A stretch of 64,000 nucleotides of DNA from an alpha proteobacterium AAP38 (GTDB lineage Bacteria; Pseudomonadota; Alphaproteobacteria; Azospirillales; Azospirillaceae): contig LJHR01000021.1 of assembly GCA_001296005.1 (NCBI GenBank), forward strand, positions 1 through 64,000, given 5' to 3'. Below the pieces are notes generated by a model. It saw only the letters and a program-made list of their open reading frames with translations. It had not been told where the DNA came from and did not search any database. The first letter of the stretch is position 1, and every line of letters starts with the position of its first letter. This document shows, piece after piece, positions 1-64,000 of the stretch. A program made the translations under genes and the position numbers.

Positions 1-12
1 TCCAAACCTAAG

Positions 13-47
13 AGCCCCGATGGAGAAATCCACCGGGGCTTTCTGTT
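13..47 (+). terminator. Rho-independent terminator of an upstream gene
   Basis: AGCCCCG (13-19) pairs with CGGGGCT (34-40). Inside it TGGA (21-24) pairs with TCCA (29-32) around a GAAA tetraloop, and the right arm runs into TTTCTGTT. This is a compact GC-rich hairpin with a short U-tract on the + strand. It probably ends a gene that lies before the window; the converging LysR gene stops at 87. Confidence 0.75.
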
Positions 48-86
48 GGTCCAGGACTACCATAGACCTTAGCCTCGGCGATCATT

Positions 87-998
87 TCAATCGGCCTTCC
101 CCGTTCCCGGCAAGGTGACGCGGTCGCGGAAATAGAGCAGTTCGGCCACGAAGCTTTTCACCAGCCGGGCCTTCTGGGCATCGGGGCGGAACAGCAGATA
201 GGATTTGAACTGGACATCCGGCTTGAATGGCCGGAAGACCAGCCCGCGTTCGGCATAGCCGTCGGCGGCGGCCGGATTGACCAGACCGACCCCAACCCCC
301 GCCAGCGCCAGGGCGCAGATCGTTCCGGCGCTGGGTGTTTCCACGATGATTTCAGGCCTGGACCCCGCACTTTCCAGGATCTCGGTAATCCGATGCCGGG
401 CGCGGTCTTCCGGTGCCAGGGCAATGAAGGGCTGCCCATGCAGGTCGGCGGGGGTGATCACCGACAGCGCGGCCAGTTCATGCCCCTGCGGGATGGCCAG
501 GACCGCGCGGAAACTGCTGAAAATGCGATGTTCGACCCCGGACAGGTCCACCTCATCAGCGGCGATGCCGATATCGAACTGCTGATTGGCGACCAGATCG
601 CGCACCGTGGAGGAGGACAGAACCTGCAAGGTGATGGCGATCTGCGGGTTCTTCTGTCGGAACGTATGGACGGCCTTCGGCACGACCGTGGAACCGAAGG
701 CGGCCATGCTGGCGACGCGCAGGCTTCCCGATCCGAAATCACGGATACGCGCCGCCGATGCCCGCAGCCGGTCCAGGCCTACAAAACTGCTATTCACATC
801 CCGGAAGAACATCTGCCCTTCCGGCGTGGGGACAAGCCTGCCCTTCACCCGGTCGAACAGCGCGAAACCAAGGCTTTCTTCCAGTTCCACCAGGGCACGG
901 CTGACCGCCGGCTGCGTGATCCGCAGCAACTCCGCCGCGCGGGAGGCGGACCCGCTGATCATGGTGGCGCGGTAAATTTCCAACTGCCGGAAATGCAT
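87..998 (-). CDS. LysR-family transcriptional regulator
   Basis: A 303-residue protein of normal LysR length. Residues about 1-60 form the winged helix-turn-helix (MHFRQLEIYRATMISGSASR, then a LRITQPAVSRAL recognition region). Residues about 90-290 are the periplasmic-binding-protein-like effector domain. It diverges from a cystathionine beta-lyase gene across a 356-base gap that carries two near-identical 18-bp repeats, so it likely controls that gene and the amino-acid transporter behind it. No strong Shine-Dalgarno is visible, but the ATG at 998 starts exactly at the conserved N-terminus. The effector is unknown; a sulfur amino acid would suit the neighbours. Confidence 0.9.
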   Translation of the reverse strand: MHFRQLEIYRATMISGSASRAAELLRITQPAVSRALVELEESLGFALFDRVKGRLVPTPEGQMFFRDVNSSFVGLDRLRASAARIRDFGSGSLRVASMAAFGSTVVPKAVHTFRQKNPQIAITLQVLSSSTVRDLVANQQFDIGIAADEVDLSGVEHRIFSSFRAVLAIPQGHELAALSVITPADLHGQPFIALAPEDRARHRITEILESAGSRPEIIVETPSAGTICALALAGVGVGLVNPAAADGYAERGLVFRPFKPDVQFKSYLLFRPDAQKARLVKSFVAELLYFRDRVTLPGTGKAD

Positions 999-1056
999 GC
1001 CGAGGGTCCCGCTGGCAATTCACTCCATAACATCAGTGCATGCAGTGAAGCTTCAT

Positions 1057-1074
1057 GGTCAATTGAATTTGTAT
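1057..1074 (+). repeat. 18-bp direct repeat, copy 1 (LysR-proximal)
   Basis: GGTCAATTGAATTTGTAT, matching 17 of 18 bases of the copy at 1292-1309 in the same orientation. It lies about 60 bp upstream of the LysR start codon. A regulator-binding site is likely but unproven. Confidence 0.6.
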
Positions 1075-1285
1075 CCCCCCGTACAGCAGAACAGGCCCCA
1101 TTCTCCACCTTTCGATTGATTGGGCGACGGGCGAGGGTTCGGGGGTCCTTTCAGGCCTTCAGCAAGGGTTTCTGGCCATTCCACCGGCCCTGAAACGCTG
1201 GAAGACAGTCCCGCCAGGTCTGTTTCAGGCCCATCATCCCCGGCCCCAGGGGCGATTATCCATAATATCTGGTTATGGACCTGTG

Positions 1286-1314
1286 CTGACAGGTCAATTG
1301 AAATTGTATGTCAG
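1286..1314 (+). promoter_or_regulatory. Direct repeat copy 2 within an inverted repeat upstream of metC
   Basis: GGTCAATTGAAATTGTAT (1292-1309) is the second 18-bp repeat. It is framed by CTGACA (1286-1291) and TGTCAG (1309-1314), and contains the smaller dyad CAATT-GA-AATTG (1295-1306). It ends about 45 bp before the metC start, so a bound regulator would touch the promoter or leader of the operon. Confidence 0.55.
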
Positions 1315-1354
1315 TGCCGACATGCTGATCTCATCAAACTTCAAGAGGAAGATC

Positions 1355-2536
1355 ATGCGCGACCTTTCCCGTTGCGTCATCCATCCCGCCGTCTCGCATG
1401 AAGGCTTTGCCAGCATCGGCGTCCCCACATATCGGGCGTCGACCATCCTGTTCGACGATGCCAAGTCCTACACCAACCGCAAATACCGGGGGCCGGACGG
1501 CTACACCTACGGCCTGCACGGCACGCCGACGACCCGCACCCTGGAAGCGCAGCTGACGGCGCTGGAGGAAGGGGAGCGTACGGTGATTGTGCCCTCGGGC
1601 CAGGCGGCGATCACCATCGTTTTTCTGACAATCCTGCTGCCGGGCGACCATGTGCTGATCCCCGATACCGCCTATCCGCCCTGCCGTGGCTTCTGTGAGA
1701 ATTACCTGAAGCCGCGCGGCGTCGAATACACGGTCTATGATCCGGTGATCGGGGCGGGGATTGATGCGCTGGTGAAGCCGAACACCAAGCTGATCTGGAT
1801 GGAAAGCCCCGGCTCCACCACCATGGAGTTCCAGGATGTGCCGGCCATCGTGAAGGTGGCCAAGGAACGTGGCGGCATCCTGACCGGTTGCGACAATACC
1901 TGGGCCACGCCGCTTCTGTTCAAGCCGCTGGCCCATGGCGTCGATTTTTCGTCCGAGGCGCTGTCCAAATATGTCGGCGGTCATTCCGACCTGCTGATGG
2001 GGTCGATCAGCGTCAAGGATGTGGCCCTGTTCCGCCGGCTGAAGGACACGATGCGCATGATCGGCATCGGCGTTTCGCCGGATGATTGCGGGCTGGCGCT
2101 GCGTGGCCTGGAGACGATGGGCGTGCGCATGCGCCATGCCGATACGGTGGCGACGGCGTTTGCCCGCCGTCTGGCGGAGCTGCCGGCGGTGGAACGGGTG
2201 CTGCACCCATCGCTGCCCACCTGTCCGGGGCATGAGGTCTGGAAGCGGGATTTCACCGGCGCGTCCGGCGTCTTCTCCGTGGTGCTGAAGGCCCCGGCCA
2301 ATGCCGTGATCGAGGAGGCGTTCGGGGTTCTGAAGACCTTTGCCATTGGCGCCTCCTGGGGCGGTACACGCAGCCTGATCGTGCCCATGGCGATCAAGGC
2401 CGACCGCGTGGCCACCGACTGGGCCGATGAGGGGGTGATCCTACGCATCTCCGTCGGTATGGAGGATCCGGACGATCTGTGGGCCGATCTGGAGGCCCTG
2501 TTCGCAGCACTGGCCGTGCCCGTTCTGGGTGGTTGA
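1355..2536 (+). CDS. metC: Cystathionine beta-lyase (PLP-dependent)
   Basis: A 393-residue Cys/Met-metabolism PLP enzyme that would cleave cystathionine to homocysteine, pyruvate and ammonia, or act as a related C-S lyase. The PLP lysine is K205 in ALSKYVGGHSDLLMG. GPDGYTYGLHGTPTTRTLE near residue 45 and PSGQAAITIVF are typical of the MetC branch. The ATG at 1355 is chosen because AGAGGA lies just upstream (about 1343-1348) and the product starts with the family N-terminus; an ATG at 1283 would add 24 unlike residues. It is first in an apparent operon with the transporter at 2563-6641. MetC and cystine/cysteine C-S lyases are hard to separate by sequence. Confidence 0.88.
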   Translation: MRDLSRCVIHPAVSHEGFASIGVPTYRASTILFDDAKSYTNRKYRGPDGYTYGLHGTPTTRTLEAQLTALEEGERTVIVPSGQAAITIVFLTILLPGDHVLIPDTAYPPCRGFCENYLKPRGVEYTVYDPVIGAGIDALVKPNTKLIWMESPGSTTMEFQDVPAIVKVAKERGGILTGCDNTWATPLLFKPLAHGVDFSSEALSKYVGGHSDLLMGSISVKDVALFRRLKDTMRMIGIGVSPDDCGLALRGLETMGVRMRHADTVATAFARRLAELPAVERVLHPSLPTCPGHEVWKRDFTGASGVFSVVLKAPANAVIEEAFGVLKTFAIGASWGGTRSLIVPMAIKADRVATDWADEGVILRISVGMEDPDDLWADLEALFAALAVPVLGG

Positions 2537-2562
2537 GAGCGGCCAAGCGGGGAGGGCGGGTC

Positions 2563-3636
2563 ATGCGGGGGATTGGCAAACGGCTTCTGGCGGGACTGTG
2601 CCTTCTGGCGCTGACCGCCTGTGGACAGCCGGCGGCAGAGAAGAAGCCGGCGGCGGGTGGCCCAGCGGGTGCTAGCGCCGCTGTGGGAGGCACGCTGAAG
2701 GCCGTGCGCGACCGCGGCTATGTCTCCTGCGGGGCCAGCACCGGCACCGTGGGCTTCGGCGCACCGGATAGCCGGGGTTACTGGCGCGGGCTGGATGTGG
2801 AGACCTGCCGTGCCGTGGCCGCCGCCGTTCTGGGCGACAAGGACAAGGTCCGGTTCGTCCCCCTGACGGGGCAGCAGCGCCTGACGGCCCTGCAAAGCGG
2901 GGAGATCGACATCCTGCCCCGCACCACCACCTGGACGCTGGCGCGCGACGCCAATGGCGTGAACTTCACCCTGCCCAACTATTACGACTATGACGGGATC
3001 ATGGTCCGCAAGGATCGGGGCGTGACCAATTCCCGCGAACTGGACGGCGCCTCGGTCTGTGTGCAGACAGGATCGACGACGGAGGTCACCTTCACCAATC
3101 TGGTGGCGTCGGTGGCGCCCAACCTGAAGGCTGTGATCTTCGACAGCACGCAGGCGACAAGGCAGGCCTTCTTCTCCGGTCGCTGCGATGCCCTGATCAC
3201 CGATGCCTCCGGTCTGGCGTCGGTGCGGGCCACCATGGCCAGCAATCCCGACGATTTCATCATTTTCCCAGCGGATGGCAAGCTGTCGCCCCTGACGCCC
3301 GCTGTCCGGCATGGCGATGACCAATGGTTCGACATCGTGAAATGGTCGTTCCAGGCGCTGCTGATGGCCGAGGAACTGGGCATCACGCAAGCCAATATCG
3401 ATGAGATGCGCAACAGCCAGGACCCGACCATCCGCCGCTTCCTGGGCGTGGAGCCGGGCAATGGTGCCGCGTTGGGCCTTGATGAGGAATGGACCTGGCG
3501 CATCGTCAAGCAACTGGGCAATTACGGCGAGATGTTCGACCGCAATGTCGGTGCCGGCAGCCCGCTGAAGCTGGATCGCGGCCTTAACCGCCTGTTCCGC
3601 GACGGGGGCCTGATGGTTCCCATGGCGTTCAATTGA
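2563..3636 (+). CDS. aapJ: Amino-acid ABC transporter substrate-binding lipoprotein (AapJ-like)
   Basis: A 357-residue extracytoplasmic solute-binding protein, family 3. The start at 2563 follows GGGAGGGCGGG and gives a short lipoprotein signal with the lipobox LTAC (about residues 17-20), so it is probably tethered to a membrane instead of being freely periplasmic. GYVSCGASTGTVGFGAPDSR followed by WRGLDVETCRAVAAAVLGD is the standard start of the AapJ/BztA group. Downstream genes encode the matching permeases and ATPase. The substrate may be broad (L-amino acids); the adjacent C-S lyase hints at sulfur amino acids. Confidence 0.88.
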   Translation: MRGIGKRLLAGLCLLALTACGQPAAEKKPAAGGPAGASAAVGGTLKAVRDRGYVSCGASTGTVGFGAPDSRGYWRGLDVETCRAVAAAVLGDKDKVRFVPLTGQQRLTALQSGEIDILPRTTTWTLARDANGVNFTLPNYYDYDGIMVRKDRGVTNSRELDGASVCVQTGSTTEVTFTNLVASVAPNLKAVIFDSTQATRQAFFSGRCDALITDASGLASVRATMASNPDDFIIFPADGKLSPLTPAVRHGDDQWFDIVKWSFQALLMAEELGITQANIDEMRNSQDPTIRRFLGVEPGNGAALGLDEEWTWRIVKQLGNYGEMFDRNVGAGSPLKLDRGLNRLFRDGGLMVPMAFN

Positions 3637-3646
3637 GGGAGCGGGG

Positions 3647-4807
3647 ATGACAAACCTCTCCACCCTTCTCCACGACACCCGCACCCGACAGATCGGGTTG
3701 CAGGCCCTGCTGCTGGCGCTGGTGGCCGGCGGTGTCGGCTGGCTGATCCTCAATACCGCCGGCAATCTGGATGACCGCGGCATCACGGGCGGGTTCGGAT
3801 TTCTGGACCGCGCGGCCCGCTTTCCCATCGCGGAGAGCATCATCCGGTACCGCCCCACCGACAGTTTCGGCTGGGCCTTCCTGGTGGGGCTGGGCAATAC
3901 GCTGTTCCTGGCCGTCACGGTGGCCCTGGCGGCGACAGTGTTGGGCCTTGGCGTGGCGCTGGCCCGGCGGTCTGCCCATCCGCTGACCAGCGGGGCGGCG
4001 ACGGTCTATGTGGAGGCGATGCGCAATACGCCGCTGGTGGTGCAGTTGCTGTTCTGGTACGCGCTCGTCACGCTGGGGCTGCCCAATATCCATGCGGCCT
4101 TCACGCCCATCGACGGCGTGATCCTGGCCGACCGGGGGCTTTACCTGCCACGGCCCGTGATTGCGGGCGACAAGGGGCCGTTCCTGGCGGCCTTGCTGCT
4201 GGGGCTGGCGGCGGTTGGCGTGGCATGGCGGTATGGGCGGGTACAGAGCCTGCGTACCGGTATTCCCAACCATTATGGCCGCATCGCCATTCTGTCCGCC
4301 CTGCTGCTGCTGGGTCTGGTCTGGGGCACAACAGGTCTGACCCTGTCCCTGGACCGGCCCGTGATCGGGCGGTTCAACGCCACGGGCGGCATGGGGCTGT
4401 CCCCGGAATTCACGGCGGTGTTCGCGGGCCTGCTGCTCTATTCCGCCGCCTTCATCGGGGAGATCATCCGGGGCGGCATCGACGCCGTGGATAAAGGCCA
4501 GTGGGAGGCAGGGCGCGCCCTGGGCCTTGAGGAAGGCAGAATCCTACGCCTGATCGTTATTCCGCAGGCCCTGCGCGTGATCATCCCGCCCATGACCAGC
4601 CAATATATCAACATCACCAAGAACACGACCCTGGCGCTGGCCGTCGGCTATCCCGACATCGCCCTGGTGGCGGCCACCACCATCAACCAGACCGGTCAGG
4701 CGGTGGAGGGCATTCTGATCCTGATGCTGGTCTTCCTGACCCTGTCCGTCACGGCGTCACTGTTCATGAACTGGTACAACCGGCGGATCGCCCTGGTGAC
4801 GCGATGA
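3647..4807 (+). CDS. aapQ: Amino-acid ABC transporter permease (AapQ-like)
   Basis: A 386-residue inner-membrane permease. It has an N-terminal transmembrane helix (about 16-38), a long periplasmic/linker segment, and the HisM-type core with ANTL-like GLGNTLFLAVTVALAATVLG near residues 83-102. The EAA loop is GEIIRGGIDAVDKGQWEAGR and following, ahead of LRLIVIPQALRVIIPP. The family is longer than HisQ/M because of extra helices, as here. The stop overlaps the next gene by 4 bases, so the two permeases are translationally coupled. Confidence 0.9.
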   Translation: MTNLSTLLHDTRTRQIGLQALLLALVAGGVGWLILNTAGNLDDRGITGGFGFLDRAARFPIAESIIRYRPTDSFGWAFLVGLGNTLFLAVTVALAATVLGLGVALARRSAHPLTSGAATVYVEAMRNTPLVVQLLFWYALVTLGLPNIHAAFTPIDGVILADRGLYLPRPVIAGDKGPFLAALLLGLAAVGVAWRYGRVQSLRTGIPNHYGRIAILSALLLLGLVWGTTGLTLSLDRPVIGRFNATGGMGLSPEFTAVFAGLLLYSAAFIGEIIRGGIDAVDKGQWEAGRALGLEEGRILRLIVIPQALRVIIPPMTSQYINITKNTTLALAVGYPDIALVAATTINQTGQAVEGILILMLVFLTLSVTASLFMNWYNRRIALVTR

Positions 4808-5913
4808 CGGACATGACCCAACCCACACCCGTCTTCGTACGCACCGCGCCGACCCCGGCCCGTGCGGCCCCCCTGGCCGAACGCCGGCCCCTGTGGCACC
4901 TGCTATTCGGCGACATGGTCAGTGCGACCATGACCCTGATCGGGCTGCTGGGTCTGGCCTGGATGCTGCCGCATCTGCTGTCCTGGGCCGTGATCAACGG
5001 GGTTTGGACGGGGGGCGGCGATGAATGCCGGCAGGCCGGCGCCTGCTGGGCCTTCCTGGCGCAGAAATATCCCCAAATCCTGTTCGGCATCTATCCCCCG
5101 GCGGAACATTGGCGGCCCATCGCCGTCTGTACCCTGATCCTGGGGCTGGGATTGTGGAGCCTTCCGCCGCGCAACTGGACGAAGCTGACCCTGGGCCTGT
5201 GGGTGGGCGGCATGCTGGGCAGTCTGGTCCTGATGGGGGGCGGCGTGCTGGGGCTCAAATCCGTGCCGACATCGGCCTGGGGCGGGCTGCCCGTCACGCT
5301 GCTGCTGACCGTCTGGTCGCTGGGGCTTGGTTTTCCGCTGGCGGTGCTGCTGGCATTGGGACGGCGGGCCAGCCTACCTGTGCCACGCTACCTCTCCATT
5401 GGCATCATCGAGTTGATCCGGGGCCTGCCGCTGCTGTCGCTGCTGTTCATCGCTTCGATCCTGCTGCCCATCATGCTGCCCGACGGGGTGAGTATCGACA
5501 AGCTGGCCCGCGCGCTGGCCGCCATGGTGCTGGTATCCGCCGCCTATATCGCAGAAGTGCTGCGTGGCGGGTTGCAGGCGATCCCCAAGGGACAGACGGA
5601 GGCGGCAGAGGCGCTGGGTCTCAATTGGGCACAGACGACGCGCCTGATCGTGCTGCCGCAGGCGATTGCGAAAGTCATCCCGCCCCTGACCAGCACCATC
5701 ATTGTCATGGTCAAGAATACCAGCCTGGTCCTGGTGGTCGGCCTGTTCGACCTGTTGAGCGCGGGGCGTGCGGCGCTGGCCGATCCTGACTGGCCGGCAC
5801 CGTTCGCTGAGACCTACCTGCTGATCGCCCTGATCTATTTCACGATCTGCTTTTCCATCTCCCGCTATGCGCGCTGGCTGGAAACGCGGATGTCCAAGGG
5901 GAACCGCCGATGA
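4804..5913 (+). CDS. aapM: Amino-acid ABC transporter permease (AapM-like)
   Basis: A 369-residue partner permease. A proline-rich cytoplasmic N-terminus is followed by several transmembrane helices and an EAA motif ([20 protein letters not shown]) ahead of [17 protein letters not shown]. The ATG overlaps the aapQ stop (ATGA at 4804-4807), and its own stop overlaps the ATPase start the same way. It would form the heterodimeric channel with the upstream permease. Confidence 0.9.
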
Positions 5914-6641
5914 ATGCCGTGGAACTGTCCCGCGTCAATAAATGGTATGGCGACTTTCATGTCCTGCGCGACGTGGATCTGACCGTGGCCAGGGGGGAGC
6001 GGATCGTCATCTGCGGCCCGTCCGGGTCCGGCAAATCCACCCTGATCCGCTGTATCAACCGGCTGGAGGAACATCAGGCTGGGCGCATCGCGGTGGAGGG
6101 CACGGAGTTGACCGGCGATGCACGCAGCGTGGAGGCCGTGCGTCGCCGCGTCGGCATGGTGTTTCAGCAGTTCAACCTGTTCCCGCACCTGACCATCCTG
6201 GAAAACTGCACGCTCGCCCTGACCCAGGTGAAGCGCATGCCCAAGGCAGAGGCGGAAGAGATCGCCATGGCCTATCTCACCCGTGTGCGCATTCCCGATC
6301 AGGCGCGCAAGTTCCCCGGCCAATTGTCGGGCGGGCAGCAGCAGCGGGTGGCCATCGCGCGCGCCCTGTCGCTGTCGCCGGAGATCATGCTGTTCGACGA
6401 GCCGACCAGCGCCCTTGACATGGAAATGGTCAAGGAGGTGCTGGACATCATGGTCGAGCTGGCGGGCGAGGGCATGACTATGCTCTGTGTCACGCATGAG
6501 ATGGGCTTCGCCCGGCAGGTGGCCGACCGCGTCATCTTCATGGACGCCGGCCAGATCGTGGAGGCGGCCCCGCCGGCTGATTTCTTCACCAATCCGCAGC
6601 ATGAAAGGACCCGGACCTTCCTGGGGCAGGTGCTGCATTGA
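5910..6641 (+). CDS. aapP: Amino-acid ABC transporter ATP-binding protein (AapP-like)
   Basis: A 243-residue ABC ATPase of the polar amino-acid class (GlnQ/HisP/AapP). Walker A is GPSGSGKST near residue 35, the Q-loop is [12 protein letters not shown], the signature is [15 protein letters not shown], Walker B is [12 protein letters not shown], and the H-loop is [14 protein letters not shown]. All key residues are intact. It ends the four-gene transporter set and is followed by a 204-base gap with hairpins. Confidence 0.93.
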
Positions 6642-6724
6642 CGGGAATGACCATGCCGACCCGACGGGGGACGCCATGATCTCATAGGCTCCGCCGTCCT
6701 TTCGTCCCGACAAATCCCTTCTCC

Positions 6725-6763
6725 CACGGAAGCCCGCCTTCCGTGAAAGGGCAAGCTTTGCCC
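6725..6763 (+). terminator. Two adjacent hairpins after the aap operon
   Basis: CACGGAAG (6725-6732) pairs with CTTCCGTG (6738-6745), and GGGCAA (6749-6754) pairs with TTGCCC (6758-6763). No U-run follows, so these may be RNA 3'-end stabilisers or a weak terminator between aapP and the receptor gene. The rest of the 6642-6845 gap shows nothing else I can name. Confidence 0.4.
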
Positions 6764-6845
6764 GAACCCCCAGGCGCGTCCCGAAGACAGCCGCAAGAGC
6801 TGTCGTCAAGCCACCAATCAACCAGCCAAACAGGGAACCCTCATC

Positions 6846-9446
6846 ATGGGTAAGGAACTGAAATATCTCACCTTCACCGGCGCCTCCGCCCTGGCATTGC
6901 TGGCCGTGTCGCCGGCCCTGGCCCAGCCGGCGGACCTGGAGGAGATCATCGTCATCGGGTCGCGTTTCGAACCGCGCGTGGTGACCGAAAGCACGACACC
7001 CATCGACAGCATCTCTGCCGAGGAGCTGACGCGCGGTGGGGCGACTGACCTGCAAAGCATGCTAAAGGTGGCGGTGCCCAGCTTCAGCACGCCGCGCCCC
7101 ACGGCGGCGGGTGCGCTGGACTTCCTGACCCCGCCCACCATGCGCGGCCTCTCGACGGGTCAGCTGCTGGTGCTGGTCAATGGCAAGCGCCGGCATACGG
7201 CGCCGGGCGTGAATGCCGGCAACCAGATCGGGCGCGGCGACGTCGCCTATGATTTCAACGCGATCCCGACGGCGGCGATTGCGCGGGTGGAGGTGCTGCG
7301 CGACGGTGCCGCGGCCCAGTACGGGTCCGACGCCATCGCCGGTGTCATGAATGTGCAGCTTGCCAAGGGCACGGACGGTACGGCGTCGGCCATGTATGGC
7401 ATCACCGGGGAAGGGGATGGCCAGCATGTGGAAGTGTCGGCGGGCAAGGGGATCGATCTGGGCGATGACGGCTTTGCCCGCCTGACGGTGCAGTACAAGC
7501 ACCATGAGGAAACCGACCGCGCCGCTCCCGACACCCGCCAGCAATATTTCGGGCGCAATGCCGCCGGCGCCCTGGTCGCCCCGTCGGGCAATTACGGGTC
7601 GGGCGTCGGCCTGACACCGTCGAACGGCACGCTGGACCCGCGTGAGGCGACCATCGACCGCGACATGTGGAATTTCGGCGAACCGAAATATGAACAGATC
7701 GCCCTGTTCCTGAATGCCGAGAAGCCGCTATCCGATGATGTCACGGCCTATGGCTTCGGCGGGTACAGCCGGCTGAAGGGCAACAGCTTCAACTTCTTCC
7801 GCCGCGCCGGCCAGGATGAGACGCTGCGTAGCCTCTATCCCGACGGGTTCATGCCGATCCAGGAGATCGAGATCATCAACGGTTCCGGCGCTGTCGGCCT
7901 GCGCGGGGATGATCTGGCCGGCTTCGGCTGGGATCTGTCCACGCTGTATGGCGGGTCGCGGATCAATACCGGCTATTCCAATACTGCCAACGTCTCCCAG
8001 GGTACGGCCAGCAAGACCAGCTTTGACCGTGGCTTCAACGATTTCCGGCAATGGACGACCAATCTGGATTTCACCCGCGAAATCCCGGTCGGCGGCGGGG
8101 AGCCGCTGAAATTCGCCTTCGGGTTTGAATATCGCAAGGAAATCTACGAGTTGGGTGTGGGCGAGCCCGACAGCTATGCCAATGGCGGGGTACCCATCCT
8201 GGACGGTCCCAATGCCGGCCGCCCGGCCCCTGTGGGGGCACAGCCTGGCGGCGGCAACACGCCCGAAGACGCCACCAAACAGGATCGCAACAGCAAGGCC
8301 GCCTATGTCGAGCTGGAACGTGATTTCTTCGACGAGCGGCTGACCCTGTCGGGTGCGCTGCGGTACGAGGATTTCTCCGATTTCGGTGACACCACCAACT
8401 ACAAGCTGGCGGGCCGGTTCGAGATCACGGACGAACTGGCGCTGCGCGGGTCGTTCGGCAGCGGCTTCCGGGCGCCGGCCCTGGCCCAGTCCTATTTCAG
8501 TTCCACCAATGTCAGCTTCGTGAACGGCCAACCGCTGCGCACGCGCAACATCTCCGTCAACCATCCCACCGCCGCCCTGGTGGGGGCCACGGCGCTGAAG
8601 CCGGAAGAGTCGGACAATATCTCCACCGGTGTCGTGTTCAGCAGCGGCGATTTCGATGCCACGGTGGATTATTACCGGATCGAGATCACCGACCGTATCG
8701 CCATGTCGTCCAATTTTCAGTCCACGGCGCTGACCAACCTGCTGGCGGCGCGCGGATATCCGGGGCTGGGTGCCATCTCCTACCTGACCAATGCCGTGGA
8801 CACGACCACCAAGGGTGTCGATATCACCCTGCGCTACAAGCATGATCTGGATGAATGGGGGGAGGTGACGGGCACCTTCGCCGCTAATTTCAACGACACG
8901 AAGTTCGACCGTATCGCCGGCACGCCCGCGGCCCTGTCCGCCATCGGCATCACCACCGTGCTGTTTGACCTGTCGCAGCAGGTGCGTTTCACCGACAGCA
9001 TGCCCAAGGACAAGTTCACGGCCAACCTGAACTGGCAGAAGGACGCGCTGCATCTGAACCTGACCGGCACCCGCTATGGCGAGGTGGCGCAGGTGGCCCT
9101 GACCAACCGCACCCCGGCCCAGGTCGCGGCCCTGACGCCCGGCTACAAGGTGAAGCTGGTGCCGGCGGCCCCCGGTTCGGCCAATTCCGACATCATCCAG
9201 TATTACCGCGCCGATATCGTGGTCGATATCGAGGCCGGATACGACCTGACCGAGGATTTCACCCTGTCGGCCGGTGTGTCGAACCTGTTCGACCAGTACC
9301 CGGAAAAACAGATCGCCTCGACCGCCGCCTCCGTCGCCGCCGGGACCAATGGCGCCGACAATAACGGCACCTTCCCCTACGCCTATATCGCGCCCTACGG
9401 CGTCAATGGCCGGGCCTTCCATGTGAAGGCGACCTATCGGTTTTAA
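6846..9446 (+). CDS. TonB-dependent outer-membrane receptor
   Basis: An 866-residue receptor. A signal peptide (about 1-27, ending ALA-QPA) is followed by a TonB box (EEIIVIGSR near residues 32-40), then a plug domain (about 45-170, with MRGLSTGQLLVLVNGKRR and ARVEVLRDGAAAQYGSDAIA). The rest is a 22-strand-type barrel that ends in an aromatic residue (VKATYRF). It is longer than many siderophore receptors and resembles the organic-nutrient (peptide/carbohydrate) TonB receptors common in this group. Its place between an amino-acid ABC transporter and an M20 peptidase suggests peptide or amino-acid-conjugate uptake; the ligand is not identifiable from sequence. Confidence 0.9.
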   Translation: MGKELKYLTFTGASALALLAVSPALAQPADLEEIIVIGSRFEPRVVTESTTPIDSISAEELTRGGATDLQSMLKVAVPSFSTPRPTAAGALDFLTPPTMRGLSTGQLLVLVNGKRRHTAPGVNAGNQIGRGDVAYDFNAIPTAAIARVEVLRDGAAAQYGSDAIAGVMNVQLAKGTDGTASAMYGITGEGDGQHVEVSAGKGIDLGDDGFARLTVQYKHHEETDRAAPDTRQQYFGRNAAGALVAPSGNYGSGVGLTPSNGTLDPREATIDRDMWNFGEPKYEQIALFLNAEKPLSDDVTAYGFGGYSRLKGNSFNFFRRAGQDETLRSLYPDGFMPIQEIEIINGSGAVGLRGDDLAGFGWDLSTLYGGSRINTGYSNTANVSQGTASKTSFDRGFNDFRQWTTNLDFTREIPVGGGEPLKFAFGFEYRKEIYELGVGEPDSYANGGVPILDGPNAGRPAPVGAQPGGGNTPEDATKQDRNSKAAYVELERDFFDERLTLSGALRYEDFSDFGDTTNYKLAGRFEITDELALRGSFGSGFRAPALAQSYFSSTNVSFVNGQPLRTRNISVNHPTAALVGATALKPEESDNISTGVVFSSGDFDATVDYYRIEITDRIAMSSNFQSTALTNLLAARGYPGLGAISYLTNAVDTTTKGVDITLRYKHDLDEWGEVTGTFAANFNDTKFDRIAGTPAALSAIGITTVLFDLSQQVRFTDSMPKDKFTANLNWQKDALHLNLTGTRYGEVAQVALTNRTPAQVAALTPGYKVKLVPAAPGSANSDIIQYYRADIVVDIEAGYDLTEDFTLSAGVSNLFDQYPEKQIASTAASVAAGTNGADNNGTFPYAYIAPYGVNGRAFHVKATYRF

Positions 9447-9488
9447 GGGCTGCACCTCCCTTCACCCCCCCCTGAAAGGACCATCCCC

Positions 9489-9836
9489 ATGCGCATCACC
9501 CGCATAATCCCCGCCATTGCCCTGTCGCTGCTGCTGGCGGCTCCCGCCTTTGCCCATCCCAAGCTGAAGGCCGCCGATCCGGCGGTGGACAGCACAGGGC
9601 CGGCCCCATCCACCCTGTCCCTGTCCTTTTCGGAAAAGCTGACGCCGGGCACCGCCACGGTCACCCTGTCGCCGGCGCCCGCCGGGGGTGTGACCATTGC
9701 CGATGGCGCGGATGGCCAGTCGCTGACCGTCACGCCGAAGGCCAGGCTGGCGGCTGGTTCCTACAAAGTCGATTGGGCGGTGACGGCAGCCAATGGCCAT
9801 CAATCCACCGGCAGCTATCAGATCAATGTGAAGTAA
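9489..9836 (+). CDS. CopC-domain periplasmic protein
   Basis: A 115-residue secreted protein. The signal peptide (about 1-20) ends ...APAFA, which leaves a histidine (HPKLK) as the first mature residue. This is the copper-binding amino-terminal histidine of CopC/YobA proteins. A second histidine sits in the C-terminal NGHQSTGSY motif. The body is the expected single beta-sandwich (LSLSFSEKLTP, VDWAVTAANGH). It is not next to copD or copA. The TonB receptor lies 42 bases upstream and the M20 peptidase 14 bases downstream, so it is likely cotranscribed with them. The role in this cluster is unclear. Confidence 0.82.
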   Translation: MRITRIIPAIALSLLLAAPAFAHPKLKAADPAVDSTGPAPSTLSLSFSEKLTPGTATVTLSPAPAGGVTIADGADGQSLTVTPKARLAAGSYKVDWAVTAANGHQSTGSYQINVK

Positions 9837-9850
9837 GGGGGTATCAATCG

Positions 9851-11311
9851 ATGAAGCATTCCCTCCGTCACCTGCTGGTTCCGGCCCTGCTGCTGGCCCT
9901 GTCCGTGCCTGCCGCGCAGGCTGCGCCCCGGTCGGCGGAGGGTGATGCCGCCGTCGCCCTGTTGCAGGACCTGATCCGCTTCGACACGGTGAACGCGCCC
10001 GGCGACACCACGAAACTGGCAGCCTATCTGGATAGCCTGTTCAAGCCGTTGGGCGTTGAAACAGAGATCATCCTCGCCCCCAACGGCAAGGCCGCCCATT
10101 TCATCGCGCGGCTGAAGGGCGATGGCAGCCTGGAGCCTGTGCTGCTGGCCGCCCACACCGATGTGGTGCCGGTGGAGCGTGAATTCTGGACCGTCGATCC
10201 CTTCGCCGCCACCATCAAGGATGGCTTCATCTATGGCCGCGGCGCGCTCGACAATAAAAGTGCTGTCGCCGTCTTCGCCCACGCCGTCATGCGGCTGGCA
10301 CGGGAGAAGGCGAAGCTGAAACGCGACATCATCTTCCTGGCAGAGGCGGACGAGGAGCAGGGCCGCTTCAATACCGGCTGGCTGGCCCAGAACCATTGGG
10401 ACAAGATCAAGGCCGCCGTCGCCCTGAATGAGGGTGGGAACACCATGCTGGACACGGATGGCAAGGTCCGGCAGATCAACATCTCTGTTGCGGACAAGCA
10501 GACCTTAAACCTGAAATTGACCGCGCGGGGCAAGGCGGCCCATTCTTCGCTGGCGGTGCCGCCGCTGGAAACCGCCAATGGACAGTTGATCGCGGCCCTG
10601 GGCAAGATCGCCTTCGCCGAAACACCCATCCGCCTGACGCTGCCGGCCATCACCTATTTCAAGGGTCTGGCCAAGCTCAATCCCGGCCCCCTGTCGGGTG
10701 CGGTTGACCGTCTGCTGGCGGCGGGTGACGATGCCGCCCGTCTGGTTGCCGCAAAGGCGGTGCTGGAAGCCCACCCCCAGGAGGCGCCAACCCTTTCGGC
10801 CCTGATGCGCGACACGATGGTCGTCACGATGATCAATGCCGGGGTCAAGCCGAACATCATCCCCGGTGAGGCTGAGGCCATCATGAATGCCCGCCTGATG
10901 CCGGGTGTGGATGTGTACCAGTTCGTGGAACAGGTGAAGGCGCTGATCGGCAATCCCGCCATCGAGGTGGAGATCGTGAATTCCCGGCCCAAGGAGGAAC
11001 AGGCGGAGTTCTTCCGTCAGCGCAGCGCCATCCAACCCTCCAGCATCGAGACCGACCTGTTCGGCGCGCTGGAAAAGCAAGCCAAACGGGTATGGCCGGG
11101 TGCGCAGGTGCTGCCGATGATGCTGCAGGCCTCCACCGATGCCGGTGCCTGGCGGGCGCGCGGCGTCCCGGTCTATGGGATCAGGCCGTTTCCGACCGAT
11201 CCCGACACATCGTCACGCGTGCATGGCCATGATGAACGCGTTGCCGTGAAGTCCATCCATGAGGGCGTGGACTATGTCTATGGCGTGCTGAAGCAGGTAG
11301 CGGCGCAATAG
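9851..11311 (+). CDS. M20-family metallopeptidase (secreted)
   Basis: A 486-residue zinc exopeptidase of the M20/M28/DapE-ArgE type. The signal peptide is about residues 1-22 (ends AAQAAP). Metal and catalytic positions are visible: H102 in LLAAHTDVVPV, D134 in GALDNKSAV, the catalytic E168 with E169 in ADEEQG, and a C-terminal RVHGHDERV histidine. The ATG at 9851 is preferred to a longer form starting inside copC because it begins at the signal peptide. With the TonB receptor and amino-acid transporter upstream, it likely trims imported peptides or acylated amino acids in the periplasm. Confidence 0.88.
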   Translation: MKHSLRHLLVPALLLALSVPAAQAAPRSAEGDAAVALLQDLIRFDTVNAPGDTTKLAAYLDSLFKPLGVETEIILAPNGKAAHFIARLKGDGSLEPVLLAAHTDVVPVEREFWTVDPFAATIKDGFIYGRGALDNKSAVAVFAHAVMRLAREKAKLKRDIIFLAEADEEQGRFNTGWLAQNHWDKIKAAVALNEGGNTMLDTDGKVRQINISVADKQTLNLKLTARGKAAHSSLAVPPLETANGQLIAALGKIAFAETPIRLTLPAITYFKGLAKLNPGPLSGAVDRLLAAGDDAARLVAAKAVLEAHPQEAPTLSALMRDTMVVTMINAGVKPNIIPGEAEAIMNARLMPGVDVYQFVEQVKALIGNPAIEVEIVNSRPKEEQAEFFRQRSAIQPSSIETDLFGALEKQAKRVWPGAQVLPMMLQASTDAGAWRARGVPVYGIRPFPTDPDTSSRVHGHDERVAVKSIHEGVDYVYGVLKQVAAQ

Positions 11312-11335
11312 CCGGCAGTGAAGTGCCGGATAGTA

Positions 11336-11486
11336 CCAAACTGCCGAGGGTCTGACCCTTGGCAGTTTGGAGGCCGCCGACCGGCGGCCCGCGCACCCAT
11401 GTGCGCGTAAGCCAAGCCGCCGGATGGCGGCGCCCGGCGCTTGAGGGAACAGGTAACGACCCAGAGCCATGATCCATGGCTCTTGG
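11336..11486 (+). repeat. Structured interspersed repeat, copy A
   Basis: This copy contains, in order: a long hairpin CCAAACTGCC/GGCAGTTTGG (11336-11370); an 8-bp stem with loop AC (11372-11389); CGCGCAC/GTGCGCG (11390-11407); the linker TAAGCCAAG; a stem with loop GGAT (11416-11431); the tail GGCGCTTGAGGGAAC; and a hairpin AGAGCCATG/CATGGCTCT (11463-11483). Element order, the AC and GGAT loops and the tail match copies at 20397-20540 (inverted) and 47726-47875, but the stems differ in sequence with pairing kept. It lies between the convergent M20 peptidase and galE genes. Confidence 0.8.
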
Positions 11487-11494
11487 CATAAGTG

Positions 11495-12475
11495 TCAGGC
11501 CCGCCCGAACCATGCCGCCGCGTGGCGCACATGGTCCTCGATATCCGGGTAGGCGGGTGTCCAGCCCAGATGATGGCGGGCCTGCGTGGCGTCGGCGATC
11601 AGGATGGCGGGGTCGCCGGGGCGGCGGTTCCCATCGCGGCAGCGTACGGGCAGGCCCGTGACCCGTTCCACGGCACCGATCACCTCCCGTACCGAGAAGC
11701 CCCGGCCATTGCCCAGGTTCAGGCACTGATTGCCGCCGCCGTCCAGAAGGCGGCGCAGGGCCAGGACATGGGCCGCCGCCAGATCGCTGACATGAACATA
11801 GTCGCGCACGCAGGTGCCGTCCAATGTCGGGTAATCGCTTCCGAACACCCTTATCTCGGGCCGCTGTCCAAGGGCGGTTAGCAGAACCAGCGGGATCAGA
11901 TGGGTTTCGGGATCATGTCGTTCCCCCAATTCCCCATCCGGATCGGCGCCCGAGGCGTTGAAATAGCGCAGGGAAGTGAAGCGCAGCCCGCCCCCGGCGG
12001 CGGCCAGATCGGCCAGGATTTCCTCCGCCATCAGCTTGCTGCGCCCATAGGGGTTGACGGGGATCAGGGGCTGCGTCTCCACGATCGGTGCGCCCCCGGC
12101 ATTGCCATAGACGGCGGCGGTGGAGGAGAAGATCAGCGCCGTCACCCTGGCCCGGTCCATCGCCTCCGTCAGGGCCAGCGTCCCGGCCACATTGTTGCGA
12201 TAGAAGCGGCCCGGTTCCGTCACCGACAGTCCCGCCTCGATCAGGGCTGCGAAATGCAGGACGCCGACGGGCCGGTAGTGGCGGAATACGGCGTCCAGGA
12301 AGCCCGCATCCTCCAGTGACCCCCGCTCTAGCGGGCCCCAGCGCACGGCATCCGCCGACCCGTTCGACAGATTGTCGACGGCCACGGGCCGGAACCCGGC
12401 CCTGGCCAGCGCCTTGCAGCTGTGGCTGCCGATGAAACCGGCGCCGCCGGTGACGATCACGGTGGGGGCGGTCAT
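11495..12475 (-). CDS. galE: UDP-glucose 4-epimerase
   Basis: A 326-residue extended short-chain dehydrogenase that interconverts UDP-glucose and UDP-galactose. The NAD-binding motif is VTGGAGFIGSHSCKALARAG (about residues 6-25), the catalytic motif is the YGRSK tyrosine/lysine pair preceded by a serine-rich strand (FSSTAAVYG), and the GalE-type end is RHHLGWTPAYPDIED. The start at 12475 has GAAGGAG about 8 bases upstream; longer starts (12496, 12682) only add an unrelated leader. It diverges from the polysaccharide polymerase gene and probably supplies UDP-galactose (or a relative) to the surface glycan. Confidence 0.92.
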   Translation of the reverse strand: MTAPTVIVTGGAGFIGSHSCKALARAGFRPVAVDNLSNGSADAVRWGPLERGSLEDAGFLDAVFRHYRPVGVLHFAALIEAGLSVTEPGRFYRNNVAGTLALTEAMDRARVTALIFSSTAAVYGNAGGAPIVETQPLIPVNPYGRSKLMAEEILADLAAAGGGLRFTSLRYFNASGADPDGELGERHDPETHLIPLVLLTALGQRPEIRVFGSDYPTLDGTCVRDYVHVSDLAAAHVLALRRLLDGGGNQCLNLGNGRGFSVREVIGAVERVTGLPVRCRDGNRRPGDPAILIADATQARHHLGWTPAYPDIEDHVRHAAAWFGRA

Positions 12476-12605
12476 GGGGCCGGCTCCTTCATCCATTGCG
12501 GTCCATCCATCAAGACACCGCAGTGCAGCATGCCGGCAAGCCGCCTTTCGCGCGGCCACAGACTGATCACAACCGGGACGCTCCGGAACCGTGTTGTGTT
12601 GCAGC

Positions 12606-14021
12606 ATGACCGACGCGATCACCCTTGCCGGCCCCCGACGCCCCCCACCCACCCTGCCCATCCTGGCGGCGGACGGGGGCAATGTGGACGTGCCCGGTCT
12701 GGTCCGCCTGTGCGCGTTCTGCGGCGTGCTTTACCTGGGCATCTATGCGCTGGAGGCACCGGCCCGCTACGGCCTTTATTTGGCGGGGCTAGACAGCCTG
12801 ATCCTGCTGCGCGACGGGTTGATCCTGGGGCCGCTGCTGGCGCTGTGCATGGCGCATGCGGCGCAGCTGCGCCTGCATCCGGCCTTCGCCGCCTTCGGCA
12901 TCGCCATGGGCTTTCACGGGCTGGTGCTGATGGGAACCATGGGCAGCCCGCTGGGCGTGGCCTATGGCGTGAAGGTGCTGGTCAACCTGCTGTTCGGCTT
13001 CTTCCTGGCCGCGATGTTCGTGGCGCCGGGGGGCCGGGTCCTGCGGTTCTTCGCCCTGCTCTGGGTCGTCATCATGATCGGCATCTGCCTGGACAAGGCG
13101 GGCATGGCCTTTCCCTGGACCGGGATGCGGACCATGGTCGGCGACCTGAATGTCGATGTCTCCAAGGATTGGCAGATCAGTGACCCGTTTGCCCGCCGTG
13201 TCGCGGGTTTCACGCGCAGTTCCATCGCCGTCGCCGCCATCCTGCCCTGCCTGACCGTCGTGCTGATGGGCCGGCTGCACAGCCCGCTGGCGCGGGCCTG
13301 TCTGGCGCTGCCGGCCCTGGTGGGCGTGTTCCTGACGACGCAGAAAGGCTCCCTGATTGCTTTCCTGCCGGTGGCGGTCTTGCTGTGCCTGCCGGCGGGT
13401 TTGCGGCTGGCGGGCCTGCGCGTCGCCTTCCTGGGGTTCCTGCTGCTGGCCGCCGGGCTGCCGCTCTTTACCCATGGTCTGCATCTGGACCATGGGGACG
13501 GGGTGTTCAGCATGGAATCCCTCTATCTCCGCATTGCCTATACATGGCCCGATGCCTGGGACTGGATCGCGCGGCACCAGATGCTGGTGTTCGGGGTCGG
13601 CCTTGGCGGCCTTGGCGGGCCGCAGCGGCTCTATGCCCCGGACGCCTTCAATCCCGCCGACAATATCGCGGTCCTGCTGTTCGCCTGGTTCGGCCTGTTC
13701 GCCGTGATCTATGCGGCGCTGGCCGTGCGCCTCGCCCTGCGGCCCATCACGGGCGATGTGCGGCGGGCGGAGGCGGCGGTGGCCATCCTGGCCTTCGCCG
13801 CTGGTTACGGCGTCGTCCTGTCGGTGGTGGAGGATCAGGCGGCCTGCCTGTTCCTGGGCGCTGCCCTGGGCACCCTCTGGCGGGAGACGACACAAGCCGG
13901 CCCCGCGCTGCGGCCCGCCGGGCCGCTTCATGCTCCTGACATCATGGAGGCAGAAGATGAAGACCAGCCCGCGTCCGGTGCGTCAACCGGACGTCATCAG
14001 CTTCGATCCCGCCGGCTTTGA
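12606..14021 (+). CDS. O-antigen/exopolysaccharide polymerase-like membrane protein (Wzy/ligase family)
   Basis: A 471-residue protein with roughly 10-12 hydrophobic helices and little conserved sequence, as is normal for Wzy or WaaL/PST-family proteins. A large periplasmic loop lies around residues 300-350 (SLYLRIAYTWPDAWDWI and then FGVGLGGLGGPQRLYAPDAF), ahead of a C-terminal helix group. The loop position and the surrounding flippase, glycosyltransferase and export genes support polymerase or ligase. The last 65 bases overlap the next gene in another frame, so the downstream set is probably read on the same mRNA. Confidence 0.72.
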   Translation: MTDAITLAGPRRPPPTLPILAADGGNVDVPGLVRLCAFCGVLYLGIYALEAPARYGLYLAGLDSLILLRDGLILGPLLALCMAHAAQLRLHPAFAAFGIAMGFHGLVLMGTMGSPLGVAYGVKVLVNLLFGFFLAAMFVAPGGRVLRFFALLWVVIMIGICLDKAGMAFPWTGMRTMVGDLNVDVSKDWQISDPFARRVAGFTRSSIAVAAILPCLTVVLMGRLHSPLARACLALPALVGVFLTTQKGSLIAFLPVAVLLCLPAGLRLAGLRVAFLGFLLLAAGLPLFTHGLHLDHGDGVFSMESLYLRIAYTWPDAWDWIARHQMLVFGVGLGGLGGPQRLYAPDAFNPADNIAVLLFAWFGLFAVIYAALAVRLALRPITGDVRRAEAAVAILAFAAGYGVVLSVVEDQAACLFLGAALGTLWRETTQAGPALRPAGPLHAPDIMEAEDEDQPASGASTGRHQLRSRRL

Positions 14022-14577
14022 GGATGCCTGCGCCGATCTGATGCGGCAGGTGAACGGGGATTTCCGGCCCGACGCCCTGATCGCCGTGCCCACGGGCGGG
14101 CTGCATGTGGCCGAAGCCATGGCGCGGTCGGCGGGGGACCGCCTGCCAGTGCTGTCCATGACCTGCCGCCGGGCCAGCACCGCCGCCAAGAACCGGCTGG
14201 CCGGGCTGAAAGCCCTTGCGGCCCGGCTGCCGCGCCCCGTGGCCGACCGCTTGCGCGTCTTCGAACATGCGCTGCTGACCCAGCGCGCCCGGTCCGCCCC
14301 CGCCGCGCCCTATATCTTCGATCCGCAGGAACTGTCGCGCCTGCGCGCCTGGCTGTCCGGGGCCGGGGGGCGTGTGTCGCTGCTGATCGTTGATGACGCG
14401 GTGGACAGCGGCGTGACGCTGCATCATGTGCTGGAGGCGGTGCGGGGTCTGGCCCCATCGACGGCAGAGATACGGTCCGCCGTGATCACCGTGACGACGC
14501 CCCGACCGCTGGCCCGGCCCCATTACGCCCTGCATCAGGGGCAATTGTGCCGCTTCCCCTGGTCCCTCGATGCGTAG
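13957..14577 (+). CDS. Phosphoribosyltransferase-like protein (candidate PRPP-dependent glycan ribosyltransferase)
   Basis: A 206-residue protein with a type-I phosphoribosyltransferase PRPP loop: LLIVDDAVDSGVTL with D146-D147. An upstream PTGGLHVAEAMA segment fits the pyrophosphate-loop region. It does not look like hpt, pyrE, upp or apt. The start at 13957 follows GGAGG by 7 bases and lies 65 bases inside the upstream polymerase gene. Its stop overlaps a HAD phosphatase gene by 8 bases. In a polysaccharide locus, a phosphoribosyltransferase plus a phosphatase is the pattern described for direct ribofuranose transfer from PRPP followed by 5-dephosphorylation. That assignment is inferred from context; the fold call is firmer. 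Confidence 0.75.
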   Translation: MKTSPRPVRQPDVISFDPAGFEDACADLMRQVNGDFRPDALIAVPTGGLHVAEAMARSAGDRLPVLSMTCRRASTAAKNRLAGLKALAARLPRPVADRLRVFEHALLTQRARSAPAAPYIFDPQELSRLRAWLSGAGGRVSLLIVDDAVDSGVTLHHVLEAVRGLAPSTAEIRSAVITVTTPRPLARPHYALHQGQLCRFPWSLDA

Positions 14578-15250
14578 CGTCCTGATCCTGGACCTGGACG
14601 GCACCGTCCTTTCGGTCAACAGCTTCCGCCTCTGGGCGTCCTACATGCTGCGGGCGGCAAGCCCGCACATGGCGCCGGGGCGGCGGCTGGGCCTGGCCTT
14701 GCGCGCCGGCGGGGCGCTTGTGGCGCGCAAGGCCGGGCTGTTGGGGCATGAGGCGCTGAAACACCATCTTCAGTCCCTGTGGCAGCGGTCCGTCGCGGGG
14801 GATGGCGGCGCCACGCTGGCCCATTTTAACAATGGGCTGCGCCGGCATGTCCGCCCCGAACTGCAACCGCTGCTGTCGGCGGTGGCGGCGGGGCGCCTCG
14901 ACGGGGTGCTGGCCACCGCGGCGGCGGCGGATTATGCGCAGGAATTCGGCGGCCTTTTGGGCATTCCCCATGTCTTGGCCACCCCGGCCATCCGCCCCCG
15001 GACCATGCCCAGCAATATCGGGCCGCACAAACGGGATGCCGTGCTGGATTTCCTGGCCCGGCAGGGCTGGATGGAAAGGCCGCGCATCCTGTTCACCGAC
15101 CATGAGGATGACCTGCCGCTGATTGAAATCTGCGGAACGATCCATTGGTTCGGCCCCGCCACGGCCCTTCCGGCCCTGGCCGCACGTTTCCCGCATGCCG
15201 CCCTGCACCAGGGCTTCACGGATCAGGAAGACAGGAGAGAGCGATGCTGA
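14570..15250 (+). CDS. HAD-superfamily phosphatase
   Basis: A 226-residue haloacid-dehalogenase-type hydrolase. Motif I is LDLDGT with D8 and D10, motif II sits near LATAAAADY, the motif III lysine is in GPHKRDAV, and motif IV is FTDHEDDLPLIE. The cap is helical, as in phosphoserine-phosphatase relatives. The start lies inside the end of the phosphoribosyltransferase gene (8-base overlap), and its stop overlaps the next start, so all are coupled. A fitting role is removing the 5-phosphate after phosphoribosyl transfer to a glycan; a generic sugar phosphatase is the alternative. Confidence 0.82.
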   Translation: MRSVLILDLDGTVLSVNSFRLWASYMLRAASPHMAPGRRLGLALRAGGALVARKAGLLGHEALKHHLQSLWQRSVAGDGGATLAHFNNGLRRHVRPELQPLLSAVAAGRLDGVLATAAAADYAQEFGGLLGIPHVLATPAIRPRTMPSNIGPHKRDAVLDFLARQGWMERPRILFTDHEDDLPLIEICGTIHWFGPATALPALAARFPHAALHQGFTDQEDRRERC

Positions 15251-16224
15251 TCAACATGTTCGACACCGCCATGGACAGCGACAATCTGGGCGACCAGTTC
15301 ATCATGGATGCCGTCTGGCAGGAGGTTCGGTCGCTGTTCCCGGATGCCGGCTTCATCCGTACCCCCACCCACCGCCGCGCGACCTTGTCGGAACTGCGGG
15401 AGGGGCGGAAGGCCGACCTGTCCATTGTCGGCGGCACCAATATCCTCAAATCGCACATGTTGGTGCGCGGCAACTGGCGCATCACGCCCCTGGATTACCT
15501 GAACTGGCGCAATGTGATCCTGATGGGCGTGGGCTGGCAGCAATATGGGCGCGGCGGCCCGGATGCGGCGACGCGCCTGTTCTTCCGCAAGGTCCTGTCG
15601 CAGGATGGCCTGCATTCGGTGCGCGACATGCACACCTACAACCTGCTGCGCCCGCATGTGCCCAATCTGGTCTATACGGCCTGTCCGACCATGTGGATGC
15701 TGGACCGCAGCCATTGCGAGAGCATCCCCGTCCGTACGGCACAGGATGCGGTCTTCGCCGTCACCTATTATCGCCCCGCCCCCGAACAGGACCGCCGCAT
15801 CTTTGAAATGCTGCGCCTGAATTACCGCACCGTCTATTTCTGGCCGCAGCAGGCGGAGGATGTGGACTATATGCGGGAGATCGGGGCCACCGGCTATGTG
15901 CCCATCACGCCCGACATTGCCGCCTATGACCGGCTGCTGGCGGAACAGGATGTGGATTTTGTGGGCGCGCGTCTGCATGGCGGCATCCGCGCCCTGCAGC
16001 ACCGCCGCCGGGCGCTGATCATCCCGGTCGATAACCGGGCCACGGAAATCAGCCTTTCTACCGGCCTGCCCGTGGCGTCGCGGATGGAACCGGAAGCCAT
16101 CGAACATTGGATCACCAACCCGGCGCCCACATCCCTGACCCTGCCGCTGGAAGGCATCGTCGCCTGGCTGGGGCAGTTCCGTCAGGCCGCGGCCACCGCG
16201 TCTCGCGCCACCGCCGCGCGATAG
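15244..16224 (+). CDS. Polysaccharide pyruvyl transferase family protein
   Basis: A 326-residue member of the CsaB/WcaK/EpsO family, which usually adds pyruvate ketals to exopolysaccharide sugars using phosphoenolpyruvate. Family marks are DNLGDQFIMDAVW near residues 12-24, the glycine motif IVGGTNIL, and the C-terminal VGARLHGGIRALQHRR. The ATG at 15244 lies within the stop of the HAD gene (7-base overlap) with GGAGAGAGCG ahead of it. The 3' end overlaps the oppositely oriented acyltransferase-glycosyltransferase gene by 43 bases, a tail-to-tail coding overlap. Confidence 0.85.
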   Translation: MLINMFDTAMDSDNLGDQFIMDAVWQEVRSLFPDAGFIRTPTHRRATLSELREGRKADLSIVGGTNILKSHMLVRGNWRITPLDYLNWRNVILMGVGWQQYGRGGPDAATRLFFRKVLSQDGLHSVRDMHTYNLLRPHVPNLVYTACPTMWMLDRSHCESIPVRTAQDAVFAVTYYRPAPEQDRRIFEMLRLNYRTVYFWPQQAEDVDYMREIGATGYVPITPDIAAYDRLLAEQDVDFVGARLHGGIRALQHRRRALIIPVDNRATEISLSTGLPVASRMEPEAIEHWITNPAPTSLTLPLEGIVAWLGQFRQAAATASRATAAR

Positions 16225-18455
16225 ATCGACAGAAGGTCGGCCACATGCCGGTCCCCGGACCGGCTGTCGGCCCAGAAATCGGTGTAGGCGGCCAGTCCCG
16301 CCGCTTGCACCGCCGCATCATCGGCGATCAGCGACAGGCAGCGGGCCAGATCCGCCTCATCCCCGCTGCGGAAAAGCCAGCCGGACACGCCGTCGCGCAC
16401 CCGTTCGGCGGCGGCGGAGATATCGCTGACGATGGCAGGCACGCCGCGTGCCGCCGCCTCGGCCACCGTCAGGCCGAATGTCTCGTACCACAGGCTGGGA
16501 AAGACCAGACAGCGCGTGCAGGACAGCAATTTCTGGATATCGGCACTGTCCAGCCAGCCCGTCACCCGCATGCCGGGAATGGCTTCGATCTCCGCCCGCA
16601 GCGGCCCGTCGCCGGCAAAGGTGATGGGAAGGCCCATGCCGGCGGCCACCCGCGCCAGCATCCGCCCGCCCTTCTCCTCGTCCAGGCGGCCCAGATAGAG
16701 GATCATGTCATTCAGGGCTACAGGCGCCGGCACTGCGCGCACCGCTTCCACCGGGTTGGGCAGGCGGTGGATCTGGGCTTGGCGCGGCAGATACGGGGAC
16801 AGGATGCGGGCGGACCGTTCCGACAGGGCGATATAATGCGCGACAGAGGCCGGGAACCGCCCTGCCGCCCGCTGGATCAACCCCCGCGCCACCCGAAACA
16901 GCTTGTGTGCGTGCCGCCGCTTGTCACAGCGGGTGGTAATGCAGTCACGCGACAAGGCGGCTCGCGTGCAGGGCTGCGCCGTCTGATAGTTGAAAAAGGC
17001 GCCGTTGGGGCAGGCGGGGAAGAAATCATGCAGGGTGCAGATGACGGGGACGCCCATCCGGTCGGCCACCCGCACCGGTGCGGTCGTCAGCGCCTTGGTA
17101 TAGCCGTGCAGATGCACGATGGTCCGGTCGGGCGGCAGGGGGCGCAGGATATCGGCCACCAGACGCGCGGCCCTGCCGTTCCACAGGGCCTGCAACGCCG
17201 CACCGGGATGGCGGCCCGCCTCCAGCAATTCACGCTGGTCCAGGCAATGCACCGTCAGGGGGGCGTCGCGCAACGGGGCGCAGACGGGGCCGACAGCGCC
17301 GACAAAGATCACCCGCGCGCCCGACCGCGACAGCCGTACCGCCTCGTCGATGGCCACCTTGCTGGCCCCGCCCTGCACGTGACAGTAATCATTCAGCATG
17401 AGGATGGTCAGGTCGCGGTCGGATGCGGGCGGCCCTGGTGTTGATGCCTTTCGGCGGATCAGGCGGCGGCCCAGCGCGATACCGGGCAGTTCCACCACCC
17501 GTTCGGCGGCAAAGGCCAGCAGCAGGACCAGCGCCACCGTAACGGCCACCCCCGCGATGCCGGGTTCATACAGGCCGAAAAGCAGCGACAACTGGATGAT
17601 GGGGGCGTGCAGCAGATAGACGCCATAGGACATGTCGGATGTCATCCGCAGCCGGGGCGTCATCAGGGCCAGCACCACCACCAATGCTGCGACCATCACG
17701 GGATAGAGCAGGGGCGGGCGGGCATGCAGCAGGCCCGTGACGGCGGCGGCCAGCGCCAGACCCAAGGCCAGCCCGGCCCAGCGGTTTTCCAGCCGCAGCC
17801 GGTGGCGGTACCGGTAGGCGGCGACGCCCAGCACGAAGAATTGCAGCTGTCCCGGCAATTGCTTGGCCAGGGTGGCATGGCCCGCCCGGTCCAGCAGATG
17901 GTGATAAAGGGCCGACGCCAGGAAGAGGACCACCAGCACCCCGATCCCCCGCCGCTGGAATAGCCGCCAGATGAAGGGCAGCAGCAGGTAGAAGCCGACC
18001 TCGATCTTCAGGGTCCAGAGGCTGGCATTCAGGCTCTGTTCGTACAAACCGCTTAAAGGCCCATTGCCGACATCATATTGCAGGAAGTTGGCGAAGGCGG
18101 CATTGGCCAGGAAATAGGTGGCCATGGACCCCAGATTGCCGGAGACCCCGCCTTGCGCCAGGGCCCCCAGGATCAGGGTCTGGGCAATGATGACCGTGAT
18201 ATAGAGCGGGTAGATGCGGAAGAAGCGCTTGATGAAAAAGCGCTTCGGGTCCGGGTCGCGGTCAAAGCTGTTGGCCACCAGATAGCCGCTGACCACGAAG
18301 AAGCATTCCACGGCCAGGGCCGCATAATTGAAGGGCCAGGGCGGCGACGGGATGGCGATGAACAGCTGATGATGGCCCAGCACCACCAGCAGCGCCAGCA
18401 GCAGCCGCAGGGGCGTGAAGTTGTTATCCGTGAAACCATCATCAGATCGCATCAC
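16182..18455 (-). CDS. Fused acyltransferase-3 / family-4 glycosyltransferase
   Basis: A single 757-residue reading frame with two enzymes. Residues about 1-345 are an integral-membrane acyltransferase-3 domain (about 10 helices; R17 and H28 of LRLLLALLVVLGHH are the usual active residues), which normally O-acetylates surface sugars. Residues about 358-757 are a GT-B glycosyltransferase (NDYCHVQGGASKVA start; YLGRLDEEKGG; ETFGLTVAEAAARGVP nucleotide-sugar motif). A short linker (about 345-358) joins them. These are normally separate proteins. The fusion would place a transferase on the cytoplasmic face directly under an acylating membrane domain. There is no stop or frame change between them. 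Confidence 0.85.
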   Translation of the reverse strand: MMRSDDGFTDNNFTPLRLLLALLVVLGHHQLFIAIPSPPWPFNYAALAVECFFVVSGYLVANSFDRDPDPKRFFIKRFFRIYPLYITVIIAQTLILGALAQGGVSGNLGSMATYFLANAAFANFLQYDVGNGPLSGLYEQSLNASLWTLKIEVGFYLLLPFIWRLFQRRGIGVLVVLFLASALYHHLLDRAGHATLAKQLPGQLQFFVLGVAAYRYRHRLRLENRWAGLALGLALAAAVTGLLHARPPLLYPVMVAALVVVLALMTPRLRMTSDMSYGVYLLHAPIIQLSLLFGLYEPGIAGVAVTVALVLLLAFAAERVVELPGIALGRRLIRRKASTPGPPASDRDLTILMLNDYCHVQGGASKVAIDEAVRLSRSGARVIFVGAVGPVCAPLRDAPLTVHCLDQRELLEAGRHPGAALQALWNGRAARLVADILRPLPPDRTIVHLHGYTKALTTAPVRVADRMGVPVICTLHDFFPACPNGAFFNYQTAQPCTRAALSRDCITTRCDKRRHAHKLFRVARGLIQRAAGRFPASVAHYIALSERSARILSPYLPRQAQIHRLPNPVEAVRAVPAPVALNDMILYLGRLDEEKGGRMLARVAAGMGLPITFAGDGPLRAEIEAIPGMRVTGWLDSADIQKLLSCTRCLVFPSLWYETFGLTVAEAAARGVPAIVSDISAAAERVRDGVSGWLFRSGDEADLARCLSLIADDAAVQAAGLAAYTDFWADSRSGDRHVADLLSIYRAAVARDAVAAA

Positions 18456-18658
18456 TTCAGGCTCCCGCTATCCGTTGAACACCGGGCCGATACTTGGGTG
18501 CAGATGCGAACCCGAAATCGGCGTGAAGTCCGGCCTTGCCAGAACTATTTAGTGTCACCTTCACAGGCTGGGTTGTGATCACCCTGTGACCCGCTCCTTT
18601 GCCCGGTGCGCATCCGAATTCTGGATGTTATGGCAGGGGGGAACTGAACGGGATCATC

Positions 18659-20026
18659 ATGACCCAGGACTGTACCAACCAGAAGGCGATCAGGGGGCCG
18701 GGCCGCTGGCATCCGCGCCAACTGCGCGCCTCGCTGTCGGCCCGGCCCTTCCTGCGCAATGTCTCCATCCTGCTGACGGGGGCGGCTGGGGGGCAGATGA
18801 TTGCCCTGCTGCTGTCGCCGCTGCTAACGCGGCTATACACGCCGCAGCAGTTCGGGACCTTGAGCGTCTATTCCGCTGCCCTGACCATGATCGTGGTCGT
18901 GGCGTGCTTGCGCTATGAATTCGCCCTGCTGCTGGTGCGGCGGCGGGCGGATGCCGTCAATCTGACAGCGGTCTGCCTGTGTGCGCTGCTGCTGACCACG
19001 GCGGCGCTGGGCGTTGCGGTCTTCGCGGTGCCGGCGGCGACGCTGCGGGCGCTGTGGCCGCTACCCCTGGATGAGGGGCCGCTGGCGCTTTACCAGGGGC
19101 TGCTGGTCCTGGGCTATTTCTGCCTCGGCTTCTACTACATCGCCTTGCAACTGGCCACGCGGGCCGGCGACTTCCCCGCCATCGCCAAGACAAGGCTGGC
19201 GCAGGGGCTGGTGGGACCGGTCAGCCAGATCGGGCTGGCCCTGGCGGGGCTGGGGGCGCCGGGTCTGCTGGCCGGCTTCGTCCTGGGGCAATCGGCGGGA
19301 AGCTTCGGCCTGTTCGGCTGTGTCCTGGCCCGGATGCGGCGTGTCTGGCGGCTGCTATCCTGGCGGCGCATGCGGGTGCTGGCCCGGCGCTATATCCGTT
19401 TCCCGCTGATCAGCAGCTGGGCCGCCCTGATCGACGCGGCGGGCAGCAGCCAGTTGCTGTATCTCTTGGCCGGCATCGCCTTTTCCCCCGCCGTGGCCGG
19501 CTTTATCTTCCTGGTGGAACGGGTGGTCTCGCGCCCGCTGGCCATCGTCGGGACCTCCATATTGCAGGTCTATATGGGGGAGGCGGGAAAGATTGCGGCC
19601 AGCGACCCCACCCGCCTGAAACGCCGCTTCGCACAGGTCGTGTCGCGGCAATTCCTGCTGGCGCTCCTTTGGATTCTGGCCGCCAACCTGGCCGCGTCCG
19701 TCGCCTTTGCCCGCATTTTCGGGCCGGAATGGCAGCAGGCGGTGACCTATCTGCACGCGCTCAGCCTCGGCTATCTGGCGCAGGCGGTTGTCCAGCCCGT
19801 GTTCCACACGCTTCAGATCCTGGGCCGGCAGGGGCTGGCCGCCGGCTGGCAGGTGGGGCGGCTGTGCCTTACGGTCTGCGTGTTCCTGGCCGGTATGGCC
19901 CAGGGATGGGCCGCCCCTTGGGTGATCGCGGGATACAGCGCGGCACAGGCCGTCTGCTGCCTGCTGCTGCTGGCCCTCATGGTGCGGGCCATCGATCAAC
20001 AACGGGACGAAGGGGTGAAGGGATGA
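18659..20026 (+). CDS. Polysaccharide flippase (Wzx / MATE-type)
   Basis: A 455-residue protein with about 12 hydrophobic helices in the polysaccharide-biosynthesis (RfbX/Wzx) pattern. Near the N-terminus, FLRNVSILLTGAAGGQMIAL and LTRLYTPQQFGTLSVYSA carry the typical Wzx start. Its job would be to flip lipid-linked repeat units across the inner membrane. The ATG at 18659 is the likeliest start although the Shine-Dalgarno is distant; a start at 18599 would add 20 non-conserved residues. The stop overlaps the next gene by 4 bases. Confidence 0.85.
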   Translation: MTQDCTNQKAIRGPGRWHPRQLRASLSARPFLRNVSILLTGAAGGQMIALLLSPLLTRLYTPQQFGTLSVYSAALTMIVVVACLRYEFALLLVRRRADAVNLTAVCLCALLLTTAALGVAVFAVPAATLRALWPLPLDEGPLALYQGLLVLGYFCLGFYYIALQLATRAGDFPAIAKTRLAQGLVGPVSQIGLALAGLGAPGLLAGFVLGQSAGSFGLFGCVLARMRRVWRLLSWRRMRVLARRYIRFPLISSWAALIDAAGSSQLLYLLAGIAFSPAVAGFIFLVERVVSRPLAIVGTSILQVYMGEAGKIAASDPTRLKRRFAQVVSRQFLLALLWILAANLAASVAFARIFGPEWQQAVTYLHALSLGYLAQAVVQPVFHTLQILGRQGLAAGWQVGRLCLTVCVFLAGMAQGWAAPWVIAGYSAAQAVCCLLLLALMVRAIDQQRDEGVKG

Positions 20027-20397
20027 AACACACCGCCGCCATCATTGCGCTGCTGCTGGGCGCGACGCCCATGGCCGCCGCAGCCCCCTTCTGTGTCAAG
20101 GTCACGGGCGTGCCGGCCCAATGCCTCTATGTCGATCCCGCCGCCTGTCAGCGGGAGGCGGACAGGGCCGGCGGGCGCTGCGTCACCAATGAGCGGGAGT
20201 TTGAAAGGCCCATCGCCGCCCTGCCTTACTGTCTGGCGCGGGCCGGCAATGTCATGTCCTGCGTCTACCCCGCCTATGCCGATTGCGAGACGGATGCCCG
20301 GCGCCTGGGCGGGACCTGCGTCGCCGCCAGGCTGCCGCCCCGGCCCGGTCCGGTAAAGGAACCGGGCACCGATCCCTTCGCCATCACCCGTCCTTAG
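20023..20397 (+). CDS. Secreted Cys-rich protein with two DUF3551-like repeats
   Basis: A 124-residue protein with a clear signal peptide (about 1-20, ending AAA). The mature part has two copies of one unit: PFCVKVTGVPAQCLYVDPAA... ending GGRCV, and LPYCLARAGNVMSCVYPAYA... ending GGTCV. The spacing C-x9/10-C-x-Y-x4/5-C-x8/9-GG-x-C is the same and recalls DUF3551 proteins of alphaproteobacteria, which usually carry one unit. Eight cysteines suggest disulfides in the periplasm. The start overlaps the flippase stop (ATGA), so it is coupled to polysaccharide export. Function unknown. Confidence 0.78.
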   Translation: MKHTAAIIALLLGATPMAAAAPFCVKVTGVPAQCLYVDPAACQREADRAGGRCVTNEREFERPIAALPYCLARAGNVMSCVYPAYADCETDARRLGGTCVAARLPPRPGPVKEPGTDPFAITRP

Positions 20398-20540
20398 AGC
20401 GCGTTTCCGTTGACTGGAAATACGCTCCAGCTTTTGGTTCCTCAAGCGCCGGCGCCGCATCCGCGGCTTGGCTTCACGCCGCACGTGCGGCGCGGCGGCA
20501 GTCGCCGCCGGAGCTGTTTCCGGTATACCGAAAACAGCTC
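20397..20540 (-). repeat. Structured interspersed repeat, copy B (inverted)
   Basis: Read on the minus strand, this copy has: hairpin GAGCTGTTTTCGG/CCGGAAACAGCTC (20511-20540); an 8-bp stem with loop AC; the palindrome CGCCGCACGTGCGGCG; linker TGAAGCCAAG; GCCGC-GGAT-GCGGC; tail GCCGGCGCTTGAGGAAC; and an end hairpin (20397-20427). It closely matches copy C at 47726-47875, and most core differences keep base pairing. It fills the gap between the convergent stops at 20397 and 20545. Confidence 0.85.
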
Positions 20541-20544
20541 TAGA

Positions 20545-22476
20545 TCACGGCGGCCCGTCGCGAAGATCGGGCACGAAGCGACCAAAGCCGCGTTCGGGAA
20601 AGTCCGTGACGGGCACGGGCGGCGTCGTATCGCCGGCGGCGCGGCCCACATAGATCTGATACCGGCTGCCGGACCTCAGTGATTCCTCGACAAAACCGGC
20701 GGACAGGGAGGAGCCGGTGTTGATGAAGGTGGGCACCGTGGCCGGTGCCCCGTCGCGCACGACATAGACCAGCCCGCCGAGAATGTCGGTCCGCGCCCCC
20801 TCGCGGTTGTCCAGCACGGTGCAGACCCCCTCGGTCTTCAGGCCCAGGATGGAAAGCGGGCTGCCCCGGTTGATGATGCGGGTCGTCGTGCCCTCGCTGT
20901 CGAACTGGCGCGCGAATACCGGCTGCGGCCCCGTGATGCGCAGCAGGCCGCAGCACATATTGTCCAGGAAGGCCCGGCCGCCGGTGGCGCGGCGGTCCAG
21001 CATGGTGGTGCCGGCGGACACGATGTCCCGCATCACGATCTCCCGCCCGCCCGACAGTTCCACCCCGACCTGTTCGCCCAGACCGGTATTGTCAAAGGCC
21101 AGCCGTTCAATGAACAAGGGCGGCCCCGCCGTTGCGGCGCGGAACATGCCGTTGGTGCGGGCAAAGGCTGGGCGGCGGTTGATGACGCGGATGGTGGAAT
21201 TCATGCCCACGATCCGTTGCAGGCTGGCCGGGATATCCACGCTGTCATTCACGGCGTAGGTGCCGTTGGGCAGATAGACAACGGCAGCCCCCGATGCAAA
21301 CGCCTGACGCAAGGCCTGTGTCGCATCCTGCGCGGGATCACCGGTGGCGCCATAGGTGGCGACATTCACCCATTGCCCGGCTTCCACCACGGGCACCGGC
21401 GGCGGGTCCGCCCATGCTGTACGGCCAGCGGGCGGCGGTGCGGCCTGCCAGTTGCTGCGCCCTTGCAGCACCCCGCTTTGTACCGTGCCGCCGATGGACA
21501 GGTCGCGCAGGGTGACGAAGCCGTCATTGCGGATCAGGTCCGCCACGCTGCCACCGGGCGCCGTCCCGCCCTCGATCGCCAGAAAGGCCTTGTCGCCGAC
21601 ATTGATGATCCGCCCCGATGGTCCATCGATGCTCAGGTTGCGGAAGGTCAGGGCATTCTGGCTGTTGGTGATGGCCGTGTCCGTTTGGTTCGACAGGTTC
21701 ACATGTTCGAAGGTCAGGCCATATTCGGTCTGGGCGGTTGCGATGCCGGTGGCAAAACCTTCAATGGTCAGATGCTGGATTAGGGTGGGGCCCGGCCATT
21801 TGCGGGTCATGGACAGGCCCACGGCCCCGCTGCCGGCCCCGGCGCGCAACGTGACATGACGGATGGCACCACTATTGTTGCCCAGATAATCGATGGCGAT
21901 GGCACCGGGATTGCCGCTGCCGACATCGATGGTCATGTTCTCCACGAAATTCATGTAGGCGTCGTTGCCCTCTCCCCGGCCCGGATAATCCTTGCCACCT
22001 TCCGTCGCCCCGCTGCGGTACAGTTTGGAACTGGTCAGGATCACGGGCTGCGGGCGCTGCGGATCGCCATAGCCCGGGGCCTGGTCGGGCAGTTTCAGCA
22101 CCGTTCCGGTTTCCGATTGCCCGATCAGGACGAAGCCCGATGCGAACCGCCCATCGGCATAGCGTTTCAGCAGCGGGGCCGTGATGCGGTAGGTACCGTT
22201 GGGCACGAAGACCAGCCGGTCCTGCCAGAAGCTGGCGCCCGTATCCCCGCCGCTGGCCGCCAGTGCGGCCAGGAAGGCGGCGGTGTCGTCGGTATGCCCG
22301 TCGCCCACCGCCCCGAAATCGCGCACATTCAGGGCGCTGCTGTCGGCGGGATAGAGTTCCGCCCGCGCCTGAAGTGCTGGCAGCAGCACGCAGAGCAGCA
22401 GCGGCAGGACGATTTTATGCCACGGCTGCCGCCATGCCGGCACCGGCAAGCGCCCGGTAATGTCGTTCGTAATCAT
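20545..22476 (-). CDS. Secreted pectate-lyase-fold (right-handed beta-helix) protein
   Basis: A 643-residue protein. The export signal lies about residues 20-40 (hydrophobic VLPLLLCVLLPALQARA). Two pectate-lyase-3/GH28-type starts follow: LNVRDFGAVGDGHTDDTAAF near residue 48, and VNVATYGATGDPAQDATQAL near residue 370. Each has a beta-helix behind it, so the protein looks like an internal duplication. Phage tailspikes, polysaccharide lyases and epimerases share this fold; no catalytic set is obvious. The ATG at 22476 lies 62 bases inside the GT4 gene; GTG at 22443 is an alternative start with a smaller overlap. It probably cleaves, modifies or binds the exported polysaccharide. Confidence 0.82.
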   Translation of the reverse strand: MITNDITGRLPVPAWRQPWHKIVLPLLLCVLLPALQARAELYPADSSALNVRDFGAVGDGHTDDTAAFLAALAASGGDTGASFWQDRLVFVPNGTYRITAPLLKRYADGRFASGFVLIGQSETGTVLKLPDQAPGYGDPQRPQPVILTSSKLYRSGATEGGKDYPGRGEGNDAYMNFVENMTIDVGSGNPGAIAIDYLGNNSGAIRHVTLRAGAGSGAVGLSMTRKWPGPTLIQHLTIEGFATGIATAQTEYGLTFEHVNLSNQTDTAITNSQNALTFRNLSIDGPSGRIINVGDKAFLAIEGGTAPGGSVADLIRNDGFVTLRDLSIGGTVQSGVLQGRSNWQAAPPPAGRTAWADPPPVPVVEAGQWVNVATYGATGDPAQDATQALRQAFASGAAVVYLPNGTYAVNDSVDIPASLQRIVGMNSTIRVINRRPAFARTNGMFRAATAGPPLFIERLAFDNTGLGEQVGVELSGGREIVMRDIVSAGTTMLDRRATGGRAFLDNMCCGLLRITGPQPVFARQFDSEGTTTRIINRGSPLSILGLKTEGVCTVLDNREGARTDILGGLVYVVRDGAPATVPTFINTGSSLSAGFVEESLRSGSRYQIYVGRAAGDTTPPVPVTDFPERGFGRFVPDLRDGPP

Positions 22477-23659
22477 CGATCATGCGCTCCATGCTGAAGC
22501 GTCGGGCCAGGGCCGCCGACGCGTCGGGCAGTTCCGGCAGGGCACCCGGATCGCGGGCCAGCCGCGCCATCAGGGTGGCCAGCGCGCCGGCATCGCCGGG
22601 CCGGAACAGAAAGCCAGTGCGCCCGGCCTCCACGAATTCGGGAATGCCGCCAATATCGCTGCCCAGCAGGCCCAGGCCGTAGGCGGCAGCCTCCACGATG
22701 GTCACGGGCGCATTCTCAAACCACAGGGACGGCAGCAGCAGATGCCCCGCCCGCGTCAGGGCCTCCACCTTCGCCGGCCCGTCCAGAAAGCCCAGATAGC
22801 GGATGCGCGGGTCGGCGGCTGCGGCTGCCCGCACCTTCCCCTCCAGCGGTCCCTTGCCCGCGATGGATAGTTCCACGGGCAGGTCGCGCGGCAGGATGGC
22901 CATGGCCTTCAGCGCCGTCTCTACCCCCTTTTCCACCGTCAGCCGCGTCAGCATCAGGAACCGGCCGCGGCTGTCCGGGGGCCGGTTCTGGCGGATATCG
23001 TCGGCGTCGGGGGGCAGGGGAATGCCATTATGCACCACGGTCCCGACCCCGGCGCGCAGGCCCGCGCGCTGATGCAGGTCCAGAAGGAAGCGTGACGGGC
23101 TGGCGAACAGGCCGACATGGCGGGTGGTGCGGATATGCCAGTGCCGGTACAGCCGGCAATGGACGCGCGGCCTGGTGCACAGCCGCCAGTCATGGGTCAG
23201 CAGGAAGGCGCGCGGACACAGCAGATGATAATCATGTGCCGTGTGCAGCACGGGCACGCCATCGGCCCGCGCGCGCGCCCAGATGGCGGCGGAAAACCCG
23301 TCGATCAGATGGCTGTGCAGGATATCCGGTCTGGCCCCGTCCAGGATGGTGCCCAGCCGGCGGGCCGCGTCCCGGTTCCAGGCATCCTTGGCATGCCAAA
23401 GCCATTTGCGCGGGCCGGGGTTCAGCGAGCGTTCGAATGACCAGTAGAGATTGGGCGGGAAGAAGCGGATCACCTCCACCCCGTCCCGCTGTTCCACCGG
23501 ATAGGGTTCCATGTCCGGGCCGCAGGTGGAAACAACGGTGACCCGGTGCCCGCGCCGCACCAGCCCCTCGCACAGGAAGGCCACGATCCGCTCCGCCCCG
23601 CCGGCCATCAGCGGCGGGTAGAGATTATTCACGACCATGATATGCAGGCGCTGCGTCAT
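22415..23659 (-). CDS. Family-4 glycosyltransferase
   Basis: A 414-residue GT-B retaining glycosyltransferase. The N-terminal acceptor domain opens with NNLYPPLMAGGAERIVAFL, and the donor domain shows LMLTRLTVEKGVETALKAM and ENAPVTIVEAAAYGLGLLGS (the nucleotide-sugar E-x7-E motif). It adds a sugar to the lipid-linked repeat; which sugar cannot be told. It overlaps the start of the CpsD-like gene before it by 4 bases and the beta-helix gene after it by 62 bases, so it is translated as part of the operon. Confidence 0.9.
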   Translation of the reverse strand: MTQRLHIMVVNNLYPPLMAGGAERIVAFLCEGLVRRGHRVTVVSTCGPDMEPYPVEQRDGVEVIRFFPPNLYWSFERSLNPGPRKWLWHAKDAWNRDAARRLGTILDGARPDILHSHLIDGFSAAIWARARADGVPVLHTAHDYHLLCPRAFLLTHDWRLCTRPRVHCRLYRHWHIRTTRHVGLFASPSRFLLDLHQRAGLRAGVGTVVHNGIPLPPDADDIRQNRPPDSRGRFLMLTRLTVEKGVETALKAMAILPRDLPVELSIAGKGPLEGKVRAAAAADPRIRYLGFLDGPAKVEALTRAGHLLLPSLWFENAPVTIVEAAAYGLGLLGSDIGGIPEFVEAGRTGFLFRPGDAGALATLMARLARDPGALPELPDASAALARRFSMERMIDDYERHYRALAGAGMAAAVA

Positions 23660-24369
23660 AGCAGCTTCGCCATCCAGCCGGGCATATGGTTCTGCCGGTC
23701 ATGCAGGATGGCCCCCAGGATGGGCCGGTTGCAGCGGACCAGAAGTTCGCGCAGGCGGATGGCCGATGACCGCCGCGTCTGCTCCGCCTCGATCACGATG
23801 ACATTGCCATCGACATGGCCCGACAGGATGGCGCCCAGCGGCTCGCTGTCGGCGGGCGGGGCCACCACGATCACCATGTCGAAATGCCGGCGGAAGCTTT
23901 CGATATGGCCCGCGATCTCGTCCGTTCGGGCCGGCGAGATGCCGCGTCCGGGCCAACCGCGCAGGTCGGCCATGTACATTTCCTGCTCCGGTATCTTCAT
24001 CAGTTCCGCCTGCCGGGCCAGTGCGCGGACAATGCCGTCGGCCCCGGCATCGGCGGCGGACGGCGGCCACGGGGCCCAGGGCTGGCGCGTGCAGTTCAGC
24101 ACCAGCATCTTCTTGCCCAGGACGCTGGCGGCGGCCCAGGCCATGTCCAATGCGATCTCCGATGCGCCGGGGCCGGGACCGGCGGCCAGGAACTGGATGG
24201 CCATACCCCGGTCGGTGGCCAGGACGGCGTCGATTTCCAGGTAAAGCTCGATCAGGTCCACCATGGCCAGATCCTCCGGCACGGGCCAGTCCACCTCCCG
24301 GACTTCATGTTCCTGCCACGGGGGGGCGGGCTCCCGGAACGGTTCCGGGGCGATGTTCAGCTTCGTCAT
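23656..24369 (-). CDS. CpsD/Wzc-like ATPase homologue with degenerate nucleotide site
   Basis: A 237-residue cytoplasmic protein with the BY-kinase/MinD-like fold. The Walker A region reads AAGPGPGASEIALDMAW where active relatives have PGEGKST, so the lysine is missing. Walker A' reads MLVLNCTRQP (usually LLIDADLRRP). Walker B reads DMVIVVAPPADSE (usually DTPP). No C-terminal tyrosine cluster is present. All three motifs are changed in an otherwise collinear protein, so it is probably a pseudo-ATPase with a scaffold role beside the Wzz protein, whose gene it overlaps by 4 bases. It is not truncated. Confidence 0.78.
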   Translation of the reverse strand: MTKLNIAPEPFREPAPPWQEHEVREVDWPVPEDLAMVDLIELYLEIDAVLATDRGMAIQFLAAGPGPGASEIALDMAWAAASVLGKKMLVLNCTRQPWAPWPPSAADAGADGIVRALARQAELMKIPEQEMYMADLRGWPGRGISPARTDEIAGHIESFRRHFDMVIVVAPPADSEPLGAILSGHVDGNVIVIEAEQTRRSSAIRLRELLVRCNRPILGAILHDRQNHMPGWMAKLL

Positions 24370-25847
24370 GCGCTGTCTCCGTAGGCCAGCAATTGCAGGG
24401 GTGGCCGATGCGGCTGCCGCTCGAAGCTGGCCAGGACCGGCAGGTCCAGAAGGAAGACAACCTGTTCCGCCGTCGTGAAGCGGTCGTCACGCGCTTCGCG
24501 CAGCAGCACCGCGATGGTGGCCAGGATAGCGCCGCCGATCAGGCAGGCGATCATTGTGGCCAGCCCGCGCGGTCGCACCGTGCGATAGGGCTGGGTCGGC
24601 TCGCTCAGGACGGCGGCGGGGGAAATGCGTTCGCTGTTCAGGTTGCCTTTCACGCGGGCATTGGCGTGCTGCATCGACAGGGAACGGTACGCTTCCTCCG
24701 CGATCTGGTATTCGCGCACCAGATCATTGAACCGGCCCCGGTTGCGGCGCAGCTCGGCCAGACGCTCATCCAGGGTCGCTATCTGGCCGGTCAGCACCTG
24801 GACGGGCTGGGCATTGCTTTCCACATCGGCGCTGGTGCGCAGATAATCGGTTTGCAGGGTCTGATAGACGCTGTTGGGCGCATTGGTGGACCGTTTTTCA
24901 AGATCGGCACGCCGGTTCGCCACCTCCTTTTCCGCCGTGGCGATGCCGGCCTTCAAGGCGGCCATGGCCGGCCCATCGGGGTTATAGGTGGCCAGCATCT
25001 GGCTGCGCTTCATGCGCAGTTCCAGAAGCCGCGACTGCGCTTCGTCCAGGGCGCGGTACTTCTCGCCGCTGGCCGTCTCCGGCAGTTTCTCCGGCACTTT
25101 GGTCATCAGTTTTTCCAGGCCGCGCTTGCGTTCCTGCGCCTGGGCCAGGGTGGCGCGGGCGGCGTGCAGACTGGTATCCAGCTCGCTGCGCTGGGCCAGC
25201 AGATCCTCCACCTCCTTATCGAAGCTGCTGATCCGCCACTGATCCTTGAAGGTTTCCAGCGTCTGCTGCGCCTTGGCCAACTCATCGCTGGCCTGCCGCA
25301 CCTCGCCTGCCAGAAAGCCTTCATGCGGGTTGTGGTAGATCTGGGTCTGCCGGCCCACATACAGGTCGATCAGCTTGCGCACCAGCTTGGGCGCCATCTC
25401 CTTGTCGGGGTGGCGGAGCGACAGGGTGATGATGTTGTCCTGGTTGCCCACCTCGGCGGCCAGATCATCCAGCAGCCTTGTGACGGCGGCATCCATCGCG
25501 GTTCCGCGCGCCGGCGGGTCCGCGGCGATGTCAGGATAGATGGCGGGGATGCCGAACGCCTCCACCGTTGCGCGCGCCAGATCATGGCTGTGCAGGATGG
25601 CGGCGTGGGCCAGCACGATCTCCCGCCGGTCGGACGGGGTCAGCTCCGTGGCCGGCCCCCGTTCCACCTCCGGGGCGGACCAACGGCCAAAGGTGACCAC
25701 CAGTTCCGCCACGGATTCATATTTCTTGGTCGCGAAAGTCAGGTATCCGGCCCCCAGCAGCACTGTGCCGAGCAGGACCGTCATGAACAGGCGCCATCTC
25801 TTGCAGATCGTGATCAGGACGCCATGGGGCAGGGCTGTCGCGTACAT
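24366..25847 (-). CDS. Polysaccharide chain-length determinant (Wzz/GumC-like)
   Basis: A 493-residue PCP-type inner-membrane protein. TM1 lies near residues 20-42 (FMTVLLGTVLLGAGYLTFA), followed by a long periplasmic region rich in heptads (about 160-370, coiled coil, e.g. LAQAQERKRGLEKLMTKVP). TM2 is near residues 430-450 (LATMIACLIGGAILATIAVL). The C-terminus is short and lacks the kinase domain of full Wzc. The ATG at 25847 follows GGGAGACGGCA; an earlier ATG (25922) would run into the export-protein gene. It sets chain length and bridges to the outer-membrane exporter. Confidence 0.88.
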   Translation of the reverse strand: MYATALPHGVLITICKRWRLFMTVLLGTVLLGAGYLTFATKKYESVAELVVTFGRWSAPEVERGPATELTPSDRREIVLAHAAILHSHDLARATVEAFGIPAIYPDIAADPPARGTAMDAAVTRLLDDLAAEVGNQDNIITLSLRHPDKEMAPKLVRKLIDLYVGRQTQIYHNPHEGFLAGEVRQASDELAKAQQTLETFKDQWRISSFDKEVEDLLAQRSELDTSLHAARATLAQAQERKRGLEKLMTKVPEKLPETASGEKYRALDEAQSRLLELRMKRSQMLATYNPDGPAMAALKAGIATAEKEVANRRADLEKRSTNAPNSVYQTLQTDYLRTSADVESNAQPVQVLTGQIATLDERLAELRRNRGRFNDLVREYQIAEEAYRSLSMQHANARVKGNLNSERISPAAVLSEPTQPYRTVRPRGLATMIACLIGGAILATIAVLLREARDDRFTTAEQVVFLLDLPVLASFERQPHRPPLQLLAYGDSA

Positions 25848-25882
25848 TGCCGTCTCCCGCAGGGTGGGCCAGCAATCCTTCG

Positions 25883-26602
25883 TCAGTTGTTCGAAGGGTT
25901 GATGTTGTAGGTGAAGCCCCAATTGAAGGGCACGAACTGCTGCACGAACTGGTTCCAGAAGGTGTAGGCCTCATAGACGCCCGTGCGCGGCACATAGACC
26001 ACGTCATACTGGGCCAGCCGCACATCGGCGGCGGGGTCCTGGCCCGTGATTGCGGCCATGTAGTCGACGGCCATGGCCTGCGGCTTGTCGCCGTCGCCCC
26101 GCCGCAGGATGAAGATATTTTCGCGTGAGGCCGACAGCTTCACCCCGCCGGCCCGCGCGATGGCCTGGGTCACGGTCAGGTTGGGGCCGACGGTGATGAA
26201 TTCACCGGGGCTGCCCACCTCACCGGCCACATAGACGCGGTTGGGCGCGAAGGAATGGACGATCACGCTGATCTGCGGATCGGTCAGCAGCGTCCGGTAC
26301 TTCTCCCGCAGGCTGGCCGAAATTTCCGACGGCGCGCGGTTATAGGCCATCACATCCTCGGCGATGGCGGTGGAGATCATGCCGTCGGGCCGCACCACCA
26401 CTTCCTCGTTCAGCTCCGGATTGAGGTAGAGGCGGATATAGAGCATGTCGCCCACTTGCACCTTGTATCCCGGCAGGGTGGCAGCGGTGCCGGCCACAGG
26501 CGTCGCTACCTGCGGCGCCCGTGGCAGGGCCGCCTGCCGCTGCGCACAGGCGGTCAGCAGCAGGGGCAGCAGGAGAAGCAGGCTGATCGCGGGCGCCTTC
26601 AT
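25883..26602 (-). CDS. Outer-membrane polysaccharide export lipoprotein (Wza/GumB-like)
   Basis: A 239-residue protein with a lipoprotein signal (lipobox LTAC near residues 14-17). Domains are poly-export (YKVQVGDMLYIRLYLNPEL near residue 45) and one SLBB-like domain (NRVYVAGEVGSPGEFITVGP). It is a short, single-SLBB form like GumB, not the four-domain Wza. The ATG at 26602 is chosen for its signal peptide. It lies 14 bases after the sugar-transferase stop and 35 bases before the chain-length gene, so all three are cotranscribed. Confidence 0.9.
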   Translation of the reverse strand: MKAPAISLLLLLPLLLTACAQRQAALPRAPQVATPVAGTAATLPGYKVQVGDMLYIRLYLNPELNEEVVVRPDGMISTAIAEDVMAYNRAPSEISASLREKYRTLLTDPQISVIVHSFAPNRVYVAGEVGSPGEFITVGPNLTVTQAIARAGGVKLSASRENIFILRRGDGDKPQAMAVDYMAAITGQDPAADVRLAQYDVVYVPRTGVYEAYTFWNQFVQQFVPFNWGFTYNINPSNN

Positions 26603-26616
26603 GGGGACGGCCCGCC

Positions 26617-27381
26617 TCAATAGGCGCCGTCGCGGCGCAGCACCGCCGATGGCGTGCGCAGCAGCACGCGCAGGTCGGACAGGAAGCTCCAGTTGCGGGC
26701 ATAGTCGCGGTCCAGCCGCACCCGCTCGCCATAGCCGGTATCGTTGCGCCCGCTGATCTGCCACACGCCCGTGATGCCGGGGCGGCAGCGGGAATAATCA
26801 TGGAAGGCCGCGCCATAGCGCCGGACCTCGTCCGCCACGATGGGGCGGGGGCCGACCAGACTCATATCGCCGGCCAGCACGTTCAGCAATTGCGGCAGCT
26901 CATCCAGGCTGGTGGTGCGCAGGAAACGGCCGACCCTGGTGACGCGCGGATCATCGCGCAGCTTGAAATCGCGCTCCCACTCCGCCCGTGCCGCCGGATC
27001 GGTGGCCAGCAGGCGGGCCAGCACGGCCTCCGCGTTGGGCACCATGGTACGGAACTTCCAGCATTTGAAGGGCTGGCCCCGCGCGCCGACACGGCGATGA
27101 CCGAACAGCACCGGCCCGCCATCACGCTTGGCCAGCACGGCCAGCGTCAGGAACAGGGGGGACAGCAGCGCCAGCAGCGATGCCGATGCGGCGATGTCGA
27201 ACAGCCGCTTGCTGATCCTTGTGGCCGGGTTTTGCCGCACTGCGGGACGGCGTTCACGGTCCAGATGCTGGTCAATGGCGGCGGCATGCAGGCGGTGCCA
27301 GTCATAACCGCGCGCGCCAGCCGAAGAGCCGACCAGAACAGCTTGCCGCGACAGGGGGGCCGTAAAGGCTTGCGATGCCAT
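26617..27381 (-). CDS. Bacterial sugar transferase (priming glycosyl-phosphate transferase)
   Basis: A 254-residue phosphoglycosyltransferase of the monotopic type. One membrane helix (LFDIAASASLLALLSPLFLTLAVL) is followed by the catalytic region (FKCWKFRTMVPNAE, LRTTSLDELPQLLNVLAGDM, SLVGPRPIVADE, YSRCRPGITGVWQISGRND). It lacks the extra N-terminal helices of WbaP/WcaJ and so is the short form. It starts repeat-unit assembly on undecaprenyl phosphate. ATG 27381 has GGAG at good distance; ATG 27393 is possible. A 169-base gap ahead (27382-27550) may hold its own promoter. Confidence 0.92.
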   Translation of the reverse strand: MASQAFTAPLSRQAVLVGSSAGARGYDWHRLHAAAIDQHLDRERRPAVRQNPATRISKRLFDIAASASLLALLSPLFLTLAVLAKRDGGPVLFGHRRVGARGQPFKCWKFRTMVPNAEAVLARLLATDPAARAEWERDFKLRDDPRVTRVGRFLRTTSLDELPQLLNVLAGDMSLVGPRPIVADEVRRYGAAFHDYSRCRPGITGVWQISGRNDTGYGERVRLDRDYARNWSFLSDLRVLLRTPSAVLRRDGAY

Positions 27382-27550
27382 GATACGCTCCATCTCCGTG
27401 GGTAAAGGGTGCCCATCGCCTGCGAATACTTCGCGGGTGGCGGCAATAGTTTGTTGGTTTCGTCATTCCCAGGTGCCGACTATAACAACCGCAATGGCGC
27501 GTCGGCCTGTGGTCAATCTGTGTCCTGATTATGTTGCGCCGCAACCAGGG

Positions 27551-28519
27551 TCACGGTGCCTCCGCCGTCCCCACGCGGGTCAGGACGATGCCCGCCACCC
27601 GGCCCCGCGCCTTGCGCAACCGGGTCAGGGTGCCCAGGGTCCGGCCCCGCCGCGTGTAGCGCCAGCGGATGGCATACAGAACCCGGTCCATCATCCCCGC
27701 CACCAGCGTCGCATCGGACGCGTCCAGCAGGGGCGGTAGGTCCAGCAGCAGCAGGTCATAGCCGCCCGACAGATCAGCCAGCAGCGCCTTCATGCGCGCC
27801 GAAAGCAGGGCACGCGCGCTGAACCTTCCCCGGCCCACCAGGATCAAGTCCAGGCCGGAGACGGGATCGGTTCGGATCACCTCATCCAACCCCGGCGGGT
27901 GGGAGGACAGAAGCTCTGCCAGACCCGGTGCGGGGGACATCGCGAACAGCGCATGCTGTCCGGGGCGGCACCAGTCGGCATCGATCAGCAGCACGCGCTG
28001 CCCCTCGCTGGCCAGCAACCGGCCCAGCGTGGCGGCGAGCAGCGACCGTCCTTCCCCCTTCTCCGCCGATCCGATGGCCACCGTCAGGGGGTGGCCAGCG
28101 GGATGGATGGACAGAAGGGCGGCATGGACGGCACGTAGGTCCGCCGCCAGCATTGATGCTGGATCGCGCAGTACCTGTTCCATGGCGTGGGCACCATCGG
28201 GCAGTTCGGGAAGGGCTGCCAGGACCACCAGGTCCGTTGCCGCCTCCACCGCGTCGGCATCGCGAAAATCACGCGGTTCCCCGCGCCGCCGGCCCAGCAG
28301 CGATCCCGCCACCCAGGCGGCGGCACCGGCCAGCAGCCCCGCCGCCAGACCCAGCCACAGGCCGATGCCCAGGCCCGACAGCAAGGCCATCCCGGACAGT
28401 AGCAGCGGCCAGGGACCGCCACCCGCTGCCGCTGGTGTTGGCACCGTGCGTTGGTGTGGGGGCTGGATCGGGCAGCGGGGCAGGGGTCCCTGCCGCCTGG
28501 ATGGGGTGGTGGCGCGCAT
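27551..28519 (-). CDS. Membrane-anchored CpsD-like protein with altered Walker A
   Basis: A 322-residue protein that looks like the C-terminal part of a Wzc. Two hydrophobic segments lie near residues 38-75, then the BY-kinase ATPase domain follows. Walker A is AEKGEGRSLLAATLG (arginine where lysine is normal). Walker A' (VLLIDADWCRPG) and Walker B (YDLLLLDLPPLLDASD) are intact. The C-terminus ends with no tyrosine cluster. So the periplasmic chain-length part sits in a separate gene (24366-25847) and the anchor/kinase part here. Activity with GRS is uncertain. It follows the histidine-kinase gene by 120 bases. Confidence 0.82.
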   Translation of the reverse strand: MRATTPSRRQGPLPRCPIQPPHQRTVPTPAAAGGGPWPLLLSGMALLSGLGIGLWLGLAAGLLAGAAAWVAGSLLGRRRGEPRDFRDADAVEAATDLVVLAALPELPDGAHAMEQVLRDPASMLAADLRAVHAALLSIHPAGHPLTVAIGSAEKGEGRSLLAATLGRLLASEGQRVLLIDADWCRPGQHALFAMSPAPGLAELLSSHPPGLDEVIRTDPVSGLDLILVGRGRFSARALLSARMKALLADLSGGYDLLLLDLPPLLDASDATLVAGMMDRVLYAIRWRYTRRGRTLGTLTRLRKARGRVAGIVLTRVGTAEAP

Positions 28520-28639
28520 CCGGTTCCGGGTGGGGAAGGGGGCGGGGTCGGCACCGGCGGGCCTCCCGTTTCCCGCCGGCCCGGTTACCGTGGGCGACCC
28601 GGTCGGATGCGGCCAGTGATCATGCTGTGGTCCGGCATA

Positions 28640-30277
28640 TCATCCCTGAAGATGCGGCAGGCGAACATGCATGCGCAGGCCGCCGCCCGGTCGGTTGGAT
28701 GCCGTGACGCTGCCGCCCAGCGCCTCCACATGGTGGCGCACGATCCACAGGCCCAGCCCGGCATGGGCGGGTTCCCCCGCCGCGGTACCGGCAGGCCGGA
28801 AGGAGAAGTTGCGGTCGAAAATATGCTCAATCTTGTTGGGGTCGATGCCCGGCCCTTCATCATCGATGATCAGATCGACGCGGCCCGCCGACCGGGTCAG
28901 GGTCGTTTCGATGGTGCCGCCGGGCCGGCAGAAGCCGATGGCATTGTCCAGGATGTTCTCGACGATGATGTCCAGAATACCGTCGGGCGCCAGGACCCGC
29001 ACATTCTCATCCAGATGACGGATGAAGCGCAGTTGGCGGTCGATGGAGATATCGCGCGCATTGTGCAGGGCGTCGGCCACCACATGGGTCAGATTGATGC
29101 GCAGCTTCGGCGCCTCGATGAAATCGGCAGTATCGTTGCCCAGGCGTTGTGCTGCGGAAATCAGGGCCGACAGGCGCGACAGGGCCGTCTCGATCAGCTG
29201 CAGGGCGCGCTGGGCCCGCTGATCCTCCCGCGGGGTCACGGCCTTCAACGGCTGAAGGGCCGACCGGATCACGGCCAGCGGCGCCTTCACCGAATGGGCA
29301 TTCTCCTCCGCCGTGCCCCTGATATTCGCCGCCGCCCGGTGCAGGTCCTGCACCAGCCGGTCGAAATCACCGGCCACGCTGGCCAGTTCGGGCAGGGGGT
29401 TGCGGTCGGTGAAGCGGGCGGCCCCAGCCCCGCCCCGCCTTATGTCCCCCGCAACCCGCCGGAAATGCCGCAACGCGACCCGCGCCTTCAGCACGACCAG
29501 CAGGGCCAGGCCCGCGAAGGCCAGGTAGATGACAGCCGCCATACGGATATTGTCCGTTTGCCAGTAGGGGCGGCCAAAGGCGGTGTTCAGCAGGGCAGAG
29601 GAGTTATCGGCAGAGACCAGGGCCCAGCAGCCGCGCCGCCCCTGGATGGGGATGACCGAGGTCAGAATTTCCTCCGCCCCGTCCATCTGGCGGTAGCGGA
29701 TTTCGACAGGCTTGTCCCAGGTGCAGCTGTCGCCCAGCGATTTCAGGATGCCGTGGCGGGCCAGCACATCCAGATCGGCCCCCATCTGATCGGCGGGTAC
29801 GCGCGGGGCCGAGGCCACGAAATAGAAGCCGCCTGCCGCCCCGCCCTGGCTGGGCTTGAACATCAGTTTCAGGATGGTGCCATTATCGGCAAACCGGGCC
29901 AGCATGGCGTTCAGTTCCACCGGTGGCACATCCTCGCGCTGTTCCAGGCGGGCGGCCAGCGCTTGCGCCACCAGCCAGCCATTGCGGCGCAGGCTGTCGG
30001 CCACCAGATCGCGGCTCTGCTTGTCGGCGCGTTCGAACTGCCCGTACAGGATGACGGGCAGCGCCACGAAGATGCCGACCAGGATGATCAGCCGGAAGGT
30101 CAGCGACGACAGGGCCAGCCCCGCGCGCCGCCACAGATCGTCAAGCCGGGGTCGGCGGGTTTCGCCAGCAATATCCGAAGGCGGCGAAGTTCTCGATCTC
30201 CCCGAATCCGGGGTCGATGGCGCGGAACTTGTTTCGAATGCGCTTGACCGAGGATCGGACATTTGTTCGATAGCCAT
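28640..30277 (-). CDS. Sensor histidine kinase (ChvG/ExoS-like)
   Basis: A 545-residue kinase. A disordered N-terminus is followed by TM1 (LTFRLIILVGIFVALPVILYG), a periplasmic sensor region of about 180 residues, TM2 (AAVIYLAFAGLALLVVLKA), a HAMP-like linker, the H-box with H328 (ENAHSVKAPLAVIRSAL), the N-box (NILDNAIGF), and G boxes (DDEGPGIDP, GLGLWIVRHHVEALGG). The ATG at 30277 has GGAG 8 bases upstream, but this makes it overlap the response-regulator gene by 137 bases. A later non-ATG start is possible but no good candidate is visible. It probably senses envelope status and controls exopolysaccharide. Confidence 0.85.
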   Translation of the reverse strand: MAIEQMSDPRSSAFETSSAPSTPDSGRSRTSPPSDIAGETRRPRLDDLWRRAGLALSSLTFRLIILVGIFVALPVILYGQFERADKQSRDLVADSLRRNGWLVAQALAARLEQREDVPPVELNAMLARFADNGTILKLMFKPSQGGAAGGFYFVASAPRVPADQMGADLDVLARHGILKSLGDSCTWDKPVEIRYRQMDGAEEILTSVIPIQGRRGCWALVSADNSSALLNTAFGRPYWQTDNIRMAAVIYLAFAGLALLVVLKARVALRHFRRVAGDIRRGGAGAARFTDRNPLPELASVAGDFDRLVQDLHRAAANIRGTAEENAHSVKAPLAVIRSALQPLKAVTPREDQRAQRALQLIETALSRLSALISAAQRLGNDTADFIEAPKLRINLTHVVADALHNARDISIDRQLRFIRHLDENVRVLAPDGILDIIVENILDNAIGFCRPGGTIETTLTRSAGRVDLIIDDEGPGIDPNKIEHIFDRNFSFRPAGTAAGEPAHAGLGLWIVRHHVEALGGSVTASNRPGGGLRMHVRLPHLQG

Positions 30278-30968
30278 CTTCCCCGCTCCCCGCGATGAAA
30301 CCGCTGCGATGCACGCAGTCATAGATCGCCCGGTAGGTGACATGGTCGCCGGCATTGTCCACCAGCCGCTGAACGATGTTGAACTCCGTCACCGTCAGCT
30401 CCACATCGACCCCGCGCCAGTAGGCCCGGCTAAGGCGCGGGCGCAGAACCAGGGCGCCATGGTCGACACTGTCCTCCACCGGTGTGCCCGGCGGCAGCTT
30501 GGCGGCATCGGCGATCAACCGGGCGCGCCGGGCCAGCACGGGCACGCCGCGCGACTTGTCGATGAAATCCAGGGCCCCACGCTCCAGCGCCGCCATCTCG
30601 AAACTGGTGCCCGACAGGGCGGTCAGGATGATGACGGGGATGTTCACGCCCCGGCGGCGCAATTGCGGCAGCAGGTCGATGCCGTTCCAGGTGGGCAGGT
30701 TCCAGTCCAGGATGATGACATCGGCCTCGTTGCCATCGGCCAGATAGTCCAGTAGGGGCGGCCCGTCGGGGAAGCTGGTGACGGCAAAGCCATGATCCTC
30801 CAACTCCGCCCCCACCACTTCGCGGAAATCATCATCATCATCGACCAGGGCCAGACGCAGGCCCCCTTCCTCCAGACGCCTATTTCCGGGCTGCGACGCC
30901 AAGTCCGTCATCGTTGGCAATACCGAACCGGGCCGCACAAACTCTGACTGCTCGTTCATCCTGATCAT
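30141..30968 (-). CDS. Response regulator, ChvI-like, OmpR-type DNA-binding domain
   Basis: A 275-residue protein. The receiver domain is about residues 37-160 (LALVDDDDDF acidic pocket; phosphoacceptor D88 in VIILDWNLP; TAL switch; FIDKSR with the lysine). The C-terminal winged helix is about 180-275 (ELTVTEFNIVQRLVDNAGDH; TNVRSSVKRIRNKFRAIDP; FAAFGYCW). The ATG at 30968 follows GAGGTGA with ideal spacing. It lies 89 bases inside the end of the lipoprotein gene and runs 137 bases into the kinase gene. It is the cognate partner of the kinase and probably controls the polysaccharide operon. Confidence 0.9.
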   Translation of the reverse strand: MIRMNEQSEFVRPGSVLPTMTDLASQPGNRRLEEGGLRLALVDDDDDFREVVGAELEDHGFAVTSFPDGPPLLDYLADGNEADVIILDWNLPTWNGIDLLPQLRRRGVNIPVIILTALSGTSFEMAALERGALDFIDKSRGVPVLARRARLIADAAKLPPGTPVEDSVDHGALVLRPRLSRAYWRGVDVELTVTEFNIVQRLVDNAGDHVTYRAIYDCVHRSGFIAGSGEDGYRTNVRSSVKRIRNKFRAIDPGFGEIENFAAFGYCWRNPPTPA

Positions 30969-31437
30969 CGCTGGTCACCTCATAGGACAGGGCGCGGAAC
31001 ACCCGCGTCTCGACGTCCGGATAAAGGGTAAGGTTCAGGGCGCATTCGCGGCGGCGGAAGGACAGGACGCGCGCCGGCGTCTCCTCCCGGCTGCTGGCCG
31101 GCGGACCCAGGGCGCGGGTCAGGCTGCCTTCATCCATGCCCACGGGCAGCAGTGGGGACACCGTTGCCACCGTTTCCGGTACCGGTACCGGTGGGGCGGC
31201 GGGTTGGACCGGTGCCTGTCCTGGCTGTCGGCGTGGCTTTGCCGGTTTTGTCTTGGCGGCTTGGGTGGCGGTTACCTTGGCCTGCGCGGTAGGCTTGGGG
31301 GTCGTGGTGGCCGGTGCGCTGGCCGCCGGACGCTGGGTGGGGTCCGGGCGGACATTGGCGCAGCCGGACATGATCAGCGCCGTCGCGATCCCCATGGCCA
31401 TCCCTACCCGTAACCGCTCTATCCCCCTGCGGGACAT
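30880..31437 (-). CDS. Small lipoprotein, Ala/Pro/Lys-rich, overlapping a response regulator
   Basis: A 185-residue protein with a lipoprotein signal (ALIMSGC near residues 20-26). A low-complexity Ala/Pro/Thr/Lys stretch (about 30-90) resembles a cell-wall or periplasm-spanning linker. A small C-terminal domain has two cysteines (RRRECALNLTLYP and ERAVRVCAARFG). The start at 31437 follows GGGAG. The last 89 bases overlap the response-regulator gene in a different frame. No family is recognised. Its place ahead of a two-component pair suggests a periplasmic or outer-membrane accessory to the sensor. Confidence 0.72.
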   Translation of the reverse strand: MSRRGIERLRVGMAMGIATALIMSGCANVRPDPTQRPAASAPATTTPKPTAQAKVTATQAAKTKPAKPRRQPGQAPVQPAAPPVPVPETVATVSPLLPVGMDEGSLTRALGPPASSREETPARVLSFRRRECALNLTLYPDVETRVFRALSYEVTSDDQDERAVRVCAARFGIANDDGLGVAARK

Positions 31438-31818
31438 ATCCGGCTCCCTTCCCTTAAGTCTGATGGTCCTGCCGGATGGCACCCGCCGGATGATGGGCAC
31501 TGAATTCCGCCACTTGCACGGGTGGATCGGGGGTAGTTCCGAAAAGGATTTGAACCCTGTTGGGATTACCCCTGGCCAGGGCCCGGACACGCCGCACCCT
31601 GCCGGTCGATCGGCACCCGCAGGTAACAAGGGTCACGGCGCCCGGTTCCTGTGACTTCCGATAATGTCCCGGCCTGTGGACCGGTGGTTCCCTGCAGCAG
31701 GCCGCAACCGGTTCCATCGTCCCGCTCTATCGGGTCCGGTTCCCGCTGGACGGAAGGGGTAGGATGCGTCGCATAATGCCGGCCCTTCCGTTCGGACCCT
31801 GGTGAAGGCAAAAACCGC
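31438..31818. promoter_or_regulatory. Divergent intergenic region (lipoprotein / DUF885)
   Basis: A 381-base gap with start codons leading away at both ends. It should hold promoters for the two-component operon (minus) and the DUF885 gene (plus). A T-arm-like string at 31547-31557 is not a tRNA (no acceptor partner). Partial inverted repeats around CCGGTT (about 31690-31740) are seen, but I cannot assign a function. Confidence 0.4.
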
Positions 31819-33657
31819 ATGACCCGTACTGCCGCTTCCCCCACCCGCCGCCAGCTTCTGGCCGGTACCGCTTCGCTGGCGATGATGGGGCTGGCCCCCC
31901 GTGCCCTGGCCGCCGCCGGTGATGGCGCCACCGCCAAGGCCCAGGCGTTCCTGGATCAGCTGACCGACCGTATCCTGGCCTGGTATCCGGAAAACGCCAC
32001 ACAGCTGGGCATCGACAAGGACAGGCATGCGGGCCTGCGCGCCAGACTGGGTGACCGGTCGCTGGCCGGGATCGAGGCGCAGCGTGGCGTGGTCAAGGAA
32101 CAGCTGGCGACCGTGAAGGCGCTGGACCGCGCCGGCCTGTCGGCAGAGATGCAGGCCAATCTGGAGGTGGCGCAGGCCACGCTGGAACTGTCGGCCAAGG
32201 GGCATGGTTTCCGCTTCGGCGACATGGCGCTGCTGAACCAGAGCTATTCCTACCGCAACAGCCCCTATGCCGTGGCCCAGAATGTCGGCGCCTTTGTCGA
32301 GGTACCGGACTTCCTGACCAGCCAGCACAAGATCGAAACCAGGGAAGACGCCGACAGCTACCTCTCGCGCCTGACCCAATATGCCACGGCGCTGGATGCG
32401 GAAACCGAACGGCTGCGGGTGGAGGGTGGCCAGGGCTACACCTTGCCCGACTTCCTGCTGGACAAGGCCATCGGGCAGTTCACGGGCGTGGCCGGCACGC
32501 CGGTGGCCGATTGGGAGCTGGTGAAACATTTCGAGGCCGGTGCAAAGCAGGTGGGCCATGCCAAACCCGGCGAGGCGGCATCCATCATCACTGAAAAGGT
32601 CCTGCCCGCCCTGAAGCGACAGCAGGCGGTGATGGAGCAGCAACGCCGGCGCGCGCGCAGCGATGCCGGCGTCTGGGCCCTGCCGCAGGGGGCGGATTAC
32701 TATGCCTGGGCGTTGAGTGCGGCCACCACCACCAGCCTGTCCCCGGACGAGGTGCATGCCATGGGGCTGGAGCAGCTGAAAATGCTGCAATCCCGCATGG
32801 AACCGCTGCTGCGCGCCCAGGGTCTGACCCAGGGGACGGTGGGCGACCGTATGGCAGCATTGGGCAAGGACCCCAAATATCTGTGGCCCAACGACGACAA
32901 GGGCCGCGCCGACCTGCTGGCCTATATCAATGGCCGGGTCGATGATATCCGCACCCGGATGCCGCAGGCCTTCACGGTTCTGGTGCCCGGCAAGCTGGTG
33001 GTGAAGCGGGTGCCCGTGGCGATTGAGGCTGGCGCCCCCGGCGGCTATGCCAGCGCCGGGTCGATGGATGGCAGCCAGCCCGGCTCCTATTACATCAACT
33101 TGCGCGACACCAGCATCTGGCCGCGCCACGCCCTGCCCACGCTCTCCTATCATGAGGGCATTCCCGGCCATATCTGGCAGGGGGAATATAGCTACAAGCT
33201 GCCCTTGATCCGTACCCTGCTGGCCTACAGCGCCTATACCGAGGGTTGGGCGCTCTATGCCGAGCAACTGGCCGATGAGCTGGGCGTCTATAAGGACGAT
33301 CCCATCGGACAGTTGGGCTACCTGCAATCCATGGCGTTCCGCGCTTGCCGTCTGGTCGTGGATACCGGCATTCATGCCAAGCGCTGGACAAGGGCGCAGG
33401 CCATCGACTGGTTTGTCACCAACAATGGCTCCACAGCGGCACAGGTGTCGCGGGAGGTGGACCGCTACTGCTCCTGGCCGGGCCAAGCCTGCGCCTACAA
33501 GATCGGGCATACGGCGATTAACCGGGTGCGTGATACCCTGAAGGACCGGCTGGGTGGGAAATATGATTTCCGCCGCTTCAACGATGCGCTGGTCATGACG
33601 GGTAATGTGCCGCTGTCACGGCTGGAGGCACTGGTGGAGGGGCGGTTGCGGGTCTGA
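31819..33657 (+). CDS. DUF885-family secreted hydrolase (putative zinc peptidase)
   Basis: A 612-residue protein. The N-terminus carries a likely Tat signal (TRRQLLAGTASLAMMGLAPR, ending ALAAA). The DUF885 core fills the rest and includes the metal-binding signature H445-E-G-I-P-G-H451, plus YTEGWALYAEQLADELG downstream. The length and motif order are typical of the family, which is thought to be a metallopeptidase of the M3/M32 type; substrates are unknown. It is a single gene with no obvious operon partner. Confidence 0.86.
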   Translation: MTRTAASPTRRQLLAGTASLAMMGLAPRALAAAGDGATAKAQAFLDQLTDRILAWYPENATQLGIDKDRHAGLRARLGDRSLAGIEAQRGVVKEQLATVKALDRAGLSAEMQANLEVAQATLELSAKGHGFRFGDMALLNQSYSYRNSPYAVAQNVGAFVEVPDFLTSQHKIETREDADSYLSRLTQYATALDAETERLRVEGGQGYTLPDFLLDKAIGQFTGVAGTPVADWELVKHFEAGAKQVGHAKPGEAASIITEKVLPALKRQQAVMEQQRRRARSDAGVWALPQGADYYAWALSAATTTSLSPDEVHAMGLEQLKMLQSRMEPLLRAQGLTQGTVGDRMAALGKDPKYLWPNDDKGRADLLAYINGRVDDIRTRMPQAFTVLVPGKLVVKRVPVAIEAGAPGGYASAGSMDGSQPGSYYINLRDTSIWPRHALPTLSYHEGIPGHIWQGEYSYKLPLIRTLLAYSAYTEGWALYAEQLADELGVYKDDPIGQLGYLQSMAFRACRLVVDTGIHAKRWTRAQAIDWFVTNNGSTAAQVSREVDRYCSWPGQACAYKIGHTAINRVRDTLKDRLGGKYDFRRFNDALVMTGNVPLSRLEALVEGRLRV

Positions 33658-33795
33658 CATTCAGGGGGAGGGTAACTGCGATGACAAGCGCACTGGCACA
33701 GTCCCCCGCCTGCGACCATAAGGACAGCATATGATTCGATCAAAGCGGGGCAGGACATCTTGCGCCGGCCCCGCGAAATCCCTACCTTCGTATCC

Positions 33796-34125
33796 ATGCG
33801 TTTCCTTGCGACCCTTCTGCTGCTGGCGGCATTCCTGATGAATGTCCCTGGGCTTCACGCCCGGGACCTGTCGCATAGCCATGGGCAGACGGGGCATGAC
33901 CAGACGGGACATACGCAGATGCTGGCCGGGGCGGACCATGCACCCGCCGGCAAAATCTCCATGGATTGCCACCACGAATGCAGCCACATCCACGTGGCCG
34001 ACCGGGCCCGCGCGGCCCGATTGGTGGAACCCGTGGTCTGGGGCGTGACCGCCTATCCGGCGGACGCCCTGCTGCTGCCGGATAGCGCCGACCCGACGCT
34101 TCCCGACGAACCCCCGCGCGCCTGA
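33796..34125 (+). CDS. Small His-rich secreted protein at the head of the czc cluster
   Basis: A 109-residue protein with a signal peptide (RFLATLLLLAAFLMNVPG...HA). The mature part is rich in metal ligands: HSHGQTGHDQTGHTQM, a second cluster DCHHECSHIHV, and an acidic/proline tail. It resembles CzcI-type periplasmic proteins that sit in front of czcCBA in other bacteria, but similarity is by position and composition only. The ATG at 33796 gives the clean signal; TTG at 33760 is possible. It likely binds or senses Zn/Co/Cd in the periplasm. Confidence 0.65.
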   Translation: MRFLATLLLLAAFLMNVPGLHARDLSHSHGQTGHDQTGHTQMLAGADHAPAGKISMDCHHECSHIHVADRARAARLVEPVVWGVTAYPADALLLPDSADPTLPDEPPRA

Positions 34126-34193
34126 CGAACCGATCTCCCTCGCCGCCGCCCTGACCGGGCGGCCCGGTATCCGTTCGTCATTGCGGAGTACTC

Positions 34194-35474
34194 ATGCGGC
34201 TGCATCATGCGGTCGCCCTGGCGATTTTCATCGCCGGGGCTCCGGCGGCATGGGCGCAATCCACGCCCGCCGCCAACCCCACCCCGTTTTCAACACTGTC
34301 CCCCAAACAGGCCCTTCTGACCCCTGACACCGCCATCGCGCTGGCCCTTGAACATGCGCCGCGTGGTGCGGCGGCGCGCGCCCGGCTGGATGCCGCCGGC
34401 GGGGCCGTCGACCAAGCCGATACCAGCCCCAATCCGGAGATTGGGTTTGAGCTGGAAAATTTCTCCGGCTCCGGTCCCTACCGTGATTTCCGGTCGTCGG
34501 AACGCACTTACAGCCTGTCGCAGACCATTGAACTGGGCGGTAAACGCGGGCGGCGCACCGATGCCGCCCGTGCGGCCCGCGATGGCGCGGCAGCCGATCT
34601 GGCGCTGGCCCGGCTGGATCTGGCGCGCGATGTGCGCCTGGCCCTGTCGGAGGCGGTGGCAGCATCGCGGCAGGTGGCCCTGACCCAGGACGGGTTGCGC
34701 GTGGCCGTGGCTGTGCAGGACACCATCAAGGCGCGGGTGGAGGCGGGGCGGGAGGCGCCGATCCAGGCCTCGCGCGCCGACATTACCCGGCGGCAGGCGC
34801 AACTGGCCCTGGATCAGGCCAATCGTCGCCTGACCATAGCGCGCCAGACCCTGGCCGGCCTGACCGGCCTGTCCCCCGCCGCGCTGGCCCTGGACGAAGG
34901 CTGGTTCACCCGCATGGACGCCGATGATGCGGCAGCCGGCGGTGACGGGGCCGATCTGCGCCGTCGTCAGGCCGATGTGGCGCGGGGGCGGGCGGAACTG
35001 TCGGTGGAACGGGCCAAGGCGATCCCCGATGTCACCCTGTCCGCCGGCTTCCGGCAGTTCCGGGAGGATGGGGAGAATGCCTTTCTGGTGGGCGTGTCGG
35101 TGCCCATCCCCATCTTCGACAGCAACCGGGGCGGTATCGCCAAGGCGCGGGCCGATCTGGTCGCGGCGGAGGCTGATCTGGCCGCCGAACGCATCGACCT
35201 GGACCGGCGCGCCCATGCCGCCCGCGCCAATCTGGCGGCTGCCCGCGACACGGCCCGCACGCTGCAGGACAGCATCATCCCGACCGCCGAACAGGCCTTC
35301 GGTCTGGCCAATGAAGGCTATGCCCAGGGCAAGTTCGCCTATCTGGAGGTGCTGGAGGCACAGCGCACGCTGGTCGATGCACGCACCGATCTGATCAACG
35401 CCCTGCAGGGCTTCCACGACGCGCGGGCCGAGCTTGACCGGCTGACCGCTCCGGACATTGAGGTGTCCCCATGA
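34194..35474 (+). CDS. czcC: Outer-membrane efflux protein (CzcC-like)
   Basis: A 426-residue TolC-type protein. A signal peptide (about 1-22, ends AWA) is followed by two outer-membrane-efflux repeats (about 45-230 and 240-420) rich in coiled-coil heptads; LDAAGGAVDQADTSPNPEIG and the SQTIELGGKRGRR segment are typical of CzcC/CnrC. It forms the outer-membrane channel for the RND pump. The stop overlaps the czcB start (ATGA at 35471-35474). Confidence 0.9.
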   Translation: MRLHHAVALAIFIAGAPAAWAQSTPAANPTPFSTLSPKQALLTPDTAIALALEHAPRGAAARARLDAAGGAVDQADTSPNPEIGFELENFSGSGPYRDFRSSERTYSLSQTIELGGKRGRRTDAARAARDGAAADLALARLDLARDVRLALSEAVAASRQVALTQDGLRVAVAVQDTIKARVEAGREAPIQASRADITRRQAQLALDQANRRLTIARQTLAGLTGLSPAALALDEGWFTRMDADDAAAGGDGADLRRRQADVARGRAELSVERAKAIPDVTLSAGFRQFREDGENAFLVGVSVPIPIFDSNRGGIAKARADLVAAEADLAAERIDLDRRAHAARANLAAARDTARTLQDSIIPTAEQAFGLANEGYAQGKFAYLEVLEAQRTLVDARTDLINALQGFHDARAELDRLTAPDIEVSP

Positions 35475-36703
35475 ATATCACGAAGAAACATGTCCTGATC
35501 GGCGTCTCCGCCATCGCCCTGCTGCTGGCCGGCGGCTTTGCCGTCAAAAGCTTCACCAGCACCCCGAAGCCTGTCGCCGCCAAGGCCGGCGATGGCCATG
35601 ACCATGGTGCCAAGGGGGAACATGGTGAGGAGGAGCATGAGGAGGAAGGCGGGGCCATCCATATGGACGCCGCCACCATCACCCGCTCCAAGATCACCCT
35701 GGTGGAGGCGGCACCCGGAACTGTGTCCCGCGACATCCGCGTCACGGGCACGGTTGTGGCCGATGCCGACAAGATGGTGCATGTCACCCTGCGCGTGTCC
35801 GGCATCGTGACGGAGGTGCATAAGCGCCTGGGCGAGCAGGTCTTGCCGGGCGATGTGCTGCTGGTGTTGGACAGCCGTGATCTGGCCGATGCCAAGGCCG
35901 AGTATCTGTCGGCCCTGCGCCAGAACACATTGGCCGCCACCACCCTGTCGCGGGAGGAGGGGCTGTGGCGCAAGCAGGTATCGGCGGAGCAGGATTACCT
36001 GACCGCCCGCGCCGCCGCCGAAACCGCCGCCATCGCCCTGGCCGCCGCCAAGCAGCGCCTGACGGTACTGGGCCTGTCGACGGCGGAAATCACCGGCCTG
36101 GACAGGCAGCCCTTCAGCCTGGGCCGGCTGGAGGTCCGTTCCCCCATCGCGGGCCGCGTCATCGGGCGGGAGGCCGTGCGCGGCGAGTTGCTGTCGGCGG
36201 AAAAGGAGGTCTTCTCCGTCGCCGACCTATCCAGCGTCTGGGTCGAACTGCCTGTCTATGCCGCCGACCTGCCCGCCGTGAAGGAGGGACAGCCCGTCAG
36301 CCTGACCGGCCAGGGTGGGCGCACTGCGGAGGGCAAGGTGGTTGCCGCCGGTGCCACCCTGGACCCGCAGACGGGCGCCGCGCGCGTCGTGGCCGCCCTG
36401 GACAACGCCGATGGCGAGTGGCGTCCGGGCGATTTCGGGTCCGGCAGCATCCAGGCGGGTGGAGAGATGGCGGATATCGCCGTGCCGGCCAGCGCTTTGC
36501 AGGTCCTGAACGGTGACAATGTCGTCTTCGTGCGCAATGCGGAGGGGTTTGAACCGCGTGTGGTGGAGGTGGGGCGGCGCAACAGCCGCTTTGCCGAGAT
36601 CACCTTCGGCCTGTTCCCCGGTGAACAGGTGGCGACGGGCAATACCTTCTTGTTGAAGGCCGAGGCGTCGCGTGGGGAAGCCTCCCACAGCCACGCGCAT
36701 TGA
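35471..36703 (+). CDS. czcB: RND periplasmic adaptor (CzcB-like)
   Basis: A 410-residue membrane-fusion protein. The N-terminal helix (HVLIGVSAIALLLAGGFAVK) is followed by a His/Glu-rich segment (about 40-62, GDGHDHGAKGEHGEEEHEEE) that can bind metal. Then come barrel-sandwich and beta-barrel domains (VVADADKMVHVTLRVSGIV; FSLGRLEVRSPIAGRVIGRE), and a His-rich end (SHSHAH). It links the inner- and outer-membrane parts. It starts inside the czcC stop and ends 9 bases before czcA. Confidence 0.9.
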   Translation: MNITKKHVLIGVSAIALLLAGGFAVKSFTSTPKPVAAKAGDGHDHGAKGEHGEEEHEEEGGAIHMDAATITRSKITLVEAAPGTVSRDIRVTGTVVADADKMVHVTLRVSGIVTEVHKRLGEQVLPGDVLLVLDSRDLADAKAEYLSALRQNTLAATTLSREEGLWRKQVSAEQDYLTARAAAETAAIALAAAKQRLTVLGLSTAEITGLDRQPFSLGRLEVRSPIAGRVIGREAVRGELLSAEKEVFSVADLSSVWVELPVYAADLPAVKEGQPVSLTGQGGRTAEGKVVAAGATLDPQTGAARVVAALDNADGEWRPGDFGSGSIQAGGEMADIAVPASALQVLNGDNVVFVRNAEGFEPRVVEVGRRNSRFAEITFGLFPGEQVATGNTFLLKAEASRGEASHSHAH

Positions 36704-36712
36704 CGGGAGGGG

Positions 36713-39700
36713 ATGATGATCGAACCCATCCTGTCCTTCGCCATCCGGCGCCGCGTGCTGGTGGTGCTGCTGGTGGCGGTACTGGCGGCGTTCGGGGCAC
36801 GTTCACTGCTGAACCTGCCCATCGACGCCGTTCCCGACATCACCAACAACCAGATCCAGATCACCACGCTGGCCCCCGCCCTGTCGCCTTTTGAGGTGGA
36901 ACAGCAGGTGACCTACCCCGTCGAAACGGCGCTCGCCGGTATCGCGGGGCTGGAAGATACCCGCTCCATCTCCGTCAATGGCCTGTCCCAGGTGACGGCC
37001 ATTTTTGAGGAAAAGGTCGATATCTATTTCGCCCGACAGCAGGTGGCCGAACGGCTGGGCGAGGCGCGCGACCGTCTGCCCCCCGGCCTGACGCCTACCA
37101 TGGGCCCGATCTCCACGGGCCTGGGCGAGGTCTATATGTGGACCGTCGAATATGCGCCCTTCGACGCCAAGAAGGCCAAGGCCGGTGCCGCCGGCTGGCA
37201 GCCCGATGGCTCCTTTCAGACGCCAGAGGGCGAACGCCTGACGACGGAGGTGGAACGGGCAACCTATCTGCGCACCGTCCAGGACTGGATCGTCGCGCCG
37301 CAGATGAAGGGCGTACGCGGCGTGGCCGGGATCGACACGATCGGCGGCCATGTAAGGCAATTTCACGTCCTGCCCGACCCGGCCCGGCTGGTCAGTTTCG
37401 GCCTTACCTTCGCCGATCTGGGGGCGGCGCTGGAACGCGCCAATCAGAGTTTGGGGGCGGGGCAGATGGAGCGGAACGGGGAGCTGTTCATCGTCCGCTC
37501 CGACGGTCGCATCTCTACCGCTGAACAGATTGCCGGCACCGTCATCGCCACGCGCGGCGGCGTGCCCGTACGTCTGTCGGATGTGGCAACGGTGCAGACG
37601 GGCCAGGAACTGCGCACCGGGTCGGCCAGCGAGAATGGGCGTGAGGTGGTGGTGGGTACTGCCCTGATGCTGATTGGGCAGAACAGCCGTACCGTTGCCG
37701 ATGCGGTCGATACCAAGCTTCAGGATATCCGCCGTTCCCTGCCCGCCGACATCATGGCCAAGACGGTACTGGACCGCACCGATCTGGTGAATGCCACCAT
37801 CAAGACGGTGGCCAAGAACCTGACCGAGGGCGCGCTTCTGGTCATCGCGGTCCTGTTCTTGCTGCTGGGCAACATCCGCGCGGCCCTGATCACGGCCCTG
37901 GTCATTCCCGTCACCATGCTGATGACAGCGACGGGTATGCTGGAGGCAGGCGTCAGCGCCAATCTGATGAGCCTGGGTGCCTTGGATTTCGGCCTGATCG
38001 TCGACGGGGCCGTGATCATCGCGGAAAACTGCCTGCGCCGACTGGGTGAAAGGCAGCATCATCTGGGCCGCGTCCTGACCCTGAATGAACGGCTGGCCGA
38101 AGTGATGGAAGCCGCGAAGGAGATGATCCAGCCGTCGGTCTATGGCCAGGCCATCATCATCGTCGTCTATCTGCCGCTGCTGACCTTCACCGGGGTGGAG
38201 GGCAAGATGTTCGAGCCGATGGCGCTGACCGTCATCATCGCCCTGGTCGCGGCCTTCATCCTGTCCCTGACCCTGGTCCCCGCCCTGATCGCCATTTTCG
38301 TGTCGGGCAAGGTGGGGGAGAAGGAGAATGTGATCATCCGCCGGGCCGGCGACTGGTACCGTCCTTGGCTGAACCGGGCGCTGGACGCACCGGTCAAGGC
38401 CGCGGGCTTTGCTGCGGCCCTGTTCGGCCTGTCGCTGCTGCTGTTCACGCAACTGGGGCAGGAGTTTATCCCGCAGTTGGATGAAGGCGATGTGGCGCTG
38501 AACGCGTTCCGCATCCCCAGCACCAGCCTGCCCCAGGCCACCGAACAGCAGTTGGAGATCGAAAAGGTTATCGCCGCCTTCCCGGAAGTGGCCTTCGCCT
38601 TTTCCAAGACGGGCACGGCGGAGATCGGGACGGATGTCATGCCGCCCGGCATCTCCCACATGTTCGTGATGCTGAAGCCGCGTGACCAATGGCCCGATCC
38701 CGGCCTGTCCAAGGCCGAACTGGTGCAGCGGCTGGAAAAGGCCGTGGGCAGCCTGCCGGGGCAGGTATATGAGGTCAGCCAGCCCATCCAGCTTCGTTTC
38801 AACGAATTGCTGGCCGGCGTGCGCGGCGACGTTGCCATCAAGGTGTTCGGCGATGATTTCGATACGCTGCTGGCCACCGCCAAACAAATTGCCGCAGTGA
38901 TCCAGACGGTGCCGGGCGCGGCGGATGTGCGGGCCGAACAGGTGTCGGGCGCGTCGTTCCTGAATGTGGAGGTCGACCGCGACCGGGCATCCCGCTTCGG
39001 CCTGTCGGTGGCCGATGTGCAGGAGGTCCTGGCCATCGCGGTTGGCGGGCGGGAAGCGGGGCTGGTCTATCAGGGTGACCGTCGCTTTGACATCCTGGTC
39101 CGCCTGCCTGACAGCCTGCGCAATGATCCCGACGCGCTGGCGACCCTGCCGATCCCACTGGCAGCGGTGGAGGGGGAGGCGGCTCGGACGGTGCCGCTGG
39201 GTGAGGTGGCAAGCATCCGCTTTGCCGAAGGTCCCAACCAGATCAGCCGCGAGAACGGCAAGCGCCGCATCGTGGTGCAGGCCAATGTCCGGGGCCGCGA
39301 TATCGGGTCCTTCGTGGCCGAGGCCCAGGAAAAGCTGGCGGCGCAGGTTGCGGTGCCGGCGGGATACTGGGTCACCTGGGGCGGGCAGTTCGAAAACCTG
39401 ATCGCGGCGCGCGACCGCTTGATGATCGTGGTGCCGGCCTGTTTTGCCCTGATCTTCCTGCTGCTCTACAGCGCGCTGGGCTCCGCCCGTGATGCCGTCC
39501 TGGTGTTCAGCGGCGTGCCGCTGGCGCTGACGGGCGGCATCCTGGCGCTGTATCTGCGGGGCATGCCTTTCTCCATCTCCGCTGCGGTCGGCATGATCGC
39601 CCTGTCGGGTATCGCGGTGCTGAACGGGCTGGTCATGCTGTCCTTCATCCGGCAATTGCGGCTGAGGGGCATGGAATTGGATCAGGCGGTGCGGGAAGGG

Positions 39701-39937
39701 GCGATGACGCGCCTGCGGCCTGTGCTGATGACCGCCCTGGTGGCCAGCCTGGGCTTCGTGCCCATGGCGCTGTCTACCGGGGTGGGGGCGGAGGTGCAGC
39801 GGCCCATCGCCACCGTCGTCATCGGCGGCCTGATCACCGCCACCTTGCTGACCCTGATCGTGCTGCCGGCGCTCTACCGCCGGTTCGCCGCCCCGGTTCA
39901 GCCCAGCGAAGACAATCTTGCCGAAGGGAGGCTGTGA
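36713..39937 (+). CDS. czcA: Heavy-metal RND efflux pump (CzcA-like)
   Basis: A 1074-residue HME-type RND antiporter. It has two six-helix halves with large periplasmic loops. The proton-relay motif in TM4 reads LDFGLIVDGAVIIAENCLRR, with the two aspartates and the glutamate of Zn/Co/Cd pumps and not the CusA methionine pattern. The N-terminus (MMIEPILSFAIRRRVLVVL) and VPDITNNQIQITT are standard. GGGAGG lies just upstream. Length matches CzcA. It pumps divalent cations out with CzcB and CzcC. Confidence 0.92.
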   Translation: MMIEPILSFAIRRRVLVVLLVAVLAAFGARSLLNLPIDAVPDITNNQIQITTLAPALSPFEVEQQVTYPVETALAGIAGLEDTRSISVNGLSQVTAIFEEKVDIYFARQQVAERLGEARDRLPPGLTPTMGPISTGLGEVYMWTVEYAPFDAKKAKAGAAGWQPDGSFQTPEGERLTTEVERATYLRTVQDWIVAPQMKGVRGVAGIDTIGGHVRQFHVLPDPARLVSFGLTFADLGAALERANQSLGAGQMERNGELFIVRSDGRISTAEQIAGTVIATRGGVPVRLSDVATVQTGQELRTGSASENGREVVVGTALMLIGQNSRTVADAVDTKLQDIRRSLPADIMAKTVLDRTDLVNATIKTVAKNLTEGALLVIAVLFLLLGNIRAALITALVIPVTMLMTATGMLEAGVSANLMSLGALDFGLIVDGAVIIAENCLRRLGERQHHLGRVLTLNERLAEVMEAAKEMIQPSVYGQAIIIVVYLPLLTFTGVEGKMFEPMALTVIIALVAAFILSLTLVPALIAIFVSGKVGEKENVIIRRAGDWYRPWLNRALDAPVKAAGFAAALFGLSLLLFTQLGQEFIPQLDEGDVALNAFRIPSTSLPQATEQQLEIEKVIAAFPEVAFAFSKTGTAEIGTDVMPPGISHMFVMLKPRDQWPDPGLSKAELVQRLEKAVGSLPGQVYEVSQPIQLRFNELLAGVRGDVAIKVFGDDFDTLLATAKQIAAVIQTVPGAADVRAEQVSGASFLNVEVDRDRASRFGLSVADVQEVLAIAVGGREAGLVYQGDRRFDILVRLPDSLRNDPDALATLPIPLAAVEGEAARTVPLGEVASIRFAEGPNQISRENGKRRIVVQANVRGRDIGSFVAEAQEKLAAQVAVPAGYWVTWGGQFENLIAARDRLMIVVPACFALIFLLLYSALGSARDAVLVFSGVPLALTGGILALYLRGMPFSISAAVGMIALSGIAVLNGLVMLSFIRQLRLRGMELDQAVREGAMTRLRPVLMTALVASLGFVPMALSTGVGAEVQRPIATVVIGGLITATLLTLIVLPALYRRFAAPVQPSEDNLAEGRL

Positions 39938-40131
39938 TGAAACGCCTGCTGCCTGTCCTGTTCCTGGCCATGGCGTTGACCGCCTGTGCTCAGGGACCGC
40001 GCGACCTGCCGCGCATCGCCGACGCGGCCTGTCCCAGTGGGGAACGGTTCGTCCGTCCCCATACCGTCCTGCACGGCAATGACGGCGTGCGCGCCCATGC
40101 CGATGGCCATGACTGCGCCCCATCCAAGTGA
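39937..40131 (+). CDS. Short lipoprotein after czcA
   Basis: A 64-residue protein with a lipobox (ALTAC near residues 13-17). The short mature part has His, Asp and Cys near the end (HGNDGVRAHADGHDC). The ATG overlaps the czcA stop by one base and GGGAGG lies ahead, so it is translated with the pump. No family is recognised; possible metal binding is inferred from the ligands. Confidence 0.6.
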   Translation: MKRLLPVLFLAMALTACAQGPRDLPRIADAACPSGERFVRPHTVLHGNDGVRAHADGHDCAPSK

Positions 40132-40149
40132 AAATAGAGGAGTAACATC

Positions 40150-40560
40150 ATGTTGAAGCCGTTCCTGACCGCCGCCCTGATCACGCTGCTGCCCCTGTCC
40201 GGGGCCGTGGCTGCCGAAAAGGGCCATGGTCACAGCCATGGCGAGGCCGAAAAGGGCAAGCATGGCGGCATCGTGCAGGATGTGGCGGGGGTGGAGGCCG
40301 AACTGGTCGTCACGCCCGGCACCGTCGCGGTCTATCTGTCCAACCATGGCACCACCGCCCTGTCGCCCGATGGCGTCATGGGCAGTGTCCTGCTGACCCA
40401 GGGGGCGACCCGCGTCGGCACCATCGCCCTGAAACCGGCGGGTGACCGTCTGGAGGGCAAGGGCGAGGTGCCGGCGGGTGCCGATATCGTCCTGAGCCTG
40501 CGCACCAGCGATGGCAAGACCGGCCAGGCCAAATACGAACTGGGCGGCCACGCGCATTGA
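40150..40560 (+). CDS. Secreted His-rich protein in the czc cluster
   Basis: A 136-residue protein. The signal peptide is about residues 1-22 (ends AVAA). Metal-binding-like stretches occur at both ends: GHGHSHGEAEKGKHGG after the signal, and GGHAH at the C-terminus. In between is a beta-rich domain (VEAELVVTPGTVAVYLSNHG). It may capture metal ions in the periplasm for CzcCBA. Spacing (18 bases after the lipoprotein) and the AGGAG ahead support cotranscription. Confidence 0.68.
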   Translation: MLKPFLTAALITLLPLSGAVAAEKGHGHSHGEAEKGKHGGIVQDVAGVEAELVVTPGTVAVYLSNHGTTALSPDGVMGSVLLTQGATRVGTIALKPAGDRLEGKGEVPAGADIVLSLRTSDGKTGQAKYELGGHAH

Positions 40561-40571
40561 GTTAAGCTTGT

Positions 40572-40606
40572 CCTGCTCCTCTCCCACCCGGTCGGAGAGG
40601 AGCAGG
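40572..40606 (+). terminator. Hairpin between the secreted His-rich protein and the metal ATPase
   Basis: CCTGCTCCTCTCC (40572-40584) pairs perfectly with GGAGAGGAGCAGG (40594-40606), loop 9. No U-run follows. It could attenuate or end the czc transcript ahead of the ATPase gene, or protect the mRNA end. Confidence 0.5.
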
Positions 40607-40628
40607 TGACTGGGGCGAAGGGGGCCAT

Positions 40629-42623
40629 ATGGGCGGCGGACATCACCACGCGGACAGTCATGACCATGGTCATGAACATGGCACTGGCGGATTGCTGGGG
40701 CCCCGTACGGAACTGTTTGCCGCCCTGGCCTGTGGTGTGGCCTTTGTTGTCGGGTTGGGCCTGGAAAAGCTGACGGCGGTTCCCGGCTGGATTCCCATCG
40801 CCTTCTATGTCGCCGCCTTTGTGCTGGGTGGGCTGTTCACGGTGCGGGAAGCGGTGGAGAATCTGCGCCGGGGGCGGCTGGAGATCGACACCCTGATGCT
40901 GGTGGCTGCCGTCGGTGCCGCCAGCCTGGGGGCCTGGGCCGAAGGGGCGTTGCTGCTGTTCCTGTTTGCGCTGGGCCATGCGCTGGAACATCACGCCATG
41001 GGTAAGGCACGTCGCGCCATCGAGGCGCTGGCCGTGCTGGCACCCCGCACCGCCCTGCGCCGCACCCCCGACGGGACGGCGGAAGTGGCGGTGGAGGATC
41101 TGGCCGTTGGTGATGTGGTCATTGTGAGGCCCGGTGCCCGCCTGCCCGCTGACGGTTTCGTCGTGACGGGACAAAGCGGCGTGGATCAGGCTCCGGTGAC
41201 GGGCGAAAGCATCCCCATCGACAAATCCCCCGTGCCCGATCCGGCACAGGCCCGCGCGGCCCCGGACCGGGTGGATGCCAGCCACCGCGTCTTTGCCGGC
41301 ACCATCAATGGCGATGGGTTGCTGGAGGTGGAGGTGACGCACCTGTCCGGCGACAGCACGCTGGCCCGTGTGGTCCGTATGGTGGCGGAGGCGGAAAGCG
41401 CCAAATCCCCCACCCAGCTTTTCACCGACCGGTTCCAGCGCATCTTCGTTCCGCTGGTGATGGTTCTGGTTTTCCTGCTGCTGTTTGCCTGGACCGTGGT
41501 GGATGAGCCATTCCGCGACAGCTTCTATCGCGCCATGGCGGTGCTGGTCGCGGCCAGCCCCTGCGCGCTGGCCATCGCCACGCCCAGTGCCGTGCTGTCG
41601 GGTGTGGCGCGGGCGGCGCGGGGCGGGGTGCTGGTGAAGGGTGGGGCACCGCTGGAACTGCTGGGTGCCGTCACCGCCATCGCCTTTGACAAGACCGGCA
41701 CCCTGACCGAAGGCCGCCCACGCCTGACCGACATCATCCCCGCCCCCGGCGTGACGGAGGCGGAACTGCTGTCCGTGGCCGTCGCTGTGGAGGGGTTGAG
41801 CGACCATCCCCTGGCCCGTGCGGTGACCCGCGACAGGCGGGAGCGCTTGTCCGATGCGGACATCCCCACCGCCAGTGACCTGTCCAGCCTGACGGGCCTG
41901 GGTCTGTCGGCCCTGGTGGCGGGGGAGAGGGTGCTGATCGGCAAGGCCGACCTGTTTGGCCGGGACGGTGTGGCCCCGCTGTCTGAACCCGTGCTGGTGG
42001 CTGCCGCCGGCCTGCGCGCCGCGGGTCGCACCACCATGCTGGTGCGTCACGGCGACCGCGATCTGGGCGTGCTGGGCCTCATGGACCGGCCAAGGGCGGA
42101 GGCGGCGTCCAGTCTGGCCCGTCTGCGGGCCCTTGGTGTCAAACGTCTGGTGATGCTGTCTGGCGATGCCGGCCCCGTCGCCGCCTCCATCGGTCGGGAG
42201 GTCGGGGTGGATGAGGCTTTGGGCGACCTGATGCCCGCCGATAAGGTGGAGGCCATCGGGAAGATGGCGGCGCAGGGCATTGTCGCCATGGTGGGCGACG
42301 GGGTGAATGACGCACCGGCCCTGGCCCGCGCCCATATTGGCATCGCCATGGGGGCCGCCGGGTCAGAGGTGGCGCTGGAAACGGCGGATGTGGCGCTGAT
42401 GGCCGACAAGCTGTCCCACCTGCCCTTTGCCGTGGGTCTGTCGCGCCAGACCCGTGCCATCATCCGTCAGAATGTCGTGATCAGCCTGGGCATGGTGGCG
42501 CTGCTGGTGCCTGCCACCATCCTGGGGCTGGGCATTGGTCCCGCCGTAGTGCTGCATGAAGGATCGACCCTGGTGGTCGTCTTCAACGCCCTGCGCCTGC
42601 TGGCCTGGAAAGAGCGGGTATAG
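40629..42623 (+). CDS. Heavy-metal P-type ATPase, P1B-4 type (CoaT/CzcP-like)
   Basis: A 664-residue efflux ATPase. The N-terminus is His-rich (GGGHHHADSHDHGHEHG) in place of a folded HMA domain. The helix motif is S310-P-C (SPCALAIATPSAV), not CPC; the phosphorylated aspartate is D354 in DKTGTLTEG; the HP motif is SDHPLARA; the hinge is GDGVNDAPALARA; and the last helix pair carries HEGST (from H643) with NALRLL. SPC plus HEG-S/G-T defines the P1B-4 subgroup linked to Co, Zn, Cd or Fe export. It likely works with CzcCBA, moving cytosolic metal into the periplasm. Confidence 0.9.
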   Translation: MGGGHHHADSHDHGHEHGTGGLLGPRTELFAALACGVAFVVGLGLEKLTAVPGWIPIAFYVAAFVLGGLFTVREAVENLRRGRLEIDTLMLVAAVGAASLGAWAEGALLLFLFALGHALEHHAMGKARRAIEALAVLAPRTALRRTPDGTAEVAVEDLAVGDVVIVRPGARLPADGFVVTGQSGVDQAPVTGESIPIDKSPVPDPAQARAAPDRVDASHRVFAGTINGDGLLEVEVTHLSGDSTLARVVRMVAEAESAKSPTQLFTDRFQRIFVPLVMVLVFLLLFAWTVVDEPFRDSFYRAMAVLVAASPCALAIATPSAVLSGVARAARGGVLVKGGAPLELLGAVTAIAFDKTGTLTEGRPRLTDIIPAPGVTEAELLSVAVAVEGLSDHPLARAVTRDRRERLSDADIPTASDLSSLTGLGLSALVAGERVLIGKADLFGRDGVAPLSEPVLVAAAGLRAAGRTTMLVRHGDRDLGVLGLMDRPRAEAASSLARLRALGVKRLVMLSGDAGPVAASIGREVGVDEALGDLMPADKVEAIGKMAAQGIVAMVGDGVNDAPALARAHIGIAMGAAGSEVALETADVALMADKLSHLPFAVGLSRQTRAIIRQNVVISLGMVALLVPATILGLGIGPAVVLHEGSTLVVVFNALRLLAWKERV

Positions 42624-42629
42624 GCCGCG

Positions 42630-43202
42630 TCAGGCCACCCCGATCATCGTCAGATCGGCATCCAGCACCGATAGCTGCGTTTCCGCCGGCCAGCGTTCGG
42701 GATCGAAAAAGGCCTGGCTGGCCATGCCATAGATGGTGACCAGAAGCCGCCGCGCCCCGGCCCTGGCCGCATCCTCTGGTAGCCCGCGTTCCATCAGCAG
42801 GCTGGTCACCCGTGCCGTGATCTGGCGCGACCGCACCTGCTGTTCGGCCGAAAGGGTCTGGTCGGCGATGGCCATGGTCCAGAAGGCGAACCAGACCAGC
42901 CAGTCGCGCCGCTGTTCGGCATTCAGCGGCAACAGGGCCGCCAGATAGGGCCGCACGGCCCCACCGCCCGCCTCCAGTGCGGCTTCCATCCGCTGGTGCG
43001 CCCGCAGGACGGTGGCGCGGTAGGTGTAGAACAGCAGTTCCACCTTGGACGCGAAATAATGGCTGACGATGGCCGTGCTGTATCCGGCGGCCTGCGCCAC
43101 CTCGCGCACCGTCACCGCCTCGATCCCGGCCTTGGCGACAAGGTCCGCCGTCACTTCCGCCACGGCGCGTCGGCGCGCCTCGTGATCCACCACGGCCGGC
43201 AT
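42630..43202 (-). CDS. TetR-family repressor
   Basis: A 190-residue regulator. The N-terminal HTH is GIEAVTVREVAQAAGYSTA-type (about 20-50), followed by a helical ligand domain. The start at 43202 has AGGAAAAGC ahead of it. Only 10 bases upstream of the start lie two palindromes (43213-43242), so it probably represses itself and the divergent flavoenzyme operon. Its 3' end is 6 bases from the metal-ATPase gene end (convergent). The BetI-like second half does not identify the ligand. Confidence 0.88.
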   Translation of the reverse strand: MPAVVDHEARRRAVAEVTADLVAKAGIEAVTVREVAQAAGYSTAIVSHYFASKVELLFYTYRATVLRAHQRMEAALEAGGGAVRPYLAALLPLNAEQRRDWLVWFAFWTMAIADQTLSAEQQVRSRQITARVTSLLMERGLPEDAARAGARRLLVTIYGMASQAFFDPERWPAETQLSVLDADLTMIGVA

Positions 43203-43212
43203 TGCTTTTCCT

Positions 43213-43242
43213 ATAACATGCGTTATAAATAACATCCGTTAT
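43213..43242. promoter_or_regulatory. Tandem palindromic operator for the TetR regulator
   Basis: ATAACATGCGTTAT (43213-43226) and ATAACATCCGTTAT (43229-43242) are two 14-bp palindromes with ATAAC/GTTAT arms, 16 bp apart centre to centre. A further ATAAC half-site lies at 43243-43247. They sit in an 80-bp divergent gap between the TetR and flavoprotein starts, which is AT-rich compared with the window. Confidence 0.78.
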
Positions 43243-43282
43243 ATAACGGGCGTCAGGCCATCATGCCGCGCGGGAGGAAAAG

Positions 43283-44908
43283 ATGGAAGGGCCGGGGATG
43301 GAAATGGCGGATGTGATCGTGCTGGGCAGCGGGGCCGCCGGTCTGGTGGCGGCCCTGGCCGCCTCCGATGCCGGCGCACGTGTCCTGCTGCTTGAGAAAG
43401 CGGGCGCCATCGGCGGGACCACGGCCCTGTCGGGCGGGGTCTTCTGGCTGCCCGCCAACCGTTTTGCGGGTGATGGCGACAGCCGGGAACAGGCGCTCTC
43501 CTATCTGAATGCGCTGTCGCTGGGCCTGATCGATCCCGTGATGGCGGAAACCTATGTGGACTCGGTGCCCGGTCTGATCGACTGGCTGTCGGGGCCGGTG
43601 GGGATGGATATCAGGCTGGTGGAGGGCTTTCCCGACTACCACCCTGAACATCCGGGTGGCATGCCCGGTGGGGGCCGGTCGCTGGAACCCGGTCCCTTTG
43701 CCATGCCGTCCCTGGGGGCCTGGGCGGAAAGGGTGCTGCGCGGGCGGGCCAATCCCTGGACCATGATCGGCGAACGCCCGCGCGGCGATGGCAGCGGTGG
43801 GGTGGATGCATCCACAATCCAGGCGCGGCGTGGCGCCGGTATCGAATGCTGTGGCCGCGCCCTGGTCGGCTGGCTGCTGAAGGCCTGTCTGGACCGGGGC
43901 ATCGAACCGCGCCTGAACCAGCATATCACCGACCTTGTGCGTGACGATGCGGGCCGGGTGACAGGGGTGCGCAGCGGTGACGCGACGATCCAGGCAAGGC
44001 GTGGCGTGATCATCGCCACCGGCGGGTTTGAATGGGACCGGGACCTGGCGCGGGATTTCCTGCGCGGCCCCATCGGCCATCTGCCCACGGCCCGCACCTG
44101 CACCGGCGACGGGCTGCGCATGGCCATGCGGGCCGGGGCCGCCCTGACCAACATGGCGGAGGCCTGGTGGGTGCCCACCATCGCCTGGGGTGGGGTGGCG
44201 GCGGCGGGCGACGATCCGACCCGGCATTTCCTGCTGCTGCGCGAACGCACCCTGCCGGGGTCGATCATGGTCAACGCCAAGGGTCGGCGCTTTGCAAATG
44301 AGGCCACGAACTACAATGCGTTTGGCGCTGTCCTGCACGCCTTTGATCCCGTCGGCTTCACCTACGCCAATCAGCCCTGCTGGCTGATCTTCTGCCAGAC
44401 CTATCTGGACCGTTACGGCTTCTTCGGGCTGACGCCGGGGGCGGTGGCCCCGGACTGGATCACGCGCGGCGACAGCATCGGTGAACTGGCCCACCAGCTG
44501 GGCCTGCCTGCCGACGCCCTGACCGACACGGTCGCCCGCTGGAACCAGATGATGGAGGGCGGGCAGGACACGGATTTCGGACGGGGGACCAGCGCCTATG
44601 ACGGCTGGAACGGGGATGTCGACCGCCCCGCCGGTCCCACCCGCACCCTGGGGCCGCTGGATCGCGGCCCCTTCTATGCCGTGCCGGTGCATGCCAGCAC
44701 CCTGGGCACCAAGGGCGGGCCGAAGACGGACCGGGACGGGGCCGTTCTGGACCTGTCGGGACAACCGATCCCCGGCCTTTACGCGGCGGGCAATGCCATG
44801 GGCGGGGTGACGGGCAAGGTCTATGGCGGGGCGGGCGGCACGCTGGGTCCCGCCATGATCTTCGGATGGCGCGCGGGCCGTGCGGCGGCCCGGTCGAATG
44901 AGCGATAA
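43283..44908 (+). CDS. FAD-dependent oxidoreductase, 3-ketosteroid-dehydrogenase/fumarate-reductase-like
   Basis: A 541-residue flavoprotein. The Rossmann motif is VIVLGSGAAGLVAALAASDA near residues 12-31, followed by LSGGVFWLP. The C-terminal FAD motif is GLYAAGNAMGGVTGKVYGGA with LGPAMIFGWRAG. This C-terminus resembles KstD (delta-1-dehydrogenation of 3-ketosteroids) more than SdhA. GGAGG lies 5-9 bases before the ATG. It is the first gene of a TetR-controlled pair; the partner is an old-yellow-enzyme-type reductase. The substrate is probably a cyclic ketone or steroid-like compound. Confidence 0.85.
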   Translation: MEGPGMEMADVIVLGSGAAGLVAALAASDAGARVLLLEKAGAIGGTTALSGGVFWLPANRFAGDGDSREQALSYLNALSLGLIDPVMAETYVDSVPGLIDWLSGPVGMDIRLVEGFPDYHPEHPGGMPGGGRSLEPGPFAMPSLGAWAERVLRGRANPWTMIGERPRGDGSGGVDASTIQARRGAGIECCGRALVGWLLKACLDRGIEPRLNQHITDLVRDDAGRVTGVRSGDATIQARRGVIIATGGFEWDRDLARDFLRGPIGHLPTARTCTGDGLRMAMRAGAALTNMAEAWWVPTIAWGGVAAAGDDPTRHFLLLRERTLPGSIMVNAKGRRFANEATNYNAFGAVLHAFDPVGFTYANQPCWLIFCQTYLDRYGFFGLTPGAVAPDWITRGDSIGELAHQLGLPADALTDTVARWNQMMEGGQDTDFGRGTSAYDGWNGDVDRPAGPTRTLGPLDRGPFYAVPVHASTLGTKGGPKTDRDGAVLDLSGQPIPGLYAAGNAMGGVTGKVYGGAGGTLGPAMIFGWRAGRAAARSNER

Positions 44909-44922
44909 GGGGGGAGAAGACC

Positions 44923-46875
44923 ATGACCAACCATTACCCGCACCTGTTCCGCCCCCTGACCATCGGCGCCATGAAGGTGCGCAACCGCGTGATGCTGCCG
45001 CCCCATGCCAGTGCGGTTGGCAACCTCTGGGGCACCCCGGCAGAGGCGGCGCGCAACATCGCCTACTGGTCGTCGCGCGCGCGGGCCGGGGCCGGCTGGA
45101 TCGACGGGATCACGGGCTTTGTCGAAAACCGCATGCCGCCGGGGTTTGAACCCACGGGCGTGGGCGCCATGAAGAACGGCGTCTTCCGCCTGCCGCATTA
45201 TCTGGAACGGGCTGGTGCCTATGCGGCGGCGGTGAAGGCGGAAGGGGCGGTGGCGACCACACAACTGGTGATCCAGGGCGGCATGCCGCACGCACCCAGT
45301 GCCCGTCTGTCCGGTCCCCTGATCCATCAGGTGCCGCACGCCCTCGACCGCGATGAAATCCGCTGGTTCGTAGAGGAATACCGCTTCTCGGCCCTGCAGG
45401 CACAGAAGGCGGGGCTGGACGGGGTGGAAATCCATGCCAACCATGATGACTTGATGGAATGGTTCCTGTCGCCGCTGACCAACCGGCGCGAGGATGAATA
45501 TGGCGGCTCGTTTGCCAACCGCCTGCGCTTCATCACGGAAATCCTGACCGAAATCAGGGGAGCCACGGGACCCGGCTTCACCGTCGGTATCCGCATGAAC
45601 ATGGCGGAGGGTGAGCCGGGCGGGTACGACCTGCTGGGCGGGGCGGCCATTGCCGGGCGGCTGGCCGACGCCAAACTGGTGGATTATGTGCATCTGGTGA
45701 TGGGCAGCCCCTGGGGTGACCCTTCCTATATCCAGCCGCACCACTACCCCGCCGGCGGCTGGGCCGAACAGGCGGCCCTTTATCGCCGCTCGCTGTCCAT
45801 CCCCATCGTCTATACGGGTCGCATCACGGGGCCGGACGTGGCGGAGAAGGCACTGGCCGACGGGCATGCCGATGTGGTGGGCATGGCGCGGGCGCATTTC
45901 GCCGATGGCGAATTGCTGGCCAAGGCGCGCGAAGGGCGTGCCGCCGATATACGGCCCTGCATCGGCTGCAACGAATGTATCAGCCGGCGCTATGTCGAGA
46001 ACCTGCCCTTCGCCTGCGCCGTCAACCCCGATACGGGACGGGAGGTGGAGGGGCCGCCGCCCCGCGTGGCGGCGAAAAAACGCCTGCTGGTGGTGGGCGG
46101 TGGTCCGGCGGGTCTGGAACTGGCGGTACGCGCCGCCGAACGCGGGCACAAGGTGACCTTGTGGGAAGCCGCCGACCGGCTGGGCGGACAGGTGCGGCTG
46201 GCGGCCTTGCTGCCCACGCAGGAAGGGTTTACGGCCTGGATTGACCATCTGTCCCGCCGCCTGGATCAATTGGACGTGCATGTCCATCGCGGACGCCGGG
46301 CCACCGCCGATGCGGTGCTGGCGGAAGGCATGGACATGGTGGCGGTGGCCACCGGTGCCATGGCCCGTAAACCCGATATCAAGGGACTGGACCTGCCTTT
46401 CGTGCATGAGATGCGCGATGTCCTGACCGACCGCGCCGCGCTGGGCCGGCGGGTACATATTGTCGTGCAGGATGACCATTCCGCCCCCCTGGCCCTGGCC
46501 GACCTGCTGGCGCAGCGCGGGCATGTGGTGACAATGCTGTATCAGACGCCGGGGCCGGCACCCCTGGTCGGGCGCTATACCTTGGGCGCGTTCCTGGCCC
46601 GGCTGTCGCGCGGCGGGGTGACCTTCCGCCATCAGGTGCAGGCCATGGCCATCGAACCGGGCCGCATCCGCCTGCGCAATGTCTTCTCCTTCAAGGAGGA
46701 AATGGCCGACGGGGTGGACAGTGTGGTCCTGGCCTGCGGGTCGGTGGCCGATGCCGGGCTTTATGATGCGCTGAAGGGCCGGCAGGCCAGCCTGCATCTG
46801 CTGGGCGATGCCTTTGCCCCCCGCCGCATCGTGTTCGCCACCCAGCAGGCCTACGCACTGGCAGCCACGCTGTAG
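44923..46875 (+). CDS. NADH:flavin oxidoreductase with 4Fe-4S cluster (2,4-dienoyl-CoA reductase type)
   Basis: A 650-residue three-domain enzyme. The old-yellow-enzyme TIM barrel is about residues 5-330 (LFRPLTIGAMKVRNRVMLPP; HANHDDLMEWFLSPLTNRRE). Iron-sulfur cysteines follow (CIGCNECISRRYVENLPFAC). The C-terminal FAD/NAD domain is about 380-650 (LLVVGGGPAGLELAVRAAER). It resembles FadH, trimethylamine dehydrogenase and the bile-acid enzymes BaiCD/BaiH. It lies 14 bases after the KstD-like gene, so both probably act on one ring substrate. Usual FadH length is about 670. Confidence 0.87.
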   Translation: MTNHYPHLFRPLTIGAMKVRNRVMLPPHASAVGNLWGTPAEAARNIAYWSSRARAGAGWIDGITGFVENRMPPGFEPTGVGAMKNGVFRLPHYLERAGAYAAAVKAEGAVATTQLVIQGGMPHAPSARLSGPLIHQVPHALDRDEIRWFVEEYRFSALQAQKAGLDGVEIHANHDDLMEWFLSPLTNRREDEYGGSFANRLRFITEILTEIRGATGPGFTVGIRMNMAEGEPGGYDLLGGAAIAGRLADAKLVDYVHLVMGSPWGDPSYIQPHHYPAGGWAEQAALYRRSLSIPIVYTGRITGPDVAEKALADGHADVVGMARAHFADGELLAKAREGRAADIRPCIGCNECISRRYVENLPFACAVNPDTGREVEGPPPRVAAKKRLLVVGGGPAGLELAVRAAERGHKVTLWEAADRLGGQVRLAALLPTQEGFTAWIDHLSRRLDQLDVHVHRGRRATADAVLAEGMDMVAVATGAMARKPDIKGLDLPFVHEMRDVLTDRAALGRRVHIVVQDDHSAPLALADLLAQRGHVVTMLYQTPGPAPLVGRYTLGAFLARLSRGGVTFRHQVQAMAIEPGRIRLRNVFSFKEEMADGVDSVVLACGSVADAGLYDALKGRQASLHLLGDAFAPRRIVFATQQAYALAATL

Positions 46876-46937
46876 AGCGGGTTGGCGGGGAACAAGGCTA
46901 GGCGTATAAGCGGGCCGTTCAGCCTGGGTTTACAGAC

Positions 46938-47693
46938 ATGACCGCCATCGCCGTTGCCGCCCTTTACCGTTTCCACTCGCTGCCGGGGTTTCAGGACCTG
47001 CGCCAGCCGCTGTTCGACATGATGGCGGCAGAGGGCGTGTGCGGGACGCTGCTGCTGGCGGCGGAGGGGATCAACGGTACCATTGCCGGGCCGGCGGACG
47101 CCATGCCGGGTGTGGTGGCAAAGATCGGGCAGATCACGGGGCTGGACGGTATCACGCCCCGCTGGTCCACTACCGACACGCCCCCCTTTGGCCGCCTGAA
47201 GGTGCGGCTGAAGAAGGAGATCGTGACCATGGGCGTGCCCGGCATCGACCCGCTGCGGGCCGTCGGCACCTATGTGGAGCCGGAGGATTGGAACGACCTG
47301 ATCAGCGATCCCGAAACCCTGGTCATCGACACGCGCAACAGTTTCGAGGTGGGATACGGCACCTTCAAGGGGGCCGTCGATCCCGGCACCACCACCTTCG
47401 GCCAGTTCCCCGATTATGTCCGCCGTACCCTGGACCCGGCCAAGCACCGCAAGGTCGCCATGTTCTGCACCGGTGGTATCCGCTGTGAAAAGGCGACGGC
47501 CTATATGCTGGAACAGGGGTTTGGGGAGGTTTACCACCTGAAGGGCGGCATCCTGAACTATCTGGAACGCATCGTCCCCGATGACAGCCTGTGGGAAGGC
47601 GGCTGCTTCGTCTTCGACGAACGTGTGGCCCTGGGCCATGGGTTGGAGCCGGTTCCCGGCATCGTGCGGGATGACAAGGTGGGGGGAGGCTGA
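46938..47693 (+). CDS. trhO: tRNA uridine-34 hydroxylase, rhodanese-type (TrhO)
   Basis: A 251-residue protein of the YceA/TrhO family, which hydroxylates U34 in certain tRNAs. The N-terminal acylphosphatase-like domain ([20 protein letters not shown] start) precedes a rhodanese domain (about 120-225). The active cysteine is in [17 protein letters not shown]. Family strings [13 protein letters not shown] and [14 protein letters not shown] are clear. The TGA at 47693 is followed by the structured repeat copy C. Confidence 0.92.
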
Positions 47694-47725
47694 CGCTGGG
47701 GGAACCGCCGGCTGGCACCCTGTTA

Positions 47726-47875
47726 GAGCTGTTTTCGGCTTACCGGAAACAGCTCCGGCGGCGACCGCCGCCGCGCGGCACGTGCCGCGTGAAGCCAAGC
47801 TGCGGATGCAGCGCCGGCGCTTGAGGCAACTGAAAGTTTAGAGCATGTTTCCGGGCACGGGAAACATGCTCTAAA
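47726..47875 (+). repeat. Structured interspersed repeat, copy C
   Basis: The best-preserved copy. It has: hairpin GAGCTGTTTTCGG/CCGGAAACAGCTC (47726-47755); CGGCGGCG-AC-CGCCGCCG (47756-47773); palindrome CGCGGCACGTGCCGCG (47774-47789); linker TGAAGCCAA; GCTGC-GGAT-GCAGC (47799-47812); tail GCCGGCGCTTGAGGCAAC; and a 16-bp stem hairpin (47837-47852 with 47860-47875). The last arm contains the stop codon of the gene on the other strand (47871-47873). It lies between the convergent trhO and dehydrogenase genes. Confidence 0.87.
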
Positions 47876-48860
47876 ACATCATTTCCAGCACGCGGTCGCG
47901 CGGCTGGTGACCGTCGGCGAAGGTCTTGATATTGACGATCACCTTCTCGCCCATGTCGATACGCCCCTCCAGCGTGGCGGACGCCATGTGCGGCAGCAGC
48001 ACGACATTGTCGAGCTTCAGCAGCTTGGGATCGATATTGGGTTCGTCCTCATAGACGTCCAGGCCGGCGCCCCCGATCTCGCGCCGTTGCAGCATGCGGG
48101 CCAGCGTCGCCTCATCCACCACCTGACCACGGCTGATATTGACCAGGATGGCCGTGGATTTCAGCAGGGCCAGACGCCGCGCGTTCAGCAGGTGGTATGT
48201 GGCCGGCGTGCGCGGGCAGGTGATGGCGACGATATCCATGCGCGCCAGCATCTGATCCAGGCTTTCCCAATAGGCCGCATCCAGTTCCGCCTCCACCTCC
48301 GGGTGGACGGGTTTGCGGTTATGGTAATGGATGGACAGGCCGAAGGCCTTGGCGCGCCGCGCCAGCGCCTGACCGATGCGGCCCATGCCGATGATGCCAA
48401 GCCGCTTGCCGGCCAGCCGCGACCCCAGCATGACGGTGGGGGCCCAGCCCGTCCATTGCCCGGACCGCACCAGCCGCTCCCCCTCCGACAGGCGCCGGGC
48501 CGTGGCCAGGATCAGGGCCATGGTCATGTCCGCCGTATCCTCGGTCAGCACGCCCGGCGTGTTGGTGACCAAGATGCCCTTGTTGCGGGCGACGCGCAGG
48601 TCGATATGGTCCACGCCATTGCCGAAATTGGCGATCATCTTCAATTGCGGCCCGGCCTGGTTCAGCAGGGCCTCGTCGATCGTGTCGGTGACGGTGGGCA
48701 CCAGGATGTCGGCGGTCTTCACCGCCTCTTCCAACTCGGCCCGCGTCATCGGATGGTCATCCAGATTCAGGCGCGTGTGGAACAGTTCCATCATCCGTGT
48801 TTCGATGACGTCCGGCAGCTTGCGCGTGACGATGACCAGGGGCTTCCGGCGTTCGGCCAT
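47871..48860 (-). CDS. 2-hydroxyacid dehydrogenase (glyoxylate/hydroxypyruvate reductase or D-glycerate dehydrogenase)
   Basis: A 329-residue D-isomer-specific dehydrogenase. The NAD(P) site is LGIIGMGRIGQALARRAKAF near residues 150-169. The catalytic arginine is in NFGNGVDHIDLRVARN, the glutamate in DVYEDEPNIDP, and the histidine in LLPHMASAT. The preference (glyoxylate, hydroxypyruvate or another 2-keto acid) cannot be told. The start at 48860 has GGGAGG upstream; longer in-frame ATGs reach back over the divergent SH3 gene and are not credible. Confidence 0.9.
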   Translation of the reverse strand: MAERRKPLVIVTRKLPDVIETRMMELFHTRLNLDDHPMTRAELEEAVKTADILVPTVTDTIDEALLNQAGPQLKMIANFGNGVDHIDLRVARNKGILVTNTPGVLTEDTADMTMALILATARRLSEGERLVRSGQWTGWAPTVMLGSRLAGKRLGIIGMGRIGQALARRAKAFGLSIHYHNRKPVHPEVEAELDAAYWESLDQMLARMDIVAITCPRTPATYHLLNARRLALLKSTAILVNISRGQVVDEATLARMLQRREIGGAGLDVYEDEPNIDPKLLKLDNVVLLPHMASATLEGRIDMGEKVIVNIKTFADGHQPRDRVLEMMF

Positions 48861-49068
48861 GTGCGGTGATCCTCCCGAGACCTGTTTGCCATAGCAGTAC
48901 AAGCGCCAGCCGCCCTTGTCCATGATGCCGGCATGGCGGGACGGATGGTCGCTGGTGCTTGACCCGGATATCCGGGGTACGGCACAAAGGGTTGTTAACG
49001 AATGTTGCCGGGGTTTGCCGGCCTGCCTTGCATGGGGCGTTGTGTTGCTGGAAACGCGGACGGGAAAG

Positions 49069-49614
49069 ATGCGCACACCTGTGGCGGCGGGCCTGACCCG
49101 CGTGCTGCTGGCCGGTCTTCTGTCGGTCGCGGCCCTTTTCTGCCCCGCCACCGGCATGGGCCAGGAAACCGACCCACGCTCGGACATGATCGTGCGCTCC
49201 GGCCTGCCGGTCCCGCGCTTCGTGTCGCTCAGGTCCGGTGAGGTGAATGTCCGCACCGGCCCTGGCCGGTCCTATCCGATTGACTGGGTGTTCGTGCGCC
49301 CCGGCATGCCCGTGGAAATCACGGCGGAATTCGACACCTGGCGCCGCATCCGCGATGTGGAGGGGACCCAGGGCTGGGTGCATCAATCCATGCTGTCGGG
49401 CCGCCGCACCCTCGTCATCACGGGCGAACTGCGCACCATCCGCGAACGGCCCAGCGCATCCGCCGCCGCCGTGGCCCAGGCCGAACCTGGCGTCATGGGC
49501 CGGCTGGTTTCCTGCAAGGGACCCTGGTGCGAGGTGGAAATCCAGGGCTATCACGGCTGGCTGGAACGCGCCGACTTCTGGGGCATCTATGCCAATGAAG
49601 AGGTTGAGGATTAG
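49069..49614 (+). CDS. Secreted bacterial SH3-domain protein
   Basis: A 181-residue protein. The signal peptide is about residues 8-30 (VLLAGLLSVAALFCPATGMG), followed by SH3-type repeats: SLRSGEVNVRTGPGRSYPID near residue 50, and a second, weaker unit (LRTIRERPSASAAAVAQAEP). It likely binds peptidoglycan. It is divergent from the dehydrogenase gene across about 208 bases and ends 14 bases before a convergent response regulator. ATG 48916 in frame would add 51 residues of no signal character. Confidence 0.85.
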   Translation: MRTPVAAGLTRVLLAGLLSVAALFCPATGMGQETDPRSDMIVRSGLPVPRFVSLRSGEVNVRTGPGRSYPIDWVFVRPGMPVEITAEFDTWRRIRDVEGTQGWVHQSMLSGRRTLVITGELRTIRERPSASAAAVAQAEPGVMGRLVSCKGPWCEVEIQGYHGWLERADFWGIYANEEVED

Positions 49615-49628
49615 GGTAAAGCTCCCCC

Positions 49629-50627
49629 TCAACCCGCCGGCTTATCCTCTTCCTTCTCCGCCGCCGCCTGCTGCTTGGCCTGGGCCAGTTGTGCCAGGCG
49701 GTTGCGGTAGGCGGTAACCGCACCCCGCACCTCGTTTTCCACCAGGGATAGGTCGGCACGGCGCGATGTCAGGGCCGCAATGCCGATGGCGGCGGCGCGC
49801 AGCGGTTGCACGCCGCCGAGCGGCAGGTCGGGGGCGGCCTTGAACTGTTCGATGGTGGCGCGGATGGTCGCGGCATAGGTTTCGGCCTGCCCGCGCAGGT
49901 CAGCATCGGGTTTCAGCCGGCGCATCAGATCATCAAGGGCCGCACCCGACCGGATCAGGTGATCCGCCGCCATCCGGTCTGCACCTGCCGCCAGGCCGGG
50001 ACAGGCGAAATCGATCAGGAACGCCACCTGGAACCCGCTGCGCACGATCTTCTGCACATTGATGGCGTCATGGGCGGTGGCAAGCGCATCGGCGGCGCGG
50101 TTGCGGTCAAACATCCCCAGCGCCTTCTGGCGCAGGGTGTTCGGCACCTCGAACAGCGGAATCTGGATGCCCTCGCGCGGCTGCCTGCGGCGGTCGGGGC
50201 CGATATAGTCGGCGGTGACCACGAAGCTCTTGCGTGCCTCGATCAGGTTGATCAGCCGGTCCTGCACCTGCTTGGCGCTGAACGGCTTCACCATCATGTC
50301 GTCGGCCCCGGTGGCGTTGAACCGCAGCAGCAAGGGCTGTGTCGGCTGCCAGGTGGTGGCGATGACACCGATGAAGGGATTGTGCGGGGCCTGGGCATGG
50401 CGCAGACCCTGCACGAATTTCAGCCCCTCCGGGTCCGGCGCGTCGGCATCGATGAACAGCAGGTCGGGCTGGACGGCGATCAGGGCCGCTGGCGCATCGG
50501 CGGCGCTGGCGAAATCCAGGATCTTGTCCACGCCCATGCGCGCCAGGATGCCGCGTAACAGCCGCCGCGTATTGCTTTCGCGGTCCACGATGACGACGGC
50601 GGTGGAGCGGAAATCATAATCAGGCAT
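49629..50627 (-). CDS. Response-regulator receiver protein with novel C-terminal domain
   Basis: A 332-residue protein. The receiver domain is about residues 1-125 (STAVVIVDRESNTRRLLRGI; LLFIDADAPDPEG with the phosphoacceptor; DDMMVKPFS). A YIGPDRRR string near residue 145 is a hinge seen in several alphaproteobacterial receiver proteins. The C-terminal 180 residues are helical and lack a known output domain; the end is charged (AEKEEDKPAG). The start at 50627 follows GGAGGG and overlaps the glgX end (50620) by 8 bases, so the two genes are coupled. Confidence 0.82.
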   Translation of the reverse strand: MPDYDFRSTAVVIVDRESNTRRLLRGILARMGVDKILDFASAADAPAALIAVQPDLLFIDADAPDPEGLKFVQGLRHAQAPHNPFIGVIATTWQPTQPLLLRFNATGADDMMVKPFSAKQVQDRLINLIEARKSFVVTADYIGPDRRRQPREGIQIPLFEVPNTLRQKALGMFDRNRAADALATAHDAINVQKIVRSGFQVAFLIDFACPGLAAGADRMAADHLIRSGAALDDLMRRLKPDADLRGQAETYAATIRATIEQFKAAPDLPLGGVQPLRAAAIGIAALTSRRADLSLVENEVRGAVTAYRNRLAQLAQAKQQAAAEKEEDKPAG

Positions 50628-52821
50628 GCGCCGGCCCTCCCAGGCCGGAAAGCGGGGCGCGGTTACCGCCACCCGTTTCGATCAGTTCATATAGCCAGCA
50701 TGTGCGCCCCGGCAAAGGGACGGGTTTGCCGGTCATGGCCAGATGGGTGCCGGGCTGGGTGCCGGGCCGCCCTTCCTCATCACCCGTATCCAGCAGGCAA
50801 CGCCATCCCGACCCTCCCGCCACATCGGGCAGGATGAAATCTGCCGTGGCCTCCCCGGCATTGACGATCAGCAGCAGCACGCTGTCGATTTCCGGCGTGC
50901 CGTCCGCCGACAAATGCGGCCCTGCCTTGCCGTTCAGCAGCAGACCCAGACAGCGGGCCTGCCCGTCGCGCCATTGTTCCGGCGCTTTTTCCACACCCTG
51001 CGGGTTGATCCAGGTAATGTCCTTCAGACCATTGGCGGAGGTTTCCCGCCCATGCAGGAACCGGCCCCGGCGCAGCACGGGATGGGCGCGGCGCAGCGCC
51101 GTCAGGCGCGATACGAACCGGGTCATGGCCTGTTCATCGGCGCCCAGGTCCGGCCAGTTGATCCAACTGACCTCGCTGTCCTGGCAATAGGCGTTGTTGT
51201 TGCCCTGCTGGCTGCGCAGCAGCTCATCCCCGGCCGTCAGCATGGGCGTGCCCTGCGACAGCAGCAGCGTGGCCAGCATGTTGCGCGATTGCCGCCGGCG
51301 CACGGCCTTGATGGCGGGATCGTCGGTCGGCCCCTCCACCCCGTGATTATGGCTGAAATTCGCGTCGTGCCCGTCGCGGTTCCCCTCCTGGTTCGCCTCA
51401 TTATGCTTGGTGTTATAGGCGACGAGGTCGGCCAGGGTGAAACCGTCATGGGACGTGACGAAATTGACGCTGGACCAGGGGCGGCGGCGGGCATGGTCGA
51501 AAATATCTGCCGATCCCGTCAGGCGGGCCGCCAGTTCCGGCAGCATCCCCTCATCCCCGCGCCAGAAACGGCGCACCGTGTCGCGGTAGCGGTCGTTCCA
51601 TTCGGCCCAACCGGACGGGAACTGCCCCACGCGGTATCCGCCGGGGCCGATATCCCATGGCTCCGCAATCATCTTCACGCCGGCCAGCACCGGGTCCTGG
51701 CGCACGGCATCCAGGAAGCCCGCCCCCTGGTCAAAGCCATGTGCCTCGCGCGCCAGTGTCGTTGCGAGATCGAAACGGAACCCGTCGACATGCATGTCCA
51801 CGACCCAGTGGCGCAGGCTGTCCATGACCATCTGCAGCACGCGCGGGTGAGCTAGATTAAGGGTATTTCCGGTGCCGGTATGATCCTGATAGAAGCGTTT
51901 ATCCTGCTGCAAAAGGTAATAGCTGGCATTGTCGATGCCGCGGAAGGACAGGGTGGGGCCCAGATGGTTGCCCTCGCCCGTGTGGTTATAGACCACGTCC
52001 AGGATCACCTCGATCCCGGCATCATGCAGGCGGGCCACCATATTCTTGAATTCCCGCGTCGACCGGCCCGTCATATAGGCGGGTTCGGGCGCAAAGAAGC
52101 AGATGCTGGCATAGCCCCAGTAATTATGCAGCGACCGTTCCACCAGATGCCGGTCATCGGTGAAGCCATGGACGGGCAGCAATTCGATGGCGGTAACGCC
52201 CAGCGCCTTCAGATGATCGATCATCGGCTGGGCGGCCAGACCCGTGAAGGTACCGCGCAGGCCGGGTGCGATGTCGGGATGGCGCAGCGTCTGGCCGCGC
52301 ACATGCGCCTCATAGATGATGGTATCGGTCCAGGGCACGCGCGGACGGCGCTCCAGGCCCCAGGTGAAGGCCGGGTCGATCACCCGGCATTTGGGCATGC
52401 CGCGCGCATTGTCGCGCCGGTCGATGGACAGATCCTCGCGCGCCGCCCCCATGCGATAGCCGAAATGCGCATCGGACCAGCGCAGCGGCCCCTCCAGCGC
52501 CTTGGCATAGGGGTCCAGCAGCAGCTTGTTGGCATTGAACCGGTGGCCTCTGGACGGATCATAGGGGCCATGGACGCGGTAGCCATAGAGCAGGCCGGGC
52601 CGTGCCTCCGGCAGATAGGCGTGCCAGACATCGTCGGTGCATTCCGGCAGGGTGATGCGCTCAATCTCCCGGCTGCCGTCGCTGTCGAACAGGCAGAGTT
52701 CCACCTTTTCGGCATGGGCGGAGAACAGGGCGAAATTCACGCCCAACCCGTCCCAGGTTGCCCCAAGAGGGTCGGGACGGCCCGGCCGGACAATGGTACG
52801 CGCAGCGCCGGTGGATCGCAT
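50620..52821 (-). CDS. glgX: Glycogen debranching enzyme
   Basis: A 733-residue isoamylase-type GH13 enzyme that hydrolyses alpha-1,6 links in glycogen. An N-terminal CBM48 (DPLGATWDGLGVNFALFSAH) precedes the barrel with VDGFRFDLATTLAREAH (nucleophile Asp), KMIAEPWDIGPGGY (acid Glu) and FVTSHDGFTLADLVAYN (Asp). The length fits GlgX. The start at 52821 removes an unrelated leader. It is followed in the same operon by a receiver-domain protein, an unusual link between glycogen turnover and signal transduction. Confidence 0.92.
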   Translation of the reverse strand: MRSTGAARTIVRPGRPDPLGATWDGLGVNFALFSAHAEKVELCLFDSDGSREIERITLPECTDDVWHAYLPEARPGLLYGYRVHGPYDPSRGHRFNANKLLLDPYAKALEGPLRWSDAHFGYRMGAAREDLSIDRRDNARGMPKCRVIDPAFTWGLERRPRVPWTDTIIYEAHVRGQTLRHPDIAPGLRGTFTGLAAQPMIDHLKALGVTAIELLPVHGFTDDRHLVERSLHNYWGYASICFFAPEPAYMTGRSTREFKNMVARLHDAGIEVILDVVYNHTGEGNHLGPTLSFRGIDNASYYLLQQDKRFYQDHTGTGNTLNLAHPRVLQMVMDSLRHWVVDMHVDGFRFDLATTLAREAHGFDQGAGFLDAVRQDPVLAGVKMIAEPWDIGPGGYRVGQFPSGWAEWNDRYRDTVRRFWRGDEGMLPELAARLTGSADIFDHARRRPWSSVNFVTSHDGFTLADLVAYNTKHNEANQEGNRDGHDANFSHNHGVEGPTDDPAIKAVRRRQSRNMLATLLLSQGTPMLTAGDELLRSQQGNNNAYCQDSEVSWINWPDLGADEQAMTRFVSRLTALRRAHPVLRRGRFLHGRETSANGLKDITWINPQGVEKAPEQWRDGQARCLGLLLNGKAGPHLSADGTPEIDSVLLLIVNAGEATADFILPDVAGGSGWRCLLDTGDEEGRPGTQPGTHLAMTGKPVPLPGRTCWLYELIETGGGNRAPLSGLGGPAHA

Positions 52822-52922
52822 GGGGCGGGGGCTACCTTCCTCGGGACGGGTCAATCGGAAAACAGCATGCCAAACTTGTGGGACCCGCGCCAAGAGGTTG
52901 CGGGCGGGTCCGAACCGCTTCG

Positions 52923-53825
52923 TTAACGAATTGTCTCGCCATCGGCAGAACTGGCCATGGCTGCCTGCCGGTGCAGGATGGTTTCGCGGTGGATGATATA
53001 CAGGCCCGACGCTGCCACGATGGCGCATCCGGTCCAGATGGCGGCATCCGGCACCTCACCGAAGAAGAAGTACCCGAATCCGGCGGCCCAGATCATGGCG
53101 ATATATTCAAACGGCGCCAGCAGCGACGGGGCGGCCAGCCGGAAGGCCTGGGTGAAGATGATCTGCGCCACACCGCCGACCACACCGATCAGCGCCAGCA
53201 GCATCAGGCCCGTGGCATCGGGCGTGCGCCAGCCGGGGATCATGCAGACCCCGCTTACCAGACCCATGGTGGTGACGAAATAGAAGGTGATGGCGCCGTT
53301 CGTCTCCGTCCGGCTCAACGCCCGCACGAACAGCATGGACAAGGCATAGAAGAAAGCAGCACCTAAGGGGATCAGGGCGATCAGGCTGAACATGCCCTGG
53401 CCGGGCCGCAGCATGACCATGACCCCGCCGAACCCGACCAGCACCGCCAGCCAGCGCCGCCAGCCCACCTTTTCCTTCAGCACCGGCACCGACAGGGCCG
53501 TCATGAACAAGGGTGCGGCAAAGCCGATGGCATAGACATCGGCCAGCGGCATCACGGAAAAGGCGTAGAAGAACCCGTACGCGGCGGCTACGCCCATCAG
53601 GGACCGTGCGGCATGGCTGGTCACGCTTTTGGTGCGCAGGCTGGACAGCCCGCCTGTGCGCGCGATCAGGATGCCGATGGGCAGCAGCGAGAAGGCGGCG
53701 CGGAAGAACATGATCTGCCAGGTGCCGTAATCCCGGCCCACATGCTTGATCAGGCTGTCCATGATCCCAAACAGCAGGGTCGCCAGGACGAAGAACCCGA
53801 TGCCCGCCAGGGTGCGCCCGCCCAT
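52923..53825 (-). CDS. EamA-type DMT family transporter
   Basis: A 300-residue, 10-helix drug/metabolite transporter with two EamA halves (LFGIMDSLIKHVGRDYGTWQ near residue 20; SLLAPFEYIAMIWAAGFGYF near residue 245). The start at 53825 follows GGAG and lies 5 bases after the stop of the next paralogue, so the two are cotranscribed. Close relatives export amino acids or S-adenosylmethionine; the substrate is not clear here. Confidence 0.88.
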   Translation of the reverse strand: MGGRTLAGIGFFVLATLLFGIMDSLIKHVGRDYGTWQIMFFRAAFSLLPIGILIARTGGLSSLRTKSVTSHAARSLMGVAAAYGFFYAFSVMPLADVYAIGFAAPLFMTALSVPVLKEKVGWRRWLAVLVGFGGVMVMLRPGQGMFSLIALIPLGAAFFYALSMLFVRALSRTETNGAITFYFVTTMGLVSGVCMIPGWRTPDATGLMLLALIGVVGGVAQIIFTQAFRLAAPSLLAPFEYIAMIWAAGFGYFFFGEVPDAAIWTGCAIVAASGLYIIHRETILHRQAAMASSADGETIR

Positions 53826-53830
53826 CGCCC

Positions 53831-54757
53831 TTACTCCGCCGCTGCGCGCGACGTGACCTGCCGGCCCAACACCGTCTCGCGATACAGGATGTAGAGGCCG
53901 CTGGACACCACAATGGCGAGGCCAATGAACAGGGTGCGATCTGGCACATCGCCAAAGACGAGATAGCCGAACATCACGCCCCAGATGATCTGCGTATACT
54001 GGAACGGCGCCGCCACCGCCGCCGGCACCTTGCGGAACGCCGTCAGCAGGCAGACAAAGGCCACGCCGCACAGGGTGCCGCCCATGGCCGACAGGCCCAG
54101 ATCGTGCAATGTCGGCATGCGGCCCAGCCAGGGCGTCATGGCGCCGAATATCGTCCCGCTGGCCAGCGTGGCGTAGAAGGCGAAGGAGACGCTGGTTTCA
54201 GTATTGCGGGCCAGCCGCGTGACCAGCATCCCGACCGAATAGAACAGGGCACCCGCCAGCACGGCCAGCGATCCCAGATTGATCAGCCCGCTACCGGGCC
54301 GCAGCATGATCAGCACGCCCACGAACCCGACCCCGATGGCCGACCAGCGGCGCCAGCCCACAGGTTCCTTCAGGATCGGCACCGCCAGCGCCGTGATGAA
54401 TAAAGGTGCCGTGAAGGCCAGCGCATAGGCATCGGCGATCGGCATGCGCGAATATGCCCAGAAGGCGAAGAAGCTGCTGAACAGGCCGCAGGTGGCGCGG
54501 ATGACGTGATAGAGGGGCCGCCGCGTGCGCAGATTATTGTAAAGCCCGCCGGAGAAAGCCGCATAGATCAGGATAGGCCCCAGCGCGAACAGGCTGTTCA
54601 GCGCGATGATCTGCGGCACGGCATAGGATTTGGTCAGCAGCTTGATGGTGACATCCATGCCGCTGTACAGCGCGAAGGCGACAAAGGCCAGGGCGATGCC
54701 AAGGGGGAAATTCTCTTCCGCCTGCGGTGATGCGGGGCGGGGGGTGACGGCGGTCAT
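53831..54757 (-). CDS. EamA-type DMT family transporter (tandem paralogue)
   Basis: A 308-residue, 10-helix protein clearly related to the one at 52923-53825: LYSGMDVTIKLLTKSYAVPQ, EPVGWRRWSAIGVGFVGVLIMLRPGSG and AAPFQYTQIIWGVMFGYLVF match the same places. It arose by gene duplication. The first of the pair in transcription order, it has a 197-base divergent gap upstream facing an acetyltransferase gene. Confidence 0.88.
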   Translation of the reverse strand: MTAVTPRPASPQAEENFPLGIALAFVAFALYSGMDVTIKLLTKSYAVPQIIALNSLFALGPILIYAAFSGGLYNNLRTRRPLYHVIRATCGLFSSFFAFWAYSRMPIADAYALAFTAPLFITALAVPILKEPVGWRRWSAIGVGFVGVLIMLRPGSGLINLGSLAVLAGALFYSVGMLVTRLARNTETSVSFAFYATLASGTIFGAMTPWLGRMPTLHDLGLSAMGGTLCGVAFVCLLTAFRKVPAAVAAPFQYTQIIWGVMFGYLVFGDVPDRTLFIGLAIVVSSGLYILYRETVLGRQVTSRAAAE

Positions 54758-54954
54758 GATGCCTGGATCCGGCGGCGGGCGGGAATGTGGATGAAAGGGT
54801 ACGGGGCGTTTGATCCGGGGGATAGCCCCCGGCCACGCATGCCGCCCCTGTCATCATCCCATGATCAGGGGCGCATCAGCGGTTGATCATTGGAAACCGC
54901 CATGCTTTGCGCGACAACAGCATGGTCCTGATCCTTCCGCAAAGGCGCCATGCG

Positions 54955-55410
54955 ATGCCCGCTGCCACCATCACCCTGCCGCAACCCGATGATTATGCCG
55001 ACTGGCACCGGCTATGGACCGCTTACCTGACCTTCTATGGCACCAGCCGGGCAGACGCACTGTTCCAGCGCAACTGGACCGAATTGCTGAAGCCGGATGG
55101 GGTGATCCGGGGGTTTGTGGCGCGGGATGCATCGGGCCGGCCCATTGGCCTGACCCATTACATGTTCCACGCCACCGCCTGGGCCGACGCGCCCGTCTGC
55201 TATCTCCAGGACCTGTATGTGGATGAAAGCGTGCGTGGCAGTGGTGCCGGTCGCCTGCTGATCGAGGCGGTGGCACGGGCGGCGGAACAGGTGGGGGCGG
55301 TGCGCCTTTACTGGCTGACCCACCAGGATAACGCCACCGCCCGCGCGCTGTACGACAAGGTCGCCGCCTGCAAGGGCTTCCTGCGCTACGATTACGAACT
55401 GAAAAGCTGA
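54955..55410 (+). CDS. GNAT-family N-acetyltransferase
   Basis: A 151-residue acetyltransferase. The acetyl-CoA motif is YLQDLYVDESVRGSGAGRLL near residues 82-101, followed by RLYWLTHQDNATARALYDKV, which fits GNAT motif B. The start at 54955 is inferred from the conserved N-terminus and the AAAGG upstream; ATG 54883 is possible. It ends 4 bases before a convergent gene. The substrate is unknown. Confidence 0.87.
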   Translation: MPAATITLPQPDDYADWHRLWTAYLTFYGTSRADALFQRNWTELLKPDGVIRGFVARDASGRPIGLTHYMFHATAWADAPVCYLQDLYVDESVRGSGAGRLLIEAVARAAEQVGAVRLYWLTHQDNATARALYDKVAACKGFLRYDYELKS

Positions 55411-55414
55411 ACGT

Positions 55415-55858
55415 TCAGCGCGCCTTGGGCTGCCACATGGCATTCACGATGACCCAACGGTCACCGAACCGGCCCATATGGAAGTAATCCACGAACCAGG
55501 GCGTTTCTACCCGCGCCACCGCGACGGTGCCGGTGACGTCCAGCACCCGCACGCTGCGGTCCCATTTCTCCCTGGGCGTCTTCAGCACGCCCTGGCGCGT
55601 CAGTTCCACCAACTCATCCTTCGACATGCGGCGCAGGCCCAGCACCTCGTCCTTGTCGGGGGCTGGGCGGACGGCGCGTTTGGCCAGGTCGGGGTGCAGG
55701 GCGCGGGCCACGCGGACCGGGTCCCCCTCCAACTGTCCGTCGACATAATCATAGGCCACGGCCTCAATGGCCTGGATGGTGGCGGCATCGGCCTGCGCGC
55801 GGGCGGGCAGGGCGGCCACAGAAAGGGTCAGCAGGGTCAGCAGAACGGCCAGACGCAT
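55415..55858 (-). CDS. Secreted NTF2-like (lumazine-binding-like) protein
   Basis: A 147-residue protein. The signal peptide is about residues 1-22 (LLTLLTLSVAALPARAQA). The rest resembles the SnoaL/NTF2-like nuclear-transport-factor fold: AYDYVDGQLEGDPVRVARAL, HPDLAKRAV and a C-terminal WFVDYFHMGRFGDRWVIVNA strand set. Such proteins may bind small molecules; no active residues are assignable. GGAGACATTTC precedes the ATG. Confidence 0.8.
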   Translation of the reverse strand: MRLAVLLTLLTLSVAALPARAQADAATIQAIEAVAYDYVDGQLEGDPVRVARALHPDLAKRAVRPAPDKDEVLGLRRMSKDELVELTRQGVLKTPREKWDRSVRVLDVTGTVAVARVETPWFVDYFHMGRFGDRWVIVNAMWQPKAR

Positions 55859-55967
55859 GAAATGTCTCCAACGGGATCGGTCATCCGACCCCCTTCCTGG
55901 GATTGACGCGAACCTGTGCCAAGTTGGAAACTGCGGTGTGCGTGGGGCGGGCAGGAGATTGATCGGG

Positions 55968-56837
55968 ATGGGCATGCCGACGGGTACAGCCGCGCTGGAC
56001 GGGCTGGCACCGCTGCTGACGGGGTTGCGGATCGACAATATGGACCTGTCGGGCGTGCGCGTGACCCCGCTGACCCCGTACTTGCGGGAAAAGACGGGGG
56101 AGGGGCCGTTGTTCCTGTTCGCCCGCGACGGGGCGGCCCGTATCACCCTGATGCAGCCGGGGGCGCAGCCCGTGCTGATCCGGCGGGGCAGCTTCGCGGC
56201 CCTGCCCCATGGTCATGGTTTCCGTCTGGCCCCTGACAAGGATCATCCCGCCGCCGCCCTTCTGATCGGGACGGCCACGCTGGACCGCCGCGCGGTAGCG
56301 CCGCTGCTGGACCGGCTGCCGCCGCTGCTGTTCATGTGCCCGTCGCGCACGCTGGGCATGGATTGGCAGGATGGCACCTTCGCCATGGTGGAGGCGGCCC
56401 TGGCCCAAGGCGATCTGGCCGGGCGGCTGGTGGCGCAGCGGCTGCTGGAAAGCCTGTTCATCATCGCCGTCCGCCGTTTTCTGGAAACCAACGAGACCTA
56501 TGCCCTGGGTGCCAGCCGCACCGCCACCTCTGTAGGCCGCGCCCTGGTTCTGATGCAGGACCGGCTGGCCGATGACTGGACCTTGGCCAGCCTTGCCGAT
56601 GCAAGCGGCCTGTCGCAGGCTACCCTGATCCGCCGTTTCCAGGCGCTGGTGGGGGAGGCGCCGATGGCGCATCTAATGCGCCTGCGCATGGAGCGGGCGG
56701 CGGAATGGCTGAAATCCGGAGATGACAAGCTGTCGGTGTTGGCCAGCCGTCTGGGCTATCAGTCAGAAGCGGCGTTCGCCCGGCGGTTCAAGGAGTTTCA
56801 CGGCGTCTGGCCGGGGGAATTCCGGCGGGCGGGGTGA
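55968..56837 (+). CDS. AraC-family regulator with AraC_N-type ligand domain
   Basis: A 289-residue regulator. The N-terminal half is the AraC_N domain (VTPLTPYLREKTGEGPLFLF; PLLFMCPSRTLGMD). The C-terminal half carries two HTH motifs (LADASGLSQATLIRRFQALV and VLASRLGYQSEAAFARRFKE). AGGAGA lies 10 bases before the ATG at 55968. It diverges from the NTF2-like gene. The target is not clear; nearest genes are possible. Confidence 0.88.
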   Translation: MGMPTGTAALDGLAPLLTGLRIDNMDLSGVRVTPLTPYLREKTGEGPLFLFARDGAARITLMQPGAQPVLIRRGSFAALPHGHGFRLAPDKDHPAAALLIGTATLDRRAVAPLLDRLPPLLFMCPSRTLGMDWQDGTFAMVEAALAQGDLAGRLVAQRLLESLFIIAVRRFLETNETYALGASRTATSVGRALVLMQDRLADDWTLASLADASGLSQATLIRRFQALVGEAPMAHLMRLRMERAAEWLKSGDDKLSVLASRLGYQSEAAFARRFKEFHGVWPGEFRRAG

Positions 56838-56847
56838 GGGAGGGCGA

Positions 56848-57102
56848 TCAGGGGCGCCAGCGCCATTCCCCTTCCGCCCGCCGCGAACATATCCATATCA
56901 ACAATGCGGTTGCCGGAATCACGACGGCAAAGACAATGCCGACATGAAGAAGGCTGCCCCGGACCGGTGCGATGAACGGCAAACCCCAGATAAGGAACAG
57001 GATCAGGGCACTGTACAAAGCGAAAACCGCCCAGCCTTCCCATGTGGCGGGTACCACGCCATAACCTTGCGTCTTTTGGCGAAACCAGTAACGGTTCGCC
57101 AT
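56848..57102 (-). CDS. Small membrane protein, paralogue of the next gene
   Basis: An 84-residue protein with two hydrophobic helices (WAVFALYSALILFLIWGLPF; LHVGIVFAVVIPATALLIWI). It opens with MANRYWFRQKTQGYGVVPAT, then WEGW, and ends with AEGEWRWRP. These marks recur in the adjacent gene at 57107, so the two are tandem duplicates. No family name is known to me. It is placed 4 bases after the other. Confidence 0.75.
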   Translation of the reverse strand: MANRYWFRQKTQGYGVVPATWEGWAVFALYSALILFLIWGLPFIAPVRGSLLHVGIVFAVVIPATALLIWICSRRAEGEWRWRP

Positions 57103-57106
57103 TGGC

Positions 57107-57370
57107 TTAGTCGCGTCCCCACCGCCAGCGCATTTCGCCCTCTGTATGCCGATTGGCGATCCAGAAAAACAGGGTGGTCATGCCGATGACCCAGCCCATG
57201 ACGATCACCTGCTTCCAGGGGGCGGGCGGGGCAGCAAACAGGGCGCTGACCGCCATCAAACCACCCGGCACGATCAGGGCATAGGCCGCCGTGAGCAGCC
57301 ACCCTTCCCAACTGCGCGGGCTAAAGCCGATGCCGTACAATTTGGGTCCGAACCATGCACGCGATGTCAT
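57107..57370 (-). CDS. Small membrane protein, tandem paralogue
   Basis: An 87-residue protein with the same architecture as the 84-residue neighbour: WFGPKLYGIGFSPRSWEGW, two membrane helices, and a TEGEMRWRWGRD end. The start at 57370 has GGAGGTCGGC ahead of it. ATG 57430 would overlap the acetyltransferase gene. Both copies probably insert in the inner membrane; the role is unknown. Confidence 0.78.
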   Translation of the reverse strand: MTSRAWFGPKLYGIGFSPRSWEGWLLTAAYALIVPGGLMAVSALFAAPPAPWKQVIVMGWVIGMTTLFFWIANRHTEGEMRWRWGRD

Positions 57371-57426
57371 GCCGACCTCCACATCCAGAGTGAGCATATT
57401 ATAACTGAGTGTAGTGTCGTGGACAA

Positions 57427-57924
57427 TCACAACCGACTGCTGCCGGCCCCCACCAGCAGTCGCACATCAATGCCCAGCAGGGTGACGTTCTCCGTCCGCG
57501 CCCCCAACGCGCGGTAGAACAGGCCGGCGCGGATATTGGCGGGCCGGGCGTGCCAGCAGATCCAGGACAGGCCCTGGTCCTGCGCCATGCGCCCCGCCGC
57601 CGCCATCAGGGCACGGCCCACGCCAAGGCGACGGGACCCCGGCTCCACATAGATATTTTCCAGCATCAGGCCGCCCGTGGCCGTCTGGCTGTCATAACCG
57701 GGGGTCAACAGGACCATGCCGGCCATCCGGTCCCCGCATTCCGCCACCAGACAGCGGAACATCGCATCCTCCCCGAACCCCTGGCGCCGGAACAGGGTCG
57801 GTGTCAGGGCGGGCGGTTCCATGCCTTCTTCCGCCGACAAGGCGGCGACAAAGGCACAAACAAGATCGGCGTCCGTGGGGATGGCCCGACGGACGCCGAT
57901 CTGTTTCTTGGGCTGACTGATCAC
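57427..57924 (-). CDS. GNAT-family acetyltransferase
   Basis: A 165-residue acetyltransferase. LENIYVEPGSRRLGVGRALM is the acetyl-CoA motif (about residues 88-107), and DQGLSWICWHARPANIRAGL fits motif B. It follows leuB by 10 bases on the same strand, so it may be cotranscribed with leucine biosynthesis genes by chance of position. The substrate is unknown. Confidence 0.87.
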   Translation of the reverse strand: MISQPKKQIGVRRAIPTDADLVCAFVAALSAEEGMEPPALTPTLFRRQGFGEDAMFRCLVAECGDRMAGMVLLTPGYDSQTATGGLMLENIYVEPGSRRLGVGRALMAAAGRMAQDQGLSWICWHARPANIRAGLFYRALGARTENVTLLGIDVRLLVGAGSSRL

Positions 57925-57934
57925 GGGACCGCGA

Positions 57935-59047
57935 TCAGGCGGCGGCGACCTTGTCCATCTCGCGCAGGATGCTGTCGGCCATGACGGAGGTGGAGACCTT
58001 GGCCATGCCCGGCTGCATGATGTCGCCGGTGCGCAGGCCGGTGTTCAGCACGTTCTCCACGGCATTTTCCAGGATGTCCGCCTCGGCCTGCAGGTCGAAG
58101 GACCAGCGCAGCGCCATGGCGAAGGACAGGAACATGGCGATGGGGTTGGCCAGGTCGCGACCGGCAATGTCCGGGGCCGAACCATGCACCGGCTCATACA
58201 GGGCCTTGCGCTTGCCATTGGCGTCGGTGGCACCCAGCGAGGCGCTGGGCAGCATGCCGATGGAACCGGTCAGCATGGAGGCCTCGTCCGACAGGATATC
58301 GCCGAACAGATTGTCGGTGACGATTACGTCGAACTGCTTGGGATTGCGGACCAGCTGCATGGCGGCGGCATCGGCCAGCATGTGCGACAGTTCCACGTCC
58401 TGGTACTCGGCCTTGTGCAGGGCGGTCACTTCCTGACGCCACAGCAGGCCCGACTCCATGACATTACCCTTGTCGGACGAGCAGACCTTGTTGCTGCGCT
58501 TGCGCGCCAGCTCAAAGGCCACGCGGGCGACACGGTGGATTTCGTGGGTGTCATAGACCTGGGTGTTCACGCCACGGCGCTCACCGTTCGGCAGATCGGT
58601 GATGCCGCGCGGCTCACCGAAATAGACGCCACCCGTCAGCTCGCGCACGATCATGATGTCCAGGCCGCGCACGATATCCGGCTTCAGCGAGGAAGCATCG
58701 ACCAGGGCGTCGAACACCTTGGCGGGGCGGAGGTTGGCGAACAGCTGCATTTCCTTGCGCAGGCGCAGCAAGCCGGCCTCCGGGCGCTTGTCGAAGCCCA
58801 GATTGTCCCACTTCGGACCACCCACGGCGGCCAGCAGGACCGCATCCACGGCCAGGGCGCGGGCCATGGTCTCGTCCGTCAGCGGCGTGCCATGCGCGTC
58901 GTAGGAGCAGCCGCCGACCAGACCTTCCTCAAGCGCGAACTCAATACCGCGCTTGCGGGCATACCAGTCGATGACGCGGCGGACCTGACGCATGACCTCG
59001 GGACCGATCCCGTCGCCCGGCAGCAGAAGGAGCGAACGCTTCGACAT
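57935..59047 (-). CDS. leuB: 3-isopropylmalate dehydrogenase
   Basis: A 370-residue enzyme of leucine biosynthesis that oxidises and decarboxylates 3-isopropylmalate with NAD. Family signatures are [20 protein letters not shown] at the start, [15 protein letters not shown], and [20 protein letters not shown] (metal-binding aspartates). The start at 59047 follows AGAGG; the longer reading frame to 59107 is unneeded. It is downstream of leuD across 125 bases that hold a hairpin. Confidence 0.96.
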
Positions 59048-59122
59048 GGAATACCTCTGTGTGTTTGCTTGGCATTGGCGGCGGGTCTTCGCCGCGGCTG
59101 AATTCATAGACCTTCCTGGTCA

Positions 59123-59140
59123 CGCCGCCAAGGGGCGGCG
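59123..59140 (-). terminator. Hairpin in the leuD-leuB gap
   Basis: CGCCGCC (59123-59129) pairs with GGCGGCG (59134-59140), loop AAGG; another GCGGCG/CGCCGC stem lies nearer leuB (about 59079-59095). No U-run. They may stabilise the leuD message or modulate read-through into leuB. Confidence 0.35.
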
Positions 59141-59172
59141 CGACTAGGCAAAGGCGCAAAGGTACAGGTGGA

Positions 59173-59784
59173 TCAGGAGGCCCAGAGCCAGGGCTGACCA
59201 TCTTTGGCCTTGGCTTCGAACGCATCGATGGACCCGGCCTCGCGCAGGGTCAGGCCGATATCGTCCCAGCCGTTCAGCAGGCACTGGCGGCGGAACGGCT
59301 CCACGTCGAAGCCGATCTTCTCCCCGTCGGGCAGGGTGATGGTCTGTGCTTCCAGATCGACGGTGAAGGTGGCGTTGGCGCCATTGTCGGCGGCGGCCAT
59401 CAGACGGTCCACTACCTCGGTCGGCATGCGGATCGGCAGGATGCCGTTCTTGAAGCAGTTATTGAAGAAGATGTCGGCGAAGCTGGGCGCGATGATGCAG
59501 CGGATGCCGAAATCGGCCAGCGCCCAAGGCGCATGTTCGCGGCTAGAGCCGCAGCCGAAATTATCGCCGGCGACAAGGATCTTGGCCTGGCGGTAGGCCG
59601 GCTTGTTCAGCACGAAATCCGCGACCTCCTGGCCATCCTTGAAACGCATGGAGGCGAACAGGCCGGCGCCCAGGCCGGTACGCTTGATCGTCTTCAGATA
59701 GTCGGCGGGAATGATCATGTCGGTATCGACATTCATCAGACGCAGCGGGGCGGCAACACCGGTGAGCTGAACAAACTTTTCCAT
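59173..59784 (-). CDS. leuD: 3-isopropylmalate dehydratase small subunit
   Basis: A 203-residue swivel-domain subunit of isopropylmalate isomerase. Signature segments are [40 protein letters not shown] and [20 protein letters not shown]. The start at 59784 fits the family; the upstream ATG (59832) precedes a non-conserved leader. The large subunit leuC, often upstream, is not present in the window. Confidence 0.95.
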
Positions 59785-59801
59785 GAGGCTTACCCGACGA
59801 C

Positions 59802-59824
59802 AAAGGGGACGAAACGGCCCCTTT
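59802..59824 (-). promoter_or_regulatory. Hairpin in the leuD leader
   Basis: AAAGGGG (59802-59808) pairs with CCCCTTT (59818-59824), loop 9, 17 bases ahead of the leuD ATG. It could influence translation or early transcription. No leucine-rich leader peptide was recognised. The rest of the 230-base divergent gap shows nothing definite. Confidence 0.35.
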
Positions 59825-60014
59825 TCTGCCATGTGCCCGCCGCATCGCGCAATACATGATCGCTGGAAGGCAGCCCTGCGACAGATGCTTGCGTAGTACT
59901 TAAACCACCACCCTTTTTCTCCCGATCCTCACCCATGGTCGGGATGGCAGAAGCGCAGGGCGCACCCTATCTTGAAGGGAAGACCAAACATCTGGTTCAG
60001 CGGAGGGTCGCGCC

Positions 60015-60383
60015 ATGCGTGTGTTCCGTATCATCCTTCCCGTCACCGCCATCGATGATGCGGCCGGCTTTTACGGTACGCTGCTGGCGCAGGCCGGGCG
60101 GCGCGTGTCGGCGGGCCGGCATTATTTCGATCTGGGCCAGATGGTGCTGGCCTGTTACGACGCAGAGGCCGAGGGCGATCGGGGGCCGGTACCGCCGCTG
60201 CCGCAGCCGGTCTATTTCGCTGTGCATGATCTGGAGGATTTCCACGCCCGCGCGGTCGCGGCGGGTGCCGTTATGGAGGGCGGGATCGACACCCGCCCCT
60301 GGGGCGAACGTAGCTTCTATTGCCGCGACCCGTTCGGCAACCCGCTCTGCTTTGTGGAGGCAGGCACGGAGTTTACGGGGTGA
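60015..60383 (+). CDS. VOC-family (glyoxalase/bleomycin-resistance fold) protein
   Basis: A 122-residue single vicinal-oxygen-chelate unit: MRVFRIILPVTAIDDAAGFY start, FAVHDLEDFHARAVAAG, and YCRDPFGNPLCFVEAGTEF end. Metal ligands typical of such proteins are partly present. AGCGGAGG precedes the start. No partner gene is implied. Substrate unknown. Confidence 0.85.
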   Translation: MRVFRIILPVTAIDDAAGFYGTLLAQAGRRVSAGRHYFDLGQMVLACYDAEAEGDRGPVPPLPQPVYFAVHDLEDFHARAVAAGAVMEGGIDTRPWGERSFYCRDPFGNPLCFVEAGTEFTG

Positions 60384-60389
60384 TGCCTG

Positions 60390-60893
60390 TCACGCCGCCT
60401 TGCCCAGATGCTCCTTGACACCGCCGGCCATCAGGAAGGCCAGGCATTGATTGCGCCGCGTGCGATAGGCGCCGGGCGTCATGCCGACCGTGCGGCCGAA
60501 AATGCCCGTCAGATGCGCCTGGGATGAAAACCCCGTCTCCGCCGCGATTTCGGCCAGCGGCAGATCGCTTTCCAGCAGCAGGCGCTTGGCCCCGTTCACG
60601 CGGCGGGCCAGGACATAGCGGTGCGGTGCCTCGCCCAGGGCCGCCTTGAAACGGCGCGCGAAATGGCTGGCGCTCAACCCCGCCACGGCGGCCAGGGTGG
60701 CCAGCGACAGGTCGTCATCGAGGTTCTGTTCCACGAACAGCAGCACACGGCGAAGCTGCATCGCGGAGAGGGCGTTGCCGGTGTCGGCACCTTGACCTGG
60801 GCGGCGGGCCAACACGGCCTCAACCCCCTCCGTCTCGGCGGCGATGCAGGCAGTGAATTGCGGGGGCAGACAATCGGGCGGCGGAACGGGCAT
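60390..60893 (-). CDS. AraC-family regulator, short form
   Basis: A 167-residue protein that is mostly the C-terminal DNA-binding part: LATLAAVAGLSASHFARRFK and EIAAETGFSSQAHLTGIFGR are the two HTH motifs. It lacks a full ligand domain (only about 50 residues precede). GGGGAG before the start at 60893 is good. It resembles stand-alone SoxS/MarA-like activators and ends 6 bases from the VOC gene (convergent). Confidence 0.85.
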   Translation of the reverse strand: MPVPPPDCLPPQFTACIAAETEGVEAVLARRPGQGADTGNALSAMQLRRVLLFVEQNLDDDLSLATLAAVAGLSASHFARRFKAALGEAPHRYVLARRVNGAKRLLLESDLPLAEIAAETGFSSQAHLTGIFGRTVGMTPGAYRTRRNQCLAFLMAGGVKEHLGKAA

Positions 60894-61329
60894 GGCATCT
60901 CCCCTGTCTGAACCGGCACCGGCATGGGCGCGGGGCTGGCTCATCAACATGGATCGCCACGGGCCGCGGTCCAGCCAGCCATGCTGTCATCATCGACAGG
61001 GATGGCCAGGAATGGGGCGGGCGTGGCGGGAATGGACTGAAAGAGACCGGCGAATGAAAGGGTAACCCCGAAACCGGCTCCTGGCCATATGATTAACCGT
61101 CCGACCCATGGCCGGTCTGTGCGCGTCGTCACTGCTGCTGAAAAACAGGCGGGCTGCGGGTGATATCGATGTCCTTTGGGGGTTTGGCGCGTGGTGGCCA
61201 CGTGTTCTCGGAATTGGTCCGGCAAAGGCCATGTTTGCCTGGATTTTCTCCGTAACAGGCCTGGACATGGCGGCCCACAGACCGCACATAGACGCGGGGC
61301 AAATGTACCGGTGCAGTTGGAGTTACATC
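60894..61329. promoter_or_regulatory. Divergent intergenic region ahead of the oppA genes
   Basis: A 436-base gap between the AraC regulator (minus) and oppA (plus). An ATG at 61108 is in frame with oppA but the added 74 residues are Cys/Trp-rich and unlike a leader. A GTGGCCAC palindrome is present around 61193. No clear promoter boxes or riboswitch fold can be assigned. Confidence 0.4.
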
Positions 61330-62940
61330 ATGGGTTTTGCGCGTCGCATCGCGCCGGCCGCCATCGCGGCCATCGCCACCTTTTCCCTTTTCGCCGCCGG
61401 TGCCATGCCGGCCTTTGCCGAAATGGTCCTCAATCGCGGCAACCAGGCGGAACCGACCTCGCTGGACCCGCATAAGGGCACCGACGTGCAGTCGGCCCGC
61501 ATCGGCTACGACCTGTTCGAAGGGCTGATGACCTTCGGACCCGATGGCAAGACCATCCCCGGCGTGGCGGAGAAGTGGGAGATCAGCCCCGATGGCCTGA
61601 CCTACACCTTCACCCTGCGCGCTGACGCCAAATGGTCGGACGGCACCGCGGTGACGGCAGAGGATTTCGTCTTCTCCTGGCGCCGGCTGGTCAATCCCGC
61701 GACGGCATCCGACTATGCCTATTTCCTGTGGCCCGTGAAGAATGGCGAGGCGATCAGCAATGGCAAGATGGCGCCCGACAGCCTGGGCGCCGTGGCCGTC
61801 AATCCGCGCACCTTGAAGGTGACGCTGGAACGTCCCACCGGCTATTTCCTGGCATCGCTGGTCCACCGCATGACCTATCCGGTGTCCAAGGCCAATGTGG
61901 AGAAGTTCGGCGCCGATTTCGTGAAGCCGGGCAATCTGGTCTCCAACGGCGCTTACAAGCTGACCGACTATATGCCGCAATCCTTCGTGAAGGCGGTGAA
62001 GAACCCGTTCTTCCGCGAAGCCAAGAGCGTGAAGGTCGACACAGTCATCTTCCATCACACCGACAGCCCGGAAACCGAGCTGCGCCGCTTGCGCGCCGGT
62101 GAACTGGATATCGTGCAGATGGCGCCTGTCACCCAGATCGACTGGCTGAAGCAGAATATGCCGGAGGTGATGAAATTCTATCCGGTGCTGGGCACGCAGT
62201 ATCTGGCCATCAACATGACCAAGGAACCGCTGGCCTCCAACCCCAAGCTGCGTCAGGCCCTGTCGCTGGCCGTGGACCGGCAGATCATCGTGGACAAGAT
62301 CACCAAGTCCGGTGAGGTCCCGGCCTATACGCTGACGGCGCCGGGCGTGCCCGGCTACACCCTGCCCGACGCCAATATGGCCAAGGCGACCCAGGCCGAA
62401 CGCGACGCCATGGCCAAGAAGCTGGTGGCGGAAGCCGGCTATGGTCCCGGGGGCAAGCCCTTCACGGTTGAGATCCTGCACAATACCAATGAAAGCACCC
62501 GCAAGATCGCGGTGGGCATCGCCTCCATGTGGCAGTCAAAGCTGGGTGCCAAGGTCAGCCTGAATAATCAGGAATGGAAGGTCGTGCTGCAAAACGCCGG
62601 GGAGAAGTCCTATGCCAATATGGTCGTGCTGGGCTGGATCGCCGACTTCCCCGATCCCTACACGTTCCTGAAGCTGTTCCTGGCCGATGTCGGCAAGATG
62701 AACCGATCCGGCTATACCAACGCGGCCTATGACGCCAAGCTGAAAGAGGCCAACCTGACCACCGACCCGGCCAAGCGTCTGGCCCTGGTGACGGAGGCGG
62801 AAGCGATGATGCTGGCCGATGCGCCGATGATCCCCATCTACCACACCTCCTACCGCAATCTGGTGCATCCGCGCGTCAAGGGCTGGTTCGAAAGCCCGAT
62901 GGGCGTGCAGCCCACGCGCTATATCGAGGTCAACCGTTAA
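61330..62940 (+). CDS. oppA: Peptide ABC transporter substrate-binding protein (OppA-like)
   Basis: A 536-residue family-5 solute-binding protein. The signal peptide is about residues 1-30 (ends MPAFA). Family start: LNRGNQAEPTSLDPHKGTDV. The conserved WSDGTAVTAEDFVFSWRRLV region is near residue 100, and the C-terminus is close to full length. The start at 61330 has GGAG at good spacing. It binds oligopeptides in the periplasm. It is followed 129 bases later by a paralogue in the same orientation. Confidence 0.93.
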   Translation: MGFARRIAPAAIAAIATFSLFAAGAMPAFAEMVLNRGNQAEPTSLDPHKGTDVQSARIGYDLFEGLMTFGPDGKTIPGVAEKWEISPDGLTYTFTLRADAKWSDGTAVTAEDFVFSWRRLVNPATASDYAYFLWPVKNGEAISNGKMAPDSLGAVAVNPRTLKVTLERPTGYFLASLVHRMTYPVSKANVEKFGADFVKPGNLVSNGAYKLTDYMPQSFVKAVKNPFFREAKSVKVDTVIFHHTDSPETELRRLRAGELDIVQMAPVTQIDWLKQNMPEVMKFYPVLGTQYLAINMTKEPLASNPKLRQALSLAVDRQIIVDKITKSGEVPAYTLTAPGVPGYTLPDANMAKATQAERDAMAKKLVAEAGYGPGGKPFTVEILHNTNESTRKIAVGIASMWQSKLGAKVSLNNQEWKVVLQNAGEKSYANMVVLGWIADFPDPYTFLKLFLADVGKMNRSGYTNAAYDAKLKEANLTTDPAKRLALVTEAEAMMLADAPMIPIYHTSYRNLVHPRVKGWFESPMGVQPTRYIEVNR

Positions 62941-62959
62941 CAGGCGGTTTTAACATGAA

Positions 62960-62983
62960 GCGCCCGCCACCAATGGCGGGCGC
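62960..62983 (+). terminator. Hairpin between the two oppA genes
   Basis: GCGCCCGCCA (62960-62969) pairs with TGGCGGGCGC (62974-62983), loop CCAA, and a GGGCC/GGCCC stem follows (about 62992-63015). No U-run. It sits where differential stability between two tandem binding-protein genes is often set. Confidence 0.5.
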
Positions 62984-63069
62984 CACCAACCGGGCCATCA
63001 ACAATAATCAGGCCCGGAGCAAACAGGCGGTTCGCAACCCTACATGTAAGGAACAGGAGATAGTCGGGC

Positions 63070-64000
63070 ATGTCATCATTGTGGAAGAAGATGCGCGGTC
63101 TGGTGGCCGCCACGGCCCTGCTCGTGTCGGGCATGGGACTGGCGGCCCTGCCGGCGCAGGCGGAAAAGGTGCTGCACCGGGGTAATGGCGCGGAGCCGGA
63201 AACCCTCGACCCCGCCAAGTCCAGCGGCGTGCCCGAAAGCTGGTTGCAATATGACTTGTTCGACGGGCTGTTGGTGCCCGATGGCAAGGGCAATTTCATC
63301 CCCGGTGCAGCGGAAAAGTGGGATGTCAGCGCCGATGGCCGCGTCTACACCTTCCACCTGCGCCGCAATGGCAAATGGTCGGACGGCACGCCGGTGACGG
63401 CCCATGACTGGGTTTATTCCTGGCGCCGTCTGGTCGATCCCAAGACCATGGCCGACTACGCCTATTTCCTGTGGCAGGTGAAGAACGCGCAGGACATCAC
63501 GCTGGGCCGCAAGGCGCCGGAAACGATGGGCGTGCGCGCCGTCGATGATTACACGTTCGAGGTGACGCTGGGCGCCCCCACCCCATACTTCCTGTCCATG
63601 CTGCACCACCACGCCACCTACGCCGTGTCCAAGGCCAATGTAGAGAAGTTCGGGACGGAGTTTGTGAAGCCCGGCAATCTGGTCACTAACGGCGCCTATA
63701 TGCTGGTGGAATCGGTACCGCAGAGCCACATCAAGATGGTGAAGAACCCCCACCATTATGATGTGGCCAACACGAAGATCGACACGGTCTTCTTCTACCC
63801 GACCGAAAACCAGGAAGCCGAGCTTAAGCGCTACCGCGCCGGCGAACTGCACATCGCTTATGAAGTGCCGGTGGCACAGATGCAGTGGCTGCGCGAGAAC
63901 CTGAAAAGCGAGCTGCACCTTGCCCCCTATTTCGGCACCTATTTCTACGCGCCGAACATGACCAAGGAGCCGTGGAAGTCCAACAAGGACCTGCGTCTGG
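63070..64000 (+). CDS. Second OppA-like peptide-binding protein (3' end beyond the window)
   Basis: The first 310 codons are present; the gene runs off the window. The signal peptide is about residues 1-31 (LVAATALLVSGMGLAALPAQ). LHRGNGAEPETLDPAKSSGV and WSDGTPVTAHDWVYSWRRLV match the upstream OppA region by region, so it is a tandem duplicate with its own specificity. AGGAGA lies upstream of the ATG at 63070. Permease and ATPase genes may follow. Confidence 0.92.
   Translation, partial: MSSLWKKMRGLVAATALLVSGMGLAALPAQAEKVLHRGNGAEPETLDPAKSSGVPESWLQYDLFDGLLVPDGKGNFIPGAAEKWDVSADGRVYTFHLRRNGKWSDGTPVTAHDWVYSWRRLVDPKTMADYAYFLWQVKNAQDITLGRKAPETMGVRAVDDYTFEVTLGAPTPYFLSMLHHHATYAVSKANVEKFGTEFVKPGNLVTNGAYMLVESVPQSHIKMVKNPHHYDVANTKIDTVFFYPTENQEAELKRYRAGELHIAYEVPVAQMQWLRENLKSELHLAPYFGTYFYAPNMTKEPWKSNKDLRL

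Follow-up and report, generated by a model that had tools for sequence, protein, structure and literature searches.

The locus at 47726–47875 raises the question of what kind of element is built as a row of hairpins that change in sequence from copy to copy and still pair, and of how such an element spreads. The window, i.e., the whole stretch of DNA analyzed here (64,000 nt, positions 1–64000 of contig C14 of the home genome G000), had been reported in a preliminary description to hold three copies, at 11336–11486, 20397–20540 (inverted), and 47726–47875. These places, the order of the parts, and the orientation were all confirmed. Regarding their nature, a new REP/BIME-like family, an RNA 3'-end element, and a transposase-mobilised cassette had been proposed.

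Anatomy of the three window copies

From 5' to 3' along the element strand, the copies are composed of the hairpins H1, H2, and H3, a linker, the hairpin H4, a tail, a spacer, and the hairpin H5. H1 is an outer hairpin, whose sequence varies between copies, and H5 forms the outer hairpin after tail and spacer. H2 had been described as an 8-bp stem with an AC loop; the hairpin was found as described, but by our count, its stem has 7 bp and its loop reads GACY. H3, a hairpin with a 4-nt loop, is followed by the linker (T)(G)AAGCCAAG, which leads to H4 with its GGAT loop, and the subsequent tail reads CGCCGGCGCTTGAGG, or CGCCCGGCGCTTGAGG in copy 1. The stem pairs quoted for the three copies proved to be correct, i.e., the stems differ between copies and pairing is still possible. 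The unpaired skeleton AAGCCAAG-GGA-CCGGCGNNTGAGG occurs three times in the window, as compared to zero times in 100 dinucleotide-preserving shuffles.

Copy 3 is a GAGC-type element of 146 bp (47726–47871, plus strand) with the ends GAGC...GCTC, flanked by TA at 47724–47725 and 47872–47873; the boundary of this member of the GAGC subfamily was set by its repeated ends and not by an empty site. Its parts all lie on the plus strand. The 5' outer hairpin H1 (13 bp, 4-nt loop; 47726–47755) was placed by sequence and fold, whereas sequence and covariation were used for H2 (7-bp stem, GACY loop; 47756–47773), H3 (6-bp stem, 4-nt loop; 47774–47789), and H4 (4-bp stem, GGAT loop; 47800–47811). The conserved linker TGAAGCCAAG, which is unpaired in the model (47790–47799), and the conserved tail (47812–47826) were recognized by sequence. 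The 3' outer hairpin H5 (47837–47875), placed by sequence, fold, and gene calls (L006), contains the right terminus, and the CTA at 47871–47873 is the TAG stop of a called minus-strand gene (47871–48860, 2-hydroxyacid dehydrogenase-like).

Copy 2, likewise GAGC-type, comprises 144 bp on the minus strand (20397–20540; sequence and gene calls, L011), and the TAG at 20395–20397, within its terminal TTAGAGC, is the stop of a called plus-strand gene (20023–20397). Copy 1 comprises 155 bp on the plus strand (11334–11488; sequence and model match) and has TACC-type ends (TACCAA...TTGGCA) and a diverged core with GGCCGCCG/CGGCGGCC. Its flanking triplets, TAG and TAA, differ, so that copy 1 has no intact target duplication. 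No tRNA was found in the window. All three copies are more stable than shuffled sequences (folding z = −7.35, −7.07, and −7.85). Successive hairpins appear in the predicted minimum-energy RNA fold of copy 3 only; in the folds of copies 1 and 2, the arms of H2 or H3 pair with those of H4. Covariation, and not energy in every copy, is therefore the basis for the series of separate hairpins.

Pairing and distribution of the core

From 30 copies of the home genome, a covariance model (R2) was built for the core. In this genome (5.78 Mb), R2 revealed 102 matches at a threshold of E < 1e-6, and 124 if E ≤ 10 is allowed, 150 of 15,899 candidates having been scored; the number of three copies thus holds for the window but not for the genome. 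A search of 59 genomes, including the home genome, returned matches in 33. All 11 genomes of the genus (g1) were among these, and the ten others carry 14 to at least 83 matches each (83 scored). Several further genera of the family also have matches, and others have none. In a fuller scan of nine genomes, 150 candidates were scored per genome. The search of genome and relatives that the preliminary description had suggested therefore yielded many further copies in both. In the relative G045, several copies are located at contig ends (C7, C31, C50, and C55; matches at 37–109 of the contig); the repeat is probably undercounted because it interrupts assemblies.

A broader model (R3) matched at least 35 of 385 genomes of the class and at least 14 of 398 genomes of the phylum, the home genome being included in both; all 14 belong to the same class, of which the 398 contain an unstated number of members, and the counts are lower bounds, as 12 candidates were scored per genome. 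Furthermore, an anchor pattern that fixes only positions outside the stems identified at least 115 stretches in named genomes, 80 of which were listed. The genera among the matches listed include Niveispirillum, Nitrospirillum, Azospirillum, Oleisolibacter, Roseomonas and relatives, as well as Magnetospirillum, Telmatospirillum, Erythrobacter, Qipengyuania, Sphingomonas, Jiella, Methylobacterium, and others, which together cover several alphaproteobacterial orders.

Across this range, pairing is kept while the stems change. Already among 29 distinct copies of the home genome, double changes occur in four pairs. When 99 distinct sequences, drawn from many genera, are aligned, 98.1% of 1621 cells are paired (75.7% if shuffled), all 17 of 17 pairs show double changes (shuffled mean 9.7), and 275 cells are double-changed (70.7 if shuffled); sliding the partner by one base lowers pairing to 26–30%. 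As this alignment had been fitted to the model and relatedness is not considered in the shuffles, a separate, fitting-free test was made on anchor-selected matches. Here, the arms of H4 pair over at least 4 bp in 67 of 81 distinct matches, as compared to a mean of 12.9 and a maximum of 22 with exchanged arms, counting four-base loops and also a GGA triloop. An earlier count, restricted to four-base loops, gave a fully paired left arm in 48 of 82 and a mean run of 3.48 (1.68 if exchanged); both counts used the 80 listed loci of at least 115 anchor-pattern stretches. Upstream of the linker, and thus outside the pattern, H3 was found in 57 of the 81 matches, H3 together with H2 in 44, and all of H3, H2, and H1 in 40 (shuffled means of 21, 9, and 5). 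The H2 loop reads GANN in 25 of these 44, and under a stricter rule, the H3 loop reads NNRT in 43 of 50.

The inner core, i.e., H2-H3-AAGCCAAG-H4-tail and usually H1 before it, thus keeps its pairing by compensatory changes across genera. The pairing excess, the double changes in every pair, and the H4 test support the covariation and the selection on the fold that had been proposed, compensatory changes being in excess over shuffles. Linker, loops, and tail also recur across wholly different stems, linker and tail having served as search anchors in that comparison.

Around this core, the ends vary. In addition to TACC and GAGC ends, copies in G558 have CAGGGC-ATCGCT-type hairpins on both sides and resemble the Methylobacterium match of the anchor pattern, and copies in G276, which are like the Erythrobacter-group matches, show by eye neither terminal repeats nor a right-hand hairpin. 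Tandem core units were found in G012, G015, and Falsiroseomonas (L161), and one array of multiplied core units ends in just one right-hand hairpin. A record of a viral collection (IMGVR_UViG_2708742415_000004; 47,865 bp; L419, L455, and L457) contains 21 exact core matches in three non-overlapping pieces; many are arranged in tandem with a period of 108–116, and neighbors may differ in the whole H3 and be identical in the rest. At another locus of the home genome (L025:1760–1860, near 1853), the tail CCGGCGCTTGAGG follows immediately on H1, apparently as the result of an internal deletion between CCGGCG repeats.

Mobility, target sites, and gene ends

Near-identical units occur at unrelated places in G002, G004, and G010, and what these genomes share is the unit including its ends. 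In G002, ten units were measured; they have a length of 146, 148, or 155 bp and are bounded by TACC and GGTA or AGTA, and the triplets flanking such TACC-ended units are TNA. Scoring at both ends was possible for 35 of 180 distinct copies with flanking sequence, and 31 of the 35 have TNA on both sides; the remaining four, with a mis-assigned left end (TGG), lie outside the 31. The middle base is identical on both sides in 28 of the 31 copies, as compared to a mean of 8.8 and a maximum of 18 after exchange; the T of the right-hand TNA was built into the search, and the middle base was free. For six of the ten G002 units, the sequence with the unit and one TNA removed was compared to the sister genome G010, and five of these sites match uninterrupted with 87–95% identity. 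Three empty junctions read base by base contain a single TAA, TTA, or TGA. At the sixth site, only the left flank matches G010, the right flank containing another repeat that is found at dozens of places. The repeat in this flank (L109; G002:C27 about 135,900–136,040; query about 799–881) is palindromic, CCTTCCCCGCGAAAGCGGGGAACC..., and abundant, as it matches dozens of times in g1 genomes. Duplications and empty sites together demonstrate that in the relatives, the TACC-ended unit transposes: it inserts into TNA, duplicates three bases, and has filled and empty alleles.

For GAGC-ended copies, including copies 2 and 3, the flanking TA is inseparable from the termini, and they have probably transposed as well, by analogy to the TACC-ended units. 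The distant relative CP131057.1 (about 70% identity) has a gene junction homologous to that of copy 2, which lacks the element; for copy 3, no empty site was present among the plasmid matches listed (8 of 62 records).

The 3-bp target duplication suggests a DDE transposase, and the TNA target is presumably comparable to that of the IS1031 group of the IS5 family. Around 30 fetched of 37 DDE_Tnp_1 (IS5-like) matches from six genomes, some of them cut by contig ends, no TNA-TACC/GGTA-TNA pair was detected; a generic inverted-repeat scan of these loci returned other termini, e.g., TAGAGTCCGTTGGG in L304. A search of two genomes with the terminus pattern (one terminus type, ≤ 1 mismatch) yielded no pair spaced like an IS that would form a complete element. 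Of the proposals made beforehand, the transposase-mobilised cassette comes closest: its mobilisation is seen in the duplications and empty sites of the relatives, although no transposase was found in these searches.

A RAYT-type gene, which the preliminary description had suggested looking for, does exist, as the only Y1 transposase match of the home genome is a RAYT (NCBIfam REP_Tyr_transpos, 181 bits), located between sigma-factor-like and flagellar-motor-like genes as read from neighboring frames. It is, however, flanked by a different repeat, GTAGGTCGCAT... palindromes unrelated to the hairpin element. The RAYT locus itself (L036:1400–2010; G000:C62 about 117,160–117,770), with GTAG-headed palindromes (GTAGGTCGCATAAGCG...) on both sides, constitutes a separate REP family. 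Nine of the 11 genomes of the genus have no RAYT match, although the core copies in each of them number from 37 up to at least 83, whereas G017, G018, G026, and G033 have 3–5 RAYT matches and 0 core matches; both were found in G015 (4 RAYT and at least 150 core matches) and G016 (1 RAYT and 26 core matches). Neither co-occurrence, assessed in 59 genomes, nor flanking, assessed in the home genome, thus links RAYT to the element, and RAYT is disfavored as the mover.

To describe the gene context, genes were called by codon usage, with a score limit of 12 for the window baseline and 15 for the copies. In total, 106 copies were placed (32 from the home genome, 40 from G002, G004, and G010, and 34 from others), revealing 36 copies between convergent genes, 28 in tandem sense, 31 in tandem antisense, and 4 in divergent position, as well as 2 within a called gene and 5 with one side unknown. 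The gene pairs of the window served as a baseline (9 convergent, 10 divergent, and 34 tandem), against which convergent positions are favored over divergent ones (Fisher p = 0.0007); all three window copies lie between convergent genes. The core starts at a median of 38 nt past a stop as compared to 130 nt from a start, the values for the other side being 41 and 123 nt. Left-hand stops lie at 26–45 nt in 44 of 67 cases and right-hand stops at 39–42 nt in 21 of 69. These distances correspond to how long the two ends are, which places many tips at stop codons.

The TNA site is an in-frame stop of the flanking gene in 12 of 23 usable cases, a modest excess over the 7.5 expected from intergenic TNA (p = 0.013) among sites that are not all independent, as L098 and L132 look like one orthologous site. 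This count requires a matching TNA by construction and is therefore no test of the duplication, and with 12 of 23 cases against 7.5 expected, targeting of stop codons beyond tolerance is not established. The tip of GAGC ends spells TAG. In 39 copies (28 from the home genome and 11 from G004), 9 left and 6 right ends have a stop within 60 nt, and the adjoining gene stops at the tip itself in four cases on either side; in the window, TAG accounts for 8 of 52 stops, and two TAG-tip stops are present (20395–20397 and 47871–47873). In the tandem pairs, both strands are used about equally (28 copies sense, 31 antisense, p = 0.79), which argues against a function in one strand of mRNA and for a role in DNA or in the element's own propagation.

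Competing explanations and known repeat families

Taken together, we regard the hairpin repeat as a non-autonomous, MITE-like transposable element of about 146–155 bp with a conserved hairpin core, with a probability of roughly 0.7. It is short and devoid of a transposase gene (146–155 bp in G002; 144, 146, and 155 bp in the window), and has inverted termini, TACC...GGTA/AGTA or GAGC...GCTC, which are short, partly degenerate, and not visible in some copies; a target duplication is found in TACC-ended copies of the relatives only, not in the three window copies. The DDE-type transposase of some IS would cut and join such an element in trans. Insertion into TNA, or for GAGC ends into TA, where the G of the element completes TAG, would leave a stop codon intact and thus be harmless, and harmless insertion at stop codons combined with purging elsewhere could produce the gene-end pattern. 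The core may be kept because its folded single strand is needed for propagation or bound by a host factor, and the folded form might be single-stranded or cruciform DNA, or RNA. More tentatively, and as a possibility that we consider less likely than not, the copies may belong to a class-wide mobile family, whose conserved identity is the fold and not the sequence: the core would be carried by different transposon ends across Alphaproteobacteria, be recognized as folded ssDNA or RNA by an enzyme or a host factor, and nest in stop codons, where insertion is harmless.

Alternatively, the ends might be exchangeable and descent might follow the folded core, which would then be a parasite in its own right or a trans-acting functional RNA, hitchhiking in different MITEs. 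The same core between TACC, GAGC, and G558-type ends, its occurrence without visible ends in G276, and the multiplication of core units, with only one right-hand hairpin behind them in one array, are in line with such independence; the sharing of unit and ends together in G002, G004, and G010 is not, and we consider this explanation rather unlikely. A structured cis RNA in mRNA 3' ends, acting in stability or termination, spread by any means, and kept for the host, would account for the strong covariation, the conserved loops and linker, and the position at gene 3' ends. Insertion tolerance can account for this position as well, and the element strand of copies 1–3 shows no T-run after the hairpins. 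Rfam 15 gave 0 matches at gathering score in the window, and the even distribution of tandem copies over both strands makes the sense-strand RNA 3'-end element of the preliminary description unlikely; in its broader form, a cis RNA still appears improbable. The best permissive Rfam match was P5 (E = 0.0043, 27.6 bits as compared to 60 bits needed); known structured RNAs (P5, BcKCsr2, RsmW, and RtT) were rejected, as they remained below gathering scores and the families differed between four permissive scans of other stretches.

Palindromes are prone to template-switching correction, and the covariation might be a by-product of such correction or of recombination between copies, without selection on the fold. 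The difference of the whole H3 between otherwise identical units of one array fits this assumption, but linker AAGCCAAG, loops, and tail recur where the stems are wholly different, a comparison in which linker and tail were search anchors and the H2 and H3 loops were not; we therefore consider it quite improbable. Least credible is a REP/BIME-type repeat moved by a RAYT (Y1, HUH) transposase on single-stranded hairpins, in spite of the hairpin array, the gene-end position, one genuine RAYT gene, and the presence of both in G015 and G016. A constant GTAG head is missing, as TAGAGC is preceded by T, C, or G; RAYT presence and core copy number do not track, and the RAYT of the home genome is surrounded by other GTAG-headed palindromes. 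Furthermore, Y1 transposition leaves no target duplication, in contrast to what is seen here, and we hold the REP/BIME proposal to be very improbable.

The outer hairpins of copies 2 and 3, TTAGAGC...GCTCTAA, look like the alphaproteobacterial palindromes of the RIME or Bru-RS kind, GAGC(ATG)...; the core is not known to be part of these. With the GTAG-tagged REP/BIME/REPIN repeats and their RAYT (PMC3733652), the element shares palindromic structure, a high copy number, and gene 3' ends; it differs by the missing constant GTAG tag, the target duplications, and the absence of RAYT from most copy-rich relatives. The CGTC-tagged palindromes of Alphaproteobacteria, described as single stem-loops of 8–9 bp that start with CGTC and complementary A-T pairs (PMC3733652), occur in the same bacterial class, form stem-loops, and have no dedicated transposase known. 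By this description, they are set apart from the element, which comprises several hairpins in about 150 bp, and copies 1–3 have neither the CGTC tag nor the 8–9 bp stem with A-T first positions. In Niveispirillum-like genomes, the element often forms part of gene 3' ends; no published description of it was found in open-licence literature, including passages of PMC3733652, PMC10969869, and PMC12306157.

Most similar to the element are the bacterial MITEs of DDE-type IS. Like these, it is short and intergenic, has inverted termini, occurs in many copies, duplicates its target, and encodes no transposase. In contrast to these, its interior is widely conserved as a covarying hairpin array and its ends depend on the lineage, and a parent IS did not emerge from our searches. 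The element could serve as a case for how elements spread in dense bacterial genomes via gene ends and stop codons, and as a clean case for asking if small elements owe their mobility to a folded strand of DNA or RNA. MITEs usually conserve their ends while the interior drifts. The element described here reverses this habit, as a covarying fold is retained in its interior across genera and, judged by the motif, across orders, whereas its ends differ.
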